Of a stretch of DNA of 64,000 nt, positions 1 through 64,000 are shown piece by piece. The position numbers were made by a program, and so were the translations under genes. How positions within the stretch are numbered: position 1 is the first letter of the stretch; the number at the start of each line of letters is the position of its first letter. The notes under the pieces were generated by a model, which ran no database searches, was not told the DNA's origin, and saw only the letters and a program-made list of their open reading frames with translations. This DNA is from Geomonas silvestris (GTDB lineage: Bacteria > Desulfobacterota > Desulfuromonadia > Geobacterales > Geobacteraceae), in contig NZ_BLXX01000005.1 in NCBI RefSeq assembly GCF_014193515.1, positions 124,001 to 188,000 of the forward strand, given 5' to 3'.

Positions 1-2142
1 TCGGCAGCCGCCTTCAAGAAGTACCTGGTCGAGATGGCCGCACCGCTTTACAAGGTGAGCCCGGACGAGCCGCCGGTCCCCATCAACCGTTACCAGGTGG
101 TCCCCTTCTCCTACGAGCAGGCGATGTCCCAGGGTAACACCACCAAGCTGAAGGTGACGGCGACCATCGGTGGGAAGTCGTACACCTCCACTATTTCGGT
201 GGCTGCCCGGATTCCGGCAGTCCCCTCGACCGGCCTGCAGAACGTGCCGGTCAAGCAGCCGGTGGTGCTCGAGGGGCAGGTCCCCTTCAAGGATGCCAAC
301 GGCAACCTGGTCTTCACCCCCAGGACCACCTGGAACTGGTCCGTCGTGGGACCGGGCGGTCCCGTGACCGTGAACGACCCGACGACCGCCTATCCGGACT
401 TCACCCCGGCCACCGCGGGGACCTATGTGGTCTCCGAAGGGGGGGCCGTGGTGCTGCAGGTCTTCGCCGGCACCTACGCCGGCATGATGGCTGCCGCAGC
501 GACCCCCGACGCGGGGTGCAACGGCTGCCACAACGACAAGGTGACCAGCTGGCTGCAGACCGGCCACAAGGACGTCCTCTACGCCGGGATCCGCGAGCCG
601 CTTCCGGACGGCCACTACGCCATGACCTGCACCCCGTGCCACACGGTCGGCAACGGCGCCACCGGTTCCAACGGCTTCGCCGACGCGGCGGCAGCCGAAG
701 GGCTCACCAACTTCACCAAGCTGCAGGGGGACCTCAACGCCGAGGCGGATTTCTGGAAGAGCAACCCGAACTCCGCGAAGCTCGCCGGTATCCAGTGCGA
801 AAACTGCCACGGCCCGCAGGCCAACTCGGGTCAGCACCAGGTAAGCCCCAACGACGGCAGCCCCATCGCGGTCAACTCCCGGGTGAGCTACTCGGCGAAC
901 GTCTGCGCCACCTGCCACGCCCGCGCCCCCAAGCACGGACGCTTCTCGCAGTGGAAGAACAGCGGTCACGCCTCGTACGCCACGGTCACCTTCAACTCGA
1001 ACCCCGACGGGACCCTGAGCGCCTCCTGCGCCTGCTGCCACACCGCGCAGGGCTTCAAGGCCTACACGAAGATCCTGCCGACCGCAAACGGCAACCGTGC
1101 CCTCACCGCGCTGCCGGCGAGCCTCACCGTCAACAACGCCGAACCGATCACCTGCTCGGCCTGCCACCTCGTGCACAGCGAAGGTAAATCGGTGGCCGCC
1201 GAGGTCGGGAACGCCTACCAGGACGTGAACGCAGCGAACCTCACCCCGGTCGGTTCCATCGCCGGCAGCACCTACATGCTCCCCAGCGGTTTCGCGGCTA
1301 ACGGCGTCGGCAAGGGTGCCCTGTGCATCGCCTGCCACAACAGCCGCCAGGGGATCAGCGGTGGCGCCCCGTTCCTGCACGAGGACGGCGACACCAAGTT
1401 CGGGACGCTCGCCAGCTACGGTGCTCCCCACGAAGCCTGCCAGGGCGACGTGCTCATGGGGCGCAACGCCTACTGGATGGGGACCAGCCGCTACAACAGC
1501 CCGCAGACCCGCTCCAAGCACTCCTACATCGCGGATACCTGCGTCACCTGCCACATGGAGCTGACCACCCTGGATCTCACCCTCGCGGAGCCGGGCCAGA
1601 CCCGTCACGACTTCAAGGCAACCACCGACGTCTGCAACAAGTGCCACACCTCCTACTCGGCCGAGTCGGTGCAGAGCACCTTCGACGCCAAGCTCCAGGC
1701 GATCAAGGCTGCCGTGGGGTACGCCATCCTGCAGATCAAGTTCGACAACGTGATCCCGGCGAATACCAGCGCCGTTTTGGTCGCCAACCGCTCCGGCATG
1801 GTCGACGTGACCACGGCAAGCGGCACCAAAAGGTGGTTCATCAACGACAAGACCGGTCAGGACGCCTTCCTGGCCGACCCCAACAACGGTGGTGCCCTGG
1901 TGCAGGGTTGCACCGACAACGGCAACGGTACCGCTAACTGCACCGGCTACCTCGCCAACGCCACGGTGACCTTCAACGCGAACGCTACCGTTACCGCCGC
2001 CGGCGTGAACGGCATCATCGCCAAGGCGCTCTGGAACACGGTGCTGGTGCAGGACGACGCCAGCCGCGGGGTGCACAACCCGGCGTTCACCTTCGAGGTG
2101 CTGGACAACACCTATGCCCACGTCGGCACCTGGACTCCGTAA
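1..2142 (+). CDS. Multiheme c-type cytochrome, 5'-truncated by the window edge
   Basis: The reading frame is open from base 1, so the true start lies upstream; 713 residues are visible. Residues 1 to about 160 form a beta-rich, Ig-like segment without hemes. Nine CXXCH heme-attachment motifs follow between residues about 173 and 549 (CNGCH, CTPCH, CENCH, CATCH, CACCH, CSACH, CIACH, CVTCH, CNKCH), then a heme-free C-terminal domain of about 165 residues. By family knowledge such proteins are periplasmic or cell-surface electron carriers. The following genes encode a prolyl isomerase lipoprotein, an outer-membrane barrel and two cytochrome lipoproteins, so I infer it is the large, probably surface-exposed cytochrome of a porin-cytochrome conduit. 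The signal peptide is outside the window, and more hemes could lie upstream. Confidence 0.93.
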   Translation, partial: SAAAFKKYLVEMAAPLYKVSPDEPPVPINRYQVVPFSYEQAMSQGNTTKLKVTATIGGKSYTSTISVAARIPAVPSTGLQNVPVKQPVVLEGQVPFKDANGNLVFTPRTTWNWSVVGPGGPVTVNDPTTAYPDFTPATAGTYVVSEGGAVVLQVFAGTYAGMMAAAATPDAGCNGCHNDKVTSWLQTGHKDVLYAGIREPLPDGHYAMTCTPCHTVGNGATGSNGFADAAAAEGLTNFTKLQGDLNAEADFWKSNPNSAKLAGIQCENCHGPQANSGQHQVSPNDGSPIAVNSRVSYSANVCATCHARAPKHGRFSQWKNSGHASYATVTFNSNPDGTLSASCACCHTAQGFKAYTKILPTANGNRALTALPASLTVNNAEPITCSACHLVHSEGKSVAAEVGNAYQDVNAANLTPVGSIAGSTYMLPSGFAANGVGKGALCIACHNSRQGISGGAPFLHEDGDTKFGTLASYGAPHEACQGDVLMGRNAYWMGTSRYNSPQTRSKHSYIADTCVTCHMELTTLDLTLAEPGQTRHDFKATTDVCNKCHTSYSAESVQSTFDAKLQAIKAAVGYAILQIKFDNVIPANTSAVLVANRSGMVDVTTASGTKRWFINDKTGQDAFLADPNNGGALVQGCTDNGNGTANCTGYLANATVTFNANATVTAAGVNGIIAKALWNTVLVQDDASRGVHNPAFTFEVLDNTYAHVGTWTP

Positions 2143-2153
2143 CTAAGCAAGAA

Positions 2154-2177
2154 CCGGCGGGACTTCGGTCCCGCCGG
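2154..2177 (+). other. Intercistronic hairpin with TTCG tetraloop
   Basis: A perfect 10-bp stem (CCGGCGGGAC with its complement) is closed by TTCG, between the large cytochrome and the PpiC gene. No T-run follows, so it is unlikely to be a full terminator. An mRNA-stabilising or processing hairpin within the operon is the simplest inference. Confidence 0.6.
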
Positions 2178-2214
2178 ACCCATCGACATCTCGACTGAGA
2201 GGAAGGAAGTAACC

Positions 2215-3087
2215 ATGCCCATGTACCGCCGCGCCGCCCTCCTTACGTTGACGTTTTTGCTGGCCGGTCTCCTGGGGTGCCAGAAACAGCAGGGATCCCA
2301 GACGGCCCAGGCGAGCCAGGAGAAACAGCCCAAGCTGCTCGCCAAGGTAAACGGCGTACCGATTACCGAACTCGATGTCGCCTTCAAGATGAGCAAGAGC
2401 CACGGCACCCCCAACTCCCAGCAACCCGAGCGCACCCTGGATGACGTGATCAAGGAAGAACTGCTCTACCAGCAGGGGCTCAAGCTCGGGCTGGACAAGG
2501 ACCCCGGCTACCGGGCGCAGATCGAGAAGCTGGAGCGCCAGGTGGCGAATCTGAAGCGGATCGAAATGACCCGGCGCGTCTTCAACCAGGAGGTCGCCGC
2601 CAAGATCGACATCACAACCGACGAGGTGAAACGCTACTACGACAACAACAAGGCCCGCATCGCGACGGAGCTGCGCCTGGGAATGCTGAGCTTCGGCACC
2701 AAGGAGGCGGCCGAGGAGGCCTTGCAGAAGATCCGCGGCGGCACAAGCTTCGAAGCACTGGCCGGTGCCGCCGTTTCCGCTGCCCCGGGGGGGGCTCCCG
2801 GCGGACAGCGTGCCTGGGACCTGGGATTCACGGCGTGGGACCAGATACCGGCGGATTTCCTCGATGCGGTGTACCGGCTCAAGCCGGGCGAGGTGAGCCC
2901 GGTGGTCTCCATGAAGGGGACCGGTTTCTACCTGTTCAAGCTTCTGGAACAGCGCCCCAACCCCAAGGCCGATTACACCAGCATGGCCGGCGTCATCTCG
3001 AACCGCCTCCGGGAACAGCGGGTCAGCGAAGGATACCGCACCCTGGAGGAGCAACTGAAACGCTCCGCAAAAATCGAACGGTTTTAA
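2215..3087 (+). CDS. PpiC/SurA-type peptidyl-prolyl isomerase lipoprotein
   Basis: 290 residues. A lipoprotein signal peptide ends in the lipobox LLGC, so the mature protein is expected to be anchored to a membrane facing the periplasm. A SurA-like helical N-terminal region (MEIATE-free, with the phrase LAKVNGVPITELDV near the start) is followed by a parvulin rotamase domain at roughly residues 145-250, then a short helical tail. The start is supported by an AGGAAGGAAG ribosome-binding site. Members of this family assist folding of secreted proteins. Position inside the cytochrome/barrel operon suggests a dedicated chaperone for assembling the multiheme cytochrome or the barrel; that role is inference. 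Confidence 0.88.
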   Translation: MPMYRRAALLTLTFLLAGLLGCQKQQGSQTAQASQEKQPKLLAKVNGVPITELDVAFKMSKSHGTPNSQQPERTLDDVIKEELLYQQGLKLGLDKDPGYRAQIEKLERQVANLKRIEMTRRVFNQEVAAKIDITTDEVKRYYDNNKARIATELRLGMLSFGTKEAAEEALQKIRGGTSFEALAGAAVSAAPGGAPGGQRAWDLGFTAWDQIPADFLDAVYRLKPGEVSPVVSMKGTGFYLFKLLEQRPNPKADYTSMAGVISNRLREQRVSEGYRTLEEQLKRSAKIERF

Positions 3088-3099
3088 AAGGAGGGGATC

Positions 3100-4437
3100 T
3101 TGAAAAGCCATGACTCGTGGAGTCCGCCTCCCGCGGGCTTCCCCGCGGTGCTCCGGCTGGCAGGCGGGGTGGCCGCAGCCTGTGCCTTACTGGCAGCGGC
3201 ACCTGCGCTGGCCGAAACCACCCTGGTATCCGCCGCGTCCACCACCTTGTTCCGGATCGGACACGGCGATTTCCAGGACAGCAAAAACATCGACACCGCC
3301 TACGAATATCTGCGCCTGTCGGTCTCCCGCACCTTTAACGGCGGCGACAGCCTCTCCTTTTTGGCGGGGGGGTGGCTGCGCGGCGACCTGGGCGACAAGT
3401 CCGCCAACGACCGCTACACCGACGCCGACCTGCAGTACGGCTATCTGAGCTACCAAAGGGGGCGCAACAACCAGGTGGTCAACGCGGGGCGCCAACTGGT
3501 GACCGAAGGGGTGGCGACCGAGCGGCTGGACGGCCTCTACCTGCGCAGCGACCTCCCCGCCGGGTTCGCCGCGGCGATCTTCGTCGGCTCGCCCGTGGTG
3601 ACCGAGCCGAACTTCAAGGCGGACAACCTGGTGTTCGGCGGGCGCTTCACCCACTCGCTTTCGAACTACTACACCCTCGGGGTGAGCGCGCTTAAGTCCT
3701 ACCAGGACAGCACCCGCTACCGGGAGGAGGAGGGGGTCGACCTCTGGCTGCACCCGGTACGCGGCGTGGATATCACCGGGCGCTCCTCGTACAACTCGCT
3801 CACCGACGGCTGGATGGAGCACAGCTACCGGGCAAGCTACGCGCCGCTCTCCCCGCTGCGGCTCTTCGCCAACCTGGAGAGCATCAACTACCGGGACTAC
3901 TTCTACCGCGTCACCACCAGCGCGCTCAGCTTCACCAACCGGCTCATCGATCCCAACGAGAAGATGCTCGCCCTGGGGGGAGGTGCCTCCTTCACCCCGC
4001 TCGACTCCTTGACGCTCAGTGCCGAGTACCGGCACTACGACTACGACATCGCCGGCGCGGCCAACTACTACGGCGGCAGGATCGGTTACGCCAACCCGAA
4101 GTACCTCTCCTGCGGCGTCGCGGTGTACCGGATGGACGGCGCGGCCGACCGCCTGAAGTACCTGGAGTACCGCGCCTATGCCGCGAAGAGCATCGGCAAG
4201 GCGGACCTGGCGCTCGACCTCATCGACGTGCGCTACGATTCCACCCTTGCCACCAACCAGGTGAAGGACGCCTTCACCGCCTCGGCGGCGCTCACCTACC
4301 GGTGGGACGACCGGTTAAGCTTCGGGGGGGACATCGACTACTCCCACAACCCCGATTTCGACAACGAGGTGCGGGGGCTCCTGAAGCTGAGCTACGCATT
4401 CGAGGCCAAGCGTGCCGCGGAAGGAGGGGCCAAGTGA
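3100..4437 (+). CDS. Outer-membrane beta-barrel (porin-like) protein of cytochrome conduit
   Basis: 445 residues starting at TTG with a well-placed AAGGAGGGG upstream. An N-terminal signal peptide ends near ALAETT. The rest alternates short amphipathic beta strands rich in Tyr, Gly and Asp with frequent aromatic strand ends, and it ends in a strand containing LLKLSYAFEAK; no heme motif is present. This composition is typical of outer-membrane barrels. Between a multiheme cytochrome and two cytochrome lipoproteins, it most likely forms the transmembrane sheath through which the cytochromes exchange electrons, as in the omb/oma/omc and ext clusters of Geobacter. It is not assigned to a particular named conduit. 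Confidence 0.82.
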   Translation: MKSHDSWSPPPAGFPAVLRLAGGVAAACALLAAAPALAETTLVSAASTTLFRIGHGDFQDSKNIDTAYEYLRLSVSRTFNGGDSLSFLAGGWLRGDLGDKSANDRYTDADLQYGYLSYQRGRNNQVVNAGRQLVTEGVATERLDGLYLRSDLPAGFAAAIFVGSPVVTEPNFKADNLVFGGRFTHSLSNYYTLGVSALKSYQDSTRYREEEGVDLWLHPVRGVDITGRSSYNSLTDGWMEHSYRASYAPLSPLRLFANLESINYRDYFYRVTTSALSFTNRLIDPNEKMLALGGGASFTPLDSLTLSAEYRHYDYDIAGAANYYGGRIGYANPKYLSCGVAVYRMDGAADRLKYLEYRAYAAKSIGKADLALDLIDVRYDSTLATNQVKDAFTASAALTYRWDDRLSFGGDIDYSHNPDFDNEVRGLLKLSYAFEAKRAAEGGAK

Positions 4438-4871
4438 AAGCGAGCAACTTGATACTGATGGTGGTCCTGGGGCTTACGGTGCAGCTCCTCTATGCCTGCG
4501 CCGGCACCACCAGCATAGCGAGGGTCCACCCCGAGCCGGTGGTCGGGCTGGTGGACTGCGCCCAGTGCCACACCGACCGCTGGGCAAACCTGAACCACCG
4601 GGCGTACGACTTCATGGCCAAGCACGGCGTCCTGGCGGGTTCCCGGGCGGCCTGCGCCTCCTGCCACCAGGAGTCCTTCTGCGCCGACTGCCACGCCCAC
4701 AAGGAGGACCTGAAACCGAGTGACAAGTACAAGGATGCCGTGGAGCGCGCACTGCCGCACCGCGGCGACTACTTGAGCCGGCACAAGATCGACGGCAGGA
4801 TCGATCCCGCCTCGTGTCTTAAGTGCCACGGCCGGCAAAACAACGAGGGGTGCAAAAGATGCCACAGATAA
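4434..4871 (+). CDS. Pentaheme c-type cytochrome lipoprotein
   Basis: 145 residues from a GTG that overlaps the stop of the barrel gene (GTGA), preceded by GGAAGGAGGGG. The lipoprotein signal peptide ends LLYAC. Five CXXCH motifs are visible: CAQCH, CASCH, CADCH, CLKCH and CKRCH, the last at the extreme C terminus. The small size and lipid anchor suggest a periplasm-facing cytochrome that feeds the outer-membrane conduit. Translational coupling to the barrel supports a shared complex. Heme count and lipobox are seen directly; placement in the conduit is inferred from context. Confidence 0.88.
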   Translation: MKASNLILMVVLGLTVQLLYACAGTTSIARVHPEPVVGLVDCAQCHTDRWANLNHRAYDFMAKHGVLAGSRAACASCHQESFCADCHAHKEDLKPSDKYKDAVERALPHRGDYLSRHKIDGRIDPASCLKCHGRQNNEGCKRCHR

Positions 4872-5452
4872 CGACCAGATACCTCATGCTGGTGCTGGTG
4901 TCGCTGCTGGTCCTTCCGCTCTTTGGCTGCGGCGACCGCAACCCGCAGGCCGACCTCAACCCGGCGACCGGGAAACATTCCGATCCCGCCTGGCTGCCGG
5001 CCGGCCACACCGCGGCGGTCCAGGACCACGGCTACAGCTGCACCGAGTGTCACGGTGCCGACCTTTCTGGCGGCATCTCGCAGGTCGCCTGCACCAGCTG
5101 TCACCTGGGGAACGCGCGCCAGGTGCACCCGGCAGGGTGGGGGCAGTTCGCCTACGCCCTGCACAGCCAGTTCGTGAAGCAAAACGGGACGGCGAGTTGT
5201 GCGGTCGCCTCCTGCCACGGCGGCGACCTGGGCGGGGTGAGCGGCAGCGGGCCTTCCTGCTCGAGCTGTCACCTCGGGGGGCCGCTTTCGGCGCATCCCC
5301 AGAGCTGGAATGCCGACATCATCTCCTTCCATGCCGGCTACGGCAGCAGCTACCCCACCAGCGCCTGCGCCACCGCGGTGTGCCACGGCAGCGACCTCAA
5401 GGGGGTTTTTTTAAGCGGCCCCGGCTGCAACGCCTGCCATACCAACCTGTAA
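4859..5452 (+). CDS. Cytochrome lipoprotein with mixed CXXCH and CX4CH motifs
   Basis: 197 residues from ATG 4859, overlapping the previous gene by 13 bases; GAGGGG lies upstream, and this start places the signal peptide correctly (an upstream in-frame start at 4823 would bury it). The lipobox is LFGC. Four standard motifs (CTECH, CTSCH, CSSCH, CNACH) alternate with two expanded CX4CH motifs (CAVASCH and CATAVCH). This alternating layout resembles the CxxxxCH/CXXCH repeat cytochromes described from Geobacter sulfurreducens. Whether the CX4CH sites bind heme cannot be read from sequence. It is the last gene before a terminator and probably part of the same conduit. Confidence 0.85.
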   Translation: MPQITTRYLMLVLVSLLVLPLFGCGDRNPQADLNPATGKHSDPAWLPAGHTAAVQDHGYSCTECHGADLSGGISQVACTSCHLGNARQVHPAGWGQFAYALHSQFVKQNGTASCAVASCHGGDLGGVSGSGPSCSSCHLGGPLSAHPQSWNADIISFHAGYGSSYPTSACATAVCHGSDLKGVFLSGPGCNACHTNL

Positions 5453-5482
5453 GAGACGGCTGCACCGAAAGGTGGGCACGCG

Positions 5483-5523
5483 AAAAAAAAAGGGACCAGC
5501 CGGCAAGGCTGCTCCCTTTTTCT
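5483..5523 (+). terminator. Rho-independent terminator of the cytochrome operon
   Basis: GGGACCAGCC pairs with GGCTGCTCCC (one mismatch) across a short loop and is flanked by A9 on the left and T5 on the right, so it may also serve the convergent gene on the minus strand. Confidence 0.85.
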
Positions 5524-5538
5524 CTGTGCGCTCCGCAC

Positions 5539-7053
5539 TCAGCCGTTTAAGACCAAAAGGCTGCGCTCGGACTCCACCAGGATGCGCCAGAGCACTCCCC
5601 CCTCGCCCAGCTTGAGCTTCACGAGGTACGCGGCGATGCTCAGGTTGGCGCGGGCGCGGAAGAGCTCCAGCTGGGCTGGAAACTCCTCATCCACCAGGTC
5701 CCCCACCTCGCGTCGGTAGGTCGCCAGGAACTCCGCCTCGGGGTAGCGCAGGCGCACCTCGGGATGCTCGTTGAACTGGCTGCGGAACTGCGCCAGGAAC
5801 CAGCCGACGTCGAAGGCCGGCGGCATGAGCTGGGAGCGCTCGAAGTCGATCGCCGCCAGGTAGCAGGTGGCGGGGTCCTCGGGGTCGTCCCGGCCGATGA
5901 TGATGTTCTGCGGCTGGTAGTCGCCGTGCCCCTGCACGAGCTCTCCCGGGTAGTGCTGCACCAGTTCCTTTTCGGCGCCCCGCACCGCAGCCGCGATCTC
6001 GGCGACCTTGTTCCTGTAGGGGTGTTCGATCTCCTCGAAGCGGCGCACCTCGCCTGCCAGGCGCCGCTCTTCCTCGTGCAGGAACTCCTCGGCGCCCGTC
6101 ACCTTGAGGTGCAGGGTGTGCAGGCGGGCGAGCCAGCGCGCGGCCAGCTCGAGGTAGCGCCTCCCTTCTTCGGCCCCGCAGCCAACAAGCATCTCGAAGA
6201 GCGACCTTCCCGCCACCCCCTGCTCGATGAGGGTCTTTTGCACCGCATCCTTTGCTATCGCCTGCGGCACCCGGAAGCTCCCCGTCTCAAAGCCGCGTTC
6301 CCCGATGCTTAACATGATGTGGTAGGCGCGCTGCGCCTTGGTCCAGCTGGCTTGATCCGCCGGGGTGCGGATGATGATGCTGTCGCGGGACTCGGCGCTA
6401 CGCTCGCTGCCGATCTTCACCTGGATCACCTTGTGCGCCTCGCGGTGCGCGATCGCCTGCAGGTAGGGGCGGCAGGACCCGCTGCGCAGGGCGTGCACCA
6501 GGTCGGCGAGGGTCGCGACCGGGACGTCGAAGCGGGTCGGGTAGATCCCCGCGTAGCCTGCGGCGTGGGTGTCGGTGCCGGCGGTCGCCGTGTAGCCGAA
6601 GCGGCGCCAGTCCTGGAAGCTGCGGCTGTTGCCGTGCACCGTGTGGTTCGAGTTGAAGATCTCGATGCCGGTCAAAAGCGGCGAGCGGAGCATCTCCTCC
6701 GTCGGGACCCGTCCGTCGCGGTAGGGGTGGGCCCAGACGATGGCGCAGTCCGGGAACCGGCGCCGGATCTCCTCGAGGGGGGTGCCGCGCGGCACGACCT
6801 CGGACGCGCCGTAGATGAGCAGGTCGCCGTAGCGCGGGACGTTGGTTTCCTGCCCGCTCAGCACGAGGAAACCGCCGGGGACCCCGGCCTGTCGGAGAAG
6901 TTCAGCCAGGTCGGCGTCGTTCCAGAGGAAATGGTGATCGGTTATGACGAGCCCCTGCAAACCTTGGGCGTGCACCTGCCGGACCAGTTCGACCGCCGGC
7001 ACGGTGCTGCACGAGGAGTGCTCCGAGGTGTGGCAGTGCATCTCCAGGAGCAT
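5539..7053 (-). CDS. PHP metallo-phosphoesterase fused to an APH-type kinase domain
   Basis: 504 residues; GGAGGG precedes the ATG. The N-terminal half (about 1-200) is a PHP domain: H6/H8 in MHCHTSEH, D39-H40-H41, E69 in SGQET, H109 in WAHPYRDG and D161/H163 in GTDTHA make up the expected metal-binding set. The C-terminal half (about 230-500) resembles aminoglycoside/choline phosphotransferases, with the catalytic loop HGDYQPQN (376-383) and the metal-binding DFE (403-405). Both catalytic centres look intact. A hydrolase for phosphoesters joined to a small-molecule kinase suggests turnover of one phosphorylated metabolite, but the substrate is unknown. Transcribed alone, opposite to its neighbours. 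Confidence 0.85.
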   Translation of the reverse strand: MLLEMHCHTSEHSSCSTVPAVELVRQVHAQGLQGLVITDHHFLWNDADLAELLRQAGVPGGFLVLSGQETNVPRYGDLLIYGASEVVPRGTPLEEIRRRFPDCAIVWAHPYRDGRVPTEEMLRSPLLTGIEIFNSNHTVHGNSRSFQDWRRFGYTATAGTDTHAAGYAGIYPTRFDVPVATLADLVHALRSGSCRPYLQAIAHREAHKVIQVKIGSERSAESRDSIIIRTPADQASWTKAQRAYHIMLSIGERGFETGSFRVPQAIAKDAVQKTLIEQGVAGRSLFEMLVGCGAEEGRRYLELAARWLARLHTLHLKVTGAEEFLHEEERRLAGEVRRFEEIEHPYRNKVAEIAAAVRGAEKELVQHYPGELVQGHGDYQPQNIIIGRDDPEDPATCYLAAIDFERSQLMPPAFDVGWFLAQFRSQFNEHPEVRLRYPEAEFLATYRREVGDLVDEEFPAQLELFRARANLSIAAYLVKLKLGEGGVLWRILVESERSLLVLNG

Positions 7054-7403
7054 GGGAACCCTCCGCTTTACCGCGGGAGAAGCTGCTGATCTTGCGACGA
7101 ACCCGGTTGACCCGAAGCGCCTACACCTAGCTTAGTTCCCCGGCAAACCGGTTGTCCAGCGCTCAAATCAGGCAGAGTATGGGGGTAGGGGGATCCGCCG
7201 CCGACAGAGGGGCGCAAGGGGCGGGGCCCCGGGAGGTGCGCCATGAAAGAACCGGTCGCCCTGGTGCTGGGGCACTCGTCGTCTGATGGCTGGTCAGGCT
7301 GCGGGTCGGCTGACCGCGGCGCGGGAGGTGCAAATGGCTCAGGGTGGAATTGGGCTGAAGTAATGAATACAACCGCCATGCGGCGCTAGGGAAAAGAGTA
7401 GTG
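7054..7403. other. Divergent intergenic region, no clear gene
   Basis: This gap separates the minus-strand PHP gene from the plus-strand chemoreceptor. A 48-codon ORF (7243-7389, preceded by GGGAGG) is present but is Gly/Ser-rich and unrecognised, so I do not call it. The region should hold the PHP promoter, but no strong -35/-10 pair stands out. Confidence 0.5.
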
Positions 7404-7430
7404 TTAATTCTTACACGGGGGTGCCGATAG
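7404..7430 (+). promoter_or_regulatory. FliA (sigma-28) flagellar-type promoter
   Basis: TTAA-N15-GCCGATAG, close to the sigma-28 consensus TAAA-N15-GCCGATAA, lies 83 bases before the chemoreceptor start. The same architecture with a perfect -35 precedes the second chemoreceptor at 33491. Confidence 0.72.
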
Positions 7431-7513
7431 AATGAGAGAGGCGAGGCCCCCTTCCCGGCGTTCACTCCGGGCCGCGCGCAGCCGTTTCATTTCAACCGGT
7501 TCAAGGAGAGTTC

Positions 7514-9616
7514 ATGTCAGCAAAGAGGCTCGGTCTCAAAGGCAAGATTACCCTTTACGTGGCGCTGGGGCTGATCGTCTCGTTCGCCGTCAACATCGGC
7601 TACCTGAGCAAGGAAATCCGCAAGGACGCCTACGAATCGGTGAAGGTGAAGTCGCGCGCCATCGTGCTGCAGGCCGAGAGCACCCGGGACTACCTGGCCG
7701 GGCTGCGCGGTGCGGGGGTCTTCCAGGAAGAGCAGATGAAGGCGGAGCTGGACCGCAAGCTCGCCGGCAGCAGCGACAAGCACAGCGCAGCCGTCGATAC
7801 CCCCTTCTTCAAGACGATCCCCATCATCGCCGCCATGAAGATCGCCGGCGAGCACGCCCAGGAGGCCGGATTCAAGCTGCGGGTCCCCAAGGTGCAGGCG
7901 CGCAACAAGGCGAACGAGCCCGACGCCGTCGAGCTTGCGCTGTTGCAGAAGCTGGAACAGGAAAAGCTCCCGGAAACCTTCCTGGTCGACCGGGAGCACG
8001 GCGTGATCCGTTACCTGCGCCCCATCAAGCTGAGCGCCGAGTGCCTGGTCTGTCACGGCGTGGCGCAGGACACGGTCAACAAGGACGGCGTCGACCTTCT
8101 GGGGTTCAAGGCCGAGGGGGGGAAGGCGGGCGAACAGCACGGCGCCTTCGAGATCCTGGAAGACCTCTCCCGCATCGAACAGGGGATCAGGCACAAGGTG
8201 GCGATCTCCTTCGTCCTGAGCCTCGTCGCCTCCATCGTCACCCTGGTGTTCCTGGTCTACGTGATCCGGGGGATCGTGATCGAGCCGCTGCGCAAGATGG
8301 CCGGCTTCATGAAAGAGGTGGCCGATGGCGACATCAGCAAGACGCTCCCCGTCGAGCGCCACGACGAGATCGGTGAACTGGCGCAATCGGTGAACGGCGC
8401 CCTCGCCAACATGCGGGGGACCCTCTCCAAGGTCCTGGACTGTTGCTGCCAGGTCGGCTCGTCGGTCGGTTCGATGTACCGCAGCGCCGACCAGATGAAC
8501 ACGGAGGCCGCCGAGGTCGCGGCACAGTCGGCCACGGTCGCCACCGCGGGGGAGGAGATGGCGGCTACCTCGGGCGACATCGCGCTTAACTGCCAGATGG
8601 CGGCGCAGGGGGCCCGGGTGGCCAGCGAGCAGGCCCAGGCCGGGGTGACCACGGTCCAGCAGACCATCGAGGTGATGTCCCGCATCGCCCGGCAGGTCGA
8701 TACCTCGGCGCGCACCGTGGCGACACTCGGGGCGCGCAGCGACCAGATCGGCCAGATCGTCGGTACCATCGAGGACATCGCCGACCAGACCAACCTGCTT
8801 GCGCTCAATGCGGCGATCGAGGCGGCGCGGGCCGGCGAGCAGGGGAGGGGATTTGCAGTGGTGGCCGACGAGGTGCGGGCCCTCGCCGAGCGGACCACCC
8901 GGGCGACCCGGGAAATCGGCGAGATGATCCGTTCGATCCAGGCCGAGACCCGCGGGGCGGTCCAGACCATGGAAGAGGGGGTCCAGGAGGTGGAGCGGGG
9001 GACCGAGCAGGCCACCACCTCGGGCCAGGCGATGCAGCGGATCCTCGACGAGATCCACAACCTCACCATGCAGATCAACCAGATAGCGACGGCCGCCGAG
9101 GAGCAGACCGCCACCACCAGCGAGATCAGCGGCAACATGCTGCGCATCACCGACATCGGCAACCAGGTGGCCTCCAATGCCCAGGCCTCCTCGGTGCAGG
9201 CGAGCCAGTTAAACGGGTTTGCCGAGGCGCTCTTGGGCTCGATGGCCAGGTTCACCGTCGGCGAGAGCGTGGGGCTCACCATCGACAAGGCGAAGGCCGC
9301 GCACCGCATCTTCATCGGCAAGATCAAGGCCCACCTGACCGGCTCGCTCACCCTCGACCCGGAGAAACTGCCGACCCACCTGGTCTGCGCCTTCGGCAAG
9401 TGGTACCAAAGCGAAGGGCGGGAGCGCTGCGGCAGCATCGGGGAGTTCCGCGAGATCGACGCGCCGCACGCCCGGGTGCACGAGCTGGGCAAGCTCGCCT
9501 TGCAGGCGCACCTTGCCGGAGACCGCGCCAAGGCCGAACAGCACTTCGAGGAGATGGTGGCCCAGTCGGAGCTCCTGATCGAGCTGCTGGACGAGGTGGC
9601 ACAGCGCTGCCGGTGA
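7514..9616 (+). CDS. Methyl-accepting chemotaxis protein with heme-c sensor domain and CZB tail
   Basis: 700 residues; AAGGAGAG precedes the ATG. A transmembrane helix (about 12-30) leads into a periplasmic Tll0287-like (DUF3365) domain that carries one c-type heme motif, CLVCH at 177-181. A second membrane helix (about 232-257) is followed by HAMP and the chemoreceptor signalling hairpin, whose conserved tip contains [19 protein letters not shown]. The C terminus is a CZB zinc-binding domain, with an early His near 597, the CAFGKWY motif near 625 and later His residues. Family knowledge links such periplasmic heme domains to redox or ligand sensing and CZB domains to zinc or oxidant sensing. 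The FliA-type promoter ties it to motility. Confidence 0.93.
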
Positions 9617-9635
9617 CGGCAGGTCCGCCGAACAC

Positions 9636-9673
9636 AAAAAAGGCCGCATCGCTTTGGCGATGCGGCCTTTTCT
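9636..9673. terminator. Bidirectional rho-independent terminator
   Basis: AGGCCGCATCGC and GCGATGCGGCCT form a perfect 12-bp stem with a TTTG loop, flanked by an A-run and a T-run. It lies between convergent genes and can serve both. Confidence 0.92.
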
Positions 9674-9689
9674 CGTTATGGGCCCGGGC

Positions 9690-10046
9690 CTATTTCCCCT
9701 GGGTCGTCCCCCCCGGCTGGTTCGGGTTCCCCATGCCGTCACCGCTCGGACCACCCTGGGGTGCCGTGCCGTAGTTCGGGCCGGTGCCGGCCGGCGTGGT
9801 GCCGGAGCCGGTCCCCTTGCCGCCGGCGTGCTTTTTCGACTTCTTGGACTTCTTCGCTTTCTTCTTCTTGGTGTGCTTCATCCCGGTGTCGGTACCGGAG
9901 CCGGTCCCGCCGGTGCCGGTAGTAGTCTGGTCGGAGCCCCCGGTACCCATGCCGGAGCCGGTGCTCGTCTGGTCGGCGGCAGCCACGATCCCCGCAAAGG
10001 AAAGCGCGACCAGGCTGGAAACGATGCAGGCAAGTACTCTTTTCAT
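9690..10046 (-). CDS. Small exported low-complexity Lys/Gly/Thr-rich protein
   Basis: 118 residues from ATG 10046, preceded by GAGGAGGA; an upstream in-frame start at 10091 would only extend ahead of the signal peptide. A cleavable signal peptide (MKRVLACIVSSLVALSFAG onward, likely cut after AAA) is followed by Gly/Ser/Thr repeats, a strongly basic KKKKAKKSKKSKKH segment, then a Gly/Pro/Thr-rich tail. No catalytic motif, Cys or heme site is visible. I do not recognise the family. A polycationic disordered periplasmic or secreted protein could bind polyanions, but that is speculation. Confidence 0.75.
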   Translation of the reverse strand: MKRVLACIVSSLVALSFAGIVAAADQTSTGSGMGTGGSDQTTTGTGGTGSGTDTGMKHTKKKKAKKSKKSKKHAGGKGTGSGTTPAGTGPNYGTAPQGGPSGDGMGNPNQPGGTTQGK

Positions 10047-10457
10047 GACGAATCCTCCTCGTTTGCTGGTGGTGTGGACCTTCTCCCGCAACTGGGTAGC
10101 ATGCTTCGTGCCATAACATTATAAATATCTAACCATCTGGATTCATACCGCTCTCCGTGGCACGTGCCGACAATCTTTGTTTATGAGCTACCGCAAATGA
10201 GGCGGCGGGTTCCCCTTTTCGGGTGCGCTGCCTGGGCGGCCGGCCCGACCACCTTGCCGGGACGCGAAACGCTAAAAACTCGGGCTGTACGGGGACTGCC
10301 TGTTACTGTTTCCAAAAATCCCGAGATGACAGTGGGGGAATATCCGGGTACTATCTACTACATCCTGAACCCGTCTCTGCTCTCAGCAGTGAAACGGAGC
10401 CAGAAATGGGATAGTCATAGCTGGTCGTTTCTCCCTGAGCCGTGTCGCAAGATACAC
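10047..10457. other. Intergenic region, AT-richer than surroundings
   Basis: About 410 bases between divergent genes. The stretch near 10110-10140 is AT-rich and probably holds promoters. An open frame runs upstream of the next gene from 10164, but its composition is not coding-like and it has no ribosome-binding site. No RNA gene or riboswitch was identified. Confidence 0.5.
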
Positions 10458-11669
10458 ATGGAGTCTTTTCCGTTGAGAGAAGTCTTAAGAGAATGTTCGC
10501 TCTTTACGTCGTGTGGTGCGAGAGTTCTAACTGCACTCGTCACGCTGGTTCTGACGGCGGCGCCGGTTTGGGCCGATCCCCCGAAGCGCCCGAAGCCGGC
10601 GCCGGCGGCCCCCCCGGTGTCGCTGGTCCCGGCGCTGCCTCTACCGGTCGTGCCGGTCTGCCTCGCCGCACAGCCGGTCCCTGCCTTTGTCCCGCTCGAC
10701 TTTACCGCGGCCCCCGCCCCCGGCCCCACCCTCACGGAGCGTGTGGCGGAACAGGTGGCGGCGCTGGGGAGGCGCGCCGAGGAGACCCACGACCGCCTGG
10801 AGCGCGGCATCATGCAGCAGGTGCTGCGCCTGGACGACTTCTTCGGCAAGGCGAACAACCTAAAGGAGCAGCACACCGCCTACCAGCTGCGCTGGCGCAA
10901 CTCGCTTAGGTGGCAGCAGGGTTCCGGGCTCGACGTGGGCTCCACCCTGCGCGCGAACCTGGAACTCTCGCGCATCAACGACCGCCTGCAGCTCGCCATT
11001 TCCGGCGCCGGCAAGCCCGACCAGACCACCCCCACCCTCCCCGAGGACCCCGGCAACCCCGGCTTCGACCGCACCCTGCGCAACACGAGGATCGTGAACA
11101 CCGAACTGCGCTACCAGCTCATGCGCACAGCGCAGGCGAACCTCTTCCTGGGGACCGGTTTCGACCTCGCCATCCCGCCGGAGTTTTTCGCCAGGGCGCG
11201 CTACCAGCGCCTGGACCGGGTCGGCCAGTACTACCTTTTGCACTTCGGCGAGACCATCTTCGTGAAGAACCCCGACGGCTTCGGCGAGACCACCGAACTC
11301 TCCGCAGAGCGCTCCCTCGACCCGAAGACCCTGGCCCGGGTCGCCCTGAGCGGCACCGTCTCCCAGGAGATCAAGGCCCTGGAATGGGGGACCGAGCTGT
11401 CGCTTTTGCGCGAGCTCTCCCCGAAGAGCGCCGTGACCGTCACCGGCGGCGTCTACGGCAACACGAGCATCGACGACTGGGTGACCAACTACCGTGTGCT
11501 GGCCACCTACCGGCGCAACTTCCTGCGCTCCTGGCTCTTTTACGAACTGGAGCCCCAGGTCGCCTGGCCGCGCCGCGAGGATGGCCGCTTCTCGACCACC
11601 TTTTCGGTGACCGTACGGCTCGAGATCGTATTCCAGGGGAACGAGCGCAAGCTGGTGCCGCCGCCGTGA
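10458..11669 (+). CDS. Exported protein, probable outer-membrane or periplasmic beta-rich
   Basis: About 403 residues if started at ATG 10458; the ribosome-binding site is weak and a nearby TTG at 10473 is an alternative. A hydrophobic signal segment (VLTALVTLVLTAAPVWA) is followed by a Pro/Ala-rich linker, a helical stretch near residues 95-125, and about 270 residues of alternating strands with many Arg, Tyr and Leu, ending in RLEIVFQ. That pattern suggests an outer-membrane barrel or beta-sandwich. No cofactor motif is visible and I do not recognise the family. It is monocistronic, without a clear terminator immediately downstream. Confidence 0.7.
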   Translation: MESFPLREVLRECSLFTSCGARVLTALVTLVLTAAPVWADPPKRPKPAPAAPPVSLVPALPLPVVPVCLAAQPVPAFVPLDFTAAPAPGPTLTERVAEQVAALGRRAEETHDRLERGIMQQVLRLDDFFGKANNLKEQHTAYQLRWRNSLRWQQGSGLDVGSTLRANLELSRINDRLQLAISGAGKPDQTTPTLPEDPGNPGFDRTLRNTRIVNTELRYQLMRTAQANLFLGTGFDLAIPPEFFARARYQRLDRVGQYYLLHFGETIFVKNPDGFGETTELSAERSLDPKTLARVALSGTVSQEIKALEWGTELSLLRELSPKSAVTVTGGVYGNTSIDDWVTNYRVLATYRRNFLRSWLFYELEPQVAWPRREDGRFSTTFSVTVRLEIVFQGNERKLVPPP

Positions 11670-11699
11670 CGGCGCGCACCAGGGGACGGGGCGGGGCTT

Positions 11700-11909
11700 T
11701 CAGGGCTGGCGGGACCTCTGACCGGCCGAGGTCTTGTAGCAGGCGATGGCGTTGGCGAGGGCGTGCTGGGCGGTCCCGCCGCACCGGGTGATGACGCTGC
11801 CGTCCTCAAGCTCGATGGTGCAGCGAAAACGGGGAGCCTTGCTGTAGTGGCACGGTACGGGGTCTTTAACCGGCTCGGTCTTTATGTAGGCGATGTTCCA
11901 GTCTGGCAT
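11700..11909 (-). CDS. Small hypothetical protein
   Basis: 69 residues, ATG preceded by GGAGGGGACC. It contains the phrase RFRCTIELEDGSVITRCGG and a final helical segment, HALANAIACYKTSAG. No signal peptide or transmembrane helix is present, and no family is recognised. The strong ribosome-binding site and non-random composition make it a plausible gene. It is convergent with the exported protein upstream and divergent from the histidine kinase downstream. Confidence 0.55.
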   Translation of the reverse strand: MPDWNIAYIKTEPVKDPVPCHYSKAPRFRCTIELEDGSVITRCGGTAQHALANAIACYKTSAGQRSRQP

Positions 11910-12090
11910 GGTCCCCTCCGCGCTGCTTCCCGGTTTGATGTGTGGGTATCAATGTGTGAAATAGTACCATGACGGCTCTGGGGGGAAAGGAGTCCGGCCA
12001 TCCCTCGGCATGGCGCCGAAATCATTCAAGAGGAGGGACAGCCGGGCCGATAAGACGTGGGAGGAACAGTGAAACGAAAAGGCCTCCCGC

Positions 12091-15120
<3,030 letters not shown>

Positions 15121-15144
15121 CCCCGGAAAACTCATGAACGACTA

Positions 15145-15195
15145 CGGCACTCCCCTCAAGCGGCAGACCCGCTGGCGGAGTGCCGCACCTCTTTT
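15145..15195 (+). terminator. Hairpin, probable terminator of the histidine kinase
   Basis: CGGCACTCC pairs with GGAGTGCCG, and an inner AGCGG/CCGCT helix extends the stem. A short T4 follows after a few bases, so termination is likely but not canonical. Confidence 0.6.
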
Positions 15196-15309
15196 CCCTC
15201 CCGTCCCTCCGTCCCGACCCTCCCTGTCAAACCCTTCAAAGCCGCTCCAGGAGCTGGACTGCACCCCTCAAGCCCCTGCCCGGAACCTCGACCGGATGCG
15301 CCGGCCCGC

Positions 15310-15337
15310 TTGACAGCAAGCCCTCCCTCTATACACT
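15310..15337 (+). promoter_or_regulatory. Sigma-70 type promoter
   Basis: TTGACA-N16-TACACT, about 160 bases before the small membrane protein. The leader between them shows no recognised regulatory RNA. The rest of the 15121-15495 gap holds the preceding hairpin and otherwise unremarkable sequence. Confidence 0.7.
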
Positions 15338-15495
15338 GAAAGCTGGCAAAAATTAATAAATGCCAATTTAACCCCGGCAGGTGCGTGCCCTCGCCCCGAA
15401 CTCTTAGCAGCACCGCGCCTTCCGGCAGTCGTGCGACGCACTTCAACCATGGGCTGGCCGCACACCAGGCGGTGCAGGCCGAAAAGGAGGACGCC

Positions 15496-15645
15496 ATGTT
15501 GTGGACCATCGTCGTAATCCTGTTTATCCTCTGGCTTTTGGGGCTGGTAACGAGCTACACCGCGGGTGGGCTGATCCATATCCTCCTGGTGATAGCGGTC
15601 ATCATCGTGGTCATCAACCTGGTCCAGGGGCGGCGCTCGCTGTAG
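15496..15645 (+). CDS. Small two-helix membrane protein (lmo0937/DUF5670-like)
   Basis: 49 residues, ATG 7 bases after AAGGAGG. Two hydrophobic helices are separated by a short TSYTAGG turn, and the protein ends with QGRRSL. The pattern (MLWTIVVILFILWLLG, then GLIHILLVIAVIIVVI, then a basic tail) matches the small lmo0937/DUF5670 membrane family, which is common in bacteria and of unknown function, often stress-associated. A sigma-70 type promoter lies upstream, and the Cys-rich exported protein follows 36 bases downstream, so the two are probably cotranscribed. Confidence 0.88.
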   Translation: MLWTIVVILFILWLLGLVTSYTAGGLIHILLVIAVIIVVINLVQGRRSL

Positions 15646-15681
15646 CCTGCGGCCGTCACCGACAAAGGAGGAGCAGCTGTC

Positions 15682-16719
15682 ATGTTCAAGATGACGCTAG
15701 CGTTTCTGGCAGGAGCCGCACTGCTGATGGCGACCCTGCCGGCTGCGGGGCAGGGTCCGGGCCCGGCGCAGGCACCCGCTCCGCAGGGTGCGGGGCGGCA
15801 ACCGATGGCGCAGCATGCCGGCCTCATGCGGGCCATGATGCACAACCCGAAGCACCTGCTCGCCATGGGCTACCACAAGAACCTGGTCGGCTTCGCCCGG
15901 GCGCTCGAGAGGGTGGCGCGCCAAGGCGACACCGTGCCGCGTGACTTCGCCCGGACGGCCGTAACCGAGATGCGCCGCAGCGCGGACCAGATGGAGATCT
16001 ACCACGAAGAGGCGGCGCGCGACCTGCCGGCCGAGTTGAAGGCGCAGCATGCGGCAATGGCCAAGATGATGGCGGATCACCTAACGCAGATGCGCGGCGA
16101 ACTCGCCCAACTGGAGGCAGTCACGAAGGCCGACCGCATCGACTCCCGCCAGGTACTGGCCCACCTGGACCCCCTCTTCAAGTGGTGCGCCCAGATGTCG
16201 GACGGCGCCTGCCGGGAGGGGGGACGGTTCTGGGGGGGCAGCCGGCATGGCCGGCAGCAGAAAGGAGGCGCCCCGGGGTGCGGCTGTCCTGAGTCCTGCC
16301 GCGGGGAGTGCAACTGCCAGGGGTGCCGGGACTGCGGGGGAGCGGATGGACCGCGGATGTCGCAAAAGCATCGCCAGATGGTCGAAGCGTTCAAGAAACA
16401 GGATGTCGAGATTTCCCGGCTGGTGGACCAGTTGAACCGGGCCCCCAAGGAGGCGCAGCAGGCGATCATGGTTGATATTCTCACCCGGATCGTTCGGCAG
16501 CACGAGGCACTGGCCCCCCACCTCACGGGGACGGCGCAGGGCCAGAGACTGGGGGAGGCGGCCGGAAGCCCGACGCTCACCGTACCGGACCAGGAGGACC
16601 TCGACGGGGGGGATGACGACTACGGGATGGAGAACGAGGACTTGAACCCGGGCGACCCCGACCCAGACGACCTGCAGCAGGACGAAGGGATGGAGCAGCC
16701 CGATCTTCCTCCGCACTGA
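15682..16719 (+). CDS. Exported helical protein with Cys-rich linker and acidic tail
   Basis: 345 residues; AAAGGAGGAG precedes the ATG. A signal peptide (cleavage near AAG) and a Gln/Pro/Ala-rich linker lead to a first helical domain (about 45-180) rich in Met and His. Residues 200-218 contain seven cysteines (GCGCPESC, then GECNCQGCRDC). A second helical segment (about 225-300) and a strongly acidic Asp/Glu tail end the protein. The Cys cluster could bind metal or form disulfides; no CXXCH heme site is present. I do not recognise the family. Placement after a small membrane protein under one promoter suggests envelope stress or metal handling, which is inference. Confidence 0.78.
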   Translation: MFKMTLAFLAGAALLMATLPAAGQGPGPAQAPAPQGAGRQPMAQHAGLMRAMMHNPKHLLAMGYHKNLVGFARALERVARQGDTVPRDFARTAVTEMRRSADQMEIYHEEAARDLPAELKAQHAAMAKMMADHLTQMRGELAQLEAVTKADRIDSRQVLAHLDPLFKWCAQMSDGACREGGRFWGGSRHGRQQKGGAPGCGCPESCRGECNCQGCRDCGGADGPRMSQKHRQMVEAFKKQDVEISRLVDQLNRAPKEAQQAIMVDILTRIVRQHEALAPHLTGTAQGQRLGEAAGSPTLTVPDQEDLDGGDDDYGMENEDLNPGDPDPDDLQQDEGMEQPDLPPH

Positions 16720-16737
16720 CGGCCCACCTGCCGCGAT

Positions 16738-16784
16738 GAAAAAAAGGCTGGTGCCGGGAAAACCTCCCGCACCAGCCTTTTTTT
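16738..16784. terminator. Bidirectional rho-independent terminator
   Basis: AAGGCTGGTGC pairs with GCACCAGCCTT, with further CGGG/CCCG pairing inside; it is flanked by an A-run and a T7 run, between convergent genes. Confidence 0.9.
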
Positions 16785-16801
16785 ATCTGCCCTTAGGCGA
16801 C

Positions 16802-19453
16802 CTAGTGCCAGTTCGTGCTCACCGTGTCGGCGAAGGGCTGGGAGCCACGCTGGAGCAGGGCGGTCATCCCCTGGGCCGGCAGCGGCCTGCTGAAGTAGAA
16901 CCCCTGCGCCTCCTCGCCCCCCTCGGCCTGCAGCCAGGCGAGCTGCGAGGCGTTCTCCACCCCCTCGGCGATCACCTTGAGCTGCATGCTGCGCCCGATG
17001 TTCAAGACGGCGCGCACCACCGCCATGTTGTCGGTGTCCTTGGCGATGTTGCGGATGAAGGACTGGTCGATCTTCAGCTTGTCCACCGGGAGTTTCTTCA
17101 GGTAGCTGAGGCTCGAGTAGCCGATGCCGAAGTCGTCGATGGAAAGCTGAAGCCCGAGCGCCTTCATGGCCGCCATGCTCCCCAGGACCTGCTGGGGGTC
17201 GCTCATGATGGTCGCCTCGGTCAGCTCGAGCTCCAGGCTCTCCGGCGGGATGCCGGTCTGCACCAGGGCCTTCTCGATGGTCGCCTCGAAATCGGCGTGC
17301 TGGAAGAAGCTCGCCGAGAGGTTGATGGCGCTGGAGGCCTGGAGCCCCTGGTCGCGCCAGGACTTGAGCTGCCGGCAGACCGTGTCGATGATCCACTTGC
17401 TGATCGGGGTGAGCAGGCCGCTCTCCTCGGCGATCCCGATGAAGCTCTCCGGCGCCACCAGGCCGCGCACCGGGTGCTGCCAGCGGATCAGCGCCTCCAT
17501 GCCGCTGAACTCCCCGGTGAGGATGTTCACCTTGGGCTGGTAGTAGAGCACGAACTCGTCGCGCTGCAGGGCCCGGCGCAGGTCGGTCTCGATGGTGAAG
17601 CGCTCGTGGGCCAGCTCGTTGAGCCTCTTGGTGTAGAAGTGGAACCCCTTCCCCCCCGCCTTCTTGGCCTGGTACATGGCGAGGTCCGCGTTCTTGAGGA
17701 GGGTGAGGTAATCCTTGCCGTCCTGCGGGTAGAGGCTTACGCCGATACTCGCGTTGATGACCGCGCTGCTCCCCTCAAGCGAGAACCCCGCGATGATCTG
17801 CTCCGCCACCAAGGTGGTCTCCTCCACGCCGCAGTCCCACAAGACGATGACGAACTCGTCGCCACCCAGGCGCGAGACGATGTCGCAGGGGCGGGTGCAT
17901 TCGGTGAGTCGCTGCGCCACCGACTGCAGGAGCCGGTCCCCCACGTCGTGCCCCAGGGTGTCGTTGATCTGCTTGAACCCGTCGATGTCCAAAAAGAGCA
18001 GCGCCATGTTCCGGTTCGCCTTCTGCGCCACCGAGATCACCTGGTCGATCCGGGCGTAGAGGGTGCTGCGGTTGGGGAGGCGGGTCAGGGGGTCGTGGTG
18101 GGCCAGGAAGAAGATGTTGTCCTCGGCGAGCTTCAACTCGGTGATGTCCATGATGAAGCCGTCCAGCCGGGCGATCCCCGCCTCCTCGCCCTCGAGGCGC
18201 TGCACCGCGCAGTTGTTCAGGAGCCAGCGCTCCGAGCCGTCCTTGTGGCGGATCCGGTGCCGGATCGGGGGATGGCTCTTGCCGGAGAGGATGTGCCCCA
18301 GGAACTCGTTCACTAGCGCGCGGTCCTCGTCGTGGATCATGGCGAACCACAAAAGCGGGTCGCGGTAGTACTCCTCGGGGGTGTAGCCGGTGATCTCCAG
18401 GCACTTCGGGCTGTGGTAGATCGAGCTGATCACGCCGTTTTCGAAGCGCACGCTGTAGACGTACTCGTTGATGTTGTGCACGATGGTGCGCCACTGCTCC
18501 TCGCTCTTGGCCAGGGCCTCCTCGGCGCGCTTGCGCGAGGTGACGTCGCGCAGGTCGCACTGGATCACCCGGGTATCCTCCACCTTATAGCTGCAGCCGA
18601 CGAAGTCGACATAGAGGTGGCGCCCGTCCCTGGTGCAAAGGGGGAGCGCCTGGTAGCGCAGCTCGCCGCGCCGGTTCAGTTCCGCCAGGACCTCCTGCTC
18701 GGAGCCGGGGCCGGAGAAAAAGCCGATCTCGTAAAGGCGCCGGCCCAGGAGTTCCTGGCGGCTCAGCCCCAAGAGGGCGAGCCCCGCCTGGTTCACCTCG
18801 GTGATGAGTCCGCGCTGTGCGTCGAGGATCAAAAGGCCGTCCTTGGCCGACTCGAAGAGCTGCCGGTAGCGGGATTCCGAGACATCGAGGGCCTGCTGCT
18901 CCTGGAAGGGGGAGAGGTCCTGGACGGCGATGCTGCACTCGGCCGCGCCGATCGAGGCGGCGTCGATGCGCGCCGGGAAGGCCGCCCTGCCGTTACCCCG
19001 GATCGAGACCTCGCAGCTGAAAGGGTGGCGCTCCTCGAGGTTTTGCCGCAGCAAGGCAGCGAGGATCGGGGCGGTGTCCTGGGTGAGGAACACCGAGAAG
19101 GGGAGCCCGATCAGACCCGGGCGCTCCACCCCGAGGAGCCGGGCCCCGGCCAGGTTCACCGAGCTGATCAGGCCGTTGCCCGTCAGGGTGAAAAGGGGGG
19201 CGGGGGCGCGGTCGAAGCGTTCCTGGCAGCGCTCGAGGGCCAGGTCGCGGTGCCGGGCCTCGGGTTCGCGCAGTGCTGCGGCCAGCAGTTCCAGTTCCGC
19301 CTGGCGCTCCTCCAGGGGGCCGCACCGGCCGGCGAGATCACACCGCCCCCGGGCCGGGCGCCTTGGTACCGCGGCCCCTTTCTCGCCGGTTGGCAGTCCC
19401 TTCACCTCGGTGGTCGATCCAACGTCCGGTACCTCAGCAGATCCCTTTGCCAT
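16802..19453 (-). CDS. Cytoplasmic PAS-PAS-PAS-GGDEF-EAL cyclic-di-GMP protein
   Basis: 883 residues; GGGAGAGC precedes the ATG. No signal peptide or membrane helix is present. Three PAS-type domains (roughly 85-185, 195-310 and 320-440) precede a GGDEF domain with an intact LGGDEF at about 530 and an EAL domain with EAL at about 653, plus DDFGIG and the EGVE signature. Both catalytic motifs look intact, so it could make or degrade cyclic-di-GMP; which activity dominates cannot be told from sequence. PAS domains suggest an intracellular redox or small-ligand input. It stands alone on the minus strand. Confidence 0.94.
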   Translation of the reverse strand: MAKGSAEVPDVGSTTEVKGLPTGEKGAAVPRRPARGRCDLAGRCGPLEERQAELELLAAALREPEARHRDLALERCQERFDRAPAPLFTLTGNGLISSVNLAGARLLGVERPGLIGLPFSVFLTQDTAPILAALLRQNLEERHPFSCEVSIRGNGRAAFPARIDAASIGAAECSIAVQDLSPFQEQQALDVSESRYRQLFESAKDGLLILDAQRGLITEVNQAGLALLGLSRQELLGRRLYEIGFFSGPGSEQEVLAELNRRGELRYQALPLCTRDGRHLYVDFVGCSYKVEDTRVIQCDLRDVTSRKRAEEALAKSEEQWRTIVHNINEYVYSVRFENGVISSIYHSPKCLEITGYTPEEYYRDPLLWFAMIHDEDRALVNEFLGHILSGKSHPPIRHRIRHKDGSERWLLNNCAVQRLEGEEAGIARLDGFIMDITELKLAEDNIFFLAHHDPLTRLPNRSTLYARIDQVISVAQKANRNMALLFLDIDGFKQINDTLGHDVGDRLLQSVAQRLTECTRPCDIVSRLGGDEFVIVLWDCGVEETTLVAEQIIAGFSLEGSSAVINASIGVSLYPQDGKDYLTLLKNADLAMYQAKKAGGKGFHFYTKRLNELAHERFTIETDLRRALQRDEFVLYYQPKVNILTGEFSGMEALIRWQHPVRGLVAPESFIGIAEESGLLTPISKWIIDTVCRQLKSWRDQGLQASSAINLSASFFQHADFEATIEKALVQTGIPPESLELELTEATIMSDPQQVLGSMAAMKALGLQLSIDDFGIGYSSLSYLKKLPVDKLKIDQSFIRNIAKDTDNMAVVRAVLNIGRSMQLKVIAEGVENASQLAWLQAEGGEEAQGFYFSRPLPAQGMTALLQRGSQPFADTVSTNWH

Positions 19454-19919
19454 GTGCTCTCCCGCCGCGCCGGTAGCACTCCCGGCAGTTATCGCCTCTG
19501 TCCACGCGCCGTGGCCTCAGCACGAATACGGAAATGATATCCCATTTCAATAGAAAACGGCCACGCTTTTCTCCGTCCGGCGTGCCCCCCCAGCCGAGCC
19601 CGGGGAGGCCCTGGCCGAGGGCGATCACACCTTTAGAGGGCTCCTGGCAAGGTGAGCGTGTGCCGTGGCGCCCTCACCTTTGGCTTTAGCGGACCAGGAG
19701 AGACCTTCTCGCTGCGGCTGGGGAGGATCTTGCTCTGCTTAACCGGTTCTGCGCTGGAAAGAGTCCCGACCCAAAAAACGAGCTGCCGTCTCCGTACCAG
19801 TAGTCTGGTGCCTAATGTAGGATTTTCGCGTACAATCCATTGCCTTTTTTCTCAAGTTTTGGGAGAATGCTGCGATAATAGGAGCAGCAGATTCATCAAC
19901 CGGCACCGGCAGGATCACC
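19454..19919. other. Intergenic region between divergent signalling genes
   Basis: About 466 bases. It should carry promoters for the minus-strand GGDEF-EAL gene and the plus-strand kinase; GATAAT near 19875 is a possible -10 but has no good -35. I see no ORF of convincing quality and no structured RNA. Confidence 0.5.
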
Positions 19920-22900
19920 TTGACCCCGAGCATCGCACAGATTAAATACCGCGTCAGGTGCGGTGTCGGTCTCATCCTCGCGGCCGTACTCGGCATCTCG
20001 GTCTGGAGTATCGTCTCCGAGCGCGCCAACACCCTGCGCGCCGCCGAGAAGCTCGCATCCGGCTACGTCCGCGCGCTCGCCGAGCACAGCCAGAGCGCCT
20101 TCTCGGAGGCCGACTCGATGCTGAGGGTGCTGCAAAGGGAGATCGAGCGTTCCGGCGGTCTCGAGCGGGTGGATCACGACGAACTGCTCCGGGAGATGCG
20201 TGACCAGGTGAGCCAGGTGCCCCAGATCGGCTCCCTGTTTCTGGTCGACAGCGCCGGCGTTTTGCGCCTGAACTCCGGAAGTGGCCCCCACCAGAGAATC
20301 AGCATCGCCGACCGCGACTACTTCAGGACCTACCTGGAAAACCCGCACCTTGGGCTCAGCATCAGCAAGCCGATCCTAAGCCGCTTGGTGCACCGCTGGC
20401 GCTTCAACCTGATGCGCCCGCTGAACCCTCCCGGGACCCCCTTCGCGGGGCTGGTGGCCCTCGGGTTCGAGACCAGGTTCTTCAGCAGCTTCTTCTCCCA
20501 GGGGACCCTGGGGCCCAGGGGGCGCGTGGTGCTGATCCGCGAGGACGGCGTGCCGCTGGTCTACGCCCCGTACCGGGAGGACGGCTTCAAGCTCGACTTC
20601 ACCAAGTCCACCCTGTTTCGCGAAAAGCTCCCCAATTCCCCGACCGGCGTCTACCACGTGCGTAACGCCCTCACCTTCAAGCAGCCCTACATCGCCGCCT
20701 ACCAGCGCCTGGAACGCTACCCGGTGGTGGCCCTGGTCACCCTGCACGAAGGAGACGTGCTGGCTCCCTGGGCCCGGAAGGCGGCCACCCAGATGAGCCT
20801 CATGCTGGGGCTGTGCCTGGTCTTATTGGTCCTTACCTGGTTCTTTTTCCGGCACCTGGACCGCCTGGAGCTGGCGCTGGTCACGGTGAGCGACCAGCAG
20901 CGCCAGCTGGAGATCAAGGCGGAACAGATCGACTCCGCCAGCGAGGCGATCCTGCTTTTGGACCTCGAGGGGCGGCTCACCCAGTTCAACCACGCCCTTT
21001 GCGGCATGACCGGCTATCCGGCCCACGAGCTGTTGGGGCGGCACCTGCACGAGATAGAGCCTCCCGAGTACGCCCGACGGGTCGCTGAGAACCTGGCGCA
21101 GCTCAAGCTGCACGGCCAGGCGAGCTTCGAATCCGCCTACCTCACCAAGGCCGGCCAGGTGGTGCCGATCGAGGTCAATTGCCGCCTCATGGAGAGCCAG
21201 GGGCGCACGCTGGTACTCAGCATCGCCCGCGACATCACCCAGAGGAAACGCGACCAGCTGAGGGAACAGGCCCGGCGCGACCTGCTGGAGCAGATCGCCA
21301 GCGGGGTCGCCCTGGATCAGCTCCTCGAGGGGATCGTGCGCTTCGTCGAGCAGGAACTCCCCGGGGCGCTCTGCTCGGTGCTTTTGGCCGACGAGCGCGG
21401 CGAGCGCCTGTGCCACGGCGCGGCCCCCAGCCTGCCGCCGGAGTACAACCGGGCCGTGGACGGCATCGCCATCGCACAGGGGATCGGTTCCTGCGGCACC
21501 GCGGCGTTCCTCAGGCGGCGCGTCGTGGTGACCGACATCGCGACCCACCCGTACTGGAAGGGGTTCCAGCCGGCCCGCAACGCCGAGCTGCGCTCCTGCT
21601 GGTCCGAGCCGGTCCTCTCGGCCGACGGCGAACTTTTCGGGACCTTCGCCATCTACCACCGCGAGGTGCGCTCCCCCAACGACGAGGAGATCTCGCTCAT
21701 CGTGTCGGCCGCGCACCTGGCGAGCATCGCCATCGGCCGGGTACGCGGCGAGGAACGGCGCCGCGCGCTCGAGGAGCAGCTGCGCCAGGCGCACAAGATC
21801 GAGGCGGTGGGGCAATTGGCCGCCGGGGTCGCCCACGACTTCAACAACCTGCTCACCCCGATCTTCGTCTATGCCGACATGATCCGCAGCAGTTTGCCCG
21901 AGACGGCCCCCCAGGTGCGCCAGATCGAGGCCGTGCTCAAGGCGGCGCACAAGGCGGCGGACCTGACCCGCAAGCTCCTCTCCTTCGGTCGCAGGCAGGT
22001 GATGCACATGGGGCCCCTCGACCTGAACGAGGTGATCACCTCCTTCGGCGACATCATGCGCACCACCGTGAAGGAGAGCATCTCGCTCGAATTGAGGCTC
22101 ACCGCCGAGGGGGCCTGGGTGCAGGCGGACCGGGGGCAGCTGGAGCAGGTACTGCTCAACTTCGCGGTCAACGCCCAGGACGCCATCGCCGGAAACGGGG
22201 CGATCACCGTGGAGACCGGTCACCTGGTGCTGGACGACGAGTACGCCCGCCTGCACGCAGGGGTGAAGCCGGGGCGCTACGTGCTCCTCGCCTTCTCGGA
22301 CAACGGCTGCGGCATGGACGAGGAGACCCTGCGCCACATCTACGAGCCGTTCTTCACCACCAAGGAGGCCGGTCGGGGTACCGGGCTCGGCCTTGCCACG
22401 GTGTACGGCATCGTCAAACAGCACGACGGCTACATCGAGGTCTGGAGCCGGCCGGGGCAGGGGACCACCTTCAAGATCTTCCTCCCGCTCGCCGAGGCAG
22501 CGGCTGGGGGAGCGCCGCTCGAGGAGCGCGAGACGGCGGTGCGGCGCGCCCTGGGCTCGGGAAAATCGATCCTCCTGGTCGAGGACAACGCCCTGATCCG
22601 GGACATGGCGCGGGATCTCCTGGAGGGGTACGGCTACCGGACGCTGGTGGCCGGCACGCCGCTTGCGGCCCTGGAGCTCGCCACGGTCCCGGGAGAGCGG
22701 ATCGACCTTCTGGTAAGCGACGTGGTGATGCCGGAGATGAACGGCCCCGAGCTCTACGAGCGGATCCTGAAGCACCACCCCCAGCTGCCGGTACTCTACA
22801 TCTCCGGCTACACGGGGAACGTGGTGCTGCACAAGTCGCCCCTTGAGCTGGAAACCGGCTTCCTCACCAAGCCCTTCACCCTCGAGCAGTTCCTGGAGCG

Positions 22901-22925
22901 GATCCGCGGCCTCCTGGGGGACTGA
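19920..22925 (+). CDS. Hybrid sensor histidine kinase (Cache-PAS-GAF-HisKA-HATPase-REC)
   Basis: 1001 residues from a TTG start with only a weak ribosome-binding site, so the exact start is uncertain. The first membrane helix is at about 12-34, then a periplasmic dCache/PDC-like domain and a second helix near 286-308. A PAS domain (about 335-440), a GAF domain (about 455-605), HisKA with phosphoacceptor H639 in [10 protein letters not shown], HATPase_c ([21 protein letters not shown]) and a C-terminal receiver with D934 in SDVVMPEM follow. HDFNN-type kinases commonly signal through separate sigma-54 activators, but none is adjacent. Its sensed ligand is unknown. Confidence 0.94.
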
Positions 22926-23262
22926 GGAGGGGGACGCTCCCCAACGAGAAGCTGCCGTCAGGGACGGTCCGGAAGAGGACTGTCCCCGCAGCGATCGCGG
23001 CTCTCCCCATTGTCGAAGCCCCTTCCGCCTCACGTTTCCCCCCCGACTCTCTCGCGCTGGACAGCACCGCTTCAGCCGATCCCCGCTTCTGTCAAAGCCT
23101 CAACCGCACCTCCCTTAGATCTTCATAGCGACTCACTCTGGCAGGCCCGATCCTGAAGCGGCGAGCTCACCGAGAGCAAACTTCGCGCGCAGGTGTTATC
23201 ATTTGCCATACCCTGGGAGCTTGAGTCGCTGCTCAGAGAGAGCCGGGGCAGGGGAGGAAGCT
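22926..23262. other. Intergenic region with terminator-like hairpin
   Basis: 337 bases. GGGACGGTCC (22961) pairs with GGACTGTCCC (22977) across a 6-base loop, a probable end for the kinase transcript, although no T-run follows. TATCAT near 23195 may be part of the next promoter. Nothing else is recognised. Confidence 0.5.
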
Positions 23263-24780
23263 ATGGACGCGCAGCTCATCGAACCGGACACTCCGGAAAA
23301 CCGGATCCTCATAGAGAACGTGCACCCGGCGGACTGGGTCAACCCGGAGCCGCGCGGGCGCTACAACCTGGTGGTCATCGGCGCCGGCACGGCGGGACTG
23401 GTTTGCGCCGCCGGTGCGGCCGGGCTCGGCGCGCGGGTGGCGCTCGTCGAGCGGCAGCTTTTTGGGGGGGACTGCCTCAACGTGGGGTGCGTCCCCTCGA
23501 AGGCGCTGATCCGCACCGCGCGCGCCGCCTTCGACGCCCGCAGCTCTGCCGAGTATGCCGCGCCGGGCGGTGAGGGGGCCCGGGCCGATTTCGCCACCGC
23601 CATGCAGCGCCTGCACCGGTTGCGTGCCAAGCTGAGCGCACACGACTCGGCGCGCCGCTTCCGGGACGAGCTCGGGGTCGACGTCTACCTGGGCCAGGCA
23701 TTTTTCACCGGCCCGAACACCGTGCAGGTGGCCGGCAAGACCCTCGAGTTCAGCCGCGCCGCCCTCTGCACCGGCGCCCGTGCGGCTGCCCCGGACATCC
23801 CGGGGCTCGAGGAGGTGGGCTACCTTACCAACGAGACGGTCTTCTCGCTGAGCGAACTCCCGCAGCGGCTTGCCGTGATCGGTGCCGGCCCCTTAGGGTG
23901 CGAGCTCGCCCAGGCCTTCGCCCGGCTGGGGAGCCGGGTCACCCTCCTGCAGCACGCCCCGCAGATCCTCCCCCGCGAGGACCCGGACGCCGCGGCCCTG
24001 GTGGCGGAGTCGCTCGGGCGCGACGGGATCGAGCTGGAGCTGGGGGTGCGCATCATCGAGGCGAAACGTGAGGGAAGCGAGAAGCTCTTGCGGCTCCAGG
24101 GGGGCTCGGGAATCCGGGAGCTGGCGGTGGACGCCATCCTGGCCGGGGTCGGGCGGGCACCCAACCTGGAGGGGCTCGCCCTGGAGGCCGCAAGGATCCG
24201 CTACGACAAAAACGGCGTCCTGGTGAGCGACACCCTGATGACCTCGAACCCCCGGGTCTACGCCGCCGGCGACATCTGCTCGGTGCACAAGTTCACCCAC
24301 ACCGCCGACGCCCAGGCCCGCATCGTCATCGCCAACGCGCTCTTCGGGGGCCGGCAGCGCAGCTCGCGGCTCACCATCCCCTGGTGCACCTACACCGACC
24401 CCGAGATCGCCCACGTGGGGCTCTACGAGAAGGAGGCGCGGGAAAAGGGGCTCGAGGTGGCGACCTTGACCGTACCGCTCTCCGAGGTGGACCGCGCGGT
24501 ATTGGACGGCGAGAGCGCCGGGTTTGCCCGGGTACACCTGAAAAAGGGGACCGACACCATCCTGGGCGCGACCGTGGTGGCGCGGCACGCCGGCGAGATG
24601 ATCGGCGAGCTTTCCCTGGCCATCACCTCCGGGCTGGGGCTCGCCGCCATCGGCAAGACCATCCACCCCTATCCCACCCAGGTCGAGGCGGTACGGAAGC
24701 TGGCCGACGCCTACCAGCGCACCCGGCTGACCCCGCTGGTGAAGCGGCTTCTCGCCGCCTGGCTCGCCTGGCAGCGCTAG
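23263..24780 (+). CDS. FAD-dependent pyridine nucleotide-disulfide oxidoreductase (MerA-like)
   Basis: 505 residues from ATG 23263 (GGGAGGAAGC upstream; an in-frame start 60 bases earlier has no such site). The N-terminal FAD-binding GAGTAG motif is followed by the redox-active disulfide C71/C76 in GGDCLNVGCVPSK, a second nucleotide-binding motif GAGPLGCELA, the AAGDI FAD motif and a dimerisation domain with the HPYPT segment. The C terminus lacks the vicinal Cys pair of true mercuric reductases and there is no N-terminal HMA domain, so mercury reduction is doubtful. The next gene encodes a TVP38/VTT membrane protein; the two families are known as partners or fusions. It might act as a lipoamide dehydrogenase for the downstream complex, but this is not shown. 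Confidence 0.9.
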   Translation: MDAQLIEPDTPENRILIENVHPADWVNPEPRGRYNLVVIGAGTAGLVCAAGAAGLGARVALVERQLFGGDCLNVGCVPSKALIRTARAAFDARSSAEYAAPGGEGARADFATAMQRLHRLRAKLSAHDSARRFRDELGVDVYLGQAFFTGPNTVQVAGKTLEFSRAALCTGARAAAPDIPGLEEVGYLTNETVFSLSELPQRLAVIGAGPLGCELAQAFARLGSRVTLLQHAPQILPREDPDAAALVAESLGRDGIELELGVRIIEAKREGSEKLLRLQGGSGIRELAVDAILAGVGRAPNLEGLALEAARIRYDKNGVLVSDTLMTSNPRVYAAGDICSVHKFTHTADAQARIVIANALFGGRQRSSRLTIPWCTYTDPEIAHVGLYEKEAREKGLEVATLTVPLSEVDRAVLDGESAGFARVHLKKGTDTILGATVVARHAGEMIGELSLAITSGLGLAAIGKTIHPYPTQVEAVRKLADAYQRTRLTPLVKRLLAAWLAWQR

Positions 24781-24881
24781 CCCCGGGGAGCCGGGCCTGC
24801 CGCGGCGGTTTGGGGCAGAAAACCCTTGCAAAGCGGGGCGACAACGGCCAAAGTAGCGCGATCATCTCCCCTGGAGTCCCC

Positions 24882-25583
24882 ATGAACCTGAAAAAGCTCC
24901 TCCTTGTCGCGGCGGCCCTCGTGGCGGTCGTCCTCTTCTTCTACCTGGACCTCGGCCGTTTCCTCACCTTAAGCTCCCTGAAGGCGAACCGGCAGTGGCT
25001 CATCGACTACTACGGCTCGCACGGCGCCATCACGGTGGCGGCGTTCATGGCGATCTACATCCTGCAGACCGCGCTGTCGCTCCCCGGGGCGGCCGTGCTC
25101 TCCCTGGCCGCGGGTGCCATCTTCGGCTCGCTGTGGGGGACCCTGTACGCGGTCCTGGCGGCGACCCTCGGCGCGACCCTCGCATTCCTGGTGACCCGCT
25201 ACCTCTTGCGCGACCTGGTCGCCGCCCGTTTCGGCGGGCGCCTGGAGGGGCTCAACCGGGAACTGGAGAGCCGCGGCCTCAACTACCTCCTCTTCCTGCG
25301 GCTGGTGCCGCTCTTCCCGTTCTTCCTGATCAACCTGGCCGCAGGCCTCACCCGGCTCCCCTTGCGCAACTTCGTCCTGGGGACCTTCATCGGCATCATC
25401 CCGGGGGGCTTCGTCTTCGTGAACGCCGGCGCCAGCCTGGCCGGCATCTCCTCTCTGCGCGACGTCGCCTCCCCCCGCGTCCTGGGCTCCTTTGCGCTGC
25501 TCGGGCTCTTCGCCCTGATCCCGGTTTTCTACGGGAAACTGAAGAGCCGCGGGGGAAACCCGCCGGGCTCCCATTCACATTAA
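24882..25583 (+). CDS. TVP38/TMEM64 (VTT domain) family membrane protein
   Basis: 233 residues with a ribosome-binding site CTGGAG. An N-terminal hydrophobic helix is followed by the VTT/DedA-like core, with the motif SLPGAAVLSLAAGAIFG and the FLRLVPLFPFFLINLAAG segment typical of this family, then further helices and a basic His-containing tail. About five to six membrane segments are expected. VTT proteins are proposed lipid or small-molecule transporters/scramblases. Its location 101 bases after the MerA-like flavoprotein, with which this family is often fused, suggests a joint membrane redox function; the reaction is not known. Confidence 0.88.
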   Translation: MNLKKLLLVAAALVAVVLFFYLDLGRFLTLSSLKANRQWLIDYYGSHGAITVAAFMAIYILQTALSLPGAAVLSLAAGAIFGSLWGTLYAVLAATLGATLAFLVTRYLLRDLVAARFGGRLEGLNRELESRGLNYLLFLRLVPLFPFFLINLAAGLTRLPLRNFVLGTFIGIIPGGFVFVNAGASLAGISSLRDVASPRVLGSFALLGLFALIPVFYGKLKSRGGNPPGSHSH

Positions 25584-25602
25584 AGCGGCCACGGCCTCGC
25601 TT

Positions 25603-25630
25603 TTGACATCCCGGACCCGTCGTCTACACT
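25603..25630 (+). promoter_or_regulatory. Sigma-70 type promoter of the oxoacid dehydrogenase operon
   Basis: TTGACA-N16-TACACT, ending about 40 bases before the E1-alpha start codon. Confidence 0.75.
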
Positions 25631-25671
25631 CTATCTGGGATGTTAACTGCTAATGAAAGGGCCACCCGTCC

Positions 25672-26727
25672 ATGCCAGAAGAGATCCTCGCCAGTTTTCA
25701 GGTCCGCCGCCTGAGCATCCTCGACGAACAGGGTCACGCCGACCCGGAGCTCCTCCCCGGGCTCTCCGACGACGAGCTGTTACGCCTGTACCGGGCCATG
25801 GTGCTGGCCCGCACCTTCGACGAGCGGGCCGTCGCCCTGCAGCGCGAGGGGCGGCTGGGGACCTACCCCCCCATCATGGGGCAGGAGGCGGCCCAGGTGG
25901 GGAGCGCCCTGGCACTCACCCCCGCCGACTGGGTCTTCCCCTCCTTCCGCGAGATGGGGGTGCACCTCACCCTGGGCTACCCCGCCGTGCAGCTGCTCCA
26001 GTACTGGACCGGGGACGAGCGCGGTCAGAAGACCCCCGAAAACCTCAACATCTTCCCCTTCTGCGTGGCCGTGGCAAGCCAGATCCCCCAGGCGGTGGGT
26101 GCTTCCTTCGCGCTCAAGTACCGGCGCGACCCCGGCGCGGTCGCGGTCTACTTCGGTGACGGGGCGACCTCGAAGGGGGACTTCCACGAGGGGCTCAACA
26201 TGGCCGGCGTGTTCCGGCTCCCGGTGGTCTTCATCTGCCAGAACAACCAGTGGGCCATCTCGGTTCCCCTGAAGGGGCAGACCGCCGCGCAGACCCTGGC
26301 GCAGAAGGCGATCGGCTACGGCTTCGAGGGGATCCAGGTGGACGGCAACGACGTCTTCGCGGTGTACCGCGCCACCCGCGAGGCGCTGGAGAAGGCGCGG
26401 AGCGGGGCTGGTCCCACCTTCATCGAATGCCTCACCTACCGGATGGCCGATCACACCACTGCCGACGATGCGGCGCGCTACCGCTCCCCTGAGGAGGTGG
26501 CGCTTTGGCGCAGACGGGATCCGATTCTGAGGCTGGAGCGCTACCTGGCGGGGCGCGGACTGTGGGTGGAGGCCGATGCCGCGCAGGCCCGGGAGGCGGC
26601 CGGGGAACTGGTCGATGCTGCGGTGCGCGAGATGGAAGCGCTCCCGGCGCCGGCCAAGGAGGAGATGTTCGACACGATGCTCGCCTCGTTGGGCCCGCGC
26701 CAGGCAGGGCAAAGGAAGGGACGCTGA
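25672..26727 (+). CDS. pdhA: 2-oxoacid (pyruvate-type) dehydrogenase E1 component, alpha subunit
   Basis: 351 residues. The thiamine diphosphate motif begins with GDGATSKGDFHEG at about residue 162 and ends in the NNQW segment near 192. It has an IMGQEA segment near the N terminus and a YRMADHTTADD region near the C terminus, typical of the alpha subunit of heterotetrameric E1. With E1-beta and E2 it decarboxylates a 2-oxoacid and transfers the acyl group to lipoate. Pyruvate is the most likely substrate given the N-terminal sequence around LPGLSDDELLRLYRAMV, but branched-chain oxoacids or acetoin are possible. The adjacent promoter at 25603 drives the operon. Confidence 0.88.
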   Translation: MPEEILASFQVRRLSILDEQGHADPELLPGLSDDELLRLYRAMVLARTFDERAVALQREGRLGTYPPIMGQEAAQVGSALALTPADWVFPSFREMGVHLTLGYPAVQLLQYWTGDERGQKTPENLNIFPFCVAVASQIPQAVGASFALKYRRDPGAVAVYFGDGATSKGDFHEGLNMAGVFRLPVVFICQNNQWAISVPLKGQTAAQTLAQKAIGYGFEGIQVDGNDVFAVYRATREALEKARSGAGPTFIECLTYRMADHTTADDAARYRSPEEVALWRRRDPILRLERYLAGRGLWVEADAAQAREAAGELVDAAVREMEALPAPAKEEMFDTMLASLGPRQAGQRKGR

Positions 26728-26728
26728 C

Positions 26729-27691
26729 ATGGCCCAGTTGAACATGGTACAGGCGATCAACCAGGCGCTCGCCGAGGAGATGGCGCGCGACCAGCGGGTG
26801 GTGCTTTTGGGCGAGGACATCGGCCGCGACGGCGGGGTCTTTCGTGTCACCGAGGGGCTCTTCGGGCGTTTCGGCGCCGAGCGGGTCATCGACACGCCGC
26901 TCTCCGAATCGGCCATCGTGGGTGCCGCCGTCGGCATGGCTGCCTGCGGGCTGCGGCCGGTGGCCGAGATCCAGTTCATGGGGTTCACCTACTCCGGGTT
27001 CGAGCAGCTGGTGGCGCACGCGGCGCGTCTTAGGACCCGCTCGCGGGGGCGCTTTGGCTGCCCCTTGGTGCTGCGCACCCCGTACGGCGGCGGCATCAAG
27101 GCCCCCGAACTGCACGAGGAGAGCACCGAGGCGCTTTTCTGCCAGAGCCCGGGGTTGAAGGTGGTAGTGCCCTCCGGCCCCTACACCGCGAAGGGGCTCC
27201 TCCTGTCGGCGCTGCGCGATCCGGACCCGGTGCTTTTCCTCGAGCCGACCCGGCTCTACCGCATGCTGCGCGAGGAGGTCCCCGAGGGGGAGTACACGGT
27301 GGAGCTCGGGCGGGCGCGGGTGGCGCGGGCGGGGACGCAGGTCACCGTGCTTGCCTGGGGGAGCATGCTGGAGCGGGTCCTGAAGGCGGTGGCGAATTAC
27401 GATGCCGAGGTGATCGACCTGCTCACCCTGAACCCGTTCGATGCCGAGACCGTGCTCGCCTCGGTGGCCAAGACCGGCCGGGTGGTGATCGTGCACGAGG
27501 CGGCGAAGACCGCGGGTTTTGGCGCCGAACTCGCAGCCACCATCGCCGAGGAGGCGATTTTGCACCTGCGGGGGCCGGTTTTGCGGGTGGCGGCACCCGA
27601 TGTGCCGGTCCCGCTGGCGCGGCTCATGGACCACTACCTGCCGAGCATCGAGCAGGTGAAGGCGGCGCTTGACGAGGTGCTGCGCTACTAG
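26729..27691 (+). CDS. pdhB: 2-oxoacid dehydrogenase E1 component, beta subunit
   Basis: 320 residues; the ATG lies one base after the E1-alpha stop, with AAGGAAGGG upstream, so the two are tightly coupled. Hallmarks are the LGEDIGRDGGVFRVTEGL segment, DTPLSE, the EIQFMGF phrase and a C-terminal transketolase-like domain with GAELAATIAEEA. The beta subunit supplies part of the thiamine diphosphate site and the E2-binding surface. Substrate is probably pyruvate, with the same caveat as for the alpha subunit. Confidence 0.9.
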   Translation: MAQLNMVQAINQALAEEMARDQRVVLLGEDIGRDGGVFRVTEGLFGRFGAERVIDTPLSESAIVGAAVGMAACGLRPVAEIQFMGFTYSGFEQLVAHAARLRTRSRGRFGCPLVLRTPYGGGIKAPELHEESTEALFCQSPGLKVVVPSGPYTAKGLLLSALRDPDPVLFLEPTRLYRMLREEVPEGEYTVELGRARVARAGTQVTVLAWGSMLERVLKAVANYDAEVIDLLTLNPFDAETVLASVAKTGRVVIVHEAAKTAGFGAELAATIAEEAILHLRGPVLRVAAPDVPVPLARLMDHYLPSIEQVKAALDEVLRY

Positions 27692-27713
27692 GGGCACCGG
27701 TGGAATCCAGTTG

Positions 27714-27742
27714 ATCGGTCCGATCCGTCGGATCGTTCCGAT
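27714..27742. repeat. Near-palindromic repeat (copy 1)
   Basis: A 29-bp near-palindrome (ATCGGTCC at the left, CGTTCCGAT at the right, centred on GATCCGTCGGATC) located 29 bases before the E2 start. A 25-base core is shared with 62340-62364 at 23 of 25 positions. Confidence 0.75.
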
Positions 27743-27771
27743 GAAAAGCACCGCAACACAAAGGAGCGCTC

Positions 27772-29022
27772 ATGCCGTTTGACTTCAAGCTGCCCGACCT
27801 GGGCGAGGGGATCGCCGAAGTGGAGGTGCGCCAGTGGCTGGTGGCCGAAGGGGACCAGGTCGCCGAGCACCAGCCGGTCCTCGAGGTGGAAACCGACAAG
27901 GCGGTGGTCCAGGTGCCGGCGCCGCGCTCGGGTGTTGTCGCGCGCATCCACCGCCGCCCCGGCGAGGTGGTCAAGGTCGGCGAAACGCTGGTGACCATCG
28001 CGGAGAGCGGCGCAGATGCGGCCCCGCGCCCCCGCTCGGTCGGCATCGTCGGGGAACTCCCCGATGCCGACGACCTGGCGCCCCCCGCATCCCCCCAGGA
28101 ATTCGCCGGCCTCGCCACCCCCATGGTCCGCAAGCTGGCCCGCGAGCGCGGCATCGACCTGCGCTTTGTGACGGGAAACGGCCCGCGCGGCTGCATCACC
28201 CCTGAGGACCTGGACCGTTTCGAGGCCGTCCGCGAGGGACGGGAGGCGGCGCCGCAACCGATCACCGCCTCTTCCCCACAGGAGTTGGAGCGCCGCAGCG
28301 GCGACTGGGAGAGCTTCGGACCGGTGGAGCGGGTCGAATTGCGGGGCCTAAGGCGCGCCATCGCCCGCAACGTGCTCGCCGCCCAGTGCCGCAGCGCCTT
28401 CGTCACCAGCATGGAAGAGGTGGACATCACCGAGATCTGGGAGCTGCGCGCCCGCGAGCAGGGGGAGGTGGAGGCGCGCGGCAGCCACCTCACCTTCCTC
28501 CCCTTCTTCATCAAGGCGGCCCAGCACGCGCTGCGCGAGCACCCCATGCTGAACGCCTCCATCGACGACGCCACCCAGACCATCATCGTCAAGAAGCACT
28601 ACCACTTCGGCATCGCGGTCGCCACCCCCGAGGGGCTCATGGTGCCGGTGATCCGTGACGTGGAGAAAAAAAGCATCATCGAACTGGCCCAGGCGATCCA
28701 GGAGCTGGGGCGCAAGGCCCAGGAACGCACCATCTCACGCGAAGACCTGCGCGGCTCGAGCTTCACCATCACCAACTACGGGCACTTCGGCGGTACCTTC
28801 GCCACCCCCATCATCAACTGGCCGGACGTGGCCATCCTCGGTTTCGGCCGCATCGTGGAACGCCCCTGGGTGCACCGCGGCCAGATCGCCATCCGCAGGA
28901 TCGTCCCGGTCTCGCTCACCTTCGACCACCGGGTGACCGACGGCGCCGAGGCCGCGCAGTTCCTCGGCAAGGTGCTCCGCTCCCTGGAGGACCCGGGGCT
29001 CCTCTTCATCGAAGGGAGCTGA
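27772..29022 (+). CDS. 2-oxoacid dehydrogenase E2, dihydrolipoamide acyltransferase
   Basis: 416 residues. A single lipoyl domain has its modified Lys at about 43 (ETDKAVVQ), a peripheral subunit-binding domain lies at about 116-152 (ATPMVRKLARERGID, then GPRGCITPEDL), and the catalytic acyltransferase domain ends with the active-site DHRVTDG (His about 386, Asp about 390). It accepts the acyl group from E1 and passes it to CoA. AAAGGAG precedes the start. No standard lipoamide dehydrogenase follows; the MerA-like flavoprotein upstream or a distant gene must supply E3. Acetyl, branched-chain or acetoin-derived acyl groups cannot be distinguished confidently. Confidence 0.92.
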   Translation: MPFDFKLPDLGEGIAEVEVRQWLVAEGDQVAEHQPVLEVETDKAVVQVPAPRSGVVARIHRRPGEVVKVGETLVTIAESGADAAPRPRSVGIVGELPDADDLAPPASPQEFAGLATPMVRKLARERGIDLRFVTGNGPRGCITPEDLDRFEAVREGREAAPQPITASSPQELERRSGDWESFGPVERVELRGLRRAIARNVLAAQCRSAFVTSMEEVDITEIWELRAREQGEVEARGSHLTFLPFFIKAAQHALREHPMLNASIDDATQTIIVKKHYHFGIAVATPEGLMVPVIRDVEKKSIIELAQAIQELGRKAQERTISREDLRGSSFTITNYGHFGGTFATPIINWPDVAILGFGRIVERPWVHRGQIAIRRIVPVSLTFDHRVTDGAEAAQFLGKVLRSLEDPGLLFIEGS

Positions 29023-29110
29023 GCGCTGCCGGCTCAGTCGAGAAAAACTCTGTCATTTTATCCGTTTAAGATGTAGAGTGTGCCCCAATCCCACTGGCGA
29101 GGAACCACCG

Positions 29111-29938
29111 ATGGCCCAGCGCTCCATACCCTGCCCGCACTGCGGCACCCAGATCGATCCCCGCGAGGACTCCTGCCCCTGGTGCGGCACCAAGCGCCCC
29201 AGTCTCTGGGCCCGCCTGACCGGCGGCGGCGCGCGCGGCGACGGCGACCGGTTCGTGAAGGCCATCATCGCTGCCAACGTCGCCTATTTCCTGCTCTCCC
29301 TGGTCGTCAGCGGGCGTGGCGAGTGGAGCGCCAACCCGCTCAGTTTCCTCTCCCCCGACCAGCGCAGCCTGATGCTCCTGGGGGCCACCGGTTCGGTTCC
29401 GGTCCTCTCCTTCGGCAGGTTCTGGACCCTCATCTCGGCAAGCTACCTGCACGGCGGCCTGTTGCACATCTTCTTCAACATGATGGCCCTGCGCCAGATC
29501 GGTCCCTGGGTGAGCGCGGAGTTCGGGGCGAACCGGATGTTCGCCATCTACACCCTAAGCGGCGTGATCGGCTACGTCGCCTCCTGCCTGGCCGGGGTCT
29601 CGGTGACCATCGGCGCCTCCGCCTCGGTCTGCGGCCTCATCGGCGCGCTCTTCTACTTCGGCAAGGCCCGCGGCGGCAGCTACGGCGCCGCCGTCTCGCG
29701 CGAGGTGAGCGGCTGGCTGATCAGCCTGGTGCTCTTTGGCCTGATCATGCCGGGGATCAACAACTGGGGGCACGGCGGCGGGGTGGTGGGGGGCGTGGTG
29801 CTCGCCCGGGTGCTCGGCTTCCGCGCCCAAAGCCGGGACAGCGCAGGCCAGCGCCTGCTCGCCCTGGCCTGCGCCGTGGCGACCGTTTTGGCCCTCCTCT
29901 GGGGGGGGCTCCTCGCCGTTACTGTCATCTTCCTCTAG
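29111..29938 (+). CDS. Rhomboid-family intramembrane protease with N-terminal zinc ribbon
   Basis: 275 residues, started at ATG 29111 so that the zinc ribbon (CPHCG, then CPWCG) sits at the N terminus; an in-frame start 33 bases earlier lacks a site. Six membrane helices follow, with the rhomboid HGGLLHIFFNM segment, putative catalytic Ser170 in GASASVCG and His221 in GHGGGVVGG. The residue after the Ser is Ala rather than the usual Gly, which may change activity. Rhomboids cleave membrane-embedded substrates; the substrate here is unknown. It precedes upp and is probably transcribed separately. Confidence 0.88.
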   Translation: MAQRSIPCPHCGTQIDPREDSCPWCGTKRPSLWARLTGGGARGDGDRFVKAIIAANVAYFLLSLVVSGRGEWSANPLSFLSPDQRSLMLLGATGSVPVLSFGRFWTLISASYLHGGLLHIFFNMMALRQIGPWVSAEFGANRMFAIYTLSGVIGYVASCLAGVSVTIGASASVCGLIGALFYFGKARGGSYGAAVSREVSGWLISLVLFGLIMPGINNWGHGGGVVGGVVLARVLGFRAQSRDSAGQRLLALACAVATVLALLWGGLLAVTVIFL

Positions 29939-30100
29939 CCGCCTGCCGCGCAGTTCGGGCCCGATTCCCCGAGCTGCGCCGCACCCCGCCGCAACGCCTG
30001 CGCTCCCTGCCCCATCATTGACAACGTTTAATCGCAAAACTGCTGAATTCTCTCCGGTTTTAATGTATGGTGTGGCAAAACAACCGTATTGGGGGAGTAG

Positions 30101-30730
30101 ATGAGCGTTCATGAAATTAATCACCCGCTGGTGAAGCACAAGATCGGCCTCATGCGCGAGGCGGGAATCAGCACCAAGAAGTTCCGCGAGCTGACCGCCG
30201 AGGTGGCTTGCCTGTTGGCCTACGAGGCAAGCCGGGACTTCCCGCTCGAGGAGCGCACCATCGAGGGGTGGGACGGCAGCCCGGTCAAGATTCAGCAGAT
30301 CAAGGGGAAGAAGGTCACCGTGGTCCCCATCCTGCGCGCCGGCATCGGGATGCTGGACGGGGTCATGGACATGATCCCGAATGCCAAGGTGAGCGTGGTG
30401 GGGCTGGCCCGCAACGAGCACACCCTGGAGGCGCACACCTACTTCGAGCGTTTCGTCGGTAAACTGGACGAGCGCCTGGCCCTCATCGTGGACCCGATGC
30501 TCGCCACCGGCGGCTCCATGGCGGCCACCATCGAGATGCTGAGAAAGGCCGGCTGCCGCCAGATCCGCGTCCTCTGCCTGGTGGCGGCTCCCGAGGGGCT
30601 CGCCAAGATCACTAAGGCCTACCCGGAGCTCGACATCTACGTCGCCGCCATCGACGAGCGTTTGAACGAAAACGGCTACATCATCCCGGGGCTGGGGGAT
30701 GCGGGCGACAAGATTTTCGGCACCAAGTAA
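30101..30730 (+). CDS. upp: Uracil phosphoribosyltransferase
   Basis: 209 residues, the usual family length. It converts uracil and PRPP to UMP in the pyrimidine salvage pathway in the cytoplasm. The PRPP-binding signature [11 protein letters not shown] is intact, and the C-terminal segment [20 protein letters not shown], typical of the uracil-binding loop, is present. A GGGGGAG site precedes the ATG. The uracil permease gene follows 66 bases downstream, so import and salvage are cotranscribed. A TTGACA at 30018 may be part of the promoter, but its -10 partner is unclear. Confidence 0.96.
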
Positions 30731-30796
30731 TCTCCCGTCGCGCGGTTCACGCCGATTGCGGTCTGCAGGAAAAATCCCACTAAACGAGGTTCGTGT

Positions 30797-32062
30797 ATGT
30801 CGGAAGTCAAAGAGCCGGTGTGGCGCCAAGCGCTCTCCGGCGCCCAGATTCTTTTTGTCGCATTTGGTGCATTGGTATTGGTACCGATCCTTACCGGGAT
30901 GAACCCGAGCATGGCGCTTCTGGGCGCCGGCATCGGCACCCTCATCTTCCAGGCGGCCACCGGTCGCCAGGTACCTATCTTCCTGGGTTCCTCCTTCGCG
31001 TTCATCGCACCGATCATCTACAGCACCCAGACCTGGGGGCTCCCCGCCACCATGGGCGGCCTCTTCGTCGCCGGTTGGCTCTACCTGATCCTGGCAGCCG
31101 TGATCAAGCTGCGCGGCGTGGAGTTCATCCACCACATCATGCCGCCGGTGGTGGTCGGTCCGATCATCATGGTGATCGGCCTCGGGCTTGCGAACGTCGC
31201 GGTCAACATGGCCATGGGGAAGACCGGCGACGGCAAGGCCGTACTCGTCGAGTACAACACCGCCCTCTTGGTGGCCGCCGCCTCGCTTGCCACAACCGCC
31301 GCCGTGGCGACCAAGGCCCGGGGGATCTTCCGGCTTTTGCCGGTCCTCTCCGGCGTCGCCGTGGGCTACCTGCTCTCCATGACGCTGGGCCTTGTCGACT
31401 TCTCCAAGATCGCCGCGGCCCCCTGGATCGCCATCCCCAACTTAGTGGCGCCCCAGTGGAACATGTCCGCGATCCTCTTCATGTTCCCGGTCGCCCTGGC
31501 ACCGGCCATCGAGCACGTGGGCGACGTCGTGGCCATCGGCGCGGTGACCAGCAAGGACTACACCGAGAAGCCCGGCCTGCACCGCACCATGCTTGGTGAC
31601 GGCCTCGCGGTCTGCTCCGCGGCGCTGATCGGCGGGCCTCCGGTCACCACCTACGCCGAGGTCACCGGCGCCGTCATGATCACCCGCTGCTACAACCCGG
31701 TCATCATGACCTGGGCCGCCGGCTTCGCCATCGTGATGGCCTTCTTCGGGAAGTTCAACGCGATCCTGCAGTCCATCCCGGTGCCGGTCATGGGGGGGAT
31801 CATGATGCTCCTCTTCGGCTCCATCGCCTCGGTCGGCCTCAACACCCTGATCCACGCCCGGGTCGACCTGAACAAGGCGCGCAACCTGGTGATCGTCTCC
31901 CTGGTGCTGGTCTTCGGCATCGGCGGCCTGAGCGTCAGCGTCGCCGGGCAGCACCTGCACGGCGTGAGCCTGTGCGGTATCGCCGCCATCCTCTTGAACC
32001 TGATCCTCCCCAAGGACCAGGATGCCGTCGAAGAGGACGAAGAACCGGATACCATCGCCTAA
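30797..32062 (+). CDS. uraA: Uracil:proton symporter, NCS2 family
   Basis: 421 residues with about 14 predicted membrane segments, the usual length for UraA. The N-terminal region contains FLGSSFAFIAPI; the middle has VALAPAIEHVGDVVAIGAVT, including the conserved Glu of the substrate site, and GGPPVTTYAEVTGAV follows. It imports uracil across the inner membrane for conversion by Upp, encoded just upstream. A charged acidic C-terminal tail is cytoplasmic. A terminator follows. Confidence 0.94.
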   Translation: MSEVKEPVWRQALSGAQILFVAFGALVLVPILTGMNPSMALLGAGIGTLIFQAATGRQVPIFLGSSFAFIAPIIYSTQTWGLPATMGGLFVAGWLYLILAAVIKLRGVEFIHHIMPPVVVGPIIMVIGLGLANVAVNMAMGKTGDGKAVLVEYNTALLVAAASLATTAAVATKARGIFRLLPVLSGVAVGYLLSMTLGLVDFSKIAAAPWIAIPNLVAPQWNMSAILFMFPVALAPAIEHVGDVVAIGAVTSKDYTEKPGLHRTMLGDGLAVCSAALIGGPPVTTYAEVTGAVMITRCYNPVIMTWAAGFAIVMAFFGKFNAILQSIPVPVMGGIMMLLFGSIASVGLNTLIHARVDLNKARNLVIVSLVLVFGIGGLSVSVAGQHLHGVSLCGIAAILLNLILPKDQDAVEEDEEPDTIA

Positions 32063-32091
32063 CCCTCCGGAACCACCTGCCTGACCCAAAG

Positions 32092-32127
32092 GAGCCTGTC
32101 GCCTTGCCGCGGCAGGCTCTTTTTTTC
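32092..32127 (+). terminator. Rho-independent terminator after uraA
   Basis: GAGCCTG and CAGGCTC form the outer stem around a GC-rich inner hairpin; T7 follows directly. Confidence 0.85.
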
Positions 32128-32226
32128 TCCCGCCCCAGCCGCAGATTCAGTTCGAGCTTCAGCTTCCTGCACCCGATTTCTGCTCCCCGCTCCCCCGCTC
32201 TTTTTTGGGTTCCGGCGGCCCCGTCG

Positions 32227-32254
32227 TTGCCAAGGTGGGGGCGCTCTGTATAAT
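32227..32254 (+). promoter_or_regulatory. Promoter of bacterioferritin gene
   Basis: TTGCCA-N16-TATAAT. Just downstream lies a palindromic GTTCTAGAA segment that could be an operator. The leader to the ATG is about 100 bases. No clear Fur box was found here. Confidence 0.65.
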
Positions 32255-32360
32255 GATTAACGTTCTAGAATCTTGTGGGGGCGCTCACCGGACTACCCGG
32301 AAGGCCGCGAGGGGCCGCAGGGACAACAACTACGACAATCACCGTGACAAGGAGGTACTC

Positions 32361-32831
32361 ATGAAGGGGAACGAGAAGATGATCGAGCAGCTCAACGTAC
32401 GCCTGGCCGAGGAGCTGACCGCCTCGAACCAGTACATGGTGCACGCGGAGATGTGTGAGAACTGGGGCTACCAGCGGCTCCACTCGGTTCTGCGCGGCCG
32501 GGCCATCACCGAGATGAAGCACGCCGAGAAGCTCATCGAGCGCATCCTCTTCCTGGAGGGGAGGCCGATCGTCAGCAAGCTGAACCCGATCAACATCGGC
32601 TCGGAGGTCCCCAAGATGCACCAGTTCGACCATGCCCTCGAGGAGAGCACCATCCGCGGCTACAACGAGAGCATCCGCATCGCCGTCGAGCTGGGAGACA
32701 ACGGCACCCGCGAGCTGCTCAAGTCGATCCTCACCCAGGAGGAGGAGCACATCGACGAGATCGAGGCGCACCTGGACCAGATGGCCCAGATGGGGGTCCC
32801 GAATTACCTGGTGGATCAGGTCCGCTCCTGA
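32361..32831 (+). CDS. bfr: Bacterioferritin
   Basis: 156 residues from ATG 32361 (AAGGAGG upstream); an earlier in-frame start at 32205 has none and would add a non-homologous leader. Ferroxidase ligands are visible: E18, E51, H54 and the later EEEHID cluster. M52 occupies the heme-ligand position of E. coli bacterioferritin when numbered from this start. It stores iron as a ferric mineral in a 24-subunit shell and oxidises Fe(II). It is monocistronic between two terminators, with its own promoter. Confidence 0.94.
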   Translation: MKGNEKMIEQLNVRLAEELTASNQYMVHAEMCENWGYQRLHSVLRGRAITEMKHAEKLIERILFLEGRPIVSKLNPINIGSEVPKMHQFDHALEESTIRGYNESIRIAVELGDNGTRELLKSILTQEEEHIDEIEAHLDQMAQMGVPNYLVDQVRS

Positions 32832-32852
32832 TCCACCAGCTGCAGCGAAACG

Positions 32853-32890
32853 AAAAAGAGCGCCAGGGATTTTCCCTCGCGCTCTTTTTT
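32853..32890. terminator. Rho-independent terminator after bfr
   Basis: AAAGAGCGC and GCGCTCTTT arms around an AGGGATTTTCCCT inner hairpin, with A-run and T7; it can serve the convergent PAS gene as well. Confidence 0.88.
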
Positions 32891-32909
32891 TGTCCCCGGT
32901 CCGGTCCGG

Positions 32910-33347
32910 CTAAGGCATGGCCTCCAACTCGGCCAGCCGCTGGCGCAGGGCCTTCTCCTTTTGCCATTTGGCGGTGACGTTCCTCATGATAGCGGCGGTT
33001 CCCGCGATCTCGCCGTTGGCATCCCGGATGATGGTCATCGAGAACTCGGTGGAGATCCGGCTGCCGTCCTTTTTCAGCGCCGGGGCCGCCAGGAGATCCT
33101 TTGCGTAACGGGTCACCCCGGTCTGCATCACCTTGGCGTACCCTTCCCAGTGCCGTGCCCGCTGGTTCTCGGGGATGAAGATGTCGAGCGACTGCCCCAG
33201 CGCCTCCTGGGCGCTAAAGCCGAGCATCTCTTCGGCTCCGCGGTTCCAAAGCCGGATCAAGCCGGCACGGTCCGAATAGATGATGGCATCGTTGCTGTTC
33301 TCTATCAGCTGCCGGTGGAGATCGTCCAGAGATAATGCTGCTTCCAT
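32910..33347 (-). CDS. Single PAS-domain protein
   Basis: 145 residues from ATG 33347 with GAGGAGG upstream. It is almost entirely one PAS domain (NDAIIYSDRAGLIRLWNRGAEE through GTAAIMRNVTAKW) with short flanking helices, and no output domain. Cytoplasmic. Stand-alone PAS proteins usually act through protein-protein contacts with kinases or chemoreceptors. The divergent neighbour is a heme chemoreceptor, about 200 bases away, so a partnership is possible but unproven. Confidence 0.85.
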   Translation of the reverse strand: MEAALSLDDLHRQLIENSNDAIIYSDRAGLIRLWNRGAEEMLGFSAQEALGQSLDIFIPENQRARHWEGYAKVMQTGVTRYAKDLLAAPALKKDGSRISTEFSMTIIRDANGEIAGTAAIMRNVTAKWQKEKALRQRLAELEAMP

Positions 33348-33490
33348 GCTCGCCTCCTCACAAGTTTTCCCCAAGGATAACACAGTATACGCGCGGCGTC
33401 CCGATCACCTGGCTCTCGCCGCTGTCTCACCGGATACGCCTTGCCGGTTGAGAGAGTTGAACGATTAGCCTGCTCTCACGAGACAATTTC

Positions 33491-33517
33491 TAAAGCGCGC
33501 GAATATTTTGCCGATAC
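33491..33517 (+). promoter_or_regulatory. FliA (sigma-28) promoter
   Basis: TAAA-N15-GCCGATAC, with a perfect -35 and seven of eight -10 bases of the sigma-28 consensus, about 40 bases before the chemoreceptor ATG. Confidence 0.85.
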
Positions 33518-33555
33518 TGTTTACAGCTCGCTAGGAGTAGCACGAAGGAGGTCCG

Positions 33556-35634
33556 ATGCTGAAAAAGAAACTGATGCACAAAATACTTGCCATCATAGGG
33601 GTCACCCTCGGCATAGGTATAAGTATCGTTGGCATCCTGGCGATCTGGTTGCAGTACCAGGCCAGCATCGATCTTCAGGTAAAAAACAGCCACACCATGA
33701 TCAAGGTGATCGTAAACGAGATCTCCGAGTTCATGATGAAGGACGATTCCAAGGCGGTGTTCAACCTCGCCAAGGTCGCCAAGGACCAGCGCTTCGGCTT
33801 CGACCTGAAGATCTACGGCGCGGAGGGGAAGGATCCCTCGGGGTCCGTGAACCAGGAGGCACTGAAGGCATTTTCCACCGGCAAGATCCAGGAAGCGCGC
33901 CTGGTGCAAGACGGCGAGCACGTGCTGCGCTCCGTGGTCCCGCTCGCCAACGAGCAGCGCTGCAAGCAGTGCCACGACGGCCAGGGGAGCTACCTCGGTG
34001 CGGTGGTGCTCAGCTCGTCGCTGGAACAGGGGTACCAGAGCGCAGTCCGCATGACCCTCATGCTGGTACTGGCGGGGTGCAGCTTCTTCGCGGTGATGAT
34101 GGCCAGCATGTACCTCTTCTTCAAAAAGACCATCGTGCGCGACATCCTCAACTTCTCCGCCAAGCTTAAAGACATCGCCGAAGGGGATGGGGATCTCACC
34201 AAGGAGATCGCCATCAACTCCGAAGACGAGATAGGCGACCTGGCCGGACACATCAACCACCTGGTCCGCAAGCTGCGCGAGACCATTTCCGTACTCTACC
34301 TTTTGGCCGAGAACATCTCGGTATCGCTGTGCCAGGTCTCGGAACGGACCCAGCGCACCCTGGTCTCGGTGGCGGACCAGAAGGACCGCTCCCAGTCGGT
34401 GGCGGTGGCCGCCGAGGAGATGGCCGCCACCCTCAACGTGGTGGCGGGGAACACCCACCAGGCAGCCGGCTTCTCCGCCCAGGTCGACCAGGCGGCGAGC
34501 GAGGGGATGTCGGTGGTGGACGTGGCCTGCAGCAGCATCGAACTGGTGCGCGAGAACGTGACGCAGACCCTGGAGACGGTGGGGAAACTGGAATCGTCTT
34601 CGGCGCGCATCGGCGACATCATCAGCTTGATCGAGGACATCGCGGACCAGACCAAGCTCTTGGCGCTCAACGCCGCCATCGAGGCTGCCCGGGCCGGCGA
34701 GCACGGCCGCGGCTTCGCGGTGGTGGCCGACGAGGTGAAAACCCTCTCGGAGCGCACCGCCACCTCCACCAAGGAGATCGCCGAGATTATCGGCACCATC
34801 GAGGTGGAGAGTCGCGCGGCTGCCCGCTCCATCGCCGAGGAGCAGGTGCGCGTCGCGGAGGGGGTGGAGAAATCGAGCGCGGCCCGGCAGTGCCTGGAGC
34901 GGATCCACGCCCTGGCCGGCGAGACCGCCGGTCTCATCAACCAGATCGCCTCGGCCACCGAGGAGCAGAGCGCGACCACCAACGAGATCTCGGAGAAGAT
35001 CCACGGTGTCTCGCAGGCCGCGGTCTCGGTGCATGCAGAGATGCAGTCGAGCGAAAAGGCCTGCATCATGCTAAGCGGCGTGGCCGAGCAGATCTTCTCG
35101 ACCGTCGGGAAGTTCAGCGTCGGCAACCGGCACGACGCCATGAAGGATCTGGCCCGCGAGCTGCGCGACCGGGCGGTGGCCGCCCTGGGGAGGGCGCTCG
35201 CCGAGAACCGCATCTCCGCGGCAGACCTGAACGATCGCAATTACCGTCCCATCCCGGGGACCGCACCGCAGAAGTACAACACCGCCTTCGACAAGCTCTT
35301 CGACCAGGTGATCTCGCCGATCCAGGAGGAGGTGCTGGCGCGGCAGGGTTCGGTCCTCTTCGCCATCGTGGTTGACGACCACGGCTACGTGGCCAGCCAC
35401 AACCTGCGCTACAGCAAGCCCTTGACCGGCGATCCGGAGAGCGACAAGGTCAACAATCGGACCAAGCGCATCTTCAACGACAAGACCGGGCTGAGGGCGG
35501 CCCAGAATACCGAGGCGTTCCTCTTGCAGACCTACCTGCGCGACACCGGCGAGGTCATCAACGACCTCTCCACGCCGATCTACTTCAACAACAGGCATTG
35601 GGGCGCGGTGCGCATAGGTTACAAGGCGGAATAA
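33556..35634 (+). CDS. Methyl-accepting chemotaxis protein with heme-c motif and C-terminal Cache-like domain
   Basis: 692 residues; GAAGGAGG precedes the ATG. An N-terminal membrane helix (about 9-30) leads to a short periplasmic sensor with one heme-c motif, CKQCH at 136-140. A second helix (about 160-185), HAMP and the chemoreceptor signalling hairpin with [19 protein letters not shown] follow. After the hairpin, residues of about 545-692 form a Cache/PAS-like domain located in the cytoplasm ([17 protein letters not shown], then [22 protein letters not shown]). Family knowledge suggests heme-based redox or gas sensing at the periplasmic side; the C-terminal domain may add a second, internal input. 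The FliA promoter links it to flagellar gene expression. Confidence 0.93.
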
Positions 35635-35725
35635 GTCACCACGCGCTGACAGACCTGCGGAGAATTGAAGCCTGCTTCCCGCGTCTGTCTCCCGCGAGCC
35701 TTGCCTGACTCTCAGAAGGACCATC

Positions 35726-35763
35726 AAAAAGGGCCGCTCCGTTATACCGGACGGCCTTTTCTC
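35726..35763 (+). terminator. Rho-independent terminator after the chemoreceptor
   Basis: GGCCGCTCCG pairs with CGGACGGCC (one bulge) with flanking A5 and T4. Confidence 0.85.
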
Positions 35764-35810
35764 ATTTCTCCACATCTGGATCCAATCAAAATATTTGTAA
35801 TCACACGGCT

Positions 35811-35838
35811 TTGACAGGAAACGTTTCTGTCTTACAAT
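35811..35838 (+). promoter_or_regulatory. Distal promoter of CoA-transferase leader
   Basis: TTGACA-N16-TACAAT, about 420 bases before the start codon. It may express a long leader or a separate small RNA; no terminator separates it from the gene. Confidence 0.6.
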
Positions 35839-35943
35839 AGCCAAACGGACTCTGCGACATCCTGAGTCAATAGTGGTGGACCTGATGAGAGTCGCTATGC
35901 CGGCTCCTCCTGCGAGGTTTCCTGCCAGTAAGGATATTTGCTC

Positions 35944-35988
35944 TTGACGGGGCGTGCGTTCAGGATTAGATTGCATACTGTATACAGT
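35944..35988 (+). promoter_or_regulatory. Second promoter with overlapping palindromic operator
   Basis: TTGACG-N17-TAGATT is followed at once by the perfect 12-bp palindrome ACTGTATACAGT (35977-35988), which would cover the transcription start. This is the placement expected of a repressor operator; the regulator is unknown, and GntR-type binding is one possibility. Confidence 0.6.
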
Positions 35989-36084
35989 GTGGCGCGCGCT
36001 GTGCGGTCCGTCTGCCGGGGGAGTTGCCGGTGCGGCCCGCGGGGGCAGGCACCCAGCGCCGCAGCCGGTCAGGGACTTTTAACC

Positions 36085-36113
36085 TTGACTATGTAAACAC
36101 TGTTGAGTAAAAT
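36085..36113 (+). promoter_or_regulatory. Third, proximal promoter of the CoA-transferase gene
   Basis: TTGACT-N17-TAAAAT, about 140 bases before the start codon. Further AT-rich sequence near 36190-36240 contains a weaker TTGACT-N17-TTAAAA pair that runs into the ribosome-binding site. The gap 35635-36255 thus holds a terminator and at least three candidate promoters but no ORF. Confidence 0.65.
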
Positions 36114-36255
36114 CCGGTTCTACTTTGGCCCGAAGACCGCAAGCTCCTGAAGATTCCGGCAGCGGAGGTGGATCGTGGTGCCGTTGAATTTACAGTCGTT
36201 TCGTAAAGTTGACTGGAATTTTCTGTAAACATTAAAACAAAACAGGAGGAAGAAG

Positions 36256-37851
36256 ATGTCCGAGTACGGCACCCTGCAAGACCGCGTACAGTGCAAATCC
36301 CTTTTGAACAAGGTCATGACCCCCGAGCAGACCATCCCGTTCTTCAAGGCGGGGATGAACCTCGGCTGGTCCGGCTTTACCCCGGCCGGTTACCCGAAAG
36401 TCGTGCCCATCGCGCTCGCCAACCACGTCGAGCAGAACAACCTGCAGGGCAAGCTCAAGTTCAACCTCTTCATCGGCGCCTCCGTCGGTGCCGAGACCGA
36501 GGACCGCTGGGCGAGCCTGGACATGATCGACCGCCGCTGGCCCTACCAGACCGGCAAGAACATCGCCGCCGGCATCAACGCGGGTCGTATCCGCATGGGC
36601 GACAAGCACCTCTCCCTGTTCGCCCAGGACCTGGGCTACGGCTTCTACACCAAGGACTCCGAAACCGGCAAGCTCGACCTCGCCATCATCGAAGTCTCCG
36701 CCATCAAGGAAGACGGCAGCCTGGTCCCGACCTCCTCCTGCGGCGTCATCCCGGAGATCCTGATGATCTGCGACAAGATCATCGTCGAGGTGAACACCGG
36801 CCAGCCCTCTTTCGAAGGGATCCACGACCTGATCACCCCGCTCACCCCGCCTAACCGCCAGGTGTTCAACATCACCCACGCCGGCTCCCGCATCGGCGGC
36901 ACCTCGATCCCCTGCGATCCCTCCAAGGTCGTCGCGGTGGTCGAGTCCAAGCTGCGCGACCAGGGGCGTGCCTTCGCCGAGCAGGACGACACCTCCGAGG
37001 CGATCGCCGGCCACATCATCGACTTCTTCAGCCAGGAAGTGAAGGCCGGCCGCCTCCCCAAGAACCTGCTCCCGATCCAGTCGGGCGTCGGCTCCATCGC
37101 CAACGCCGTCATCGGCGGTCTGGCCAAGGGCCCCTTCTCCAACCTGACCGTCTTCACCGAGGTGCTCCAGGACACCATGCTCGACCTCTTCGACTCGGGC
37201 AAGCTGGACATGGCCTCCTCCTGCTCGCTCTCCCTGTCGGCAAGCCCCGGCTTCCCGCGCTTCTTCGAGAACATGGACAAGTACTTCGACAAGATCGTGC
37301 TCCGTCCGCTCTCCATCTCCAACGCGCCGGAGCCGATCCGCCGTCTGGGTTGCATCGCGATGAACACCCCGGTGGAGATCGACATCTACGCGCATGCCAA
37401 CTCCACCCTGGTGGGCGGTACCCGCATGATCAACGGCCTGGGCGGTTCGGGCGACTTCCTCAGGAACGGCTTCCTGAAGATGATGCACACCCCGTCCTCG
37501 CGCCCCTCGAAGACCGACCCGAACGGCATCTCCTGCGTCGTGCCGCACTGCTCGCACATCGACCACACCGAGCACGACCTCGACTGCGTGATCACCGAGC
37601 AGGGTCTGGCCGACCTGCGCGGACTGGCTCCCAAGGAGCGCGCCCGTAAGATCATCGAGAAGTGCGCCCACCCGGACTACAAGGCTCAGCTTACCGAGTA
37701 CCTCGAGATCGCCGAGAAGGACTGCCTGGCCCGTAAGGTCGGCCACGAGCCGCAGCTTTGGGACCGCGCCTTCAAGATGCACCTCAACCTGGAGCGCAAC
37801 GGCACCATGAAGCTCAAAAACTGGGACGTGAAAGTCGACCTCTGCGAATAG
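36256..37851 (+). CDS. Acetyl-CoA hydrolase/transferase family, probable succinyl:acetate CoA-transferase
   Basis: 531 residues; ACAGGAGGAAG precedes the ATG. Two CoA-transferase domains are visible, with the VFTEVLQD segment carrying the likely catalytic Glu, the GVGSIANAVIGGL CoA-binding stretch and the later GGSGDFLRNG. In Geobacter, enzymes of this family move CoA from succinyl-CoA to acetate, activating acetate and completing the TCA cycle; I infer that role here. The gene is monocistronic, with an unusual 400-base multi-promoter leader and a strong terminator, which fits a highly expressed and regulated central enzyme. Confidence 0.88.
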   Translation: MSEYGTLQDRVQCKSLLNKVMTPEQTIPFFKAGMNLGWSGFTPAGYPKVVPIALANHVEQNNLQGKLKFNLFIGASVGAETEDRWASLDMIDRRWPYQTGKNIAAGINAGRIRMGDKHLSLFAQDLGYGFYTKDSETGKLDLAIIEVSAIKEDGSLVPTSSCGVIPEILMICDKIIVEVNTGQPSFEGIHDLITPLTPPNRQVFNITHAGSRIGGTSIPCDPSKVVAVVESKLRDQGRAFAEQDDTSEAIAGHIIDFFSQEVKAGRLPKNLLPIQSGVGSIANAVIGGLAKGPFSNLTVFTEVLQDTMLDLFDSGKLDMASSCSLSLSASPGFPRFFENMDKYFDKIVLRPLSISNAPEPIRRLGCIAMNTPVEIDIYAHANSTLVGGTRMINGLGGSGDFLRNGFLKMMHTPSSRPSKTDPNGISCVVPHCSHIDHTEHDLDCVITEQGLADLRGLAPKERARKIIEKCAHPDYKAQLTEYLEIAEKDCLARKVGHEPQLWDRAFKMHLNLERNGTMKLKNWDVKVDLCE

Positions 37852-37860
37852 ACACTCGCG

Positions 37861-37920
37861 CAGCATGAAACGAAAAGAGGCCCCGCCGGTTCCGGTGGGG
37901 CCTCTTTTCGTTTCATGCTG
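37861..37920. terminator. Exceptionally long bidirectional terminator palindrome
   Basis: Two 29-base arms (one mismatch, readable as a G-U pair in RNA) flank a 2-base loop, spanning 60 bases. CGAAAAGAGGCCCC on one side and its complement with TCTTTTCG on the other place A/T-rich blocks within the stem. It lies between convergent genes. Confidence 0.9.
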
Positions 37921-37942
37921 CTAACCGTTGCTGCGGCCGTTA

Positions 37943-40573
37943 TCAGTAGCCGTTGCCGGCCCGGCGCACCGGCCCCGGTGCAGGCTCGCTCCCACCCTCC
38001 GGCGGGGGAGGTTCCGTAGCACCCCCCGCAGAAGGCTCTTCCCCGGGTGCCGCTGCGCTGTCGCCCGGCGCGCCTGGCTCCACGGCTTCCAGGTCGGCCG
38101 GCTTCATGAGGTCGGCTACCATCCTAAGCAGCGCCTCGGGGGAGCAGGGCTTGGCGATGAAGTTGTCGTGGTCGAAGCGGACCCCCTTGCGGTTCACGTC
38201 GTCCGGGGTGTAACCGCTGGTGAAGAGCACCTTGATCCCCGGCTTCAACTGGGAGATCTCGGTGTAGGCCTCCTTGCCGTTCAGCTTGGGCATCACCACG
38301 TCCATGATCACCAGCTGGATGGTGTCGCGGTGGGCGCGGAACTTTTCCAGGGCATCCTCGCCGTCCACCGCCTCGATCACCTGGTACCCCTGTCCCTCCA
38401 GGACCTGGCAGGTCAAAAGCCGGACCTCGGGGGCGTCCTCCACCACGAGGACCGTGCCGCTGCCGCGCAAGGGGAGGGGCTGGGTGGAGAGCGGGTGGGC
38501 GGCCTCGGGGCGCTCGGCGGGGATGGGGAGGTAGATGGAGAAGCTGGTCCCCTGGCCGGGTGCGCTGGCGATGTCGATGAAGCCGCTGTGCTGTTGCACG
38601 ATCCCGTACACGATGGCGAGCCCGAGCCCCGTTCCCTTACCGACCTCCTTGGTGGTGTAGAAGGGCTCGAAGATGCGTGCCGTGGTGGTCGCGTCCATCC
38701 CCTTGCCGGTGTCGCTTATGGTGAGCGTGGCGTAGCTCCCCTCGGGGGCGCCGCCGAAGCCGGGGCCTGGGTTGGGGCCGAGTTCGGTGAGGCCGGTCTT
38801 GATGGTGAGCACCCCGCAGTGCTCCATGGCGTCGCGCGCGTTGGTCGCCAGGTTCATGAGGATCTGGTCGATCTGCCCCGCGTCGGCGACGATGGGGAGC
38901 GGCTGGTCCGAGTAGCTCAATACCAGCTCGATCTCCTCCGAGATCAGCCGGCGCAAGAGCTTCTCCATGCGCTCCACGATGCTGTTGAGCTCCATGGGCT
39001 GCAGGTGGATGGGCTGCTTGCGGCTGAAGGAGAGGAGCCCCTTGGTGAGGTGGGTGGCGCGGTCCGAGGCGAGCAGCACCTCGTCCAGGAACTTGATGGC
39101 CGGGTTGCCGGTTTCCAGGTGCATGCGCGCGAGGGTCGCGAAGCCGATGATGGCGGTCAGGAGGTTGTTGAAGTCGTGGGCGACGCCGCCGGCCAGCTGT
39201 CCCACTGCCTCCATCTTCTGGGACTGGCGCATCTGTTCGGAACGCTGCTTCTCAAGGTCGATGTAGCGCGCGTTGCGGATGCTCATCCCGATCACCGGGG
39301 CGATCCCCATCATGAGGCTCAGGTCGCTTTGCACCAGGGCCTTCTTGGTCCTGATGTTGTCCACCGCCAGGACCCCCAGCGACTCCCCCTCGCAGACGAT
39401 GGGGCAGCAGAGGAAGGACTGGGCGCCGATGTCGTCGGCAAAGGACTTGCTGCGGGAGGAATGGACCTCGGCCACCTCGGAGAAGTCGTTGATGAGTACG
39501 GGCTTGCGCTCCCTGAAGCAGGTGACGAAGACCCCGCGGGACTCGGGGTTGCCGAGGTTGAACGAGGCCTTGCGCAAGACGGCGAGCTCCTCCTCGGAAT
39601 AGCCGAAGCCGATGCGGAAGCTGAGCCTTTTGCTGTCGGGGTCAGCGAGCAGGATGAGGGCCCGGTCGTAGCTCAGCCGGTTCTCCAGGGCGCGCACCAC
39701 GTTTTCCAGTACCTGATCGATGCCGGCCTGGTGGCTGATCGCCTGGCCCACCTCGTTCACCATGACCGCGTTTTTGTAGTTGGTGCCGGTTTGGTCCAAG
39801 AGCTCGTCGGTCGACTCCTTGAGGCTTGCCAGGGCGGAGACCAGCGTGTCCTTTTCCAGCCGGTTGCCGATGCAGGAGCAGGTCATGAAGGCGAAGAGGG
39901 CGGTGGGGATAAGGGCGAGGGAGATGCTCGGGTAGAAGGGGCCGAGTGCCAGGGCCGCGGCAGAAAGCCCGGGAACCAGGTAGTTTCTGAGCCGGCGCAC
40001 CCTGAGGTAGAGCGGCTCCTTCCAGGAGACCAGGTAACGGCAGCTGGTGCCGCCGTCGAAGAGGCATTCCGGGTGTTCGATCTCCGCGTGGTTGCAGTCG
40101 AATGTCCCCAGGATCGCCTCGAAGAACCCCAGGCGGTTATCACACTGGAACGGGCTTTCGCTGACGCCGGGGGCGGGGGTAACGATGATCTCGATCCTGT
40201 TCGAGCTAAGGCGCCTGCTTTCGTAGCTGGCGGAGCGGGTCAGGTTGGCGCAGGCCTTTTCCAGGGCGGAGAAGGCGTTGCCCGGGCCGATCAGGCCGAG
40301 CAGGTACTTCTTGAAAACCCCCAGTCCCTGCACCGAGGCGGCGAACTGCCCCGCTTCCCGCGCGATGCGCTGGTTGCCCGTCGCGTGCATCAGGCCGCTT
40401 ACGAACCGGTTCACCTGGCTTTGGGTGAACCAGTGTCCGACGTCGCTCACCTCGTAGGGCTGGATTCCGGCGTCCCGGAACAGGCGCTTCAGGTCGACCC
40501 CGGGATAGCGGCGCTCCACCAGCTTCACGTAGGCGTTGGTGATGCGGCTGTTGTAGAGGGGGCGTTCGCTCAT
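37943..40573 (-). CDS. Hybrid histidine kinase with V4R-like N terminus and GAF domain
   Basis: 876 residues. The N-terminal 190 residues lack a signal peptide and end with ECLFDGGTSCRYLVSW, a Cys/Gly pattern reminiscent of V4R/XylR_N-type ligand-binding domains. Two closely spaced hydrophobic helices (about 192-235) form a membrane hairpin, followed by a GAF domain (about 275-425), HisKA with phosphoacceptor H466 in [10 protein letters not shown], HATPase_c ([21 protein letters not shown]), a receiver with D758 in MDVVMPKL, and a Pro/Gly/Glu-rich tail. The sensed signal and target regulator are unknown. The V4R-like assignment is tentative. Confidence 0.9.
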   Translation of the reverse strand: MSERPLYNSRITNAYVKLVERRYPGVDLKRLFRDAGIQPYEVSDVGHWFTQSQVNRFVSGLMHATGNQRIAREAGQFAASVQGLGVFKKYLLGLIGPGNAFSALEKACANLTRSASYESRRLSSNRIEIIVTPAPGVSESPFQCDNRLGFFEAILGTFDCNHAEIEHPECLFDGGTSCRYLVSWKEPLYLRVRRLRNYLVPGLSAAALALGPFYPSISLALIPTALFAFMTCSCIGNRLEKDTLVSALASLKESTDELLDQTGTNYKNAVMVNEVGQAISHQAGIDQVLENVVRALENRLSYDRALILLADPDSKRLSFRIGFGYSEEELAVLRKASFNLGNPESRGVFVTCFRERKPVLINDFSEVAEVHSSRSKSFADDIGAQSFLCCPIVCEGESLGVLAVDNIRTKKALVQSDLSLMMGIAPVIGMSIRNARYIDLEKQRSEQMRQSQKMEAVGQLAGGVAHDFNNLLTAIIGFATLARMHLETGNPAIKFLDEVLLASDRATHLTKGLLSFSRKQPIHLQPMELNSIVERMEKLLRRLISEEIELVLSYSDQPLPIVADAGQIDQILMNLATNARDAMEHCGVLTIKTGLTELGPNPGPGFGGAPEGSYATLTISDTGKGMDATTTARIFEPFYTTKEVGKGTGLGLAIVYGIVQQHSGFIDIASAPGQGTSFSIYLPIPAERPEAAHPLSTQPLPLRGSGTVLVVEDAPEVRLLTCQVLEGQGYQVIEAVDGEDALEKFRAHRDTIQLVIMDVVMPKLNGKEAYTEISQLKPGIKVLFTSGYTPDDVNRKGVRFDHDNFIAKPCSPEALLRMVADLMKPADLEAVEPGAPGDSAAAPGEEPSAGGATEPPPPEGGSEPAPGPVRRAGNGY

Positions 40574-40846
40574 CGACGTGTGGCTCCGGGTGGCGGCGAC
40601 GGGTGTGCGTCTGTGGTCTTACGCGGCCGCTGCCAAAACGGCCCGCAGCTTCGACAGAAAATTCCTACAGTCGCTGCGGGTCCCCGCCAGTTTACCTTAT
40701 TCATCGACAAGGGCAAGAGAAAACCTGAGCAAAATCGGGAATGTGACCGGAAATTAATCAAAAAGCCGTGATGTGAGGGCCAAATGGGGGGGGCGGAGAA
40801 CCTGCTGCGGCGTTGCGGCGCGGCGGCACCGCGGGGCGGGGACGGT

Positions 40847-41725
40847 TCAGCTGCGGGCCTTGGGGTGGGCCTTGTCGTAGACCTCCATGAGCCGGTCGAT
40901 GCTTACGTGGGTGTACTTCTGGGTGGTGGAGAGCGAGGCGTGCCCCAAGAGCTCCTGGATGGCGCGCAGGTCCGCCCCACCCTCGAGCAGGTGCGTGGCG
41001 AAGGTGTGCCTGAGGGTGTGCGGGGAGACCTTGCGCATGGCGGAGATGAGGAGCATGTGAGCATCGACGATGCGCGCCACCGAGCGCCGGGTGAGCCGGC
41101 CGCCCCGGACGTTCACGAAGAGCGGGCGGTCGGGCGGCGGGTTGCCGCGCTCCTCGAGGTACTCCTTGAGCGCTTGGCGGGCGTAGCTGCCGACCGGGAC
41201 CAGGCGTTCCTTCCCCCCCTTGCCGAGCACCCGGGCCAGTCCCCCCTCGAGATCGAGGTGTGCGACGTCCATCCCGGTCAGCTCGCTCACCCTGATGCCG
41301 CAGGAGTAGAGGGTCTCCAGGACGGCCCGGTCGCGCAGCGGCAGGAGCCCGGTCACCCCCGGCGCATCGACCAGCGCGGTCACCTGGTCGATGTTCAGGT
41401 GGAACGGCAGGCGCTTCTCTTTCTTGGGGGGCGCCACCAGTTCGGCCGGGTTCTTCTCCAGCCTCCCCTCGCGCATCAGGAAGCGGAACAGGGCCCGCAG
41501 GGCCGAGAGCTTGCGTCCCGCCGAGCTCTTGGCGAGCCCCTTGTGGCGCTGGGCCAGGTAGCGACGGACCACCAGGTGGTCCACCTGCTCCGGCGTACTG
41601 AGCCCCTCTCCCTCGAGAAAGCGGGCGAACTGCTCCAGGTCGCTGCGGTAGGCGGCGACGGTATGGGGCGAGCTGTTGCGCTCGTTTTCCAGGTACCGGG
41701 TGAATTGCTCGATGGCCGCTTTCAT
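40847..41725 (-). CDS. xerC: Tyrosine recombinase XerC
   Basis: 292 residues from ATG 41725; a GTG 18 bases upstream is also possible, and neither has a strong ribosome-binding site. The N-terminal SAM-like DNA-binding domain ([21 protein letters not shown]) is followed by the catalytic domain with Arg in CGIRVSEL, Lys in GKGGKER, HTLRH, the second His in LGHAS and nucleophile Tyr in TQKYTHV. XerC with XerD resolves chromosome dimers at dif sites during division. No integrase-associated mobile element is nearby, which supports the housekeeping role. Confidence 0.93.
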
Positions 41726-41787
41726 GGTATGTGAGTTAACCACAAGCGTCAGGCGCTGTACATTAAAATTATCAGGCGAGGAGAGTC

Positions 41788-42924
41788 ATGCATAAGGTTT
41801 CGCTGCAGCGGGTGGCGAGCTATCGGCCCGAGGAAGTCCGGCAGGGGGTGGCGAGGCTGCTGGAATCGCTTGGGGGGATGGAGCGCTTCGTGAAACCCGG
41901 GGAACGGGTGCTCATCAAGCCGAACCTGTTGTCTGCCAAGCCGCCGGAGGCTGCGGTAACCACCCACCCGGAAATCCTGCGCGCCGTGATTCGGGAGGTG
42001 CAGCGCGTCGGAGGGGTGGCGCTGGTGGGGGACTCCCCCGGTATCGGCAGCGCCCGAAAGGTGGCCGAGCGCTCCGGGATGCTCGCGGTCATCGAGGAGA
42101 CCGGGGCCGAGTTCGTCCCGTTCACCGAGGTGAAAACGGTGAAGGGGAGCGGCACCTTCCGGGAGTTCGAACTGGCGCGCCCCTACCTGGAGGCCGACCG
42201 GCTCATCAACCTCCCCAAGCTTAAGACCCACGAGATGATGACCATGACCTGCTGTGTGAAGAACCTCTTCGGCGCGGTGGTGGGGACCCAGAAGGCGGCC
42301 TGGCACCTGAAGGCGGGGGCCGACAAGGAACTCTTCGCCCGGATGCTCATCGAGGTCTACCAGCTGCGCGAGCCGGATCTCAACATCGTCGACGCGGTGG
42401 TGGCGATGGAAGGAAACGGCCCGGGGAGCGGGGACCCCTGCGAGGTGGGGCTCCTGCTCGCGGGGGAGAACGCGGTCGCCGTAGACCTTGTCGCAGCCGA
42501 GCTCGCCGGCATCCCGAGGAAGCTTCTCTACGTGGAGAACGCGGCACGGGCGGGAAATCTCCCCGGGGCGCTCCGCGAAGCGATCGAGACCGTAGGGTTT
42601 CCCCTCGAATCTCTCGAGGTGCGCCCCTTGCGGCTGCCGCACCTCTCCGATGTCCAGTTCGGCCTCCCGGGCTTCTTGAAAAACCGGCTGCGCCACCAGT
42701 TCACCTCGCGCCCCGAGGTGGACCCTGCCAAGTGCGAGCTCTGCGGGGTCTGCCTGAAGAGCTGTCCGCCCGACGCCATCCGCATCGAAGGGGGGCGGCT
42801 GCGCTTCAACTACCAGCGCTGCATCCGTTGCTTCTGCTGCCGCGAGCTCTGCCCGCATGCGGCGCTCACCTTGCAGGACGGCACCCTGCTTGTCCTGGCG
42901 AAGAAGCTCCGCCATCGTCACTGA
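41788..42924 (+). CDS. DUF362 protein with two C-terminal [4Fe-4S] motifs
   Basis: 378 residues. A DUF362 domain (about 1-280; begins VKPGERVLIKPNLL and contains LPKLKTHEMMTMTCCVKNLFG) is followed by a ferredoxin-like tail with CELCGVCLKSCPP and CIRCFCCRELCPH, each a full four-Cys cluster-binding motif. DUF362 proteins are found in anaerobes, and the electron partner and reaction are unknown. AGGCGAGGAG precedes the ATG. It is divergent from xerC. Redox function is inferred from the two clusters. Confidence 0.9.
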   Translation: MHKVSLQRVASYRPEEVRQGVARLLESLGGMERFVKPGERVLIKPNLLSAKPPEAAVTTHPEILRAVIREVQRVGGVALVGDSPGIGSARKVAERSGMLAVIEETGAEFVPFTEVKTVKGSGTFREFELARPYLEADRLINLPKLKTHEMMTMTCCVKNLFGAVVGTQKAAWHLKAGADKELFARMLIEVYQLREPDLNIVDAVVAMEGNGPGSGDPCEVGLLLAGENAVAVDLVAAELAGIPRKLLYVENAARAGNLPGALREAIETVGFPLESLEVRPLRLPHLSDVQFGLPGFLKNRLRHQFTSRPEVDPAKCELCGVCLKSCPPDAIRIEGGRLRFNYQRCIRCFCCRELCPHAALTLQDGTLLVLAKKLRHRH

Positions 42925-43084
42925 CGCCCCTTGACTTCGTGGGGACCTGCTCCGCAGGTGTCTGGCCCCCTGGGATCGCTCGCACCTCGAAGAACGCCGA
43001 CCGGAAAGCGCCACCCCTCGCAGTTAACGGTCACCCGCGCTACAGGTCGAGCTATTGGAGAGCCCTGAAATGTCATGGGGGGAT

Positions 43085-43116
43085 TTGACAAGGGGAGGGG
43101 GGGTGATTATCATTAT
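43085..43116 (+). promoter_or_regulatory. Promoter with overlapping Fur-box-like operator
   Basis: TTGACA-N17-TATCAT. The minus-strand reading of 43104-43116 (ATAATGATAATCA) matches 13 consecutive bases of the 19-base Fur consensus and covers the -10 element, the usual site for Fe(II)-Fur repression. The preceding 42925-43084 shows nothing recognisable. Confidence 0.72.
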
Positions 43117-43181
43117 GGGCATCCTCCGGGAAGTCTTAGCGAGGGAAACAAATCCAACAGCGAGAAGGAGGCCAATCGAAC

Positions 43182-43244
43182 ATGTGGACACAACATTATA
43201 TGGTTCGCCCGGTGACCCGCTGCAAAGAGGGTTGCCCTAGTTAG
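43182..43244 (+). CDS. 20-residue micro-ORF with CX3C motif
   Basis: ATG 43182 follows AAGGAGG at 10 bases and runs 20 codons to TAG, just at the first of two hairpins. The peptide starts MWTQHY and ends RCKEGCPS, with two Cys three residues apart, a central VRP and no hydrophobic leader. It is the only ORF on a short transcript between a Fur-type promoter and a terminator. No family is recognised. It could be a metal-binding microprotein, a leader peptide, or incidental to a small regulatory RNA; the strong ribosome-binding site favours translation. Confidence 0.5.
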   Translation: MWTQHYMVRPVTRCKEGCPS

Positions 43245-43266
43245 CCCGCCGGAAAAAGCGGCGGGC
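43244..43266 (+). other. Hairpin directly after the micro-ORF stop
   Basis: GCCCGCC pairs with GGCGGGC across a 9-base A-rich loop, beginning at the last base of the stop codon. There is no T-run, so it is probably part of the transcript's 3' structure. Confidence 0.6.
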
Positions 43267-43277
43267 GTGCCCCAGAG

Positions 43278-43308
43278 GCCCCCTGGTCACACGAACAGGG
43301 GGCTTTTT
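43278..43308 (+). terminator. Rho-independent terminator of the micro-ORF transcript
   Basis: GCCCCCTG and CAGGGGGC arms with a 10-base loop and T5 tail. Confidence 0.88.
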
Positions 43309-43488
43309 CCGTCTCTACGCCCCCCGCGTCCCCGTGTCCGCCGGCCCCCCGCAGCATGCAGTGCACCCCGCGCCACCTGTTCCCAAGCGCGGCACGCGGC
43401 AGGTTCTTTTCCCACTCAGGCCGCGTCAGGAAAGGGCTCAGACACCGGCGCGGCGAGCGGCACCCGGCCCGCCGTGTATCCCTTTGAA

Positions 43489-43517
43489 TTGACAAGAACT
43501 CGGCTTTCGGCTATTCT
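43489..43517 (+). promoter_or_regulatory. Sigma-70 type promoter of mltD
   Basis: TTGACA-N17-TATTCT, 43 bases before the mltD start codon. Confidence 0.75.
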
Positions 43518-43560
43518 GCAGCTCCCGCACTCCGTGCGGAGAATCACCGGAAGGGCATTC

Positions 43561-45018
43561 ATGACCAAAGCACTTGTACTCTTCCTGGCGCTTGTCTGCG
43601 CCGGGACCGCCTCCGCCGGCCAGTCCCCCTTAAGCCTGGGGAGCCTGGCAGGATACCCCGAGGCCTCCCGGCAGGAGAGCCGGGGACATCTGCAGCTCGC
43701 CTCCGCGCTCACCGAGGCGGACCGGGGTCGCTCGAGCGATGCCGACATCAGCGAGCTGCCGGACGCTGACGAGCTGGCAAGCGCCGACCTCGACCTGAAA
43801 CTGCCGGAAGAGGAACTGCCGGAATCCGACATCCCGCTTACCTTCAACTCCAAGGTCTCCTTCTTTGTCAGGTACTTCCAGAACTCGGGGCGCGACTCCT
43901 TCGCACGCTGGCTCTCCCGCAGCGAGCGCTACATCCCGATGATGCGCGAGGTGCTCAAGAAGGAAGGGCTCCCCGAGGACCTAGTCTACCTGGCGATGAT
44001 CGAGAGCGGCTTCTCGCCGCACGCCTACTCGGTGGCAAGCGCCGTGGGCCCCTGGCAGTTCATGTCGGGGACCGGCAAGCGTTACGCCCTGCGTATCGAC
44101 AACTGGATCGACGAGCGGCGCGACCCGCTCAAGTCCTCGGTTGCGGCGGCGCTCTACCTGAAGGAGCTCTACGCGCTCTTCAACAACGACTGGTACCTGG
44201 CCGCAGCCGGGTACAACGCGGGCGAGAACAAGATCCTGCGCGCCATCAGCATGTACAATACCCGCGACTTCTGGGAGATCTCCAAGGGGGAGTACCTGAA
44301 GCGCGAGACCAAGGATTACGTCCCGAAACTCCTCGCCGCGGCGATCATCGCCAAGGAGCCGGCCAGGTACGGCTTCGCCGACGTGGCCTACCTCCCCCCC
44401 ATCGAGTTCGACACGGTGCAGATCCCAAGCCGCACCGACCTCGAGGTGGTGGCGAAGGCGATCGACGTGCCGGTCCAGGTGCTGCGCGAATTGAACCCGG
44501 AGTTGCGCCGCTCCACGACCCCCCCCAACTACCCGGACTACCAGCTGAAGATCCCCCGCAACAAGGCGGCGCTCTTTGCTGCCGAGTACGCGAAGATCCC
44601 CGAGTCGGAGCGCTTCCAGGAAAGGGTGCGTCACGTAGCCTACCGCGCCAAGCACCACGACACCCTGCACTCGATCGCCCGGCGCTTCAAGACCACCCCG
44701 CAGGCCATCGCCGAGCTGAACAACCTGGGGAAGCGGACCCGTAGCCTGAAAGGGAAAGTCCTGACCGTCCCGGTCCAGGTAGCGCAAGCCCCGGCGGGCG
44801 AGGCGCCGGCCGCGAGCCAGCCTCGCGCCGAAGCGAAGGCCGAGGTGGTGAACAAGTACTACACCGTGAAAAGGGGGGACACCCTGCACTCGCTGGCCAA
44901 GCGCTTCAACGTGACCGCCAAGCTCCTCTCCGCCTGGAACAACCTGAAGATGCGGGTGGCGCTCAAGCCGGGCAAGCGGATCATCGTCGCAAAGCACCAG
45001 GAGAAAAACGCGGGCTGA
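43561..45018 (+). CDS. mltD: Membrane-bound lytic murein transglycosylase D
   Basis: 485 residues from ATG 43561 with a weak GGAAGGG site; the earlier open frame is non-coding and this start gives a signal peptide (cut near ASA). An SLT domain (about 125-270) has catalytic Glu148 in IESGFSPHA, the GPWQFM and AAGYNAG motifs, followed by two C-terminal LysM peptidoglycan-binding domains (about 357-402 and 431-478; the second starts YYTVKRGDTLHSLAKRF). It cleaves the glycan backbone of murein in the periplasm. The lipobox typical of E. coli MltD is not evident, so soluble periplasmic localisation is possible. Confidence 0.92.
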   Translation: MTKALVLFLALVCAGTASAGQSPLSLGSLAGYPEASRQESRGHLQLASALTEADRGRSSDADISELPDADELASADLDLKLPEEELPESDIPLTFNSKVSFFVRYFQNSGRDSFARWLSRSERYIPMMREVLKKEGLPEDLVYLAMIESGFSPHAYSVASAVGPWQFMSGTGKRYALRIDNWIDERRDPLKSSVAAALYLKELYALFNNDWYLAAAGYNAGENKILRAISMYNTRDFWEISKGEYLKRETKDYVPKLLAAAIIAKEPARYGFADVAYLPPIEFDTVQIPSRTDLEVVAKAIDVPVQVLRELNPELRRSTTPPNYPDYQLKIPRNKAALFAAEYAKIPESERFQERVRHVAYRAKHHDTLHSIARRFKTTPQAIAELNNLGKRTRSLKGKVLTVPVQVAQAPAGEAPAASQPRAEAKAEVVNKYYTVKRGDTLHSLAKRFNVTAKLLSAWNNLKMRVALKPGKRIIVAKHQEKNAG

Positions 45019-45078
45019 CCGCACGACTTAACCACAACCCTGCAAAGACCTGAGCCATTCAGGAAAGGATAACCGCCG

Positions 45079-45807
45079 ATGTACAATCTCCTCATTTCCG
45101 CAGCCGCAGCTATCGTCGCCCTCCTCGTGGTCACCCTGGCAGCCCATCTCCCCTGGTGGGCCGGCGTCCTGGTCGCCACCGTGGTGTTCCTCGCCTGCTT
45201 CCTCCTCATCGCCCGCATCATCACGAAGAAGCTCGAGGCGATCATGGAGCCGGCCATGAAGGACATCCAGGCCCAGCGCTTCGAGAAGGGGATCCGCGAC
45301 CTGAAGAGCGCCCTGGTCTACGGCAAGTGGCAGATCTACGTGGAGGGCCAGATCAACTCGGCGATCGGCATGGTCTACTTCGTGCGCCGCGAGTTCCAGA
45401 CCGCCTTCCCCTACCTGGAGAAGGGGTTCTTCAAGAACTGGGTCACCATGGGGATGCTCGCCGTCACCTACATGAAGCGCAACAAGCCTGACCTGATGAA
45501 GCAGACCTTCGAGAAGGCGGTGATGGCCTCCCCGAAGGAGTCGCTCTTGTGGGCGCTCTACGGCTACTGCCTGAACGAGATCGGCGAGACGGTGAAGGCC
45601 TGCGAGGTGCTCGCCAAGGGGGTCGCGAAGCTTCCCGGCGACGAGAACCTGAAGCAGAACCTGGAGCTTTTGCGCGAAGGGAAGAAGATGAAGATGAAGG
45701 GCTACGGCGAGATGTGGCTGCAGTTCCACCTGGAGAGCCTCGCCACCATCCAGAAACAGCAGATGGCCGCCATGGGCGGCGGTCGGCGCCGCTTTGTACG
45801 AAAATAG
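45079..45807 (+). CDS. Membrane-anchored TPR-like protein
   Basis: 242 residues; AGGAAAGGA precedes the ATG. Two N-terminal hydrophobic helices (about 4-40) are followed by a helical-repeat region of about 190 residues with TPR-like spacing (for example AIGMVYFVRREFQTAFPYLEKG and LLWALYGYCLNEIGETVKACEVL), ending in a basic tail. Such proteins are scaffolds in the envelope; no enzyme motif is present. It lies between mltD and typA and is probably transcribed with mltD. Function unknown. Confidence 0.82.
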   Translation: MYNLLISAAAAIVALLVVTLAAHLPWWAGVLVATVVFLACFLLIARIITKKLEAIMEPAMKDIQAQRFEKGIRDLKSALVYGKWQIYVEGQINSAIGMVYFVRREFQTAFPYLEKGFFKNWVTMGMLAVTYMKRNKPDLMKQTFEKAVMASPKESLLWALYGYCLNEIGETVKACEVLAKGVAKLPGDENLKQNLELLREGKKMKMKGYGEMWLQFHLESLATIQKQQMAAMGGGRRRFVRK

Positions 45808-45851
45808 CTTGTCAAAAGCCGCTAAATGTGGCAAATTGAGCTGTTTTTCCG

Positions 45852-45878
45852 GACGGGCATCTTGCCCGTCTTTTATTT
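45852..45878 (+). terminator. Rho-independent terminator before typA
   Basis: GACGGGC and GCCCGTC arms with a 5-base loop and a T-rich tail. Confidence 0.85.
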
Positions 45879-45911
45879 TAGCGGCAGCCATTTTTAAAGG
45901 AGTAATCTGAA

Positions 45912-47717
<1,806 letters not shown>

Positions 47718-47727
47718 AGAAGACCCA

Positions 47728-47754
47728 CCCGGGCGCGGCAGCGACGCGCCCGGG
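47728..47754. other. Perfect 10-bp hairpin after typA
   Basis: CCCGGGCGCG and CGCGCCCGGG with a 7-base loop, no T-run; a weak terminator or mRNA-stabilising element. Confidence 0.55.
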
Positions 47755-47824
47755 ACCCTCGCGCCCGGGACCGTCCGGCGCCCGCACCACCACGAGCAGG
47801 TCCATCCACCACAAGGAGTCGCTC

Positions 47825-48592
47825 ATGACCACGCGAGCCCATGCGTACCTTGCCGTTTGCTTAAGCCTCGTCCTGCTTGCCGCCTGCGCCACGACCACAC
47901 CGCCGCCCAAGACCGCCCAGGCCTCTTTCAACGACGGCGAGGCGGCCCTGGCAGCGCACCGTTACGAGGCGGCGATCACCGAGTTCAAGAAGGTCCGCGA
48001 GAGCTACAGCTCCCCCGAGCTTTCCACTCAAGCCGAGCTGAAGATTGCCGATGCGCACTTCGACAACAAGGCGTACATCGAGGCGGCTGCGGCCTACGAG
48101 GATTTCAAAAAGCTGCACCCCGGCAACGACAAGCTCCCCTACGTCATGTACCGGCTCGCCCTGAGCCACTACAAGCAGATCACCGGGATCGACACCGATC
48201 AGACGCCGGTGGCTAACGCGGTGGCCAAGTTCGAGAGTTTCCTGAATCGCTACCCGGACTCACCGTACGCGCCGGACGCCCGGCAGAAGCTCGCCGACTG
48301 CAAGGTGAAGCAGCTCGAGTACGAGAACTACGTCGGGAGTTTCTACCTGAGGACCGGGAAGTTGGGCTCCGCCATCAAACGTCTCAGCGAGGCGCTGCTG
48401 CGCTTCCCCAACGTCGCGAAGCTGGACCAGACCCTGTTCTACCTGGCTAAGGCCTATAAGGAGTCCGGGGACAAGGAACAGGCGCGCATGATCCTGAAGC
48501 GGCTGGAGACGGAGTTTCCGCAGAGCCCGCTGAACCGCGAGGCCGCCAAGCTTAAGCTGGGCTTTGCCGGTTCCACCTCGCAGCGCGGCTGA
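47825..48592 (+). CDS. BamD-like outer-membrane assembly lipoprotein
   Basis: 255 residues; CAAGGAG precedes the ATG. A lipoprotein signal peptide ends LLAAC, and the mature protein is a series of TPR repeats (SFNDGEAALAAHRYEAAITEF, FLNRYPDSPYAPDARQKLADC, YLRTGKLGSAIKRLSEALLRFP), which match the outer-membrane assembly lipoprotein BamD/YfiO family. BamD acts with BamA to insert outer-membrane barrels from the periplasmic side. The DUF4337 gene follows 22 bases later. Family assignment is confident; identity as the primary BamD of the organism is likely but not certain. Confidence 0.85.
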   Translation: MTTRAHAYLAVCLSLVLLAACATTTPPPKTAQASFNDGEAALAAHRYEAAITEFKKVRESYSSPELSTQAELKIADAHFDNKAYIEAAAAYEDFKKLHPGNDKLPYVMYRLALSHYKQITGIDTDQTPVANAVAKFESFLNRYPDSPYAPDARQKLADCKVKQLEYENYVGSFYLRTGKLGSAIKRLSEALLRFPNVAKLDQTLFYLAKAYKESGDKEQARMILKRLETEFPQSPLNREAAKLKLGFAGSTSQRG

Positions 48593-48614
48593 TCAACCGG
48601 AGGTAACAGGAAAT

Positions 48615-49151
48615 ATGGCAGAAGAAAAGAAAGAACCTTGGCTCAACTACCTGGCACTCACCACCATCGTCCTGGCGGTCTGCGCCACCATGGCGACCTT
48701 CAAGGGGGGCGGCTACTCGACCCGCTCGGTTTTGAGCCAGACCCAGGCCTCGGACCAGTGGGCCTTCTTCCAGTCCAAGAGCATCAAGGGGTACCTCTAC
48801 GAGATGCAGAAGGACCAGGTGGAGATGCAGCTTAAGACCATGAACGGCAGACTCTCTCCGGAGCTCGCCGCCGAATACCAGAAGAAGATCGACGGGTACG
48901 GCTCGAAGATCGCCAAGTACGAGTCGGAGAAGGCGAAGATCCAGGCGGACGCCAAGAGGCTCGAACAGGTGCGTGACGACGCGCAGCGCCACGGCAAGGC
49001 CTTCGGTGTCGCCGTGATCTTCCTGCAGATCGCGATCCTGTTCTCCTCGATTGCAGCCCTCTTGAAGAAAAAGTACATCTGGGTTATCGGCGTGGTCGTG
49101 GGCGCCTACGGCATCCTGCAGTTCGCGAACGGGTTTTTGCTGTTCATGTAG
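48615..49151 (+). CDS. DUF4337 family membrane protein
   Basis: 178 residues; AGGTAACAGG upstream gives a weak site. A first hydrophobic helix (about 12-30, LNYLALTTIVLAVCATMAT), a coiled-coil of about 80 residues with many Lys/Glu/Gln, and two C-terminal membrane helices match the DUF4337 layout. Function unknown. It follows the BamD-like gene closely, so both may be cotranscribed. It ends before a terminator. Confidence 0.88.
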   Translation: MAEEKKEPWLNYLALTTIVLAVCATMATFKGGGYSTRSVLSQTQASDQWAFFQSKSIKGYLYEMQKDQVEMQLKTMNGRLSPELAAEYQKKIDGYGSKIAKYESEKAKIQADAKRLEQVRDDAQRHGKAFGVAVIFLQIAILFSSIAALLKKKYIWVIGVVVGAYGILQFANGFLLFM

Positions 49152-49227
49152 CCGCGTCCGGTTCGGCCAGTTGGGGATCCGTTCCGCGGCTGCCCGCCCC
49201 CCTGATAGCCGCAGCGCAGTCAGTCAT

Positions 49228-49272
49228 AAAAAAAGCGGGCTCTCCTTTTCTTGGAGGGTCCGCTCTTTTTTT
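49228..49272 (+). terminator. Rho-independent terminator
   Basis: GCGGGCTCTCC pairs with GGAGGGTCCGC (G-U pairs) with A7 and T7 flanks. Confidence 0.85.
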
Positions 49273-49303
49273 GCCGGGAATTCGGTGAGGCCGGATGACG
49301 CGT

Positions 49304-49400
49304 CCCCTCACCCTTGCGGGACAGGGTGAGGGGGCAGTGGCATTCCTGCAGACGAGCGGCTTCACCCACTCCCTGTCCCCCTCCCGTCAAGGGAGGGAGG
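49304..49400. repeat. Extragenic palindromic element
   Basis: Two consecutive inverted repeats: CCCCTCACCC (49304) with GGGTGAGGGG (49324), and CCCTCCC (near 49378) with GGGAGGG (49391). The composition resembles dispersed intergenic palindromes of this lineage; it sits between convergent genes downstream of sucD. Confidence 0.6.
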
Positions 49401-49448
49401 ATTGGCCCCTCTCTCTGATTCTGAACTTCCAATAGCTGCGGTACAGGT

Positions 49449-50342
49449 TCAGCTCGGCATGTCGCCGGTCGCCTGGCCCATCAGGTCCAGCATGGTCGCC
49501 CCCATCTTGGTGGGGCTTGGTGACACCGCCACGCCGCACTCGGCGAGCACCCGGATCTTGTCCGCGGCGCGCCCCTTTCCGCCGGTGATGATGGCGCCGG
49601 CGTGCCCCATGCGCTTGCCGGGAGGTGCCGTCACGCCGGCGATGAAGGCCGCCACGGGCTTCTTCATGTTGGCCTTGATCCAGTAGGCGGCCTCCTCCTC
49701 GGCGCTGCCGCCGATCTCGCCGATCATGAAGACCCCGTCGGTGTCGGGATCCTCGTTGAACAGCTCGAGGACGTCGATGAAGTTGGTGCCGATGATCGGG
49801 TCGCCGCCGATCCCCACCCCGGTCGACTGCCCGAGACCCGCGTCGGTGAGCTGTTTCACCGCTTCGTAGGTGAGCGTGCCGGAGCGCGAGACGACGCCGA
49901 TCCTCCCGGGCTTGTGGATGTAGCCCGGCATGATACCGACCTTGCACTGGCCGGGGGTGATCACCCCGGGACAGTTAGGGCCGACCAGGCGCATCTTCGA
50001 TTGGCCCAGGATCGCCTTCACCGGCACCATGTCGCGCACCGGAATCCCCTCGGTGATGCAGACGGCGAGTTCGAGCCCGGCATCGGCCGCTTCCAGGATG
50101 GCGTCCGCCGCACCCGGCGGGGGAACGAAGATCATCGAGACGTTGGCGCTGGTATAGCGCACCGCCTCTTCCACCGTGTTGAAGACCGGGATCCCCTCGA
50201 TGTGGATCCCGCCTTTACCGGGGGTCACCCCCGCGACCACCTGGGTGCCGTACTCCCGGCACTGGCGGGTGTGGAAGAGCCCGCTCCTGCCGGTGATCCC
50301 CTGCACCACGACCCGCGACTGGTTATTGATCAGTATGGACAT
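49449..50342 (-). CDS. sucD: Succinyl-CoA synthetase, alpha subunit
   Basis: 297 residues; GGGAGATC precedes the ATG. The CoA-binding Rossmann region starts [12 protein letters not shown] and contains VGPNCPGVI; the phosphorylated His lies in GHAGAII near residue 250. With SucC it interconverts succinyl-CoA and succinate with nucleotide triphosphate formation in the TCA cycle. SucC is encoded 126 bases upstream on the same strand. Given the CoA-transferase at 36 kb, the cell has two routes between succinyl-CoA and succinate, which is typical for acetate-using Geobacter. Confidence 0.96.
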
Positions 50343-50360
50343 GACGATCTCCCAACGTCC

Positions 50361-50395
50361 GTTCTTAGTTCTAAGCCAAGTTCTACGTTTTCAGA
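50361..50395. repeat. Short remnant of a GTTCTA-type repeat
   Basis: The gap between sucC and sucD contains GTTCTTAGTTCTAAG and AGTTCTACGTTT, units like those of the larger element at 55169-55297. It sits inside an operon. Confidence 0.5.
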
Positions 50396-50468
50396 TTTTG
50401 GGTTCTGGGTATGAACCCTGCCCTAATAATCGAGCGGGGCGGGCGCGTGGGCCAATCGTGGCCGGCCG

Positions 50469-51629
50469 CTACTGCCGCAGCATGGCGACGATCTTTGCTG
50501 CCCCGTCGCCCAGGTTATCGGCGCTCTGCACGTTGAGACCGGATTCGGCGAGGAGCCGCTTCCCTTCCTCGACCTGGCTGCCGTCCATGCGCACTACGAT
50601 GGGGAGGGTGCAGTTCACCTCGCCGGCCGCTTCGATGATCCCCAGGGCGATCACGTCGCAGCGCATGATGCCGCCGAAGATGTTGACGAACACGCCGCGG
50701 GCGTCGGCGTCCTCAAGGATGATCTTGAAGGCCTCGGCTACCTTCTCGCGGGTCGCACCGCCACCTACGTCCAGGAAGTTCGCAGGCTGTCCGCCGTACT
50801 CGGCGAGAACGTCGAGGGTCGCCATGGCGAGTCCCGCACCGTTCACCATGCAGCCGATGTTGCCGGAGAGTTTGATGTAGGAGAGGTCGTATTTGCCGGC
50901 GTTGATCTCCAGGGTATCCAGCTGGGAGTAGTCCATCATGTCCGGGTACTCGTGGTGCCGGAAGATGGCGTTGTCGTCGAAGCTGGTCTTGGCATCCATG
51001 GCCAAAAGCCAGCCGGCCCGGGTCACCACCAGCGGGTTGATCTCCACGAGGACGCAGTCCTTCTCCTGGCAGACTCGGTAGAGGTTCAGCATGAGGGTCA
51101 CGCAGTCCTCGCAGATGCTTCCGGTAAGCCCCAGGCTGATGGCGAGCTTGCGGGCCTGGTAAGGGCGCAGCCCCAGCGCCGGATCGATGGTGAACATGAG
51201 GATCTTCTCCGGGCTGCGCTTGGCGACCTCCTCGATGTCCACGCCACCCTCGGCGCTGGCGATCAGGCAGTAGCGCGAGGAGTTGCGGTCCAGGGTGATG
51301 GAGAGGTAGAACTCCCGCGCCACCTCGACCGCCTCCTCGACCAGGATGCGCCGCACCTTGAGCCCTTCCGGACCGGTTTGCGGCGTCACCAGCCTTTTGC
51401 CGAAGAGTTCCTTACCAAGGTCCTGCGCCTGCTCCGGGTGGTGCACCACCTTGACGCCGCCGGCCTTGCCGCGGCCGCCGGCGTAGATCTGGGCCTTGAC
51501 CACGCAGTGTCCACCCAGCTCCTTGGCGGCGCGCTCCACCTGGTCCGAGGTGAGCGCCACCCGGCCGCGCGGCACCGGAATCCCGTACGTCGAGAGAATC
51601 TCCTTGGCCTGGTACTCGTGAATGTTCAT
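50469..51629 (-). CDS. sucC: Succinyl-CoA synthetase, beta subunit
   Basis: 386 residues; CAGGAGCGAACC precedes the ATG. It starts MNIHEYQAKEILSTYGIPVP, the usual beginning, and has the ATP-grasp domain (VVKAQIYAGGRGKAGGV) and a C-terminal domain with NIFGGIMRCDVIA. It supplies the nucleotide-binding site of the enzyme with SucD. First gene of the sucCD pair. The 254-base divergent region to the RNA methyltransferase should hold its promoter. Confidence 0.97.
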   Translation of the reverse strand: MNIHEYQAKEILSTYGIPVPRGRVALTSDQVERAAKELGGHCVVKAQIYAGGRGKAGGVKVVHHPEQAQDLGKELFGKRLVTPQTGPEGLKVRRILVEEAVEVAREFYLSITLDRNSSRYCLIASAEGGVDIEEVAKRSPEKILMFTIDPALGLRPYQARKLAISLGLTGSICEDCVTLMLNLYRVCQEKDCVLVEINPLVVTRAGWLLAMDAKTSFDDNAIFRHHEYPDMMDYSQLDTLEINAGKYDLSYIKLSGNIGCMVNGAGLAMATLDVLAEYGGQPANFLDVGGGATREKVAEAFKIILEDADARGVFVNIFGGIMRCDVIALGIIEAAGEVNCTLPIVVRMDGSQVEEGKRLLAESGLNVQSADNLGDGAAKIVAMLRQ

Positions 51630-51800
51630 GGTTCGCTCCTGAGTCCGACTGCCGTGGCGACTGTTCGTTTATTAGAAAATAACAACAGGGAATGTTTATC
51701 ACGGAAGCCTCAAAAGGCAAGCGGCCAAGGTGCGGGGAGAACGCTGCCCGGAAAGGGTCAGTTTGACGCCGGATTCATTCACTCAGACGGCGGTTTTGCA

Positions 51801-51830
51801 TTGCCTCGCCCGCTCCGGCGAGTGTATAGT
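51801..51830 (+). promoter_or_regulatory. Candidate promoter of RNA methyltransferase
   Basis: TTGCCT-N18-TATAGT, about 54 bases before the start codon at 51884. Confidence 0.45.
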
Positions 51831-51883
51831 CCTCATGAGGCCGCCGGCCACGCCCGGCGTCCATGAAACCAGCAGGAGTGCTC

Positions 51884-53014
51884 ATGTCCCAACAGCAGTT
51901 TTTCGCCACCACGGCCAAAGGAGTGGAAGAGGTCCTGGCCGCAGAGCTCACCCGGAGCGGTCTTTCCGGCGTGGTCCAAGAAAACGGCGGAGTCCGTTTC
52001 GCAGGCGGGCTGGAGGCGGCCTACCGCGCCAATCTCTGGTCCCGCACCGCAAGCCGGATCCTGATGCCGCTCGCCGAGTTCCCCTGCCAGAGCCCGGACG
52101 AGCTCTACCAGGGGGTGCGCGCCATCCGCTGGACCGAGTTCCTCACGCCTGCCCACACCCTCGCGGTGGACTGCAACCTGCGCGACTCGGCACTCACCCA
52201 CTCGGGTTTCGTCGCCTTGAAGACCAAGGATGCCGTTGTGGATGAGTTGCGCGACCGGTTGGGAAGCCGCCCGAGCGTCGACACCAAGGACCCGGACCTG
52301 CGCATCAACGTGCGCCTCTTCAAAAACCGCTGCACGGTGAGCCTGGACCTCTCGGGGATGCCGCTGGACCGGCGCGGCTACCGCCTGGAGCGCCACGAGG
52401 CGCCCCTGAAGGAGAACCTGGCGGCGGCTCTCGTCGAGCTCTCCGGCTGGGACTGCAGCACCCCCTTTGTGGACCCGATGTGCGGTACCGGCACCATCGC
52501 CATCGAGGCGGCGCTCAAGGCGCTGCGCATCCCGCCCGGCCTTTTGCGTGGCAGTTTCGGCTTTCAACGCTGGCCGGGGTTCGACAAGAAGCTCTGGCAG
52601 CGTCTGGTGGACGAGGCGCGCCAGGGGGTGCTGAGCGCGCTGCCTGCCCCGGTCTTCGGTTCGGACATCTCGCACTCGGCGGTCGCCATGGCGCACCAGA
52701 ATGCCCGGCGCGCCGGTGTGGGGGACCTCGTCACCCTGGGACGCGGGGAGCTCGCAGAACTGACACCGCCTCCGGGACCCGGCGTCCTCGTCTTCAACCC
52801 TCCCTACGGCAAGCGCCTGGGCGAGGAAGAGGCCCTGAAGCCGCTCTACAAGCAAATCGGCGACATCCTGAAGCAGCGCTGCAAAGGGTACAACGCCTAC
52901 CTTTTTACCGGCAACCTCGAACTCGCCAAGTCGGTGGGGCTCAAGGCGTCTCGGCGCATCGTGCTCTTCAACGGGCCGATCGAGTGCCGTCTTTTAAAGT
53001 ATGAGATGTACTGA
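51884..53014 (+). CDS. THUMP-domain class I RNA methyltransferase (RlmL-like)
   Basis: 376 residues from ATG 51884, preceded by AGGAGTGCTC; an in-frame ATG 21 bases earlier lacks this spacing. An N-terminal THUMP/ferredoxin-like domain (FFATTAKGVEEVLAAEL, to about 160) is followed by the methyltransferase domain with the SAM motif DPMCGTGTIAIEAA and the catalytic NPPYGKRL motif, which marks N2-guanine or N6-adenine methylation. It is similar to the N-terminal half of RlmL, which makes m2G2445 in 23S rRNA; the exact target is not established. It lies next to a tRNA gene by chance. Confidence 0.93.
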   Translation: MSQQQFFATTAKGVEEVLAAELTRSGLSGVVQENGGVRFAGGLEAAYRANLWSRTASRILMPLAEFPCQSPDELYQGVRAIRWTEFLTPAHTLAVDCNLRDSALTHSGFVALKTKDAVVDELRDRLGSRPSVDTKDPDLRINVRLFKNRCTVSLDLSGMPLDRRGYRLERHEAPLKENLAAALVELSGWDCSTPFVDPMCGTGTIAIEAALKALRIPPGLLRGSFGFQRWPGFDKKLWQRLVDEARQGVLSALPAPVFGSDISHSAVAMAHQNARRAGVGDLVTLGRGELAELTPPPGPGVLVFNPPYGKRLGEEEALKPLYKQIGDILKQRCKGYNAYLFTGNLELAKSVGLKASRRIVLFNGPIECRLLKYEMY

Positions 53015-53034
53015 CCCTTGAGTGTCATTAAACC

Positions 53035-53063
53035 TTGACACTAGGTATCTTTTTACCTATAGT
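53035..53063 (+). promoter_or_regulatory. Consensus-like tRNA promoter
   Basis: TTGACA-N17-TATAGT, about 15 bases before the tRNA 5' end; among the strongest promoters of the window. Confidence 0.88.
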
Positions 53064-53078
53064 TGAATTTCGCTTTTC

Positions 53079-53155
53079 GGGCCTATAGCTCAGTTGGTTA
53101 GAGCTACCGGCTCATAACCGGTCGGTCCCAGGTTCGAGTCCTGGTGGGCCCACCA
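53079..53155 (+). tRNA. tRNA with CAT anticodon, probably tRNA-Ile2 (lysidine)
   Basis: 77 bases with encoded CCA. The anticodon CAT is at 53113-53115 in the loop CTCATAA. The acceptor stem starts GGGCC and includes the C4-G69 and C5-G68 pairs that TilS reads when it makes lysidine, with A73 as discriminator. These favour tRNA-Ile2 (decoding AUA) over elongator Met, but a Met assignment cannot be fully excluded from sequence alone. The initiator features (a C1 mismatch at the acceptor end) are absent. It has its own promoter and terminator. Confidence 0.95.
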
Positions 53156-53230
53156 CCCTCAACAATTAGGATGATGTGAGGATGCCCTTAAAGCACCTGG
53201 TCAGACGAAAAAATACACGAAAGTGGAGAG

Positions 53231-53265
53231 AAAGAGTGCACACCGATGAGGTTGCACTCTTTTTC
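53231..53265 (+). terminator. Rho-independent terminator after the tRNA
   Basis: AGAGTGCA and TGCACTCT arms, a 12-base loop and a T5 tail, ending only about 12 bases before the Nif3 start codon. Confidence 0.85.
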
Positions 53266-53276
53266 TTTTGTGCGCG

Positions 53277-54395
53277 ATGATTACTCCGAAACTTTCAGAT
53301 ATAGTTGGAATCACTAACAAAATAGCTCCAGCGCAGTTCGCGGAGTCCTGGGATAACGTTGGCCTGCAGCTCGGGGAGCCTGCCCAGGAGGTCTCCCGGA
53401 TCATGGTGGCCCTCGACCCGGGTGCCCCCGCCATCGAAGCTGCCATCGCTGACCGTTGCGACCTTCTGGTGACCCATCACCCCTTCTTCTTCACCCCGCT
53501 GAAAAAGATCACCAGCGCCGACGAGACCGGCCGTCTCGCCCTGCGCGCCGTGAAGAACGATCTTGCCATCATCTCGCTGCACACGAACTACGATATCGCC
53601 TCCGGTGGGGTGAACGACCTGCTCGCCGGCCGCCTCGGGCTCAGCGATTGCCAACCGCTCAAGATCACCGGGGCCGCTGAGTACCTGAAGCTCGTGGTGT
53701 TCGTCCCCAAGGGTCACGAAGAGGCGCTTCTCAAGGCGCTCTCTCCCTCCATGGTGAACCTGGGGAACTACCGGGACTGCTCCTTCCAGGCCGACGGGGT
53801 CGGCCGCTTCACCCCGCTTCAGGGTGCGAACCCCTTCGTGGGATCGGTCGGGCGCCCGCAACGGCAGGAGGAGGGGCGGCTCGAGGTGCTCATCGCGAAG
53901 CAGAAGCTTGCCGCCGCGGTGAGCGCGCTCAAGGGGGCGCACCCCTACGAGGAGCCCGCCTTCGACATCTACCCCGTGCTGAACCAGGGGGAGGTGCGCG
54001 GACTGGGGCGGATCGGGGTGCTTGCCGAGCCGATGAGCGCCGCAGCCTTCGCGCTCCAGGTGAAGCAGGCGCTGGCGGCAAGCGGCGTGCGGTTGGTCGG
54101 GAACCCGGAGCGCGCCGTGAAGAAGATCGCCCTGTGCGGCGGTTCGGGGGCCTCGCTGTTGCACGAGGCGGCCCGCAAAGGGGCGGATGTCCTGGTGACC
54201 GGGGATGTGAAGTATCACGAGGCGCGCGAGGCCGAGGCGCTGGGGCTTGCCCTCGTCGACGCCGGGCATTTCGCCACCGAGTGGCCCATGGTGCACGGGC
54301 TGGCTGCGGCACTGGTCAAGGCGCTCGAGGCACGGAAGTATCAGACTGAGGTAGTGGCGTATCAGGGAGAGCGGGAACCCTTCAGTTTCTTTTAG
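53277..54395 (+). CDS. Nif3-like dinuclear metal-center protein
   Basis: 372 residues from ATG 53277; no good Shine-Dalgarno sequence is present and the terminator of the tRNA lies just upstream. The Nif3/GTP cyclohydrolase-I-type-2 family ligands are visible: VTHHPFFF (H67, H68), SLHTNYD, and the C-terminal DAGHFATEWP. A PII-like insert lies in the middle, about 140-245. The family forms hexamers with two metals per active site; the physiological substrate is unknown. The zinc-ribbon gene follows 48 bases later and is probably cotranscribed. Confidence 0.92.
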   Translation: MITPKLSDIVGITNKIAPAQFAESWDNVGLQLGEPAQEVSRIMVALDPGAPAIEAAIADRCDLLVTHHPFFFTPLKKITSADETGRLALRAVKNDLAIISLHTNYDIASGGVNDLLAGRLGLSDCQPLKITGAAEYLKLVVFVPKGHEEALLKALSPSMVNLGNYRDCSFQADGVGRFTPLQGANPFVGSVGRPQRQEEGRLEVLIAKQKLAAAVSALKGAHPYEEPAFDIYPVLNQGEVRGLGRIGVLAEPMSAAAFALQVKQALAASGVRLVGNPERAVKKIALCGGSGASLLHEAARKGADVLVTGDVKYHEAREAEALGLALVDAGHFATEWPMVHGLAAALVKALEARKYQTEVVAYQGEREPFSFF

Positions 54396-54443
54396 GATTC
54401 TCGTTCCTTAAGACATAACAACAAGGTGTTGGGGAGGCAGATT

Positions 54444-55160
54444 TTGCGGAACAACTTGAATGCGCTGTACGAACTGCAGGAAATTGACCTGCGTATTGAC
54501 GGATTGGATGGCGAGAAAGCCCAGCTGCTGGCTGAGGCTGCTGCTTTAGAGGCGAAGCTGGCCGAGGCACGCGAGAGGATTGCGGCGCGCCGCGAGGAGC
54601 TGGCTACCCTCGAAGCGGACAAGGAGGCCCTCGAAGCGAGCCTTGCCGGCGAGCAGGAGAACATCGTCCGCTCCGAGTCGCACCAGAAGGAGATCAAGAC
54701 TCAGAAGGAGTACCAAGCCGTCTCCAAGGAGATCGCCACGGCGAAGAAGCAGATCACCGAGCTGGAGGAGCAGATCCTGCAGAAGGTGAATGCGATCGCG
54801 GAAGTAAACGCCGACATCGCCAAGAAGGAGTCCGACCTGGGGGAGCTGGAAGGTAACGTCACCACCCAGAAGGACGAGGTGCAGCACCGGGTCGAGGCGC
54901 TTGATTCGGGGATCGCCGCGGATGCCGCCAAACGGGAGGATACGGTGAAGGGGCTGCCGGCATCCATCATGAAGCGCTACATCCGGCTGCGCGACCAGCG
55001 TCGCGGTGTGGCCGTCGTCGAGGCGCGCGAGGGGAACTGCCTGGGGTGCAACATGCACCTGCCGCCGCAGCTCTACAACATGTTGTTCAGGGCCGACGAC
55101 GTGATCACCTGCCCGCACTGCCAGCGCATCCTCGTCATGCGGCCGGCAAACGAGCAGTAA
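54444..55160 (+). CDS. Coiled-coil zinc-ribbon protein (CT398-like)
   Basis: 238 residues from TTG 54444, 6 bases after GGGGAGG; earlier in-frame codons lack this spacing. A long coiled coil (about 5-160, heptad-rich Lys/Glu/Ala) is followed by a C4-type zinc ribbon with CLGC and CPHC. This architecture is common next to Nif3-family genes in bacteria. Its role is not known, though nucleic-acid or protein scaffolding is often suggested. It is cytoplasmic. Confidence 0.9.
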   Translation: MRNNLNALYELQEIDLRIDGLDGEKAQLLAEAAALEAKLAEARERIAARREELATLEADKEALEASLAGEQENIVRSESHQKEIKTQKEYQAVSKEIATAKKQITELEEQILQKVNAIAEVNADIAKKESDLGELEGNVTTQKDEVQHRVEALDSGIAADAAKREDTVKGLPASIMKRYIRLRDQRRGVAVVEAREGNCLGCNMHLPPQLYNMLFRADDVITCPHCQRILVMRPANEQ

Positions 55161-55168
55161 TAACGGCC

Positions 55169-55297
55169 GTTCTACGTTCTAGGTTCTACGTTCTAGGTTA
55201 AAACCCGGGAAATGCACATTGCAGCAGGTTGCAAAGTGCAGTGGGGTTTGGTTCTTAACAGAGAACTTAGAACGCAGAACCTAGAACTGAAGTTAGG
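55169..55297. repeat. Long imperfect inverted repeat beside rnpB
   Basis: Tandem GTTCTA(G/C) units on the left (55176-55195) pair with the complement on the right (55268-55287) at 19 of 20 positions, and inner arms (AAACCC with GGGTTT; TGCACATTGCA with TGCAAAGTGCA, one mismatch) extend the fold. The whole could form a hairpin of about 125 bases. Smaller related units occur between sucC and sucD. Confidence 0.75.
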
Positions 55298-55306
55298 TTT
55301 TTCGGT

Positions 55307-55740
55307 TTGGCCGAAGCAGACCAGATGGCCGCTGCCTGCCTGAGCTTAGGCGCAGGCGGGGGGAGGAAAGTCCGGGCTCCACAGGGCATGGTGCTGGATA
55401 ACGTCCAGCGGGGGCAACCCCAGGGATAGTGCCACAGAGAGAAGTCCGCCCGTCACGCTGAAGCTGCCAAAAGCGGGCTCGCCCGCCAAAGGCTTCAGCG
55501 CAGCCGGGTAAGGGTGAAAGGGTGAGGTAAGAGCTCACCGGGTCCGGCGGTGACGTCGGATGCCAGGTAAACCCCACCAGGAGCAAGACCAAATAGGGAA
55601 GCGTCAAGGGCGGCCCGTCCGTGCTTCCGGGTTGGTTGCTTGAGGGTGCCGGCAACGGTACTCCTAGATGAATGACCATCGCCCGCTTCCGGGTAACCGG
55701 CTGCGGGAACAGAACCCGGCTTACGGGCTGCTTCGGCCAA
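55307..55740 (+). ncRNA. rnpB: RNase P RNA, bacterial class A
   Basis: The catalytic RNA subunit that trims tRNA 5' leaders. All signature regions are present: GAGGAAAGTCCGGGCTCC, GGTAAGGGTGAAAGGGTG, GGTAAACCCCACC followed by CAAGACCAAATAGG, and CTAGATGAATGAC with ACAGAACCCGGCTTA near the 3' end. The terminal helix TTGGCCGAAGCAG (5') with CTGCTTCGGCCAA (3') sets the ends, and T7 follows. At about 434 bases it is slightly longer than typical. Its promoter would overlap the inverted repeat just upstream. Confidence 0.96.
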
Positions 55741-55756
55741 TTTTTTTCTAACGACA

Positions 55757-55876
55757 GAGGCGGGTAGACCGCGGCTCCCCGATCACCTAAGTGACCGTCG
55801 GGTAAGGGCCGGGGTGCCGCCGCAGTAAACGGAGCGCCATAGAGGCGAGAGTCAGCCGCCTGTATGGCCCTTTTTG
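55757..55876 (+). other. Folded segment between rnpB and the next gene, unassigned
   Basis: After the rnpB T-run, GCGGC-T-CCCC pairs with GGGG-T-GCCGC, CGCC-ATAGA-GGCG forms a small hairpin, and outer GGCGG/CCGCC arms close the whole; GGCCCTTTTTG ends it. It matches no riboswitch class I can recall. It could be a leader of the YkgJ-like gene, or a small RNA made by read-through or from its own promoter. Confidence 0.5.
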
Positions 55877-55896
55877 TTGGAGTAGGTGGGGCAAGT

Positions 55897-56406
55897 ATGA
55901 AGGAACTCGGCGCGCACTGGCACGACGGAGTGCGCGAGGTAGAGCGGCTCTTTATGGGCCTCCCCAAGGAGCAACTGCCGCGCCTGCGGGAGCTTGCCGA
56001 TCAGCTCAAGGCGCTGAAGGAAAACCTGCAGGAGCTGGTTGCCTGGGTCGACGCGGGGAGCCACTGCGCCGCCTGCGGCGGGGCGTGCTGCGTGGCGGGG
56101 AAGTTCCACGTAAGCCGCGTCGACCTGCTGGTGTACCTGCTGGACCGGGCACCACTCTTCGAGCCGCTCTTCGGCAACGGGCTCTGCCCCTACCTCGCTC
56201 CCGACGGCTGCCTGATGCCGGCCGCCTATCGTCCCTTCAACTGCATCACCTTCAACTGTGAACGGATCGAGGACCGGCTCACCGAAATGCAGCGCGCCGC
56301 CTTCTACCAGGGCGAGCGCGAGCTTAAGCGCTGTTACGGCGAGATCCGCTCTTTTTTTCCGGGGAATTCCATGCACGGTGCGGTCCTTGCCGACTGCCCT
56401 GCGTGA
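55897..56406 (+). CDS. YkgJ-like cysteine-cluster protein
   Basis: 169 residues from ATG 55897 (GGAGTAGGTGGGG upstream); an earlier in-frame ATG at 55864 lies inside the leader fold. The central region has HCAACGGACC, GLCPYLAPDGCLMP and FNCITFNCE, the Cys arrangement of the YkgJ zinc/iron-binding family. N-terminal helices precede the cluster. It is cytoplasmic and its function is unknown; metal or Fe-S binding is inferred from the Cys spacing. A small hypothetical gene follows after 40 bases. Confidence 0.88.
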   Translation: MKELGAHWHDGVREVERLFMGLPKEQLPRLRELADQLKALKENLQELVAWVDAGSHCAACGGACCVAGKFHVSRVDLLVYLLDRAPLFEPLFGNGLCPYLAPDGCLMPAAYRPFNCITFNCERIEDRLTEMQRAAFYQGERELKRCYGEIRSFFPGNSMHGAVLADCPA

Positions 56407-56446
56407 CCAAGAAAGGGCAGGACCCAGACCACCGGAGGCAGTAACC

Positions 56447-56767
56447 ATGGCAACGATTCACGACCTCGTGCTCGCGCACATCGACAATAAACCGGCCTTC
56501 TACGCCAGGATCGAGGAGATCACCCCCGACGTGAAGCCGGGGTGGTGGAAGGTGAGGCTCCTCGTGCTCACCGTTCCCCTGCAGGTCTACACCTGGATCC
56601 TCGACGAGAGCCAGGTAAACGGCGCACCCTTCACCATGGGGGAGACCCCCATCATGCTGGAGAAGGTGGTCCCGCCGGAGCCGCCCCAGAAACCGCTCGC
56701 CCCGGTCCACAAGGGGGGCGGCAAGAAAGACAACGTAGTCTCCCTCTTCGACCGCAAAAAGTCCTAA
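56447..56767 (+). CDS. Hypothetical small protein
   Basis: 106 residues; CGGAGGCAGTAACC precedes the ATG. The N-terminal half is a mixed alpha/beta segment (starting MATIHDLVLAHIDNKPAFYARIEE written here only in part as ATIHDLVLAHIDNK, then WWKVRLLVL), and the C terminus is Pro/Lys-rich and ends in SLFDRKKS. No recognised motif. It is probably cotranscribed with the YkgJ-like gene. Function unknown. Confidence 0.8.
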   Translation: MATIHDLVLAHIDNKPAFYARIEEITPDVKPGWWKVRLLVLTVPLQVYTWILDESQVNGAPFTMGETPIMLEKVVPPEPPQKPLAPVHKGGGKKDNVVSLFDRKKS

Positions 56768-56785
56768 GCATTTCCTGCATATCCT

Positions 56786-56813
56786 CCCGGCGGAGGCGCC
56801 TGCCTCCGCCGGG
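56786..56813 (+). terminator. Perfect 12-bp hairpin, probable terminator
   Basis: CCCGGCGGAGGC and GCCTCCGCCGGG with a GCCT loop; the following T-run is delayed by about 20 bases, so termination may be Rho-assisted. Confidence 0.6.
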
Positions 56814-56958
56814 TTACCACCCGATGTGTCCTTTTTAACCCTCCGAAATAACAGCCCTATTTTTCCACTTGTTGCCACCGCCCCCTCCTGCCAGGCCTCC
56901 CTTTGCTTAACTGCTTGGAAAATCTCCGAAAAATTCCTTTTTCCCGGGCATATTTGCC

Positions 56959-56987
56959 TTGACAACCTATTTACCCTCCCGTATAGT
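56959..56987 (+). promoter_or_regulatory. Main promoter of the dcw operon
   Basis: TTGACA-N17-TATAGT, identical in both hexamers to the tRNA promoter, 55 bases before the mraZ ATG. Confidence 0.88.
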
Positions 56988-56995
56988 TCGTCCGC

Positions 56996-57033
56996 AAAGT
57001 GGTATAAAGTGGTAAGAGGTGCCATAAAGTGGT
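56996..57033 (+). promoter_or_regulatory. MraZ operator repeats
   Basis: Three AAAGTGGT copies at 56996, 57006 and 57026, with a degenerate AAGAGGTG near 57014, keep a roughly 10-base phase just downstream of the expected start site. This is the arrangement of MraZ boxes, so MraZ probably represses its own operon. Confidence 0.8.
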
Positions 57034-57042
57034 GAGGTAGGC

Positions 57043-57525
57043 ATGTTCAGAGGGAAATTCGAAACGTCGATCGATGCCAAGGGGCGCACCAGCATCCCCG
57101 CGAAATTTCGCGAGGTTCTGGTGGATACCTTCGGTGACGAGCGTTTTTTCCTCACCAAGTCGAGCCCGGTGCGCCTGGGCGACGGCGCCGTCGGCTACGG
57201 CCTGGTCATCTACCCGTACCAGAAATTTCTCGAACTCGAGGAGCAGCTGAAGGACGGCAGCGGTCTGGGGCTGAGCCTTGCCGAGCTGGCCGCCGTGAAG
57301 CGCACCGTGCTGGTGCCGGCCGTCGAGTGCACCGCGGACAAGCTCGGCCGCGTGCTCGTTCCCAACGACCTGAGAAAGAGCGCGCTCTTGGAGCGCGAGA
57401 TCATCTTCGTCGGTATGCAGACCAAGGTCGACATCTACAGCCAGGCAGTCTGGACCAAGGTCTGCGAGCAGGACGAGCAGAACTACCCGATCGATTCCCC
57501 GGCACTCGCGGCGTTGGGACTTTAG
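57043..57525 (+). CDS. mraZ: Transcriptional regulator MraZ
   Basis: 160 residues. Two SpoVT/AbrB-like halves are visible, each with the conserved DxxGR pattern: DAKGRTSIPAKFRE near residue 10 and ADKLGRVLVPNDLRK near 100. MraZ forms a ring that binds the repeats in front of its own gene and represses the dcw operon. The start is 10 bases after the last operator repeat, with GTGAGGTAGG as ribosome site. First gene of the cluster. Confidence 0.96.
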   Translation: MFRGKFETSIDAKGRTSIPAKFREVLVDTFGDERFFLTKSSPVRLGDGAVGYGLVIYPYQKFLELEEQLKDGSGLGLSLAELAAVKRTVLVPAVECTADKLGRVLVPNDLRKSALLEREIIFVGMQTKVDIYSQAVWTKVCEQDEQNYPIDSPALAALGL

Positions 57526-58467
57526 ATGGAAGACTTCCACCACATATCGGTCCTACCCGACGAGGTGCTCGCGGGGCTCGCCCCGCACGCGGGAGGGGTC
57601 TACGTGGACGGCACCCTGGGAGGCGCGGGGCATGCGGGGCTGATCCTCTCGGCCTGCGGGCCGGACGGCATCCTGATCGGTTTCGACCGCGACGCCGACG
57701 CCCTCGCGGTGGCCCGGAAGCGGCTGGCGCCCTTCGGCGACCGGGCCCGGTTGGTTCAGAGAAACTTCGCCGAGGTAGCGGCCGCCTTGACCGAGTTCGG
57801 CATCGACCGGATCGACGGCTTCGTCCTTGACCTCGGGGTCTCCTCTTACCAGCTCGACACCGGAGAGCGCGGCTTCAGCTTTCAGGCCGATGCGCCCTTG
57901 GACATGCGCATGGACCGCTCCAGCGGCCCGAGTGCCGCGGACCTGGTGAACACGCTTTCCGAGACGGAGCTTTTCCGGATCATCTCGGAGTACGGCGAGG
58001 AGCGCTGGGCCAAAAGGGTGGCGGCCTTCATCGTTGCGGCGCGGGACAAGGAGCCGATCCTCACCACCTTCCAACTGGTGGACGTCATCAAGGGCGCGAT
58101 CCCGAAGGCGAAGTGGGAAGAGCGCCTGCACCCGGCGACCCGGACCTTCCAGGGGCTGCGCATCGCGGTGAACGACGAGCTGGGAAGCCTGGAGCGCGGT
58201 CTGAACGACCTGCTCGGCTTCCTCAAAAAAGGGGGGCGCGGCGCGGTGATCTCCTTCCACTCCCTGGAGGACCGCATCGTGAAGAACAGCTTCAGGGCCG
58301 CGGCGAGCGGCTGCAGCTGCCCCAAAGAGCTCCCGGTCTGCGTGTGCGGGCGGGTGCCCCAGTTCAAGGTCCAAGGCGGCAAGCCCAAGCGCGCCACGGA
58401 CCAGGAAGTTCAGGAAAATCCCCGTTCGCGCAGCGCGAAGTTGCGGGTCATCGAGAAGATCATCTAA
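57526..58467 (+). CDS. rsmH: 16S rRNA m4C1402 methyltransferase RsmH (MraW)
   Basis: 313 residues, the usual length. The SAM-binding site is [12 protein letters not shown], and later [10 protein letters not shown] and GERGFSF-type segments with the C-terminal [12 protein letters not shown] are characteristic. It N4-methylates C1402 of 16S rRNA at the ribosomal P site. Its ATG lies directly after the mraZ stop, so the two are tightly coupled. Next is ftsL. Confidence 0.97.
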
Positions 58468-58482
58468 GAAGAGGGTTGTGTC

Positions 58483-58821
58483 ATGGGACAAAGTAAAGTT
58501 GCTTACGGCAAGGTCGCCGCACCGGCGCGCACCGGAGCGGTCCCCAGCAGGGAAAGTCTGATCACGCTGCCGTACCTGACCGGGGTGATGGTGCTCCTTA
58601 CCCTGGTGTCCATTTTCCACGTCTGGTCCCGGGTCGAGGTGATCGACCTGAACCTGAAGATCTCCGAATCGGCCCGCCTCCTGAAGGAACAGCAGCAGGA
58701 GAACAAGCGTCTCAAGGTCGAGGTGGCATCCCTGAAGGCTCCGGCCCGCATCGAGGTGCTCGCCAAGGGTGAGCTGGGGATGACCCTTCCCACCGAGCAG
58801 CAGGTGGTCCTGGTCAAGTGA
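58483..58821 (+). CDS. ftsL: Cell division protein FtsL-like
   Basis: 112 residues; AAGAGGG precedes the ATG. A short cytoplasmic N terminus, one membrane helix (about 28-47), and a periplasmic leucine-zipper-like coil (IDLNLKISESARLLKEQQQ) give the FtsL layout. FtsL works with FtsB and FtsQ to activate septal peptidoglycan synthesis. The assignment rests on topology and on its position between rsmH and the septal PBP, as FtsL sequences diverge strongly. Confidence 0.85.
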   Translation: MGQSKVAYGKVAAPARTGAVPSRESLITLPYLTGVMVLLTLVSIFHVWSRVEVIDLNLKISESARLLKEQQQENKRLKVEVASLKAPARIEVLAKGELGMTLPTEQQVVLVK

Positions 58822-60797
58822 TCGAGAAACGGGAGAAATGGGCTCGGCTCCGGATGCGAACCGTGGCCGCCATCTTCGCCCTGGTTTTTGTAGTGACCGC
58901 CGGGCGTGCCTTCTATCTGCAGGTGCTGCAGAAAGAGCGCCTGGTGAAGCTCGCAGAGAAGCAGCATCAACGGGTGGTGGCGCTCACCCCCGGGCGCGGC
59001 GCGATCTTCGATCAGCACAACGCGCCGCTTGCCGTTTCCATCGAGATGGACTCCTGCTACGCCGAGGTGAAGCACCTGGAGAACGTCCCGGAGGCGGCCG
59101 GCAAACTGGCGCCGCTTTTGGGCTACAGCGCGGCCGAGTTGGAGGCCAAGTTAAAGGGGAGCCGCAACTTCGTCTGGCTGGGGCGCCGCCTGGCACCCGA
59201 GGTGGCCCAGAAGATCCGGGACCTCGATCTGGAAGGGATCGGCTTCGTCAAGGAGACCAAGCGTTTCTACCCCAACTCCGAGGTGGCGGCCCACGTCATC
59301 GGCTTCACCGGCACCGATCCGGGCGGGCTTGAGGGGGTGGAGAAGAAGTACGATTCCACCATCCTGGGGAACACCGGCTTCCTGGTCACCCAGCGCGACG
59401 CCCTGGGGCGCGATATCGACCTGCAGCAGGCCGGCGAGGGGAAGAGCGGCACCAAGGGGAACAACGTCGTCCTCACCCTGGACAAGAACGTGCAGTACAT
59501 CGCGGAGAAGGAGCTGGCCCAGGCGGTCGTGAAAAACGGCGCCAAGGGGGGGATCGCGGTGGTCATGGAGCCGGAGACCGGGCGGGTGCTGGCCATGGCC
59601 AACTACCCGACCTTCAACCCGAACAGCCCGTTCAAGTACGGGCCGACCACCCTGAGAAACCACGCCATCTCCGACAGCTTCGAGCCGGGCTCCACCTTCA
59701 AGATCTTCCTGGTGGCAGCGGCGCTGGAAAACCACGCGATCCGGCCGAACGACAGCTTCAACTGCGAGAACGGCGTCTACAACTTCGCGGGGCGCACCAT
59801 CCACGACACGCACAAGTACGCCTCGCTCACCGTGCCGCAGATCCTCAAGTACTCGAGTAACATCGGGGCGGCAAAGATCGGCAGCAGGCTTGGTGCGGAG
59901 CGGCTCTATGCGGCGCTCACCGGGTTCGGCTTCGGCGAGAAGAGCGAGATCGACCTCCCCGGGGAGACGGGGGGGCTGTTGCGCAAGCAGTCCAAGTGGT
60001 ACGGCATCGATCTTGCCACCATCTCCTTCGGCCAGGGGGTGACCGCGAGCGCGCTGCAGATAGCCACCGCGGTCTCGGCGGTCGCCAACGGCGGGAACCT
60101 GATGAAGCCCTACTTGGTGGATCACATCGCCGACGACTCCGGCAACGTGATCAAGCAGTTCGCCCCCCAGGTCAAACGCCGGGTGATCTCCCCGGACACC
60201 GCCAGGAAGGTGGCCCACATGCTGGAGGGGGTGGTCAACGAGGGGGGGACCGGTACCGGTGCCGCCGTCGACGGCTACCGGGTCGCCGGCAAGACCGGAA
60301 CCGCCCAGAAGGCCGACGGCCGCAGCTACTCGGCGAAGAAGCGCACCGCCTCCTTCGTCGGTTTCGTGCCGCTGGAGAACCCCAAGCTCACCATCTTGGT
60401 GGTGGTGGACGAGCCCACCACCAGCCCCTACGGCGGGGTGGTGGCGGCGCCGGCGTTCAGCGCGATCGCGCAGCAGGCCCTGTGCTACCTGAAGGTGCCG
60501 CTGGACCGTTCGGTGAAGAAGAAGGCCGAGCCGGTCGAGGAAAAGAAGGAGCTGCAGCCCGCTCCGGAGGCCGCCGAGGGAGGGACCGTCGAGGGGAGTG
60601 TCGCGGCGGGGGGCGAAGCCGGAAGTATGCCGAATTTCAGGGGCATGAGCATGCGTCAGGTACTGCGCATTATGGAAAAGCGTGGTCTCAATGTTAAACT
60701 GCAGGGGAGCGGCCGGGCCGTAGAACAAAGCCCACCGCCGGGAAGCCGGATCACCACGCAGGACCCTGTCTGGGTCCGGTTCGTCCCGTCCGCATGA
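58818..60797 (+). CDS. ftsI: Septal penicillin-binding protein (FtsI/SpoVD-type) with PASTA domain
   Basis: 659 residues from GTG 58818, overlapping the ftsL stop. One N-terminal membrane helix is followed by a PBP dimerisation domain (about 50-210) and the transpeptidase domain with SxxK in EPGSTFKIF, SSN in KYSSNIG and KTGTAQ. A Lys/Glu-rich linker (about 575-600) leads to a C-terminal PASTA domain beginning MPNFRGMSMRQVL. It crosslinks septal peptidoglycan in the periplasm. The PASTA domain is more SpoVD-like than E. coli FtsI, as seen in other deltaproteobacteria. Confidence 0.94.
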   Translation: MIEKREKWARLRMRTVAAIFALVFVVTAGRAFYLQVLQKERLVKLAEKQHQRVVALTPGRGAIFDQHNAPLAVSIEMDSCYAEVKHLENVPEAAGKLAPLLGYSAAELEAKLKGSRNFVWLGRRLAPEVAQKIRDLDLEGIGFVKETKRFYPNSEVAAHVIGFTGTDPGGLEGVEKKYDSTILGNTGFLVTQRDALGRDIDLQQAGEGKSGTKGNNVVLTLDKNVQYIAEKELAQAVVKNGAKGGIAVVMEPETGRVLAMANYPTFNPNSPFKYGPTTLRNHAISDSFEPGSTFKIFLVAAALENHAIRPNDSFNCENGVYNFAGRTIHDTHKYASLTVPQILKYSSNIGAAKIGSRLGAERLYAALTGFGFGEKSEIDLPGETGGLLRKQSKWYGIDLATISFGQGVTASALQIATAVSAVANGGNLMKPYLVDHIADDSGNVIKQFAPQVKRRVISPDTARKVAHMLEGVVNEGGTGTGAAVDGYRVAGKTGTAQKADGRSYSAKKRTASFVGFVPLENPKLTILVVVDEPTTSPYGGVVAAPAFSAIAQQALCYLKVPLDRSVKKKAEPVEEKKELQPAPEAAEGGTVEGSVAAGGEAGSMPNFRGMSMRQVLRIMEKRGLNVKLQGSGRAVEQSPPPGSRITTQDPVWVRFVPSA

Positions 60798-60814
60798 TAT
60801 GAAATGGGGGTAGC

Positions 60815-62329
60815 ATGAAACTCCGGGATTTGTTGAGCTGTCTCGAAGGTGCCCAGGTGATCGGGAACAGCGATGTCGAGATCGAGGCCCTGCACTACGA
60901 CTCGCGCAGTGTCGGCCCAGGCGGGCTCTTCTTCGGGCTGCGCGGTGTAAAAAGTGATGGCTGCCAGTTTCTGGAAGCCGCGGTACACGGGGGGGCGGTC
61001 GCAGTCGTTGCGGACCGCCCCTGCGCCGTTGCCGGGGCCACCTTCGTCCAGGTACCCGACGCGCGCCGTGCGATGAGCCTCTTGGCGGCGCGTTTCTACG
61101 GCGAGCCGACTGCCGCCATCCCCACCATCGGGATCACCGGCACCAACGGCAAGACCACCACGAGCTACCTCGTCGAAGGGGTGCTGGAAAAGGCGGGGGT
61201 CCCCGCTGCGGTGCTCGGCACCATCAGCTACCGCTTCGGCGGCAAGGACATCCCGGCCCCCAACACGACCCCCGAGTCGGTCGACCTGCAGCGCACCCTG
61301 CGCGAGCTGGTGGACCTTGGTGCGCGCGGCGTGGTCATGGAAGTATCCTCGCACAGCCTCGAGCAGCGTCGCGCCGACGGCTGCGTCTTCGACGTCGCGG
61401 TCTTCACCAACCTGACCCGCGACCACCTCGACTACCACCTCGACATGGAGTCCTACTTCGCCAGCAAGTTGCGGCTCTTCACCGACCTCACCACCCCCGA
61501 CGACCGCAAGCCCCGGCGCCGCGCCGTGGTGAACCTGGACGACCCCTACGGCCCGCGTATCAAGGCCGCCGCCAGCTGCCCCGTGCTCACCTACGCGATG
61601 GCGGGCGAGGCCGACGTGACGGTCGCCGAGGTCGACTTCTCGGTCAACGGCATCAGCTGCCGGCTGAACACCCCGCGCGGCGAGCTGAGCCTGCACTCCG
61701 ACCTCCTGGGGCGCTTCAACCTGTACAACATCATGGCCGCCGTCACTGCCGGCATCGCTCTCGAATTTTCCGACGAGGCGATCCGTGCCGGCATCGAGGG
61801 GCACAAGAAGGTGCCGGGGCGGGTCGAGCGGGTCATGAACGACAAGGGGATCACGGTGCTGGTCGACTACGCCCACACCGGCGACGCCCTGGAGAACGTG
61901 CTCGCCACGGTGAGCGAGCTGAAGACCAACCGGATCATCACCCTCTTTGGCTGCGGCGGCGACCGCGACAAGGGGAAGCGGCCGGTGATGGGGGAGATCG
62001 CCGCGCGCCTGAGCGACCTGGCCATCATCACCTCCGACAACCCGCGCACCGAGGATCCCCAGGCGATCCTGGCCGATGTCCGGGCCGGGGTGGCACCGCT
62101 CGGGCTCAAGGAATACGGCGCCGACGAGCTGGCGGCGGGTTTCGAGCAGAAGGGTTTTGCCACCATCGCGAACCGCCGCGATGCGATCCGCGCGGCGCTG
62201 AAGGCGGCGCGCCCGGGCGACATCGTGGTACTGGCCGGCAAAGGGCACGAGGACTACCAGATCATCGGTACCCAAAAGCACCACTTCGACGACCGCGAAG
62301 AGGCCGCCGAGGCGTTGAAAGAGCTGTAG
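60815..62329 (+). CDS. murE: UDP-MurNAc-tripeptide ligase MurE
   Basis: 504 residues; GGGGGTAGC precedes the ATG. It has the Mur ligase N-terminal domain, the ATP-binding GITGTNGKTTTSYL, and the C-terminal DNPRTEDP motif, whose DNPR marks specificity for meso-diaminopimelate rather than lysine. It adds the third amino acid to the peptidoglycan precursor in the cytoplasm. Located between the septal PBP and murF in the usual dcw order. Confidence 0.97.
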   Translation: MKLRDLLSCLEGAQVIGNSDVEIEALHYDSRSVGPGGLFFGLRGVKSDGCQFLEAAVHGGAVAVVADRPCAVAGATFVQVPDARRAMSLLAARFYGEPTAAIPTIGITGTNGKTTTSYLVEGVLEKAGVPAAVLGTISYRFGGKDIPAPNTTPESVDLQRTLRELVDLGARGVVMEVSSHSLEQRRADGCVFDVAVFTNLTRDHLDYHLDMESYFASKLRLFTDLTTPDDRKPRRRAVVNLDDPYGPRIKAAASCPVLTYAMAGEADVTVAEVDFSVNGISCRLNTPRGELSLHSDLLGRFNLYNIMAAVTAGIALEFSDEAIRAGIEGHKKVPGRVERVMNDKGITVLVDYAHTGDALENVLATVSELKTNRIITLFGCGGDRDKGKRPVMGEIAARLSDLAIITSDNPRTEDPQAILADVRAGVAPLGLKEYGADELAAGFEQKGFATIANRRDAIRAALKAARPGDIVVLAGKGHEDYQIIGTQKHHFDDREEAAEALKEL

Positions 62330-62339
62330 CATCATGTTC

Positions 62340-62364
62340 GTCCGATCAGTCGGATCGGTCCGAT
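62340..62364. repeat. Near-palindromic repeat (copy 2)
   Basis: GTCCGATCAGTCGGATCGG followed by TCCGAT, matching the copy at 27718-27742 at 23 of 25 positions, located 25 bases before murF inside the dcw operon. Confidence 0.75.
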
Positions 62365-62388
62365 TCTAGAAAATAAGCAGGAGCAGTA

Positions 62389-63798
62389 ATGGCACCATTT
62401 ACCCTTGAAGAGCTGGCCCAGGCAACCGGCGGAACCACGCTGGGTGCGGCGGGCGCGAGCGCAACCGGCGTCTCCACCGACTCGCGCAGCGTTTCCGGCG
62501 GACAGCTCTTCGTGGCCTTGCGGGGCGAGCGCTTCGACGGCCATGACTTCATCTGCGCTGCGGCCGAGCGCGGCGTCACCCTTTTCCTGGTGGACAGCGC
62601 CTGGCAGGCGGCTCATGAGCTTCCGGCCGGCTGCTCCGCGGTCGTGGTTCCCGACACCCTCAAAGCCTTGGGCGACCTGGCCGCCTGGCACCGGCGCCGC
62701 TTCAAGATCAAGGTGGTGGGGATTACCGGCAGTAACGGCAAGACCACGACCAAGGAGATGCTGGCGCGCATCCTGACCCAGACCGGCCCCGGCCTCAAGA
62801 CCGAGGGGAACCTGAACAACCTGATCGGCCTGCCGCTCACCCTCTTGCGCCTGACCGGCAAGGAGCGCTGGGCGGTGCTGGAAATGGGGATGAGCGCCTT
62901 TGGCGAGATCGACCGCCTGGCCGAGATCGCGGCACCGGACCTGGGGATCATCACCAACGCCTTCCCGGCGCACCTGGAGACCCTGGGGAGCGTGGAAGGG
63001 GTGGCCAAGGCCAAGGGAGAGCTCTTCCTGCGCCTGAAAGACGGCGCCTATGCCATCTACAACGTGGATGATCCCCTCATCTCCAAGTGCCCGACCCACG
63101 CCGACGTGAACCGGCTCACCTTCGGGCTGCGCGGCGCCGAGGTGAGCAGCGCCTCCATCAAGAGCCTGGGGAAGAAGGGGGAGAGCTTCACCCTGCGGCT
63201 CCCGAACGAGGAGTTCCCGGTAGAGCTCGCCGCGTACGGCCGTCACAACATCTACAACGCGCTGGCAGCGGCGGCCGCGGCCTACGCGCTGGGGATTCCC
63301 GGCGAGGTGATCAAGCAGGGACTCGAAGATTTCACCCCGTACGACAAGCGTTTCCAGCTCGAAGAACACGCAGGAGTGGTGCTCGTCGACGACAGCTACA
63401 ACGCGAACCCCGCCTCGATGAACGCCGCACTCACGACCCTCAAGGAGATCTGCGATGCCGGTCGTGCCGTTGCGGTTTTAGGCGACATGCTCGAACTCGG
63501 GCTGGGGACCGAAGAGGCCCATCGCGAGCTCGGCAAACAGGCCGCGGCCAATGTGGAGCGGCTCTACCTCCTGGGCGACCTGGCCACGCTGGTGGCCGCA
63601 GGTGCGCTCGAGGCCGGAATGACATCCGATCAGGTCCTGGTGGCGCAGAGCCATGAAGAGATCGCCAGGGACCTGCTGGCCTGGCTGCAACCGGGCGATT
63701 GTGTAATGGTCAAGGGTTCCCGCGGCATGCGCATGGAGCGGGTGGCGCAAGCGGTGAGGGATGCCCTGGGGACTCCGGTGCAAGGAGGAAATAACTGA
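62389..63798 (+). CDS. murF: UDP-MurNAc-pentapeptide synthetase MurF
   Basis: 469 residues; GCAGGAGCAG precedes the ATG. The N-terminal substrate domain ([18 protein letters not shown]) is followed by the ATP-binding [15 protein letters not shown], the MGMSAFGEI segment and a C-terminal domain with [11 protein letters not shown] and LGDMLELG. It adds D-Ala-D-Ala to complete the cytoplasmic pentapeptide precursor. The stop overlaps the mraY ATG by one base, so translation is coupled. Confidence 0.97.
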
Positions 63799-64000
63799 TG
63801 CTGTACCACCTGCTCTTCCCGCTCGCCTCGAGCTACAAGCTTTTCAACGTCTTCAAGTACTTAACCTTCCGCACCATCTACGCCATGATCACGGCGCTGG
63901 TGCTCTCCTTCATCGTGGGCCCCTGGGTGATCCGCAAGCTGGAAGGGCTGCAGGCCCGCCAGGTGATCCGCACCGACGGCCCCGAGTCGCACCTGAAAAA
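63798..64000 (+). CDS. mraY: Phospho-N-acetylmuramoyl-pentapeptide transferase MraY, 3'-truncated
   Basis: The first 67 codons are visible and the gene runs off the window. The start begins [21 protein letters not shown], here given only as its first and last features: the MLYHLLFPL lead and the [11 protein letters not shown] segment, with a first long membrane helix and the [11 protein letters not shown] loop. MraY transfers phospho-MurNAc-pentapeptide to undecaprenyl phosphate to make lipid I. AAGGAGG precedes the ATG, which overlaps the murF stop (TGATG). Order and N-terminal sequence make the call safe. Confidence 0.95.

Follow-up and report, generated by a model that had tools for sequence, protein, structure and literature searches.

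Of the systems described so far, the one that comes nearest, by analogy, to working in the manner proposed below is CutF of Rhodobacter capsulatus (cutFOG), an upstream ORF that carries a CxxxC metal-binding motif, a stalling-like C-terminus and a stem-loop controlling the next gene (PMC9973294). The unit described here likewise combines an ORF bearing a Cys motif with an RNA structure behind it. CutF is a protein exported via a signal sequence and having a proline-rich C-terminus (PMC9973294), whereas no signal sequence was seen by eye in the present peptides. These are, moreover, mostly some 15-28 aa long, their RNA structure starts 8 nt after the Cys codon, and the unit often precedes a terminator. 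CutF is compared here for its manner of working, and not as a supposed relative. TnaC-type arrest leader peptides (PMC3902921) are similar in length and act in the ribosome tunnel, as is proposed here. Unlike in TnaC, to which no sequence resemblance was seen by eye, a conserved RNA structure lies where the leading edge of the ribosome would be expected, and the position of the stop codon is free.

Luteovirus frameshift signals are compact H-type pseudoknots, and the pseudoknot that replaces the hairpin in most of the distant relatives described below resembles them in its size, its two-nt first loop, its A-rich last loop and its position several nt past the decoding site. In contrast to these signals, no slippery heptamer was seen by eye, and the phage copies of the element stand behind stop codons, past which the frame is mostly short. 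The STAXI motif, another small repeated pseudoknot, is described as occurring in tandem, with frequent UUCG loops and near DNA-handling genes (PMC2864571). Rfam comparison of ten element-bearing loci at E values up to 10 returned no match to STAXI, nor to any other family over the element sites compared.

The locus lies in the window, that is, the whole stretch of 64,000 nucleotides of Geomonas silvestris DNA that was analysed, to which all positions refer. Judged by sequence, it appears to be a compact transcription unit that is self-contained, measures about 200 nt, starts from a promoter of its own and is composed of the following features:

43085..43113, + strand: sigma-70-type promoter TTGACA-N17-TATCAT (TTGACA at 43085, TATCAT at 43108)
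43104..43116, - strand: Fur-like run of 13 consecutive bases equal to the consensus, over the -10 box (14/19 overall)
43119..43164, + strand: 5' leader, kept in Geobacterales as CATCCTCCGGGAA ... GCGAGGGA ... AATCCAACAGCGA (30-locus alignment)
43165..43171, + strand: ribosome-binding site AAGGAGG
43182..43244, + strand: 20-codon ORF MWTQHYMVRPVTRCKEGCPS (ATG at 43182, TAG at 43242-43244) with the core RPV[TS][RH]CKEGC
43211..43236, + strand: candidate ORF-internal stem, GGTGACCC with GGGTTGCC, weakly supported
43236..43243, + strand: 8-nt spacer from the last conserved Cys codon to the first paired base
43244..43266, + strand: stop-codon hairpin GCCCGCCG/CGGCGGGC, 8 bp (43244-43251 with 43259-43266)
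43278..43308, + strand: intrinsic terminator GCCCCCTG/CAGGGGGC + TTTTT, a stem followed by five T

The preliminary description of this locus had listed the promoter, the AAGGAGG site, the 20-codon ORF, the stop-codon hairpin and the terminator, and all of them are present. The first base of the hairpin is the G of the ORF stop codon (43244). Two promoter-like sites occur between 42900 and 43600, against a mean of 0.1 in shuffled sequences, the second being the own promoter, at 43489, of the downstream neighbour, which encodes an SLT/LysM protein. A pattern-based search listed no terminator at 43278-43308, because its loop limit was 8 bases and the loop here has 10; terminator-like hairpins were found by our own script in 76 of 79 related units. 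The segment 43119-43312 folds with z = -3.18, only 1 of 200 shuffles being equally good. Upstream lies a gene for a DUF362 protein with 4Fe-4S motifs; a function deduced from this neighbour was rejected, as it represents only one of several contexts in which the unit occurs.

A 261-base query gave DNA matches in 14 of 15 genera and in 35 of the order's 39 genomes, a count that includes the genome from which the window comes. The four genomes with no DNA match were G024, G029, G031 and G035, and in two of these, G029 and G035, a profile search finds the peptide. A short ORF with RPV[TS][RH]CKEGC was present in all 30 loci (of 39 matches) that were fetched by DNA similarity alone, beginning with MWT in 29 and with MNF in one, and a TTGAC box stands at the promoter position in nearly all aligned rows (absent in L030, masked in L025). 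Since these loci were collected by DNA similarity, the constancy of the core is not built into the set, and the match in 35/39 genomes together with the peptide in 30/30 loci excludes a chance origin; the conserved microprotein with a C-x3-C motif in a self-contained unit, one of the possibilities raised from the window alone, was thus borne out. In a larger collection of 118 units, the core codons vary synonymously, with five codons in use for Arg and four for Val, and Ser exchanges with Thr, which is the pattern that had been named as supporting a microprotein. These units were gathered by a regular expression demanding R-P and CKEGC, whose constancy is for this reason built in, and only the codon changes are informative. 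Beyond CKEGC, the C-terminus varies in both sequence and length. The window's genome holds a second copy (MWTARFRIRPVSHCKEGCSM), in whose 10-kb surroundings no exporter gene was seen by eye among the ORFs.

The hairpin at the stop codon was aligned in 48 of 114 tails, after four of the 118 units that are not of the Geobacterales type had been dropped. In these 48 units 98.4% of the cells are paired and two-sided changes occur at 6 of the 8 pairs, so that the compensatory changes that had been put forward as the mark of a conserved stem were also found. The pairing measures were reached by none of 500 shuffles and by none of six slid versions of the alignment. The candidate stem within the ORF behaves differently, with 76.8% of cells paired and a two-sided change at one of six pairs in 28 distant units. 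The unit is therefore real, its peptide being under selection and a conserved RNA structure being placed at its stop codon.

The Fur-like run over the -10 box was among the features from which an iron-responsive unit had initially been read. Scored with the Fur 19-mer consensus (ATAATGATAATCA), the window has its 13-base run and the sister species G008 also has a 14/19 site; an identity of at least 13/19 was found in 4 of 30 orthologous promoters (the window, G008 and two others), compared to 4 of 400 segments of 100 nt drawn at random from the window. At a threshold of at least 12/19 the figures are 9/30 and 12/400, an excess that is favoured by the AT-rich -10 region of promoters, the random stretches not being AT-rich. 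The remaining 26 promoters, among which one N-masked sequence is counted, have no site of at least 13/19. The Fur-like box stands in the window, but the same site is kept in few orthologous promoters, and Fur control is not well conserved across the relatives; iron-responsive Fur control as the explanation of the unit is rather improbable. The related proposal of a small RNA analogous to RyhB found no support in Rfam: at gathering scores, Rfam matched in the window only a class A RNase P RNA (55313-55738) and a tRNA-Met gene (53079-53155), both ordinary. As the Fur-like site is not kept in most relatives and no Rfam family was matched, the Fur-regulated RyhB analogue was dropped as a general reading.

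A pattern scan of genome contigs returned at least 116 stretches, with the core in frame in 114 of those listed, and among the listed matches the core was also found in Omnitrophota, a Wolfebacteria, a Thermoanaerobacteraceae and a Selenomonadales genome. A profile search further recovered forms such as MKRFMIPRVAHCSEGC in other Desulfobacterota genomes. In most of the units seen outside Geobacterales, the plain hairpin is replaced by a 26-nt element, GTCCYRRGYANGACNNNAAAMKGCYC, which is missing from the Wolfebacteria and Thermoanaerobacteraceae loci, L095 and L116. In the phylum of the window, a covariance model combining the peptide codons and the 26-nt element matched 51 of 297 genomes; eight of the 51 belong to the window's order, and the figure for the rest of the phylum is 43 of 289. 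The same model matched 42 of 145 genomes of Omnitrophota, with the phylum confirmed, and, in a third phylum that we take to be Bacillota, 26 of 149. Judging from these matches, very short predicted genes of this family occur in at least three phyla; genes so small usually escape gene finders. This spread could not have been read from the window alone, and the same holds for the pseudoknot form, for the stress genes near the unit and for the link to phages, all presented below.

The peptide tolerates some change at its second ligand. Among 112 units with the 26-nt element, 83 have C-x3-C, eight C-x3-H, 12 C-x2-C/H and one C-x4; the others comprise seven with no [HR]C ORF and one ORF called in the wrong frame. 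In diverged units the 26-nt element is better kept than the peptide. Even so, the element goes with the peptide in bacteria: searched for by itself in 198 genomes of the window's phylum, it occurs at 30 sites and the reversed pattern at none, 29 of the 30 coinciding with matches of the peptide-plus-element model (one of the 29, the second site of G059, matches only the element half). The lone site without such a match is L513 (G026 contig 12, 240159-240184). Two further observations concern the distribution of the two structures. In the order of the window, G035 has on contig 9 a copy (L222) of the pseudoknot form with TGA directly after CKEGC, and two more copies, one of which (L173) has the plain hairpin. 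At L131 (contig G436:C436, 2354-2416, minus strand), a tandem pair of pseudoknots stands behind one peptide ORF.

The 26-nt element is an H-type pseudoknot, both stems of which are backed by covariation. In the bacterial set the second stem shows two-sided changes at four of five pairs, and the first stem, GTC/GAC, is invariant; it was therefore tested in phages, from which its support comes. Viral contigs contained at least 120 stretches with the exact element and at least 120 with the compensatory first stem GACC...GTC, but none with the broken stem GACC...GAC. In a generalised search, 240 listed viral loci yielded 306 sites against 10 in the reversed sequence. The two first-stem forms used for fetching account for 263 of these sites, and the other 43 (to be set against the 10 in all of the reversed search) include ATC/GAT 19 times, TTC/GAA six times and CTC/GAG three times.

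The unit could also be a small RNA, either with a dual function, for which SgrS/SgrT is the model, or with a regulatory one alone, its ORF then playing a secondary part. Its shortness, the conservation of its 5' leader, the covariation in its stem and the pseudoknot that outlasts the peptide in diverged units would fit such an RNA. That the same peptide core accompanies hairpin and pseudoknot forms alike, with synonymous changes, argues against such an RNA, as does the 5' leader, which by eye is not shared outside Geobacterales, and this explanation is considered improbable.

The strongest hint at function comes from the geometry of the unit. The pseudoknot begins 8 nt past the end of the second Cys/His codon in 89 of 93 units, the count covering pseudoknot units with [HR]C-x3-[CH] only, and the same 8 nt separate the Cys codon from the hairpin in the Geobacterales units, gap-free in 48/48 aligned. 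The rule is limited to the C-x3 form, because in the C-x2-C form the distance is longer (3 nt more overall, 81 vs 78 model positions). Stop codons fall variably before, inside or after the start of the pseudoknot, and it is for this reason that the fixed distance refers to the Cys codon. Two different structures held at one distance suggest that the conserved Cys codon is the reference point for the position of the structure.

This fixed spacing despite differing structures was counted in favour of a model in which a nascent Cys/His peptide pauses the ribosome against the downstream RNA structure, a reading that we prefer to the others but hold tentatively, as somewhat short of an even chance. 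According to this model, the ribosome would slow down or stall once its exit tunnel is occupied by the peptide ending in RPV[T/S/A]-[H/R]C-x2-GC and its mRNA entrance has run into the hairpin or pseudoknot. Given the usual footprint of the ribosome, the structure is expected at this entrance when the second Cys/His codon occupies the P site. The Cys/His pair (C-x3-C, sometimes C-x3-H) could then let metal, thiol or oxidant state tune the pause. In Omnitrophota, with stress genes close behind, the unit might serve as a cis-acting leader peptide. The copy in the window, whose terminator is followed by a promoter of the next gene, would rather be a stand-alone microprotein or small RNA with an output that depends on the pause. 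No known arrest motif was identified in the peptide. Several observations speak against the pause model. The genes that follow the unit change from phylum to phylum, contrary to what is expected of a simple cis leader; the pseudoknot outlasts the peptide in diverged units, and in three genomes (L227-L229) it stands behind an ORF lacking [HR]C; the C-x2-C form has a longer distance; and in Geobacterales a terminator follows, for which no releasing alternative pairing was identified.

In Omnitrophota, the gene surroundings were read with neighbour families assigned by Pfam. The 26 loci read there derive from the best 30 of 44 matches, four having been dropped for lacking the pseudoknot pattern used. 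An Rrf2-family gene lies right behind the unit in 15 of the 26, and in seven of these 15 a hybrid-cluster (prismane) protein is in view. At least one gene for Rrf2, Hcp, ferritin, rubrerythrin, superoxide reductase or FprA (flavodiiron) occurs within about 1.5 kb in 23/26 loci, a count without a random-locus baseline and based on a gene list drawn from an earlier set of loci that shares three or more members with the 26. In 12 of 20 Omnitrophota promoters (20 of 20 loci) a palindrome TGATAC-N7-GTATCA is found, as the core only in L615. Rrf2 is the next gene in all 12 palindrome loci (eleven directly, L616 via a match of the same genome) and in none of the other eight, and the palindrome is possibly the operator of the Rrf2 regulator. 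In L609-L619 and L624 it adjoins the -35 box. In Omnitrophota the position of the unit, with stress genes close behind it, suggests a leader peptide; in the window the terminator and a second promoter intervene.

In Geobacterales, an HlyD-family gene is the first long downstream ORF in 39 of 94 units, the set being restricted to Geobacterales units with at least 1 kb downstream (nine with shorter flanks and the loci outside Geobacterales were dropped). The genes that usually come next encode an ABC ATPase, so labelled by eye, and a MacB-type permease, assigned by Pfam; the 39 cases fall into at least three upstream settings, labelled by eye. Among the 18 loci read in the third phylum (of 20 loci, 16 genomes), four have a MacB-type permease gene upstream, and in three a gene for a heavy-metal P-type ATPase follows at a distance of about 355 nt. 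None of these stress, exporter or ATPase genes was found near the window copy within the stretch examined.

Position directly before an HlyD-family gene, in 39/94 units, would suit a transcription attenuator of exporter genes based on a terminator/antiterminator switch. No antiterminator was found, however, and in Geobacterales no alternative pairing was identified that would release the terminator. When the hairpin is masked, the terminator loses one pair at most in five of six examples (the sixth is incomplete). An automatic tally gave 42 intact and 34 altered terminators, with a crude cut-off. As the unit is in addition kept without exporter genes, for instance in the window, attenuation was rejected as highly unlikely.

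A strong rival to the pause model remains, namely that the product is a free microprotein acting in trans after release. It might, for example, be a Cys/His ligand (metal or thiol) or a small regulatory peptide for an envelope exporter, and the 3' structure would do no more than protect or end the mRNA. A trans role is plausible because gene contexts differ, the HlyD-family gene following units with several different upstream neighbours and the MacB-type permease genes of the third phylum lying upstream (4/18 loci); units with their own promoter and terminator and the C-to-H exchange at the second ligand also agree with it. A free peptide, on the other hand, would not need the 8-nt spacing to the structure, and a C-terminus that varies in sequence and length after CKEGC also speaks against one; we regard the free microprotein as unlikely on balance. 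Two further ideas, a RiPP precursor and a selenocysteine signal, were weighed from general knowledge only and set aside.

In phages the pseudoknot occurs on its own. A set of 243 elements was taken from the listed viral contigs L255-L374 and L379-L498, with simple length-based ORF calling; 213 lie outside called ORFs, 187 following a gene of their own orientation and 184 preceding one, and 30 lie inside. An [HR]C motif was found upstream of one element out of 243. The start of the element peaks 6 nt after a stop codon (exactly 6 in 40/243), and 47% of the elements begin 4-16 nt past a stop, compared to 5% of random positions. In the 125 sites at most 20 nt from a stop, the codon is TAA in 89, TAG in 21 and TGA in 15, and the frame past the stop is shorter than 30 codons in 101 and at least 30 codons long in 24. 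A programmed frameshift or read-through signal was rejected, because stop positions vary freely and the open frames past phage stops are mostly short; no slippery site was seen by eye. The 6-nt peak behind stops points to a role in translation termination or in mRNA end protection.

Thirteen phage records, chosen for holding the element, contain from zero to seven copies each with at most two mismatches, on one strand, and none of the reversed pattern. The 79-kb Synechococcus phage S-EIV1 (L377, KJ410740.1) has seven copies on one strand between 25.9 and 43.0 kb. In phage L259 (6223-9727, minus strand), five hammerhead type II ribozyme matches were found with E values up to 0.026, two of them above the gathering score, and a pseudoknot copy stands about 107 nt ahead of two of the five.

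Taken together with the phage elements, the pause model could be extended, still more tentatively and with about one chance in three in our estimation, to an undescribed ribosome-facing module, in which a 26-nt pseudoknot or an equivalent hairpin is held at a fixed distance from a decoding site. The Cys/His peptide of bacteria would sense metal or redox stress, and phages would use the pseudoknot alone, 6 nt after stops, on terminating ribosomes or on the mRNA end left.

Rfam matched only tRNA in 20 distant loci, and NCBIfam returned no family at E values up to 10, a search in which a 20-aa query has little power. Among literature titles and abstract beginnings, which give partial coverage, no description of the peptide or the pseudoknot was found, so that one may exist; RPVTHCKEGC and GTCCTGAGCATGAC, entered as text in one spelling each, likewise gave no match. 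Ordinary annotation easily misses such a family, which in Omnitrophota adjoins genes of nitrosative and oxidative stress. If ribosome pausing proves true, these very short genes would constitute a nascent-chain sensor with a built-in RNA brake.
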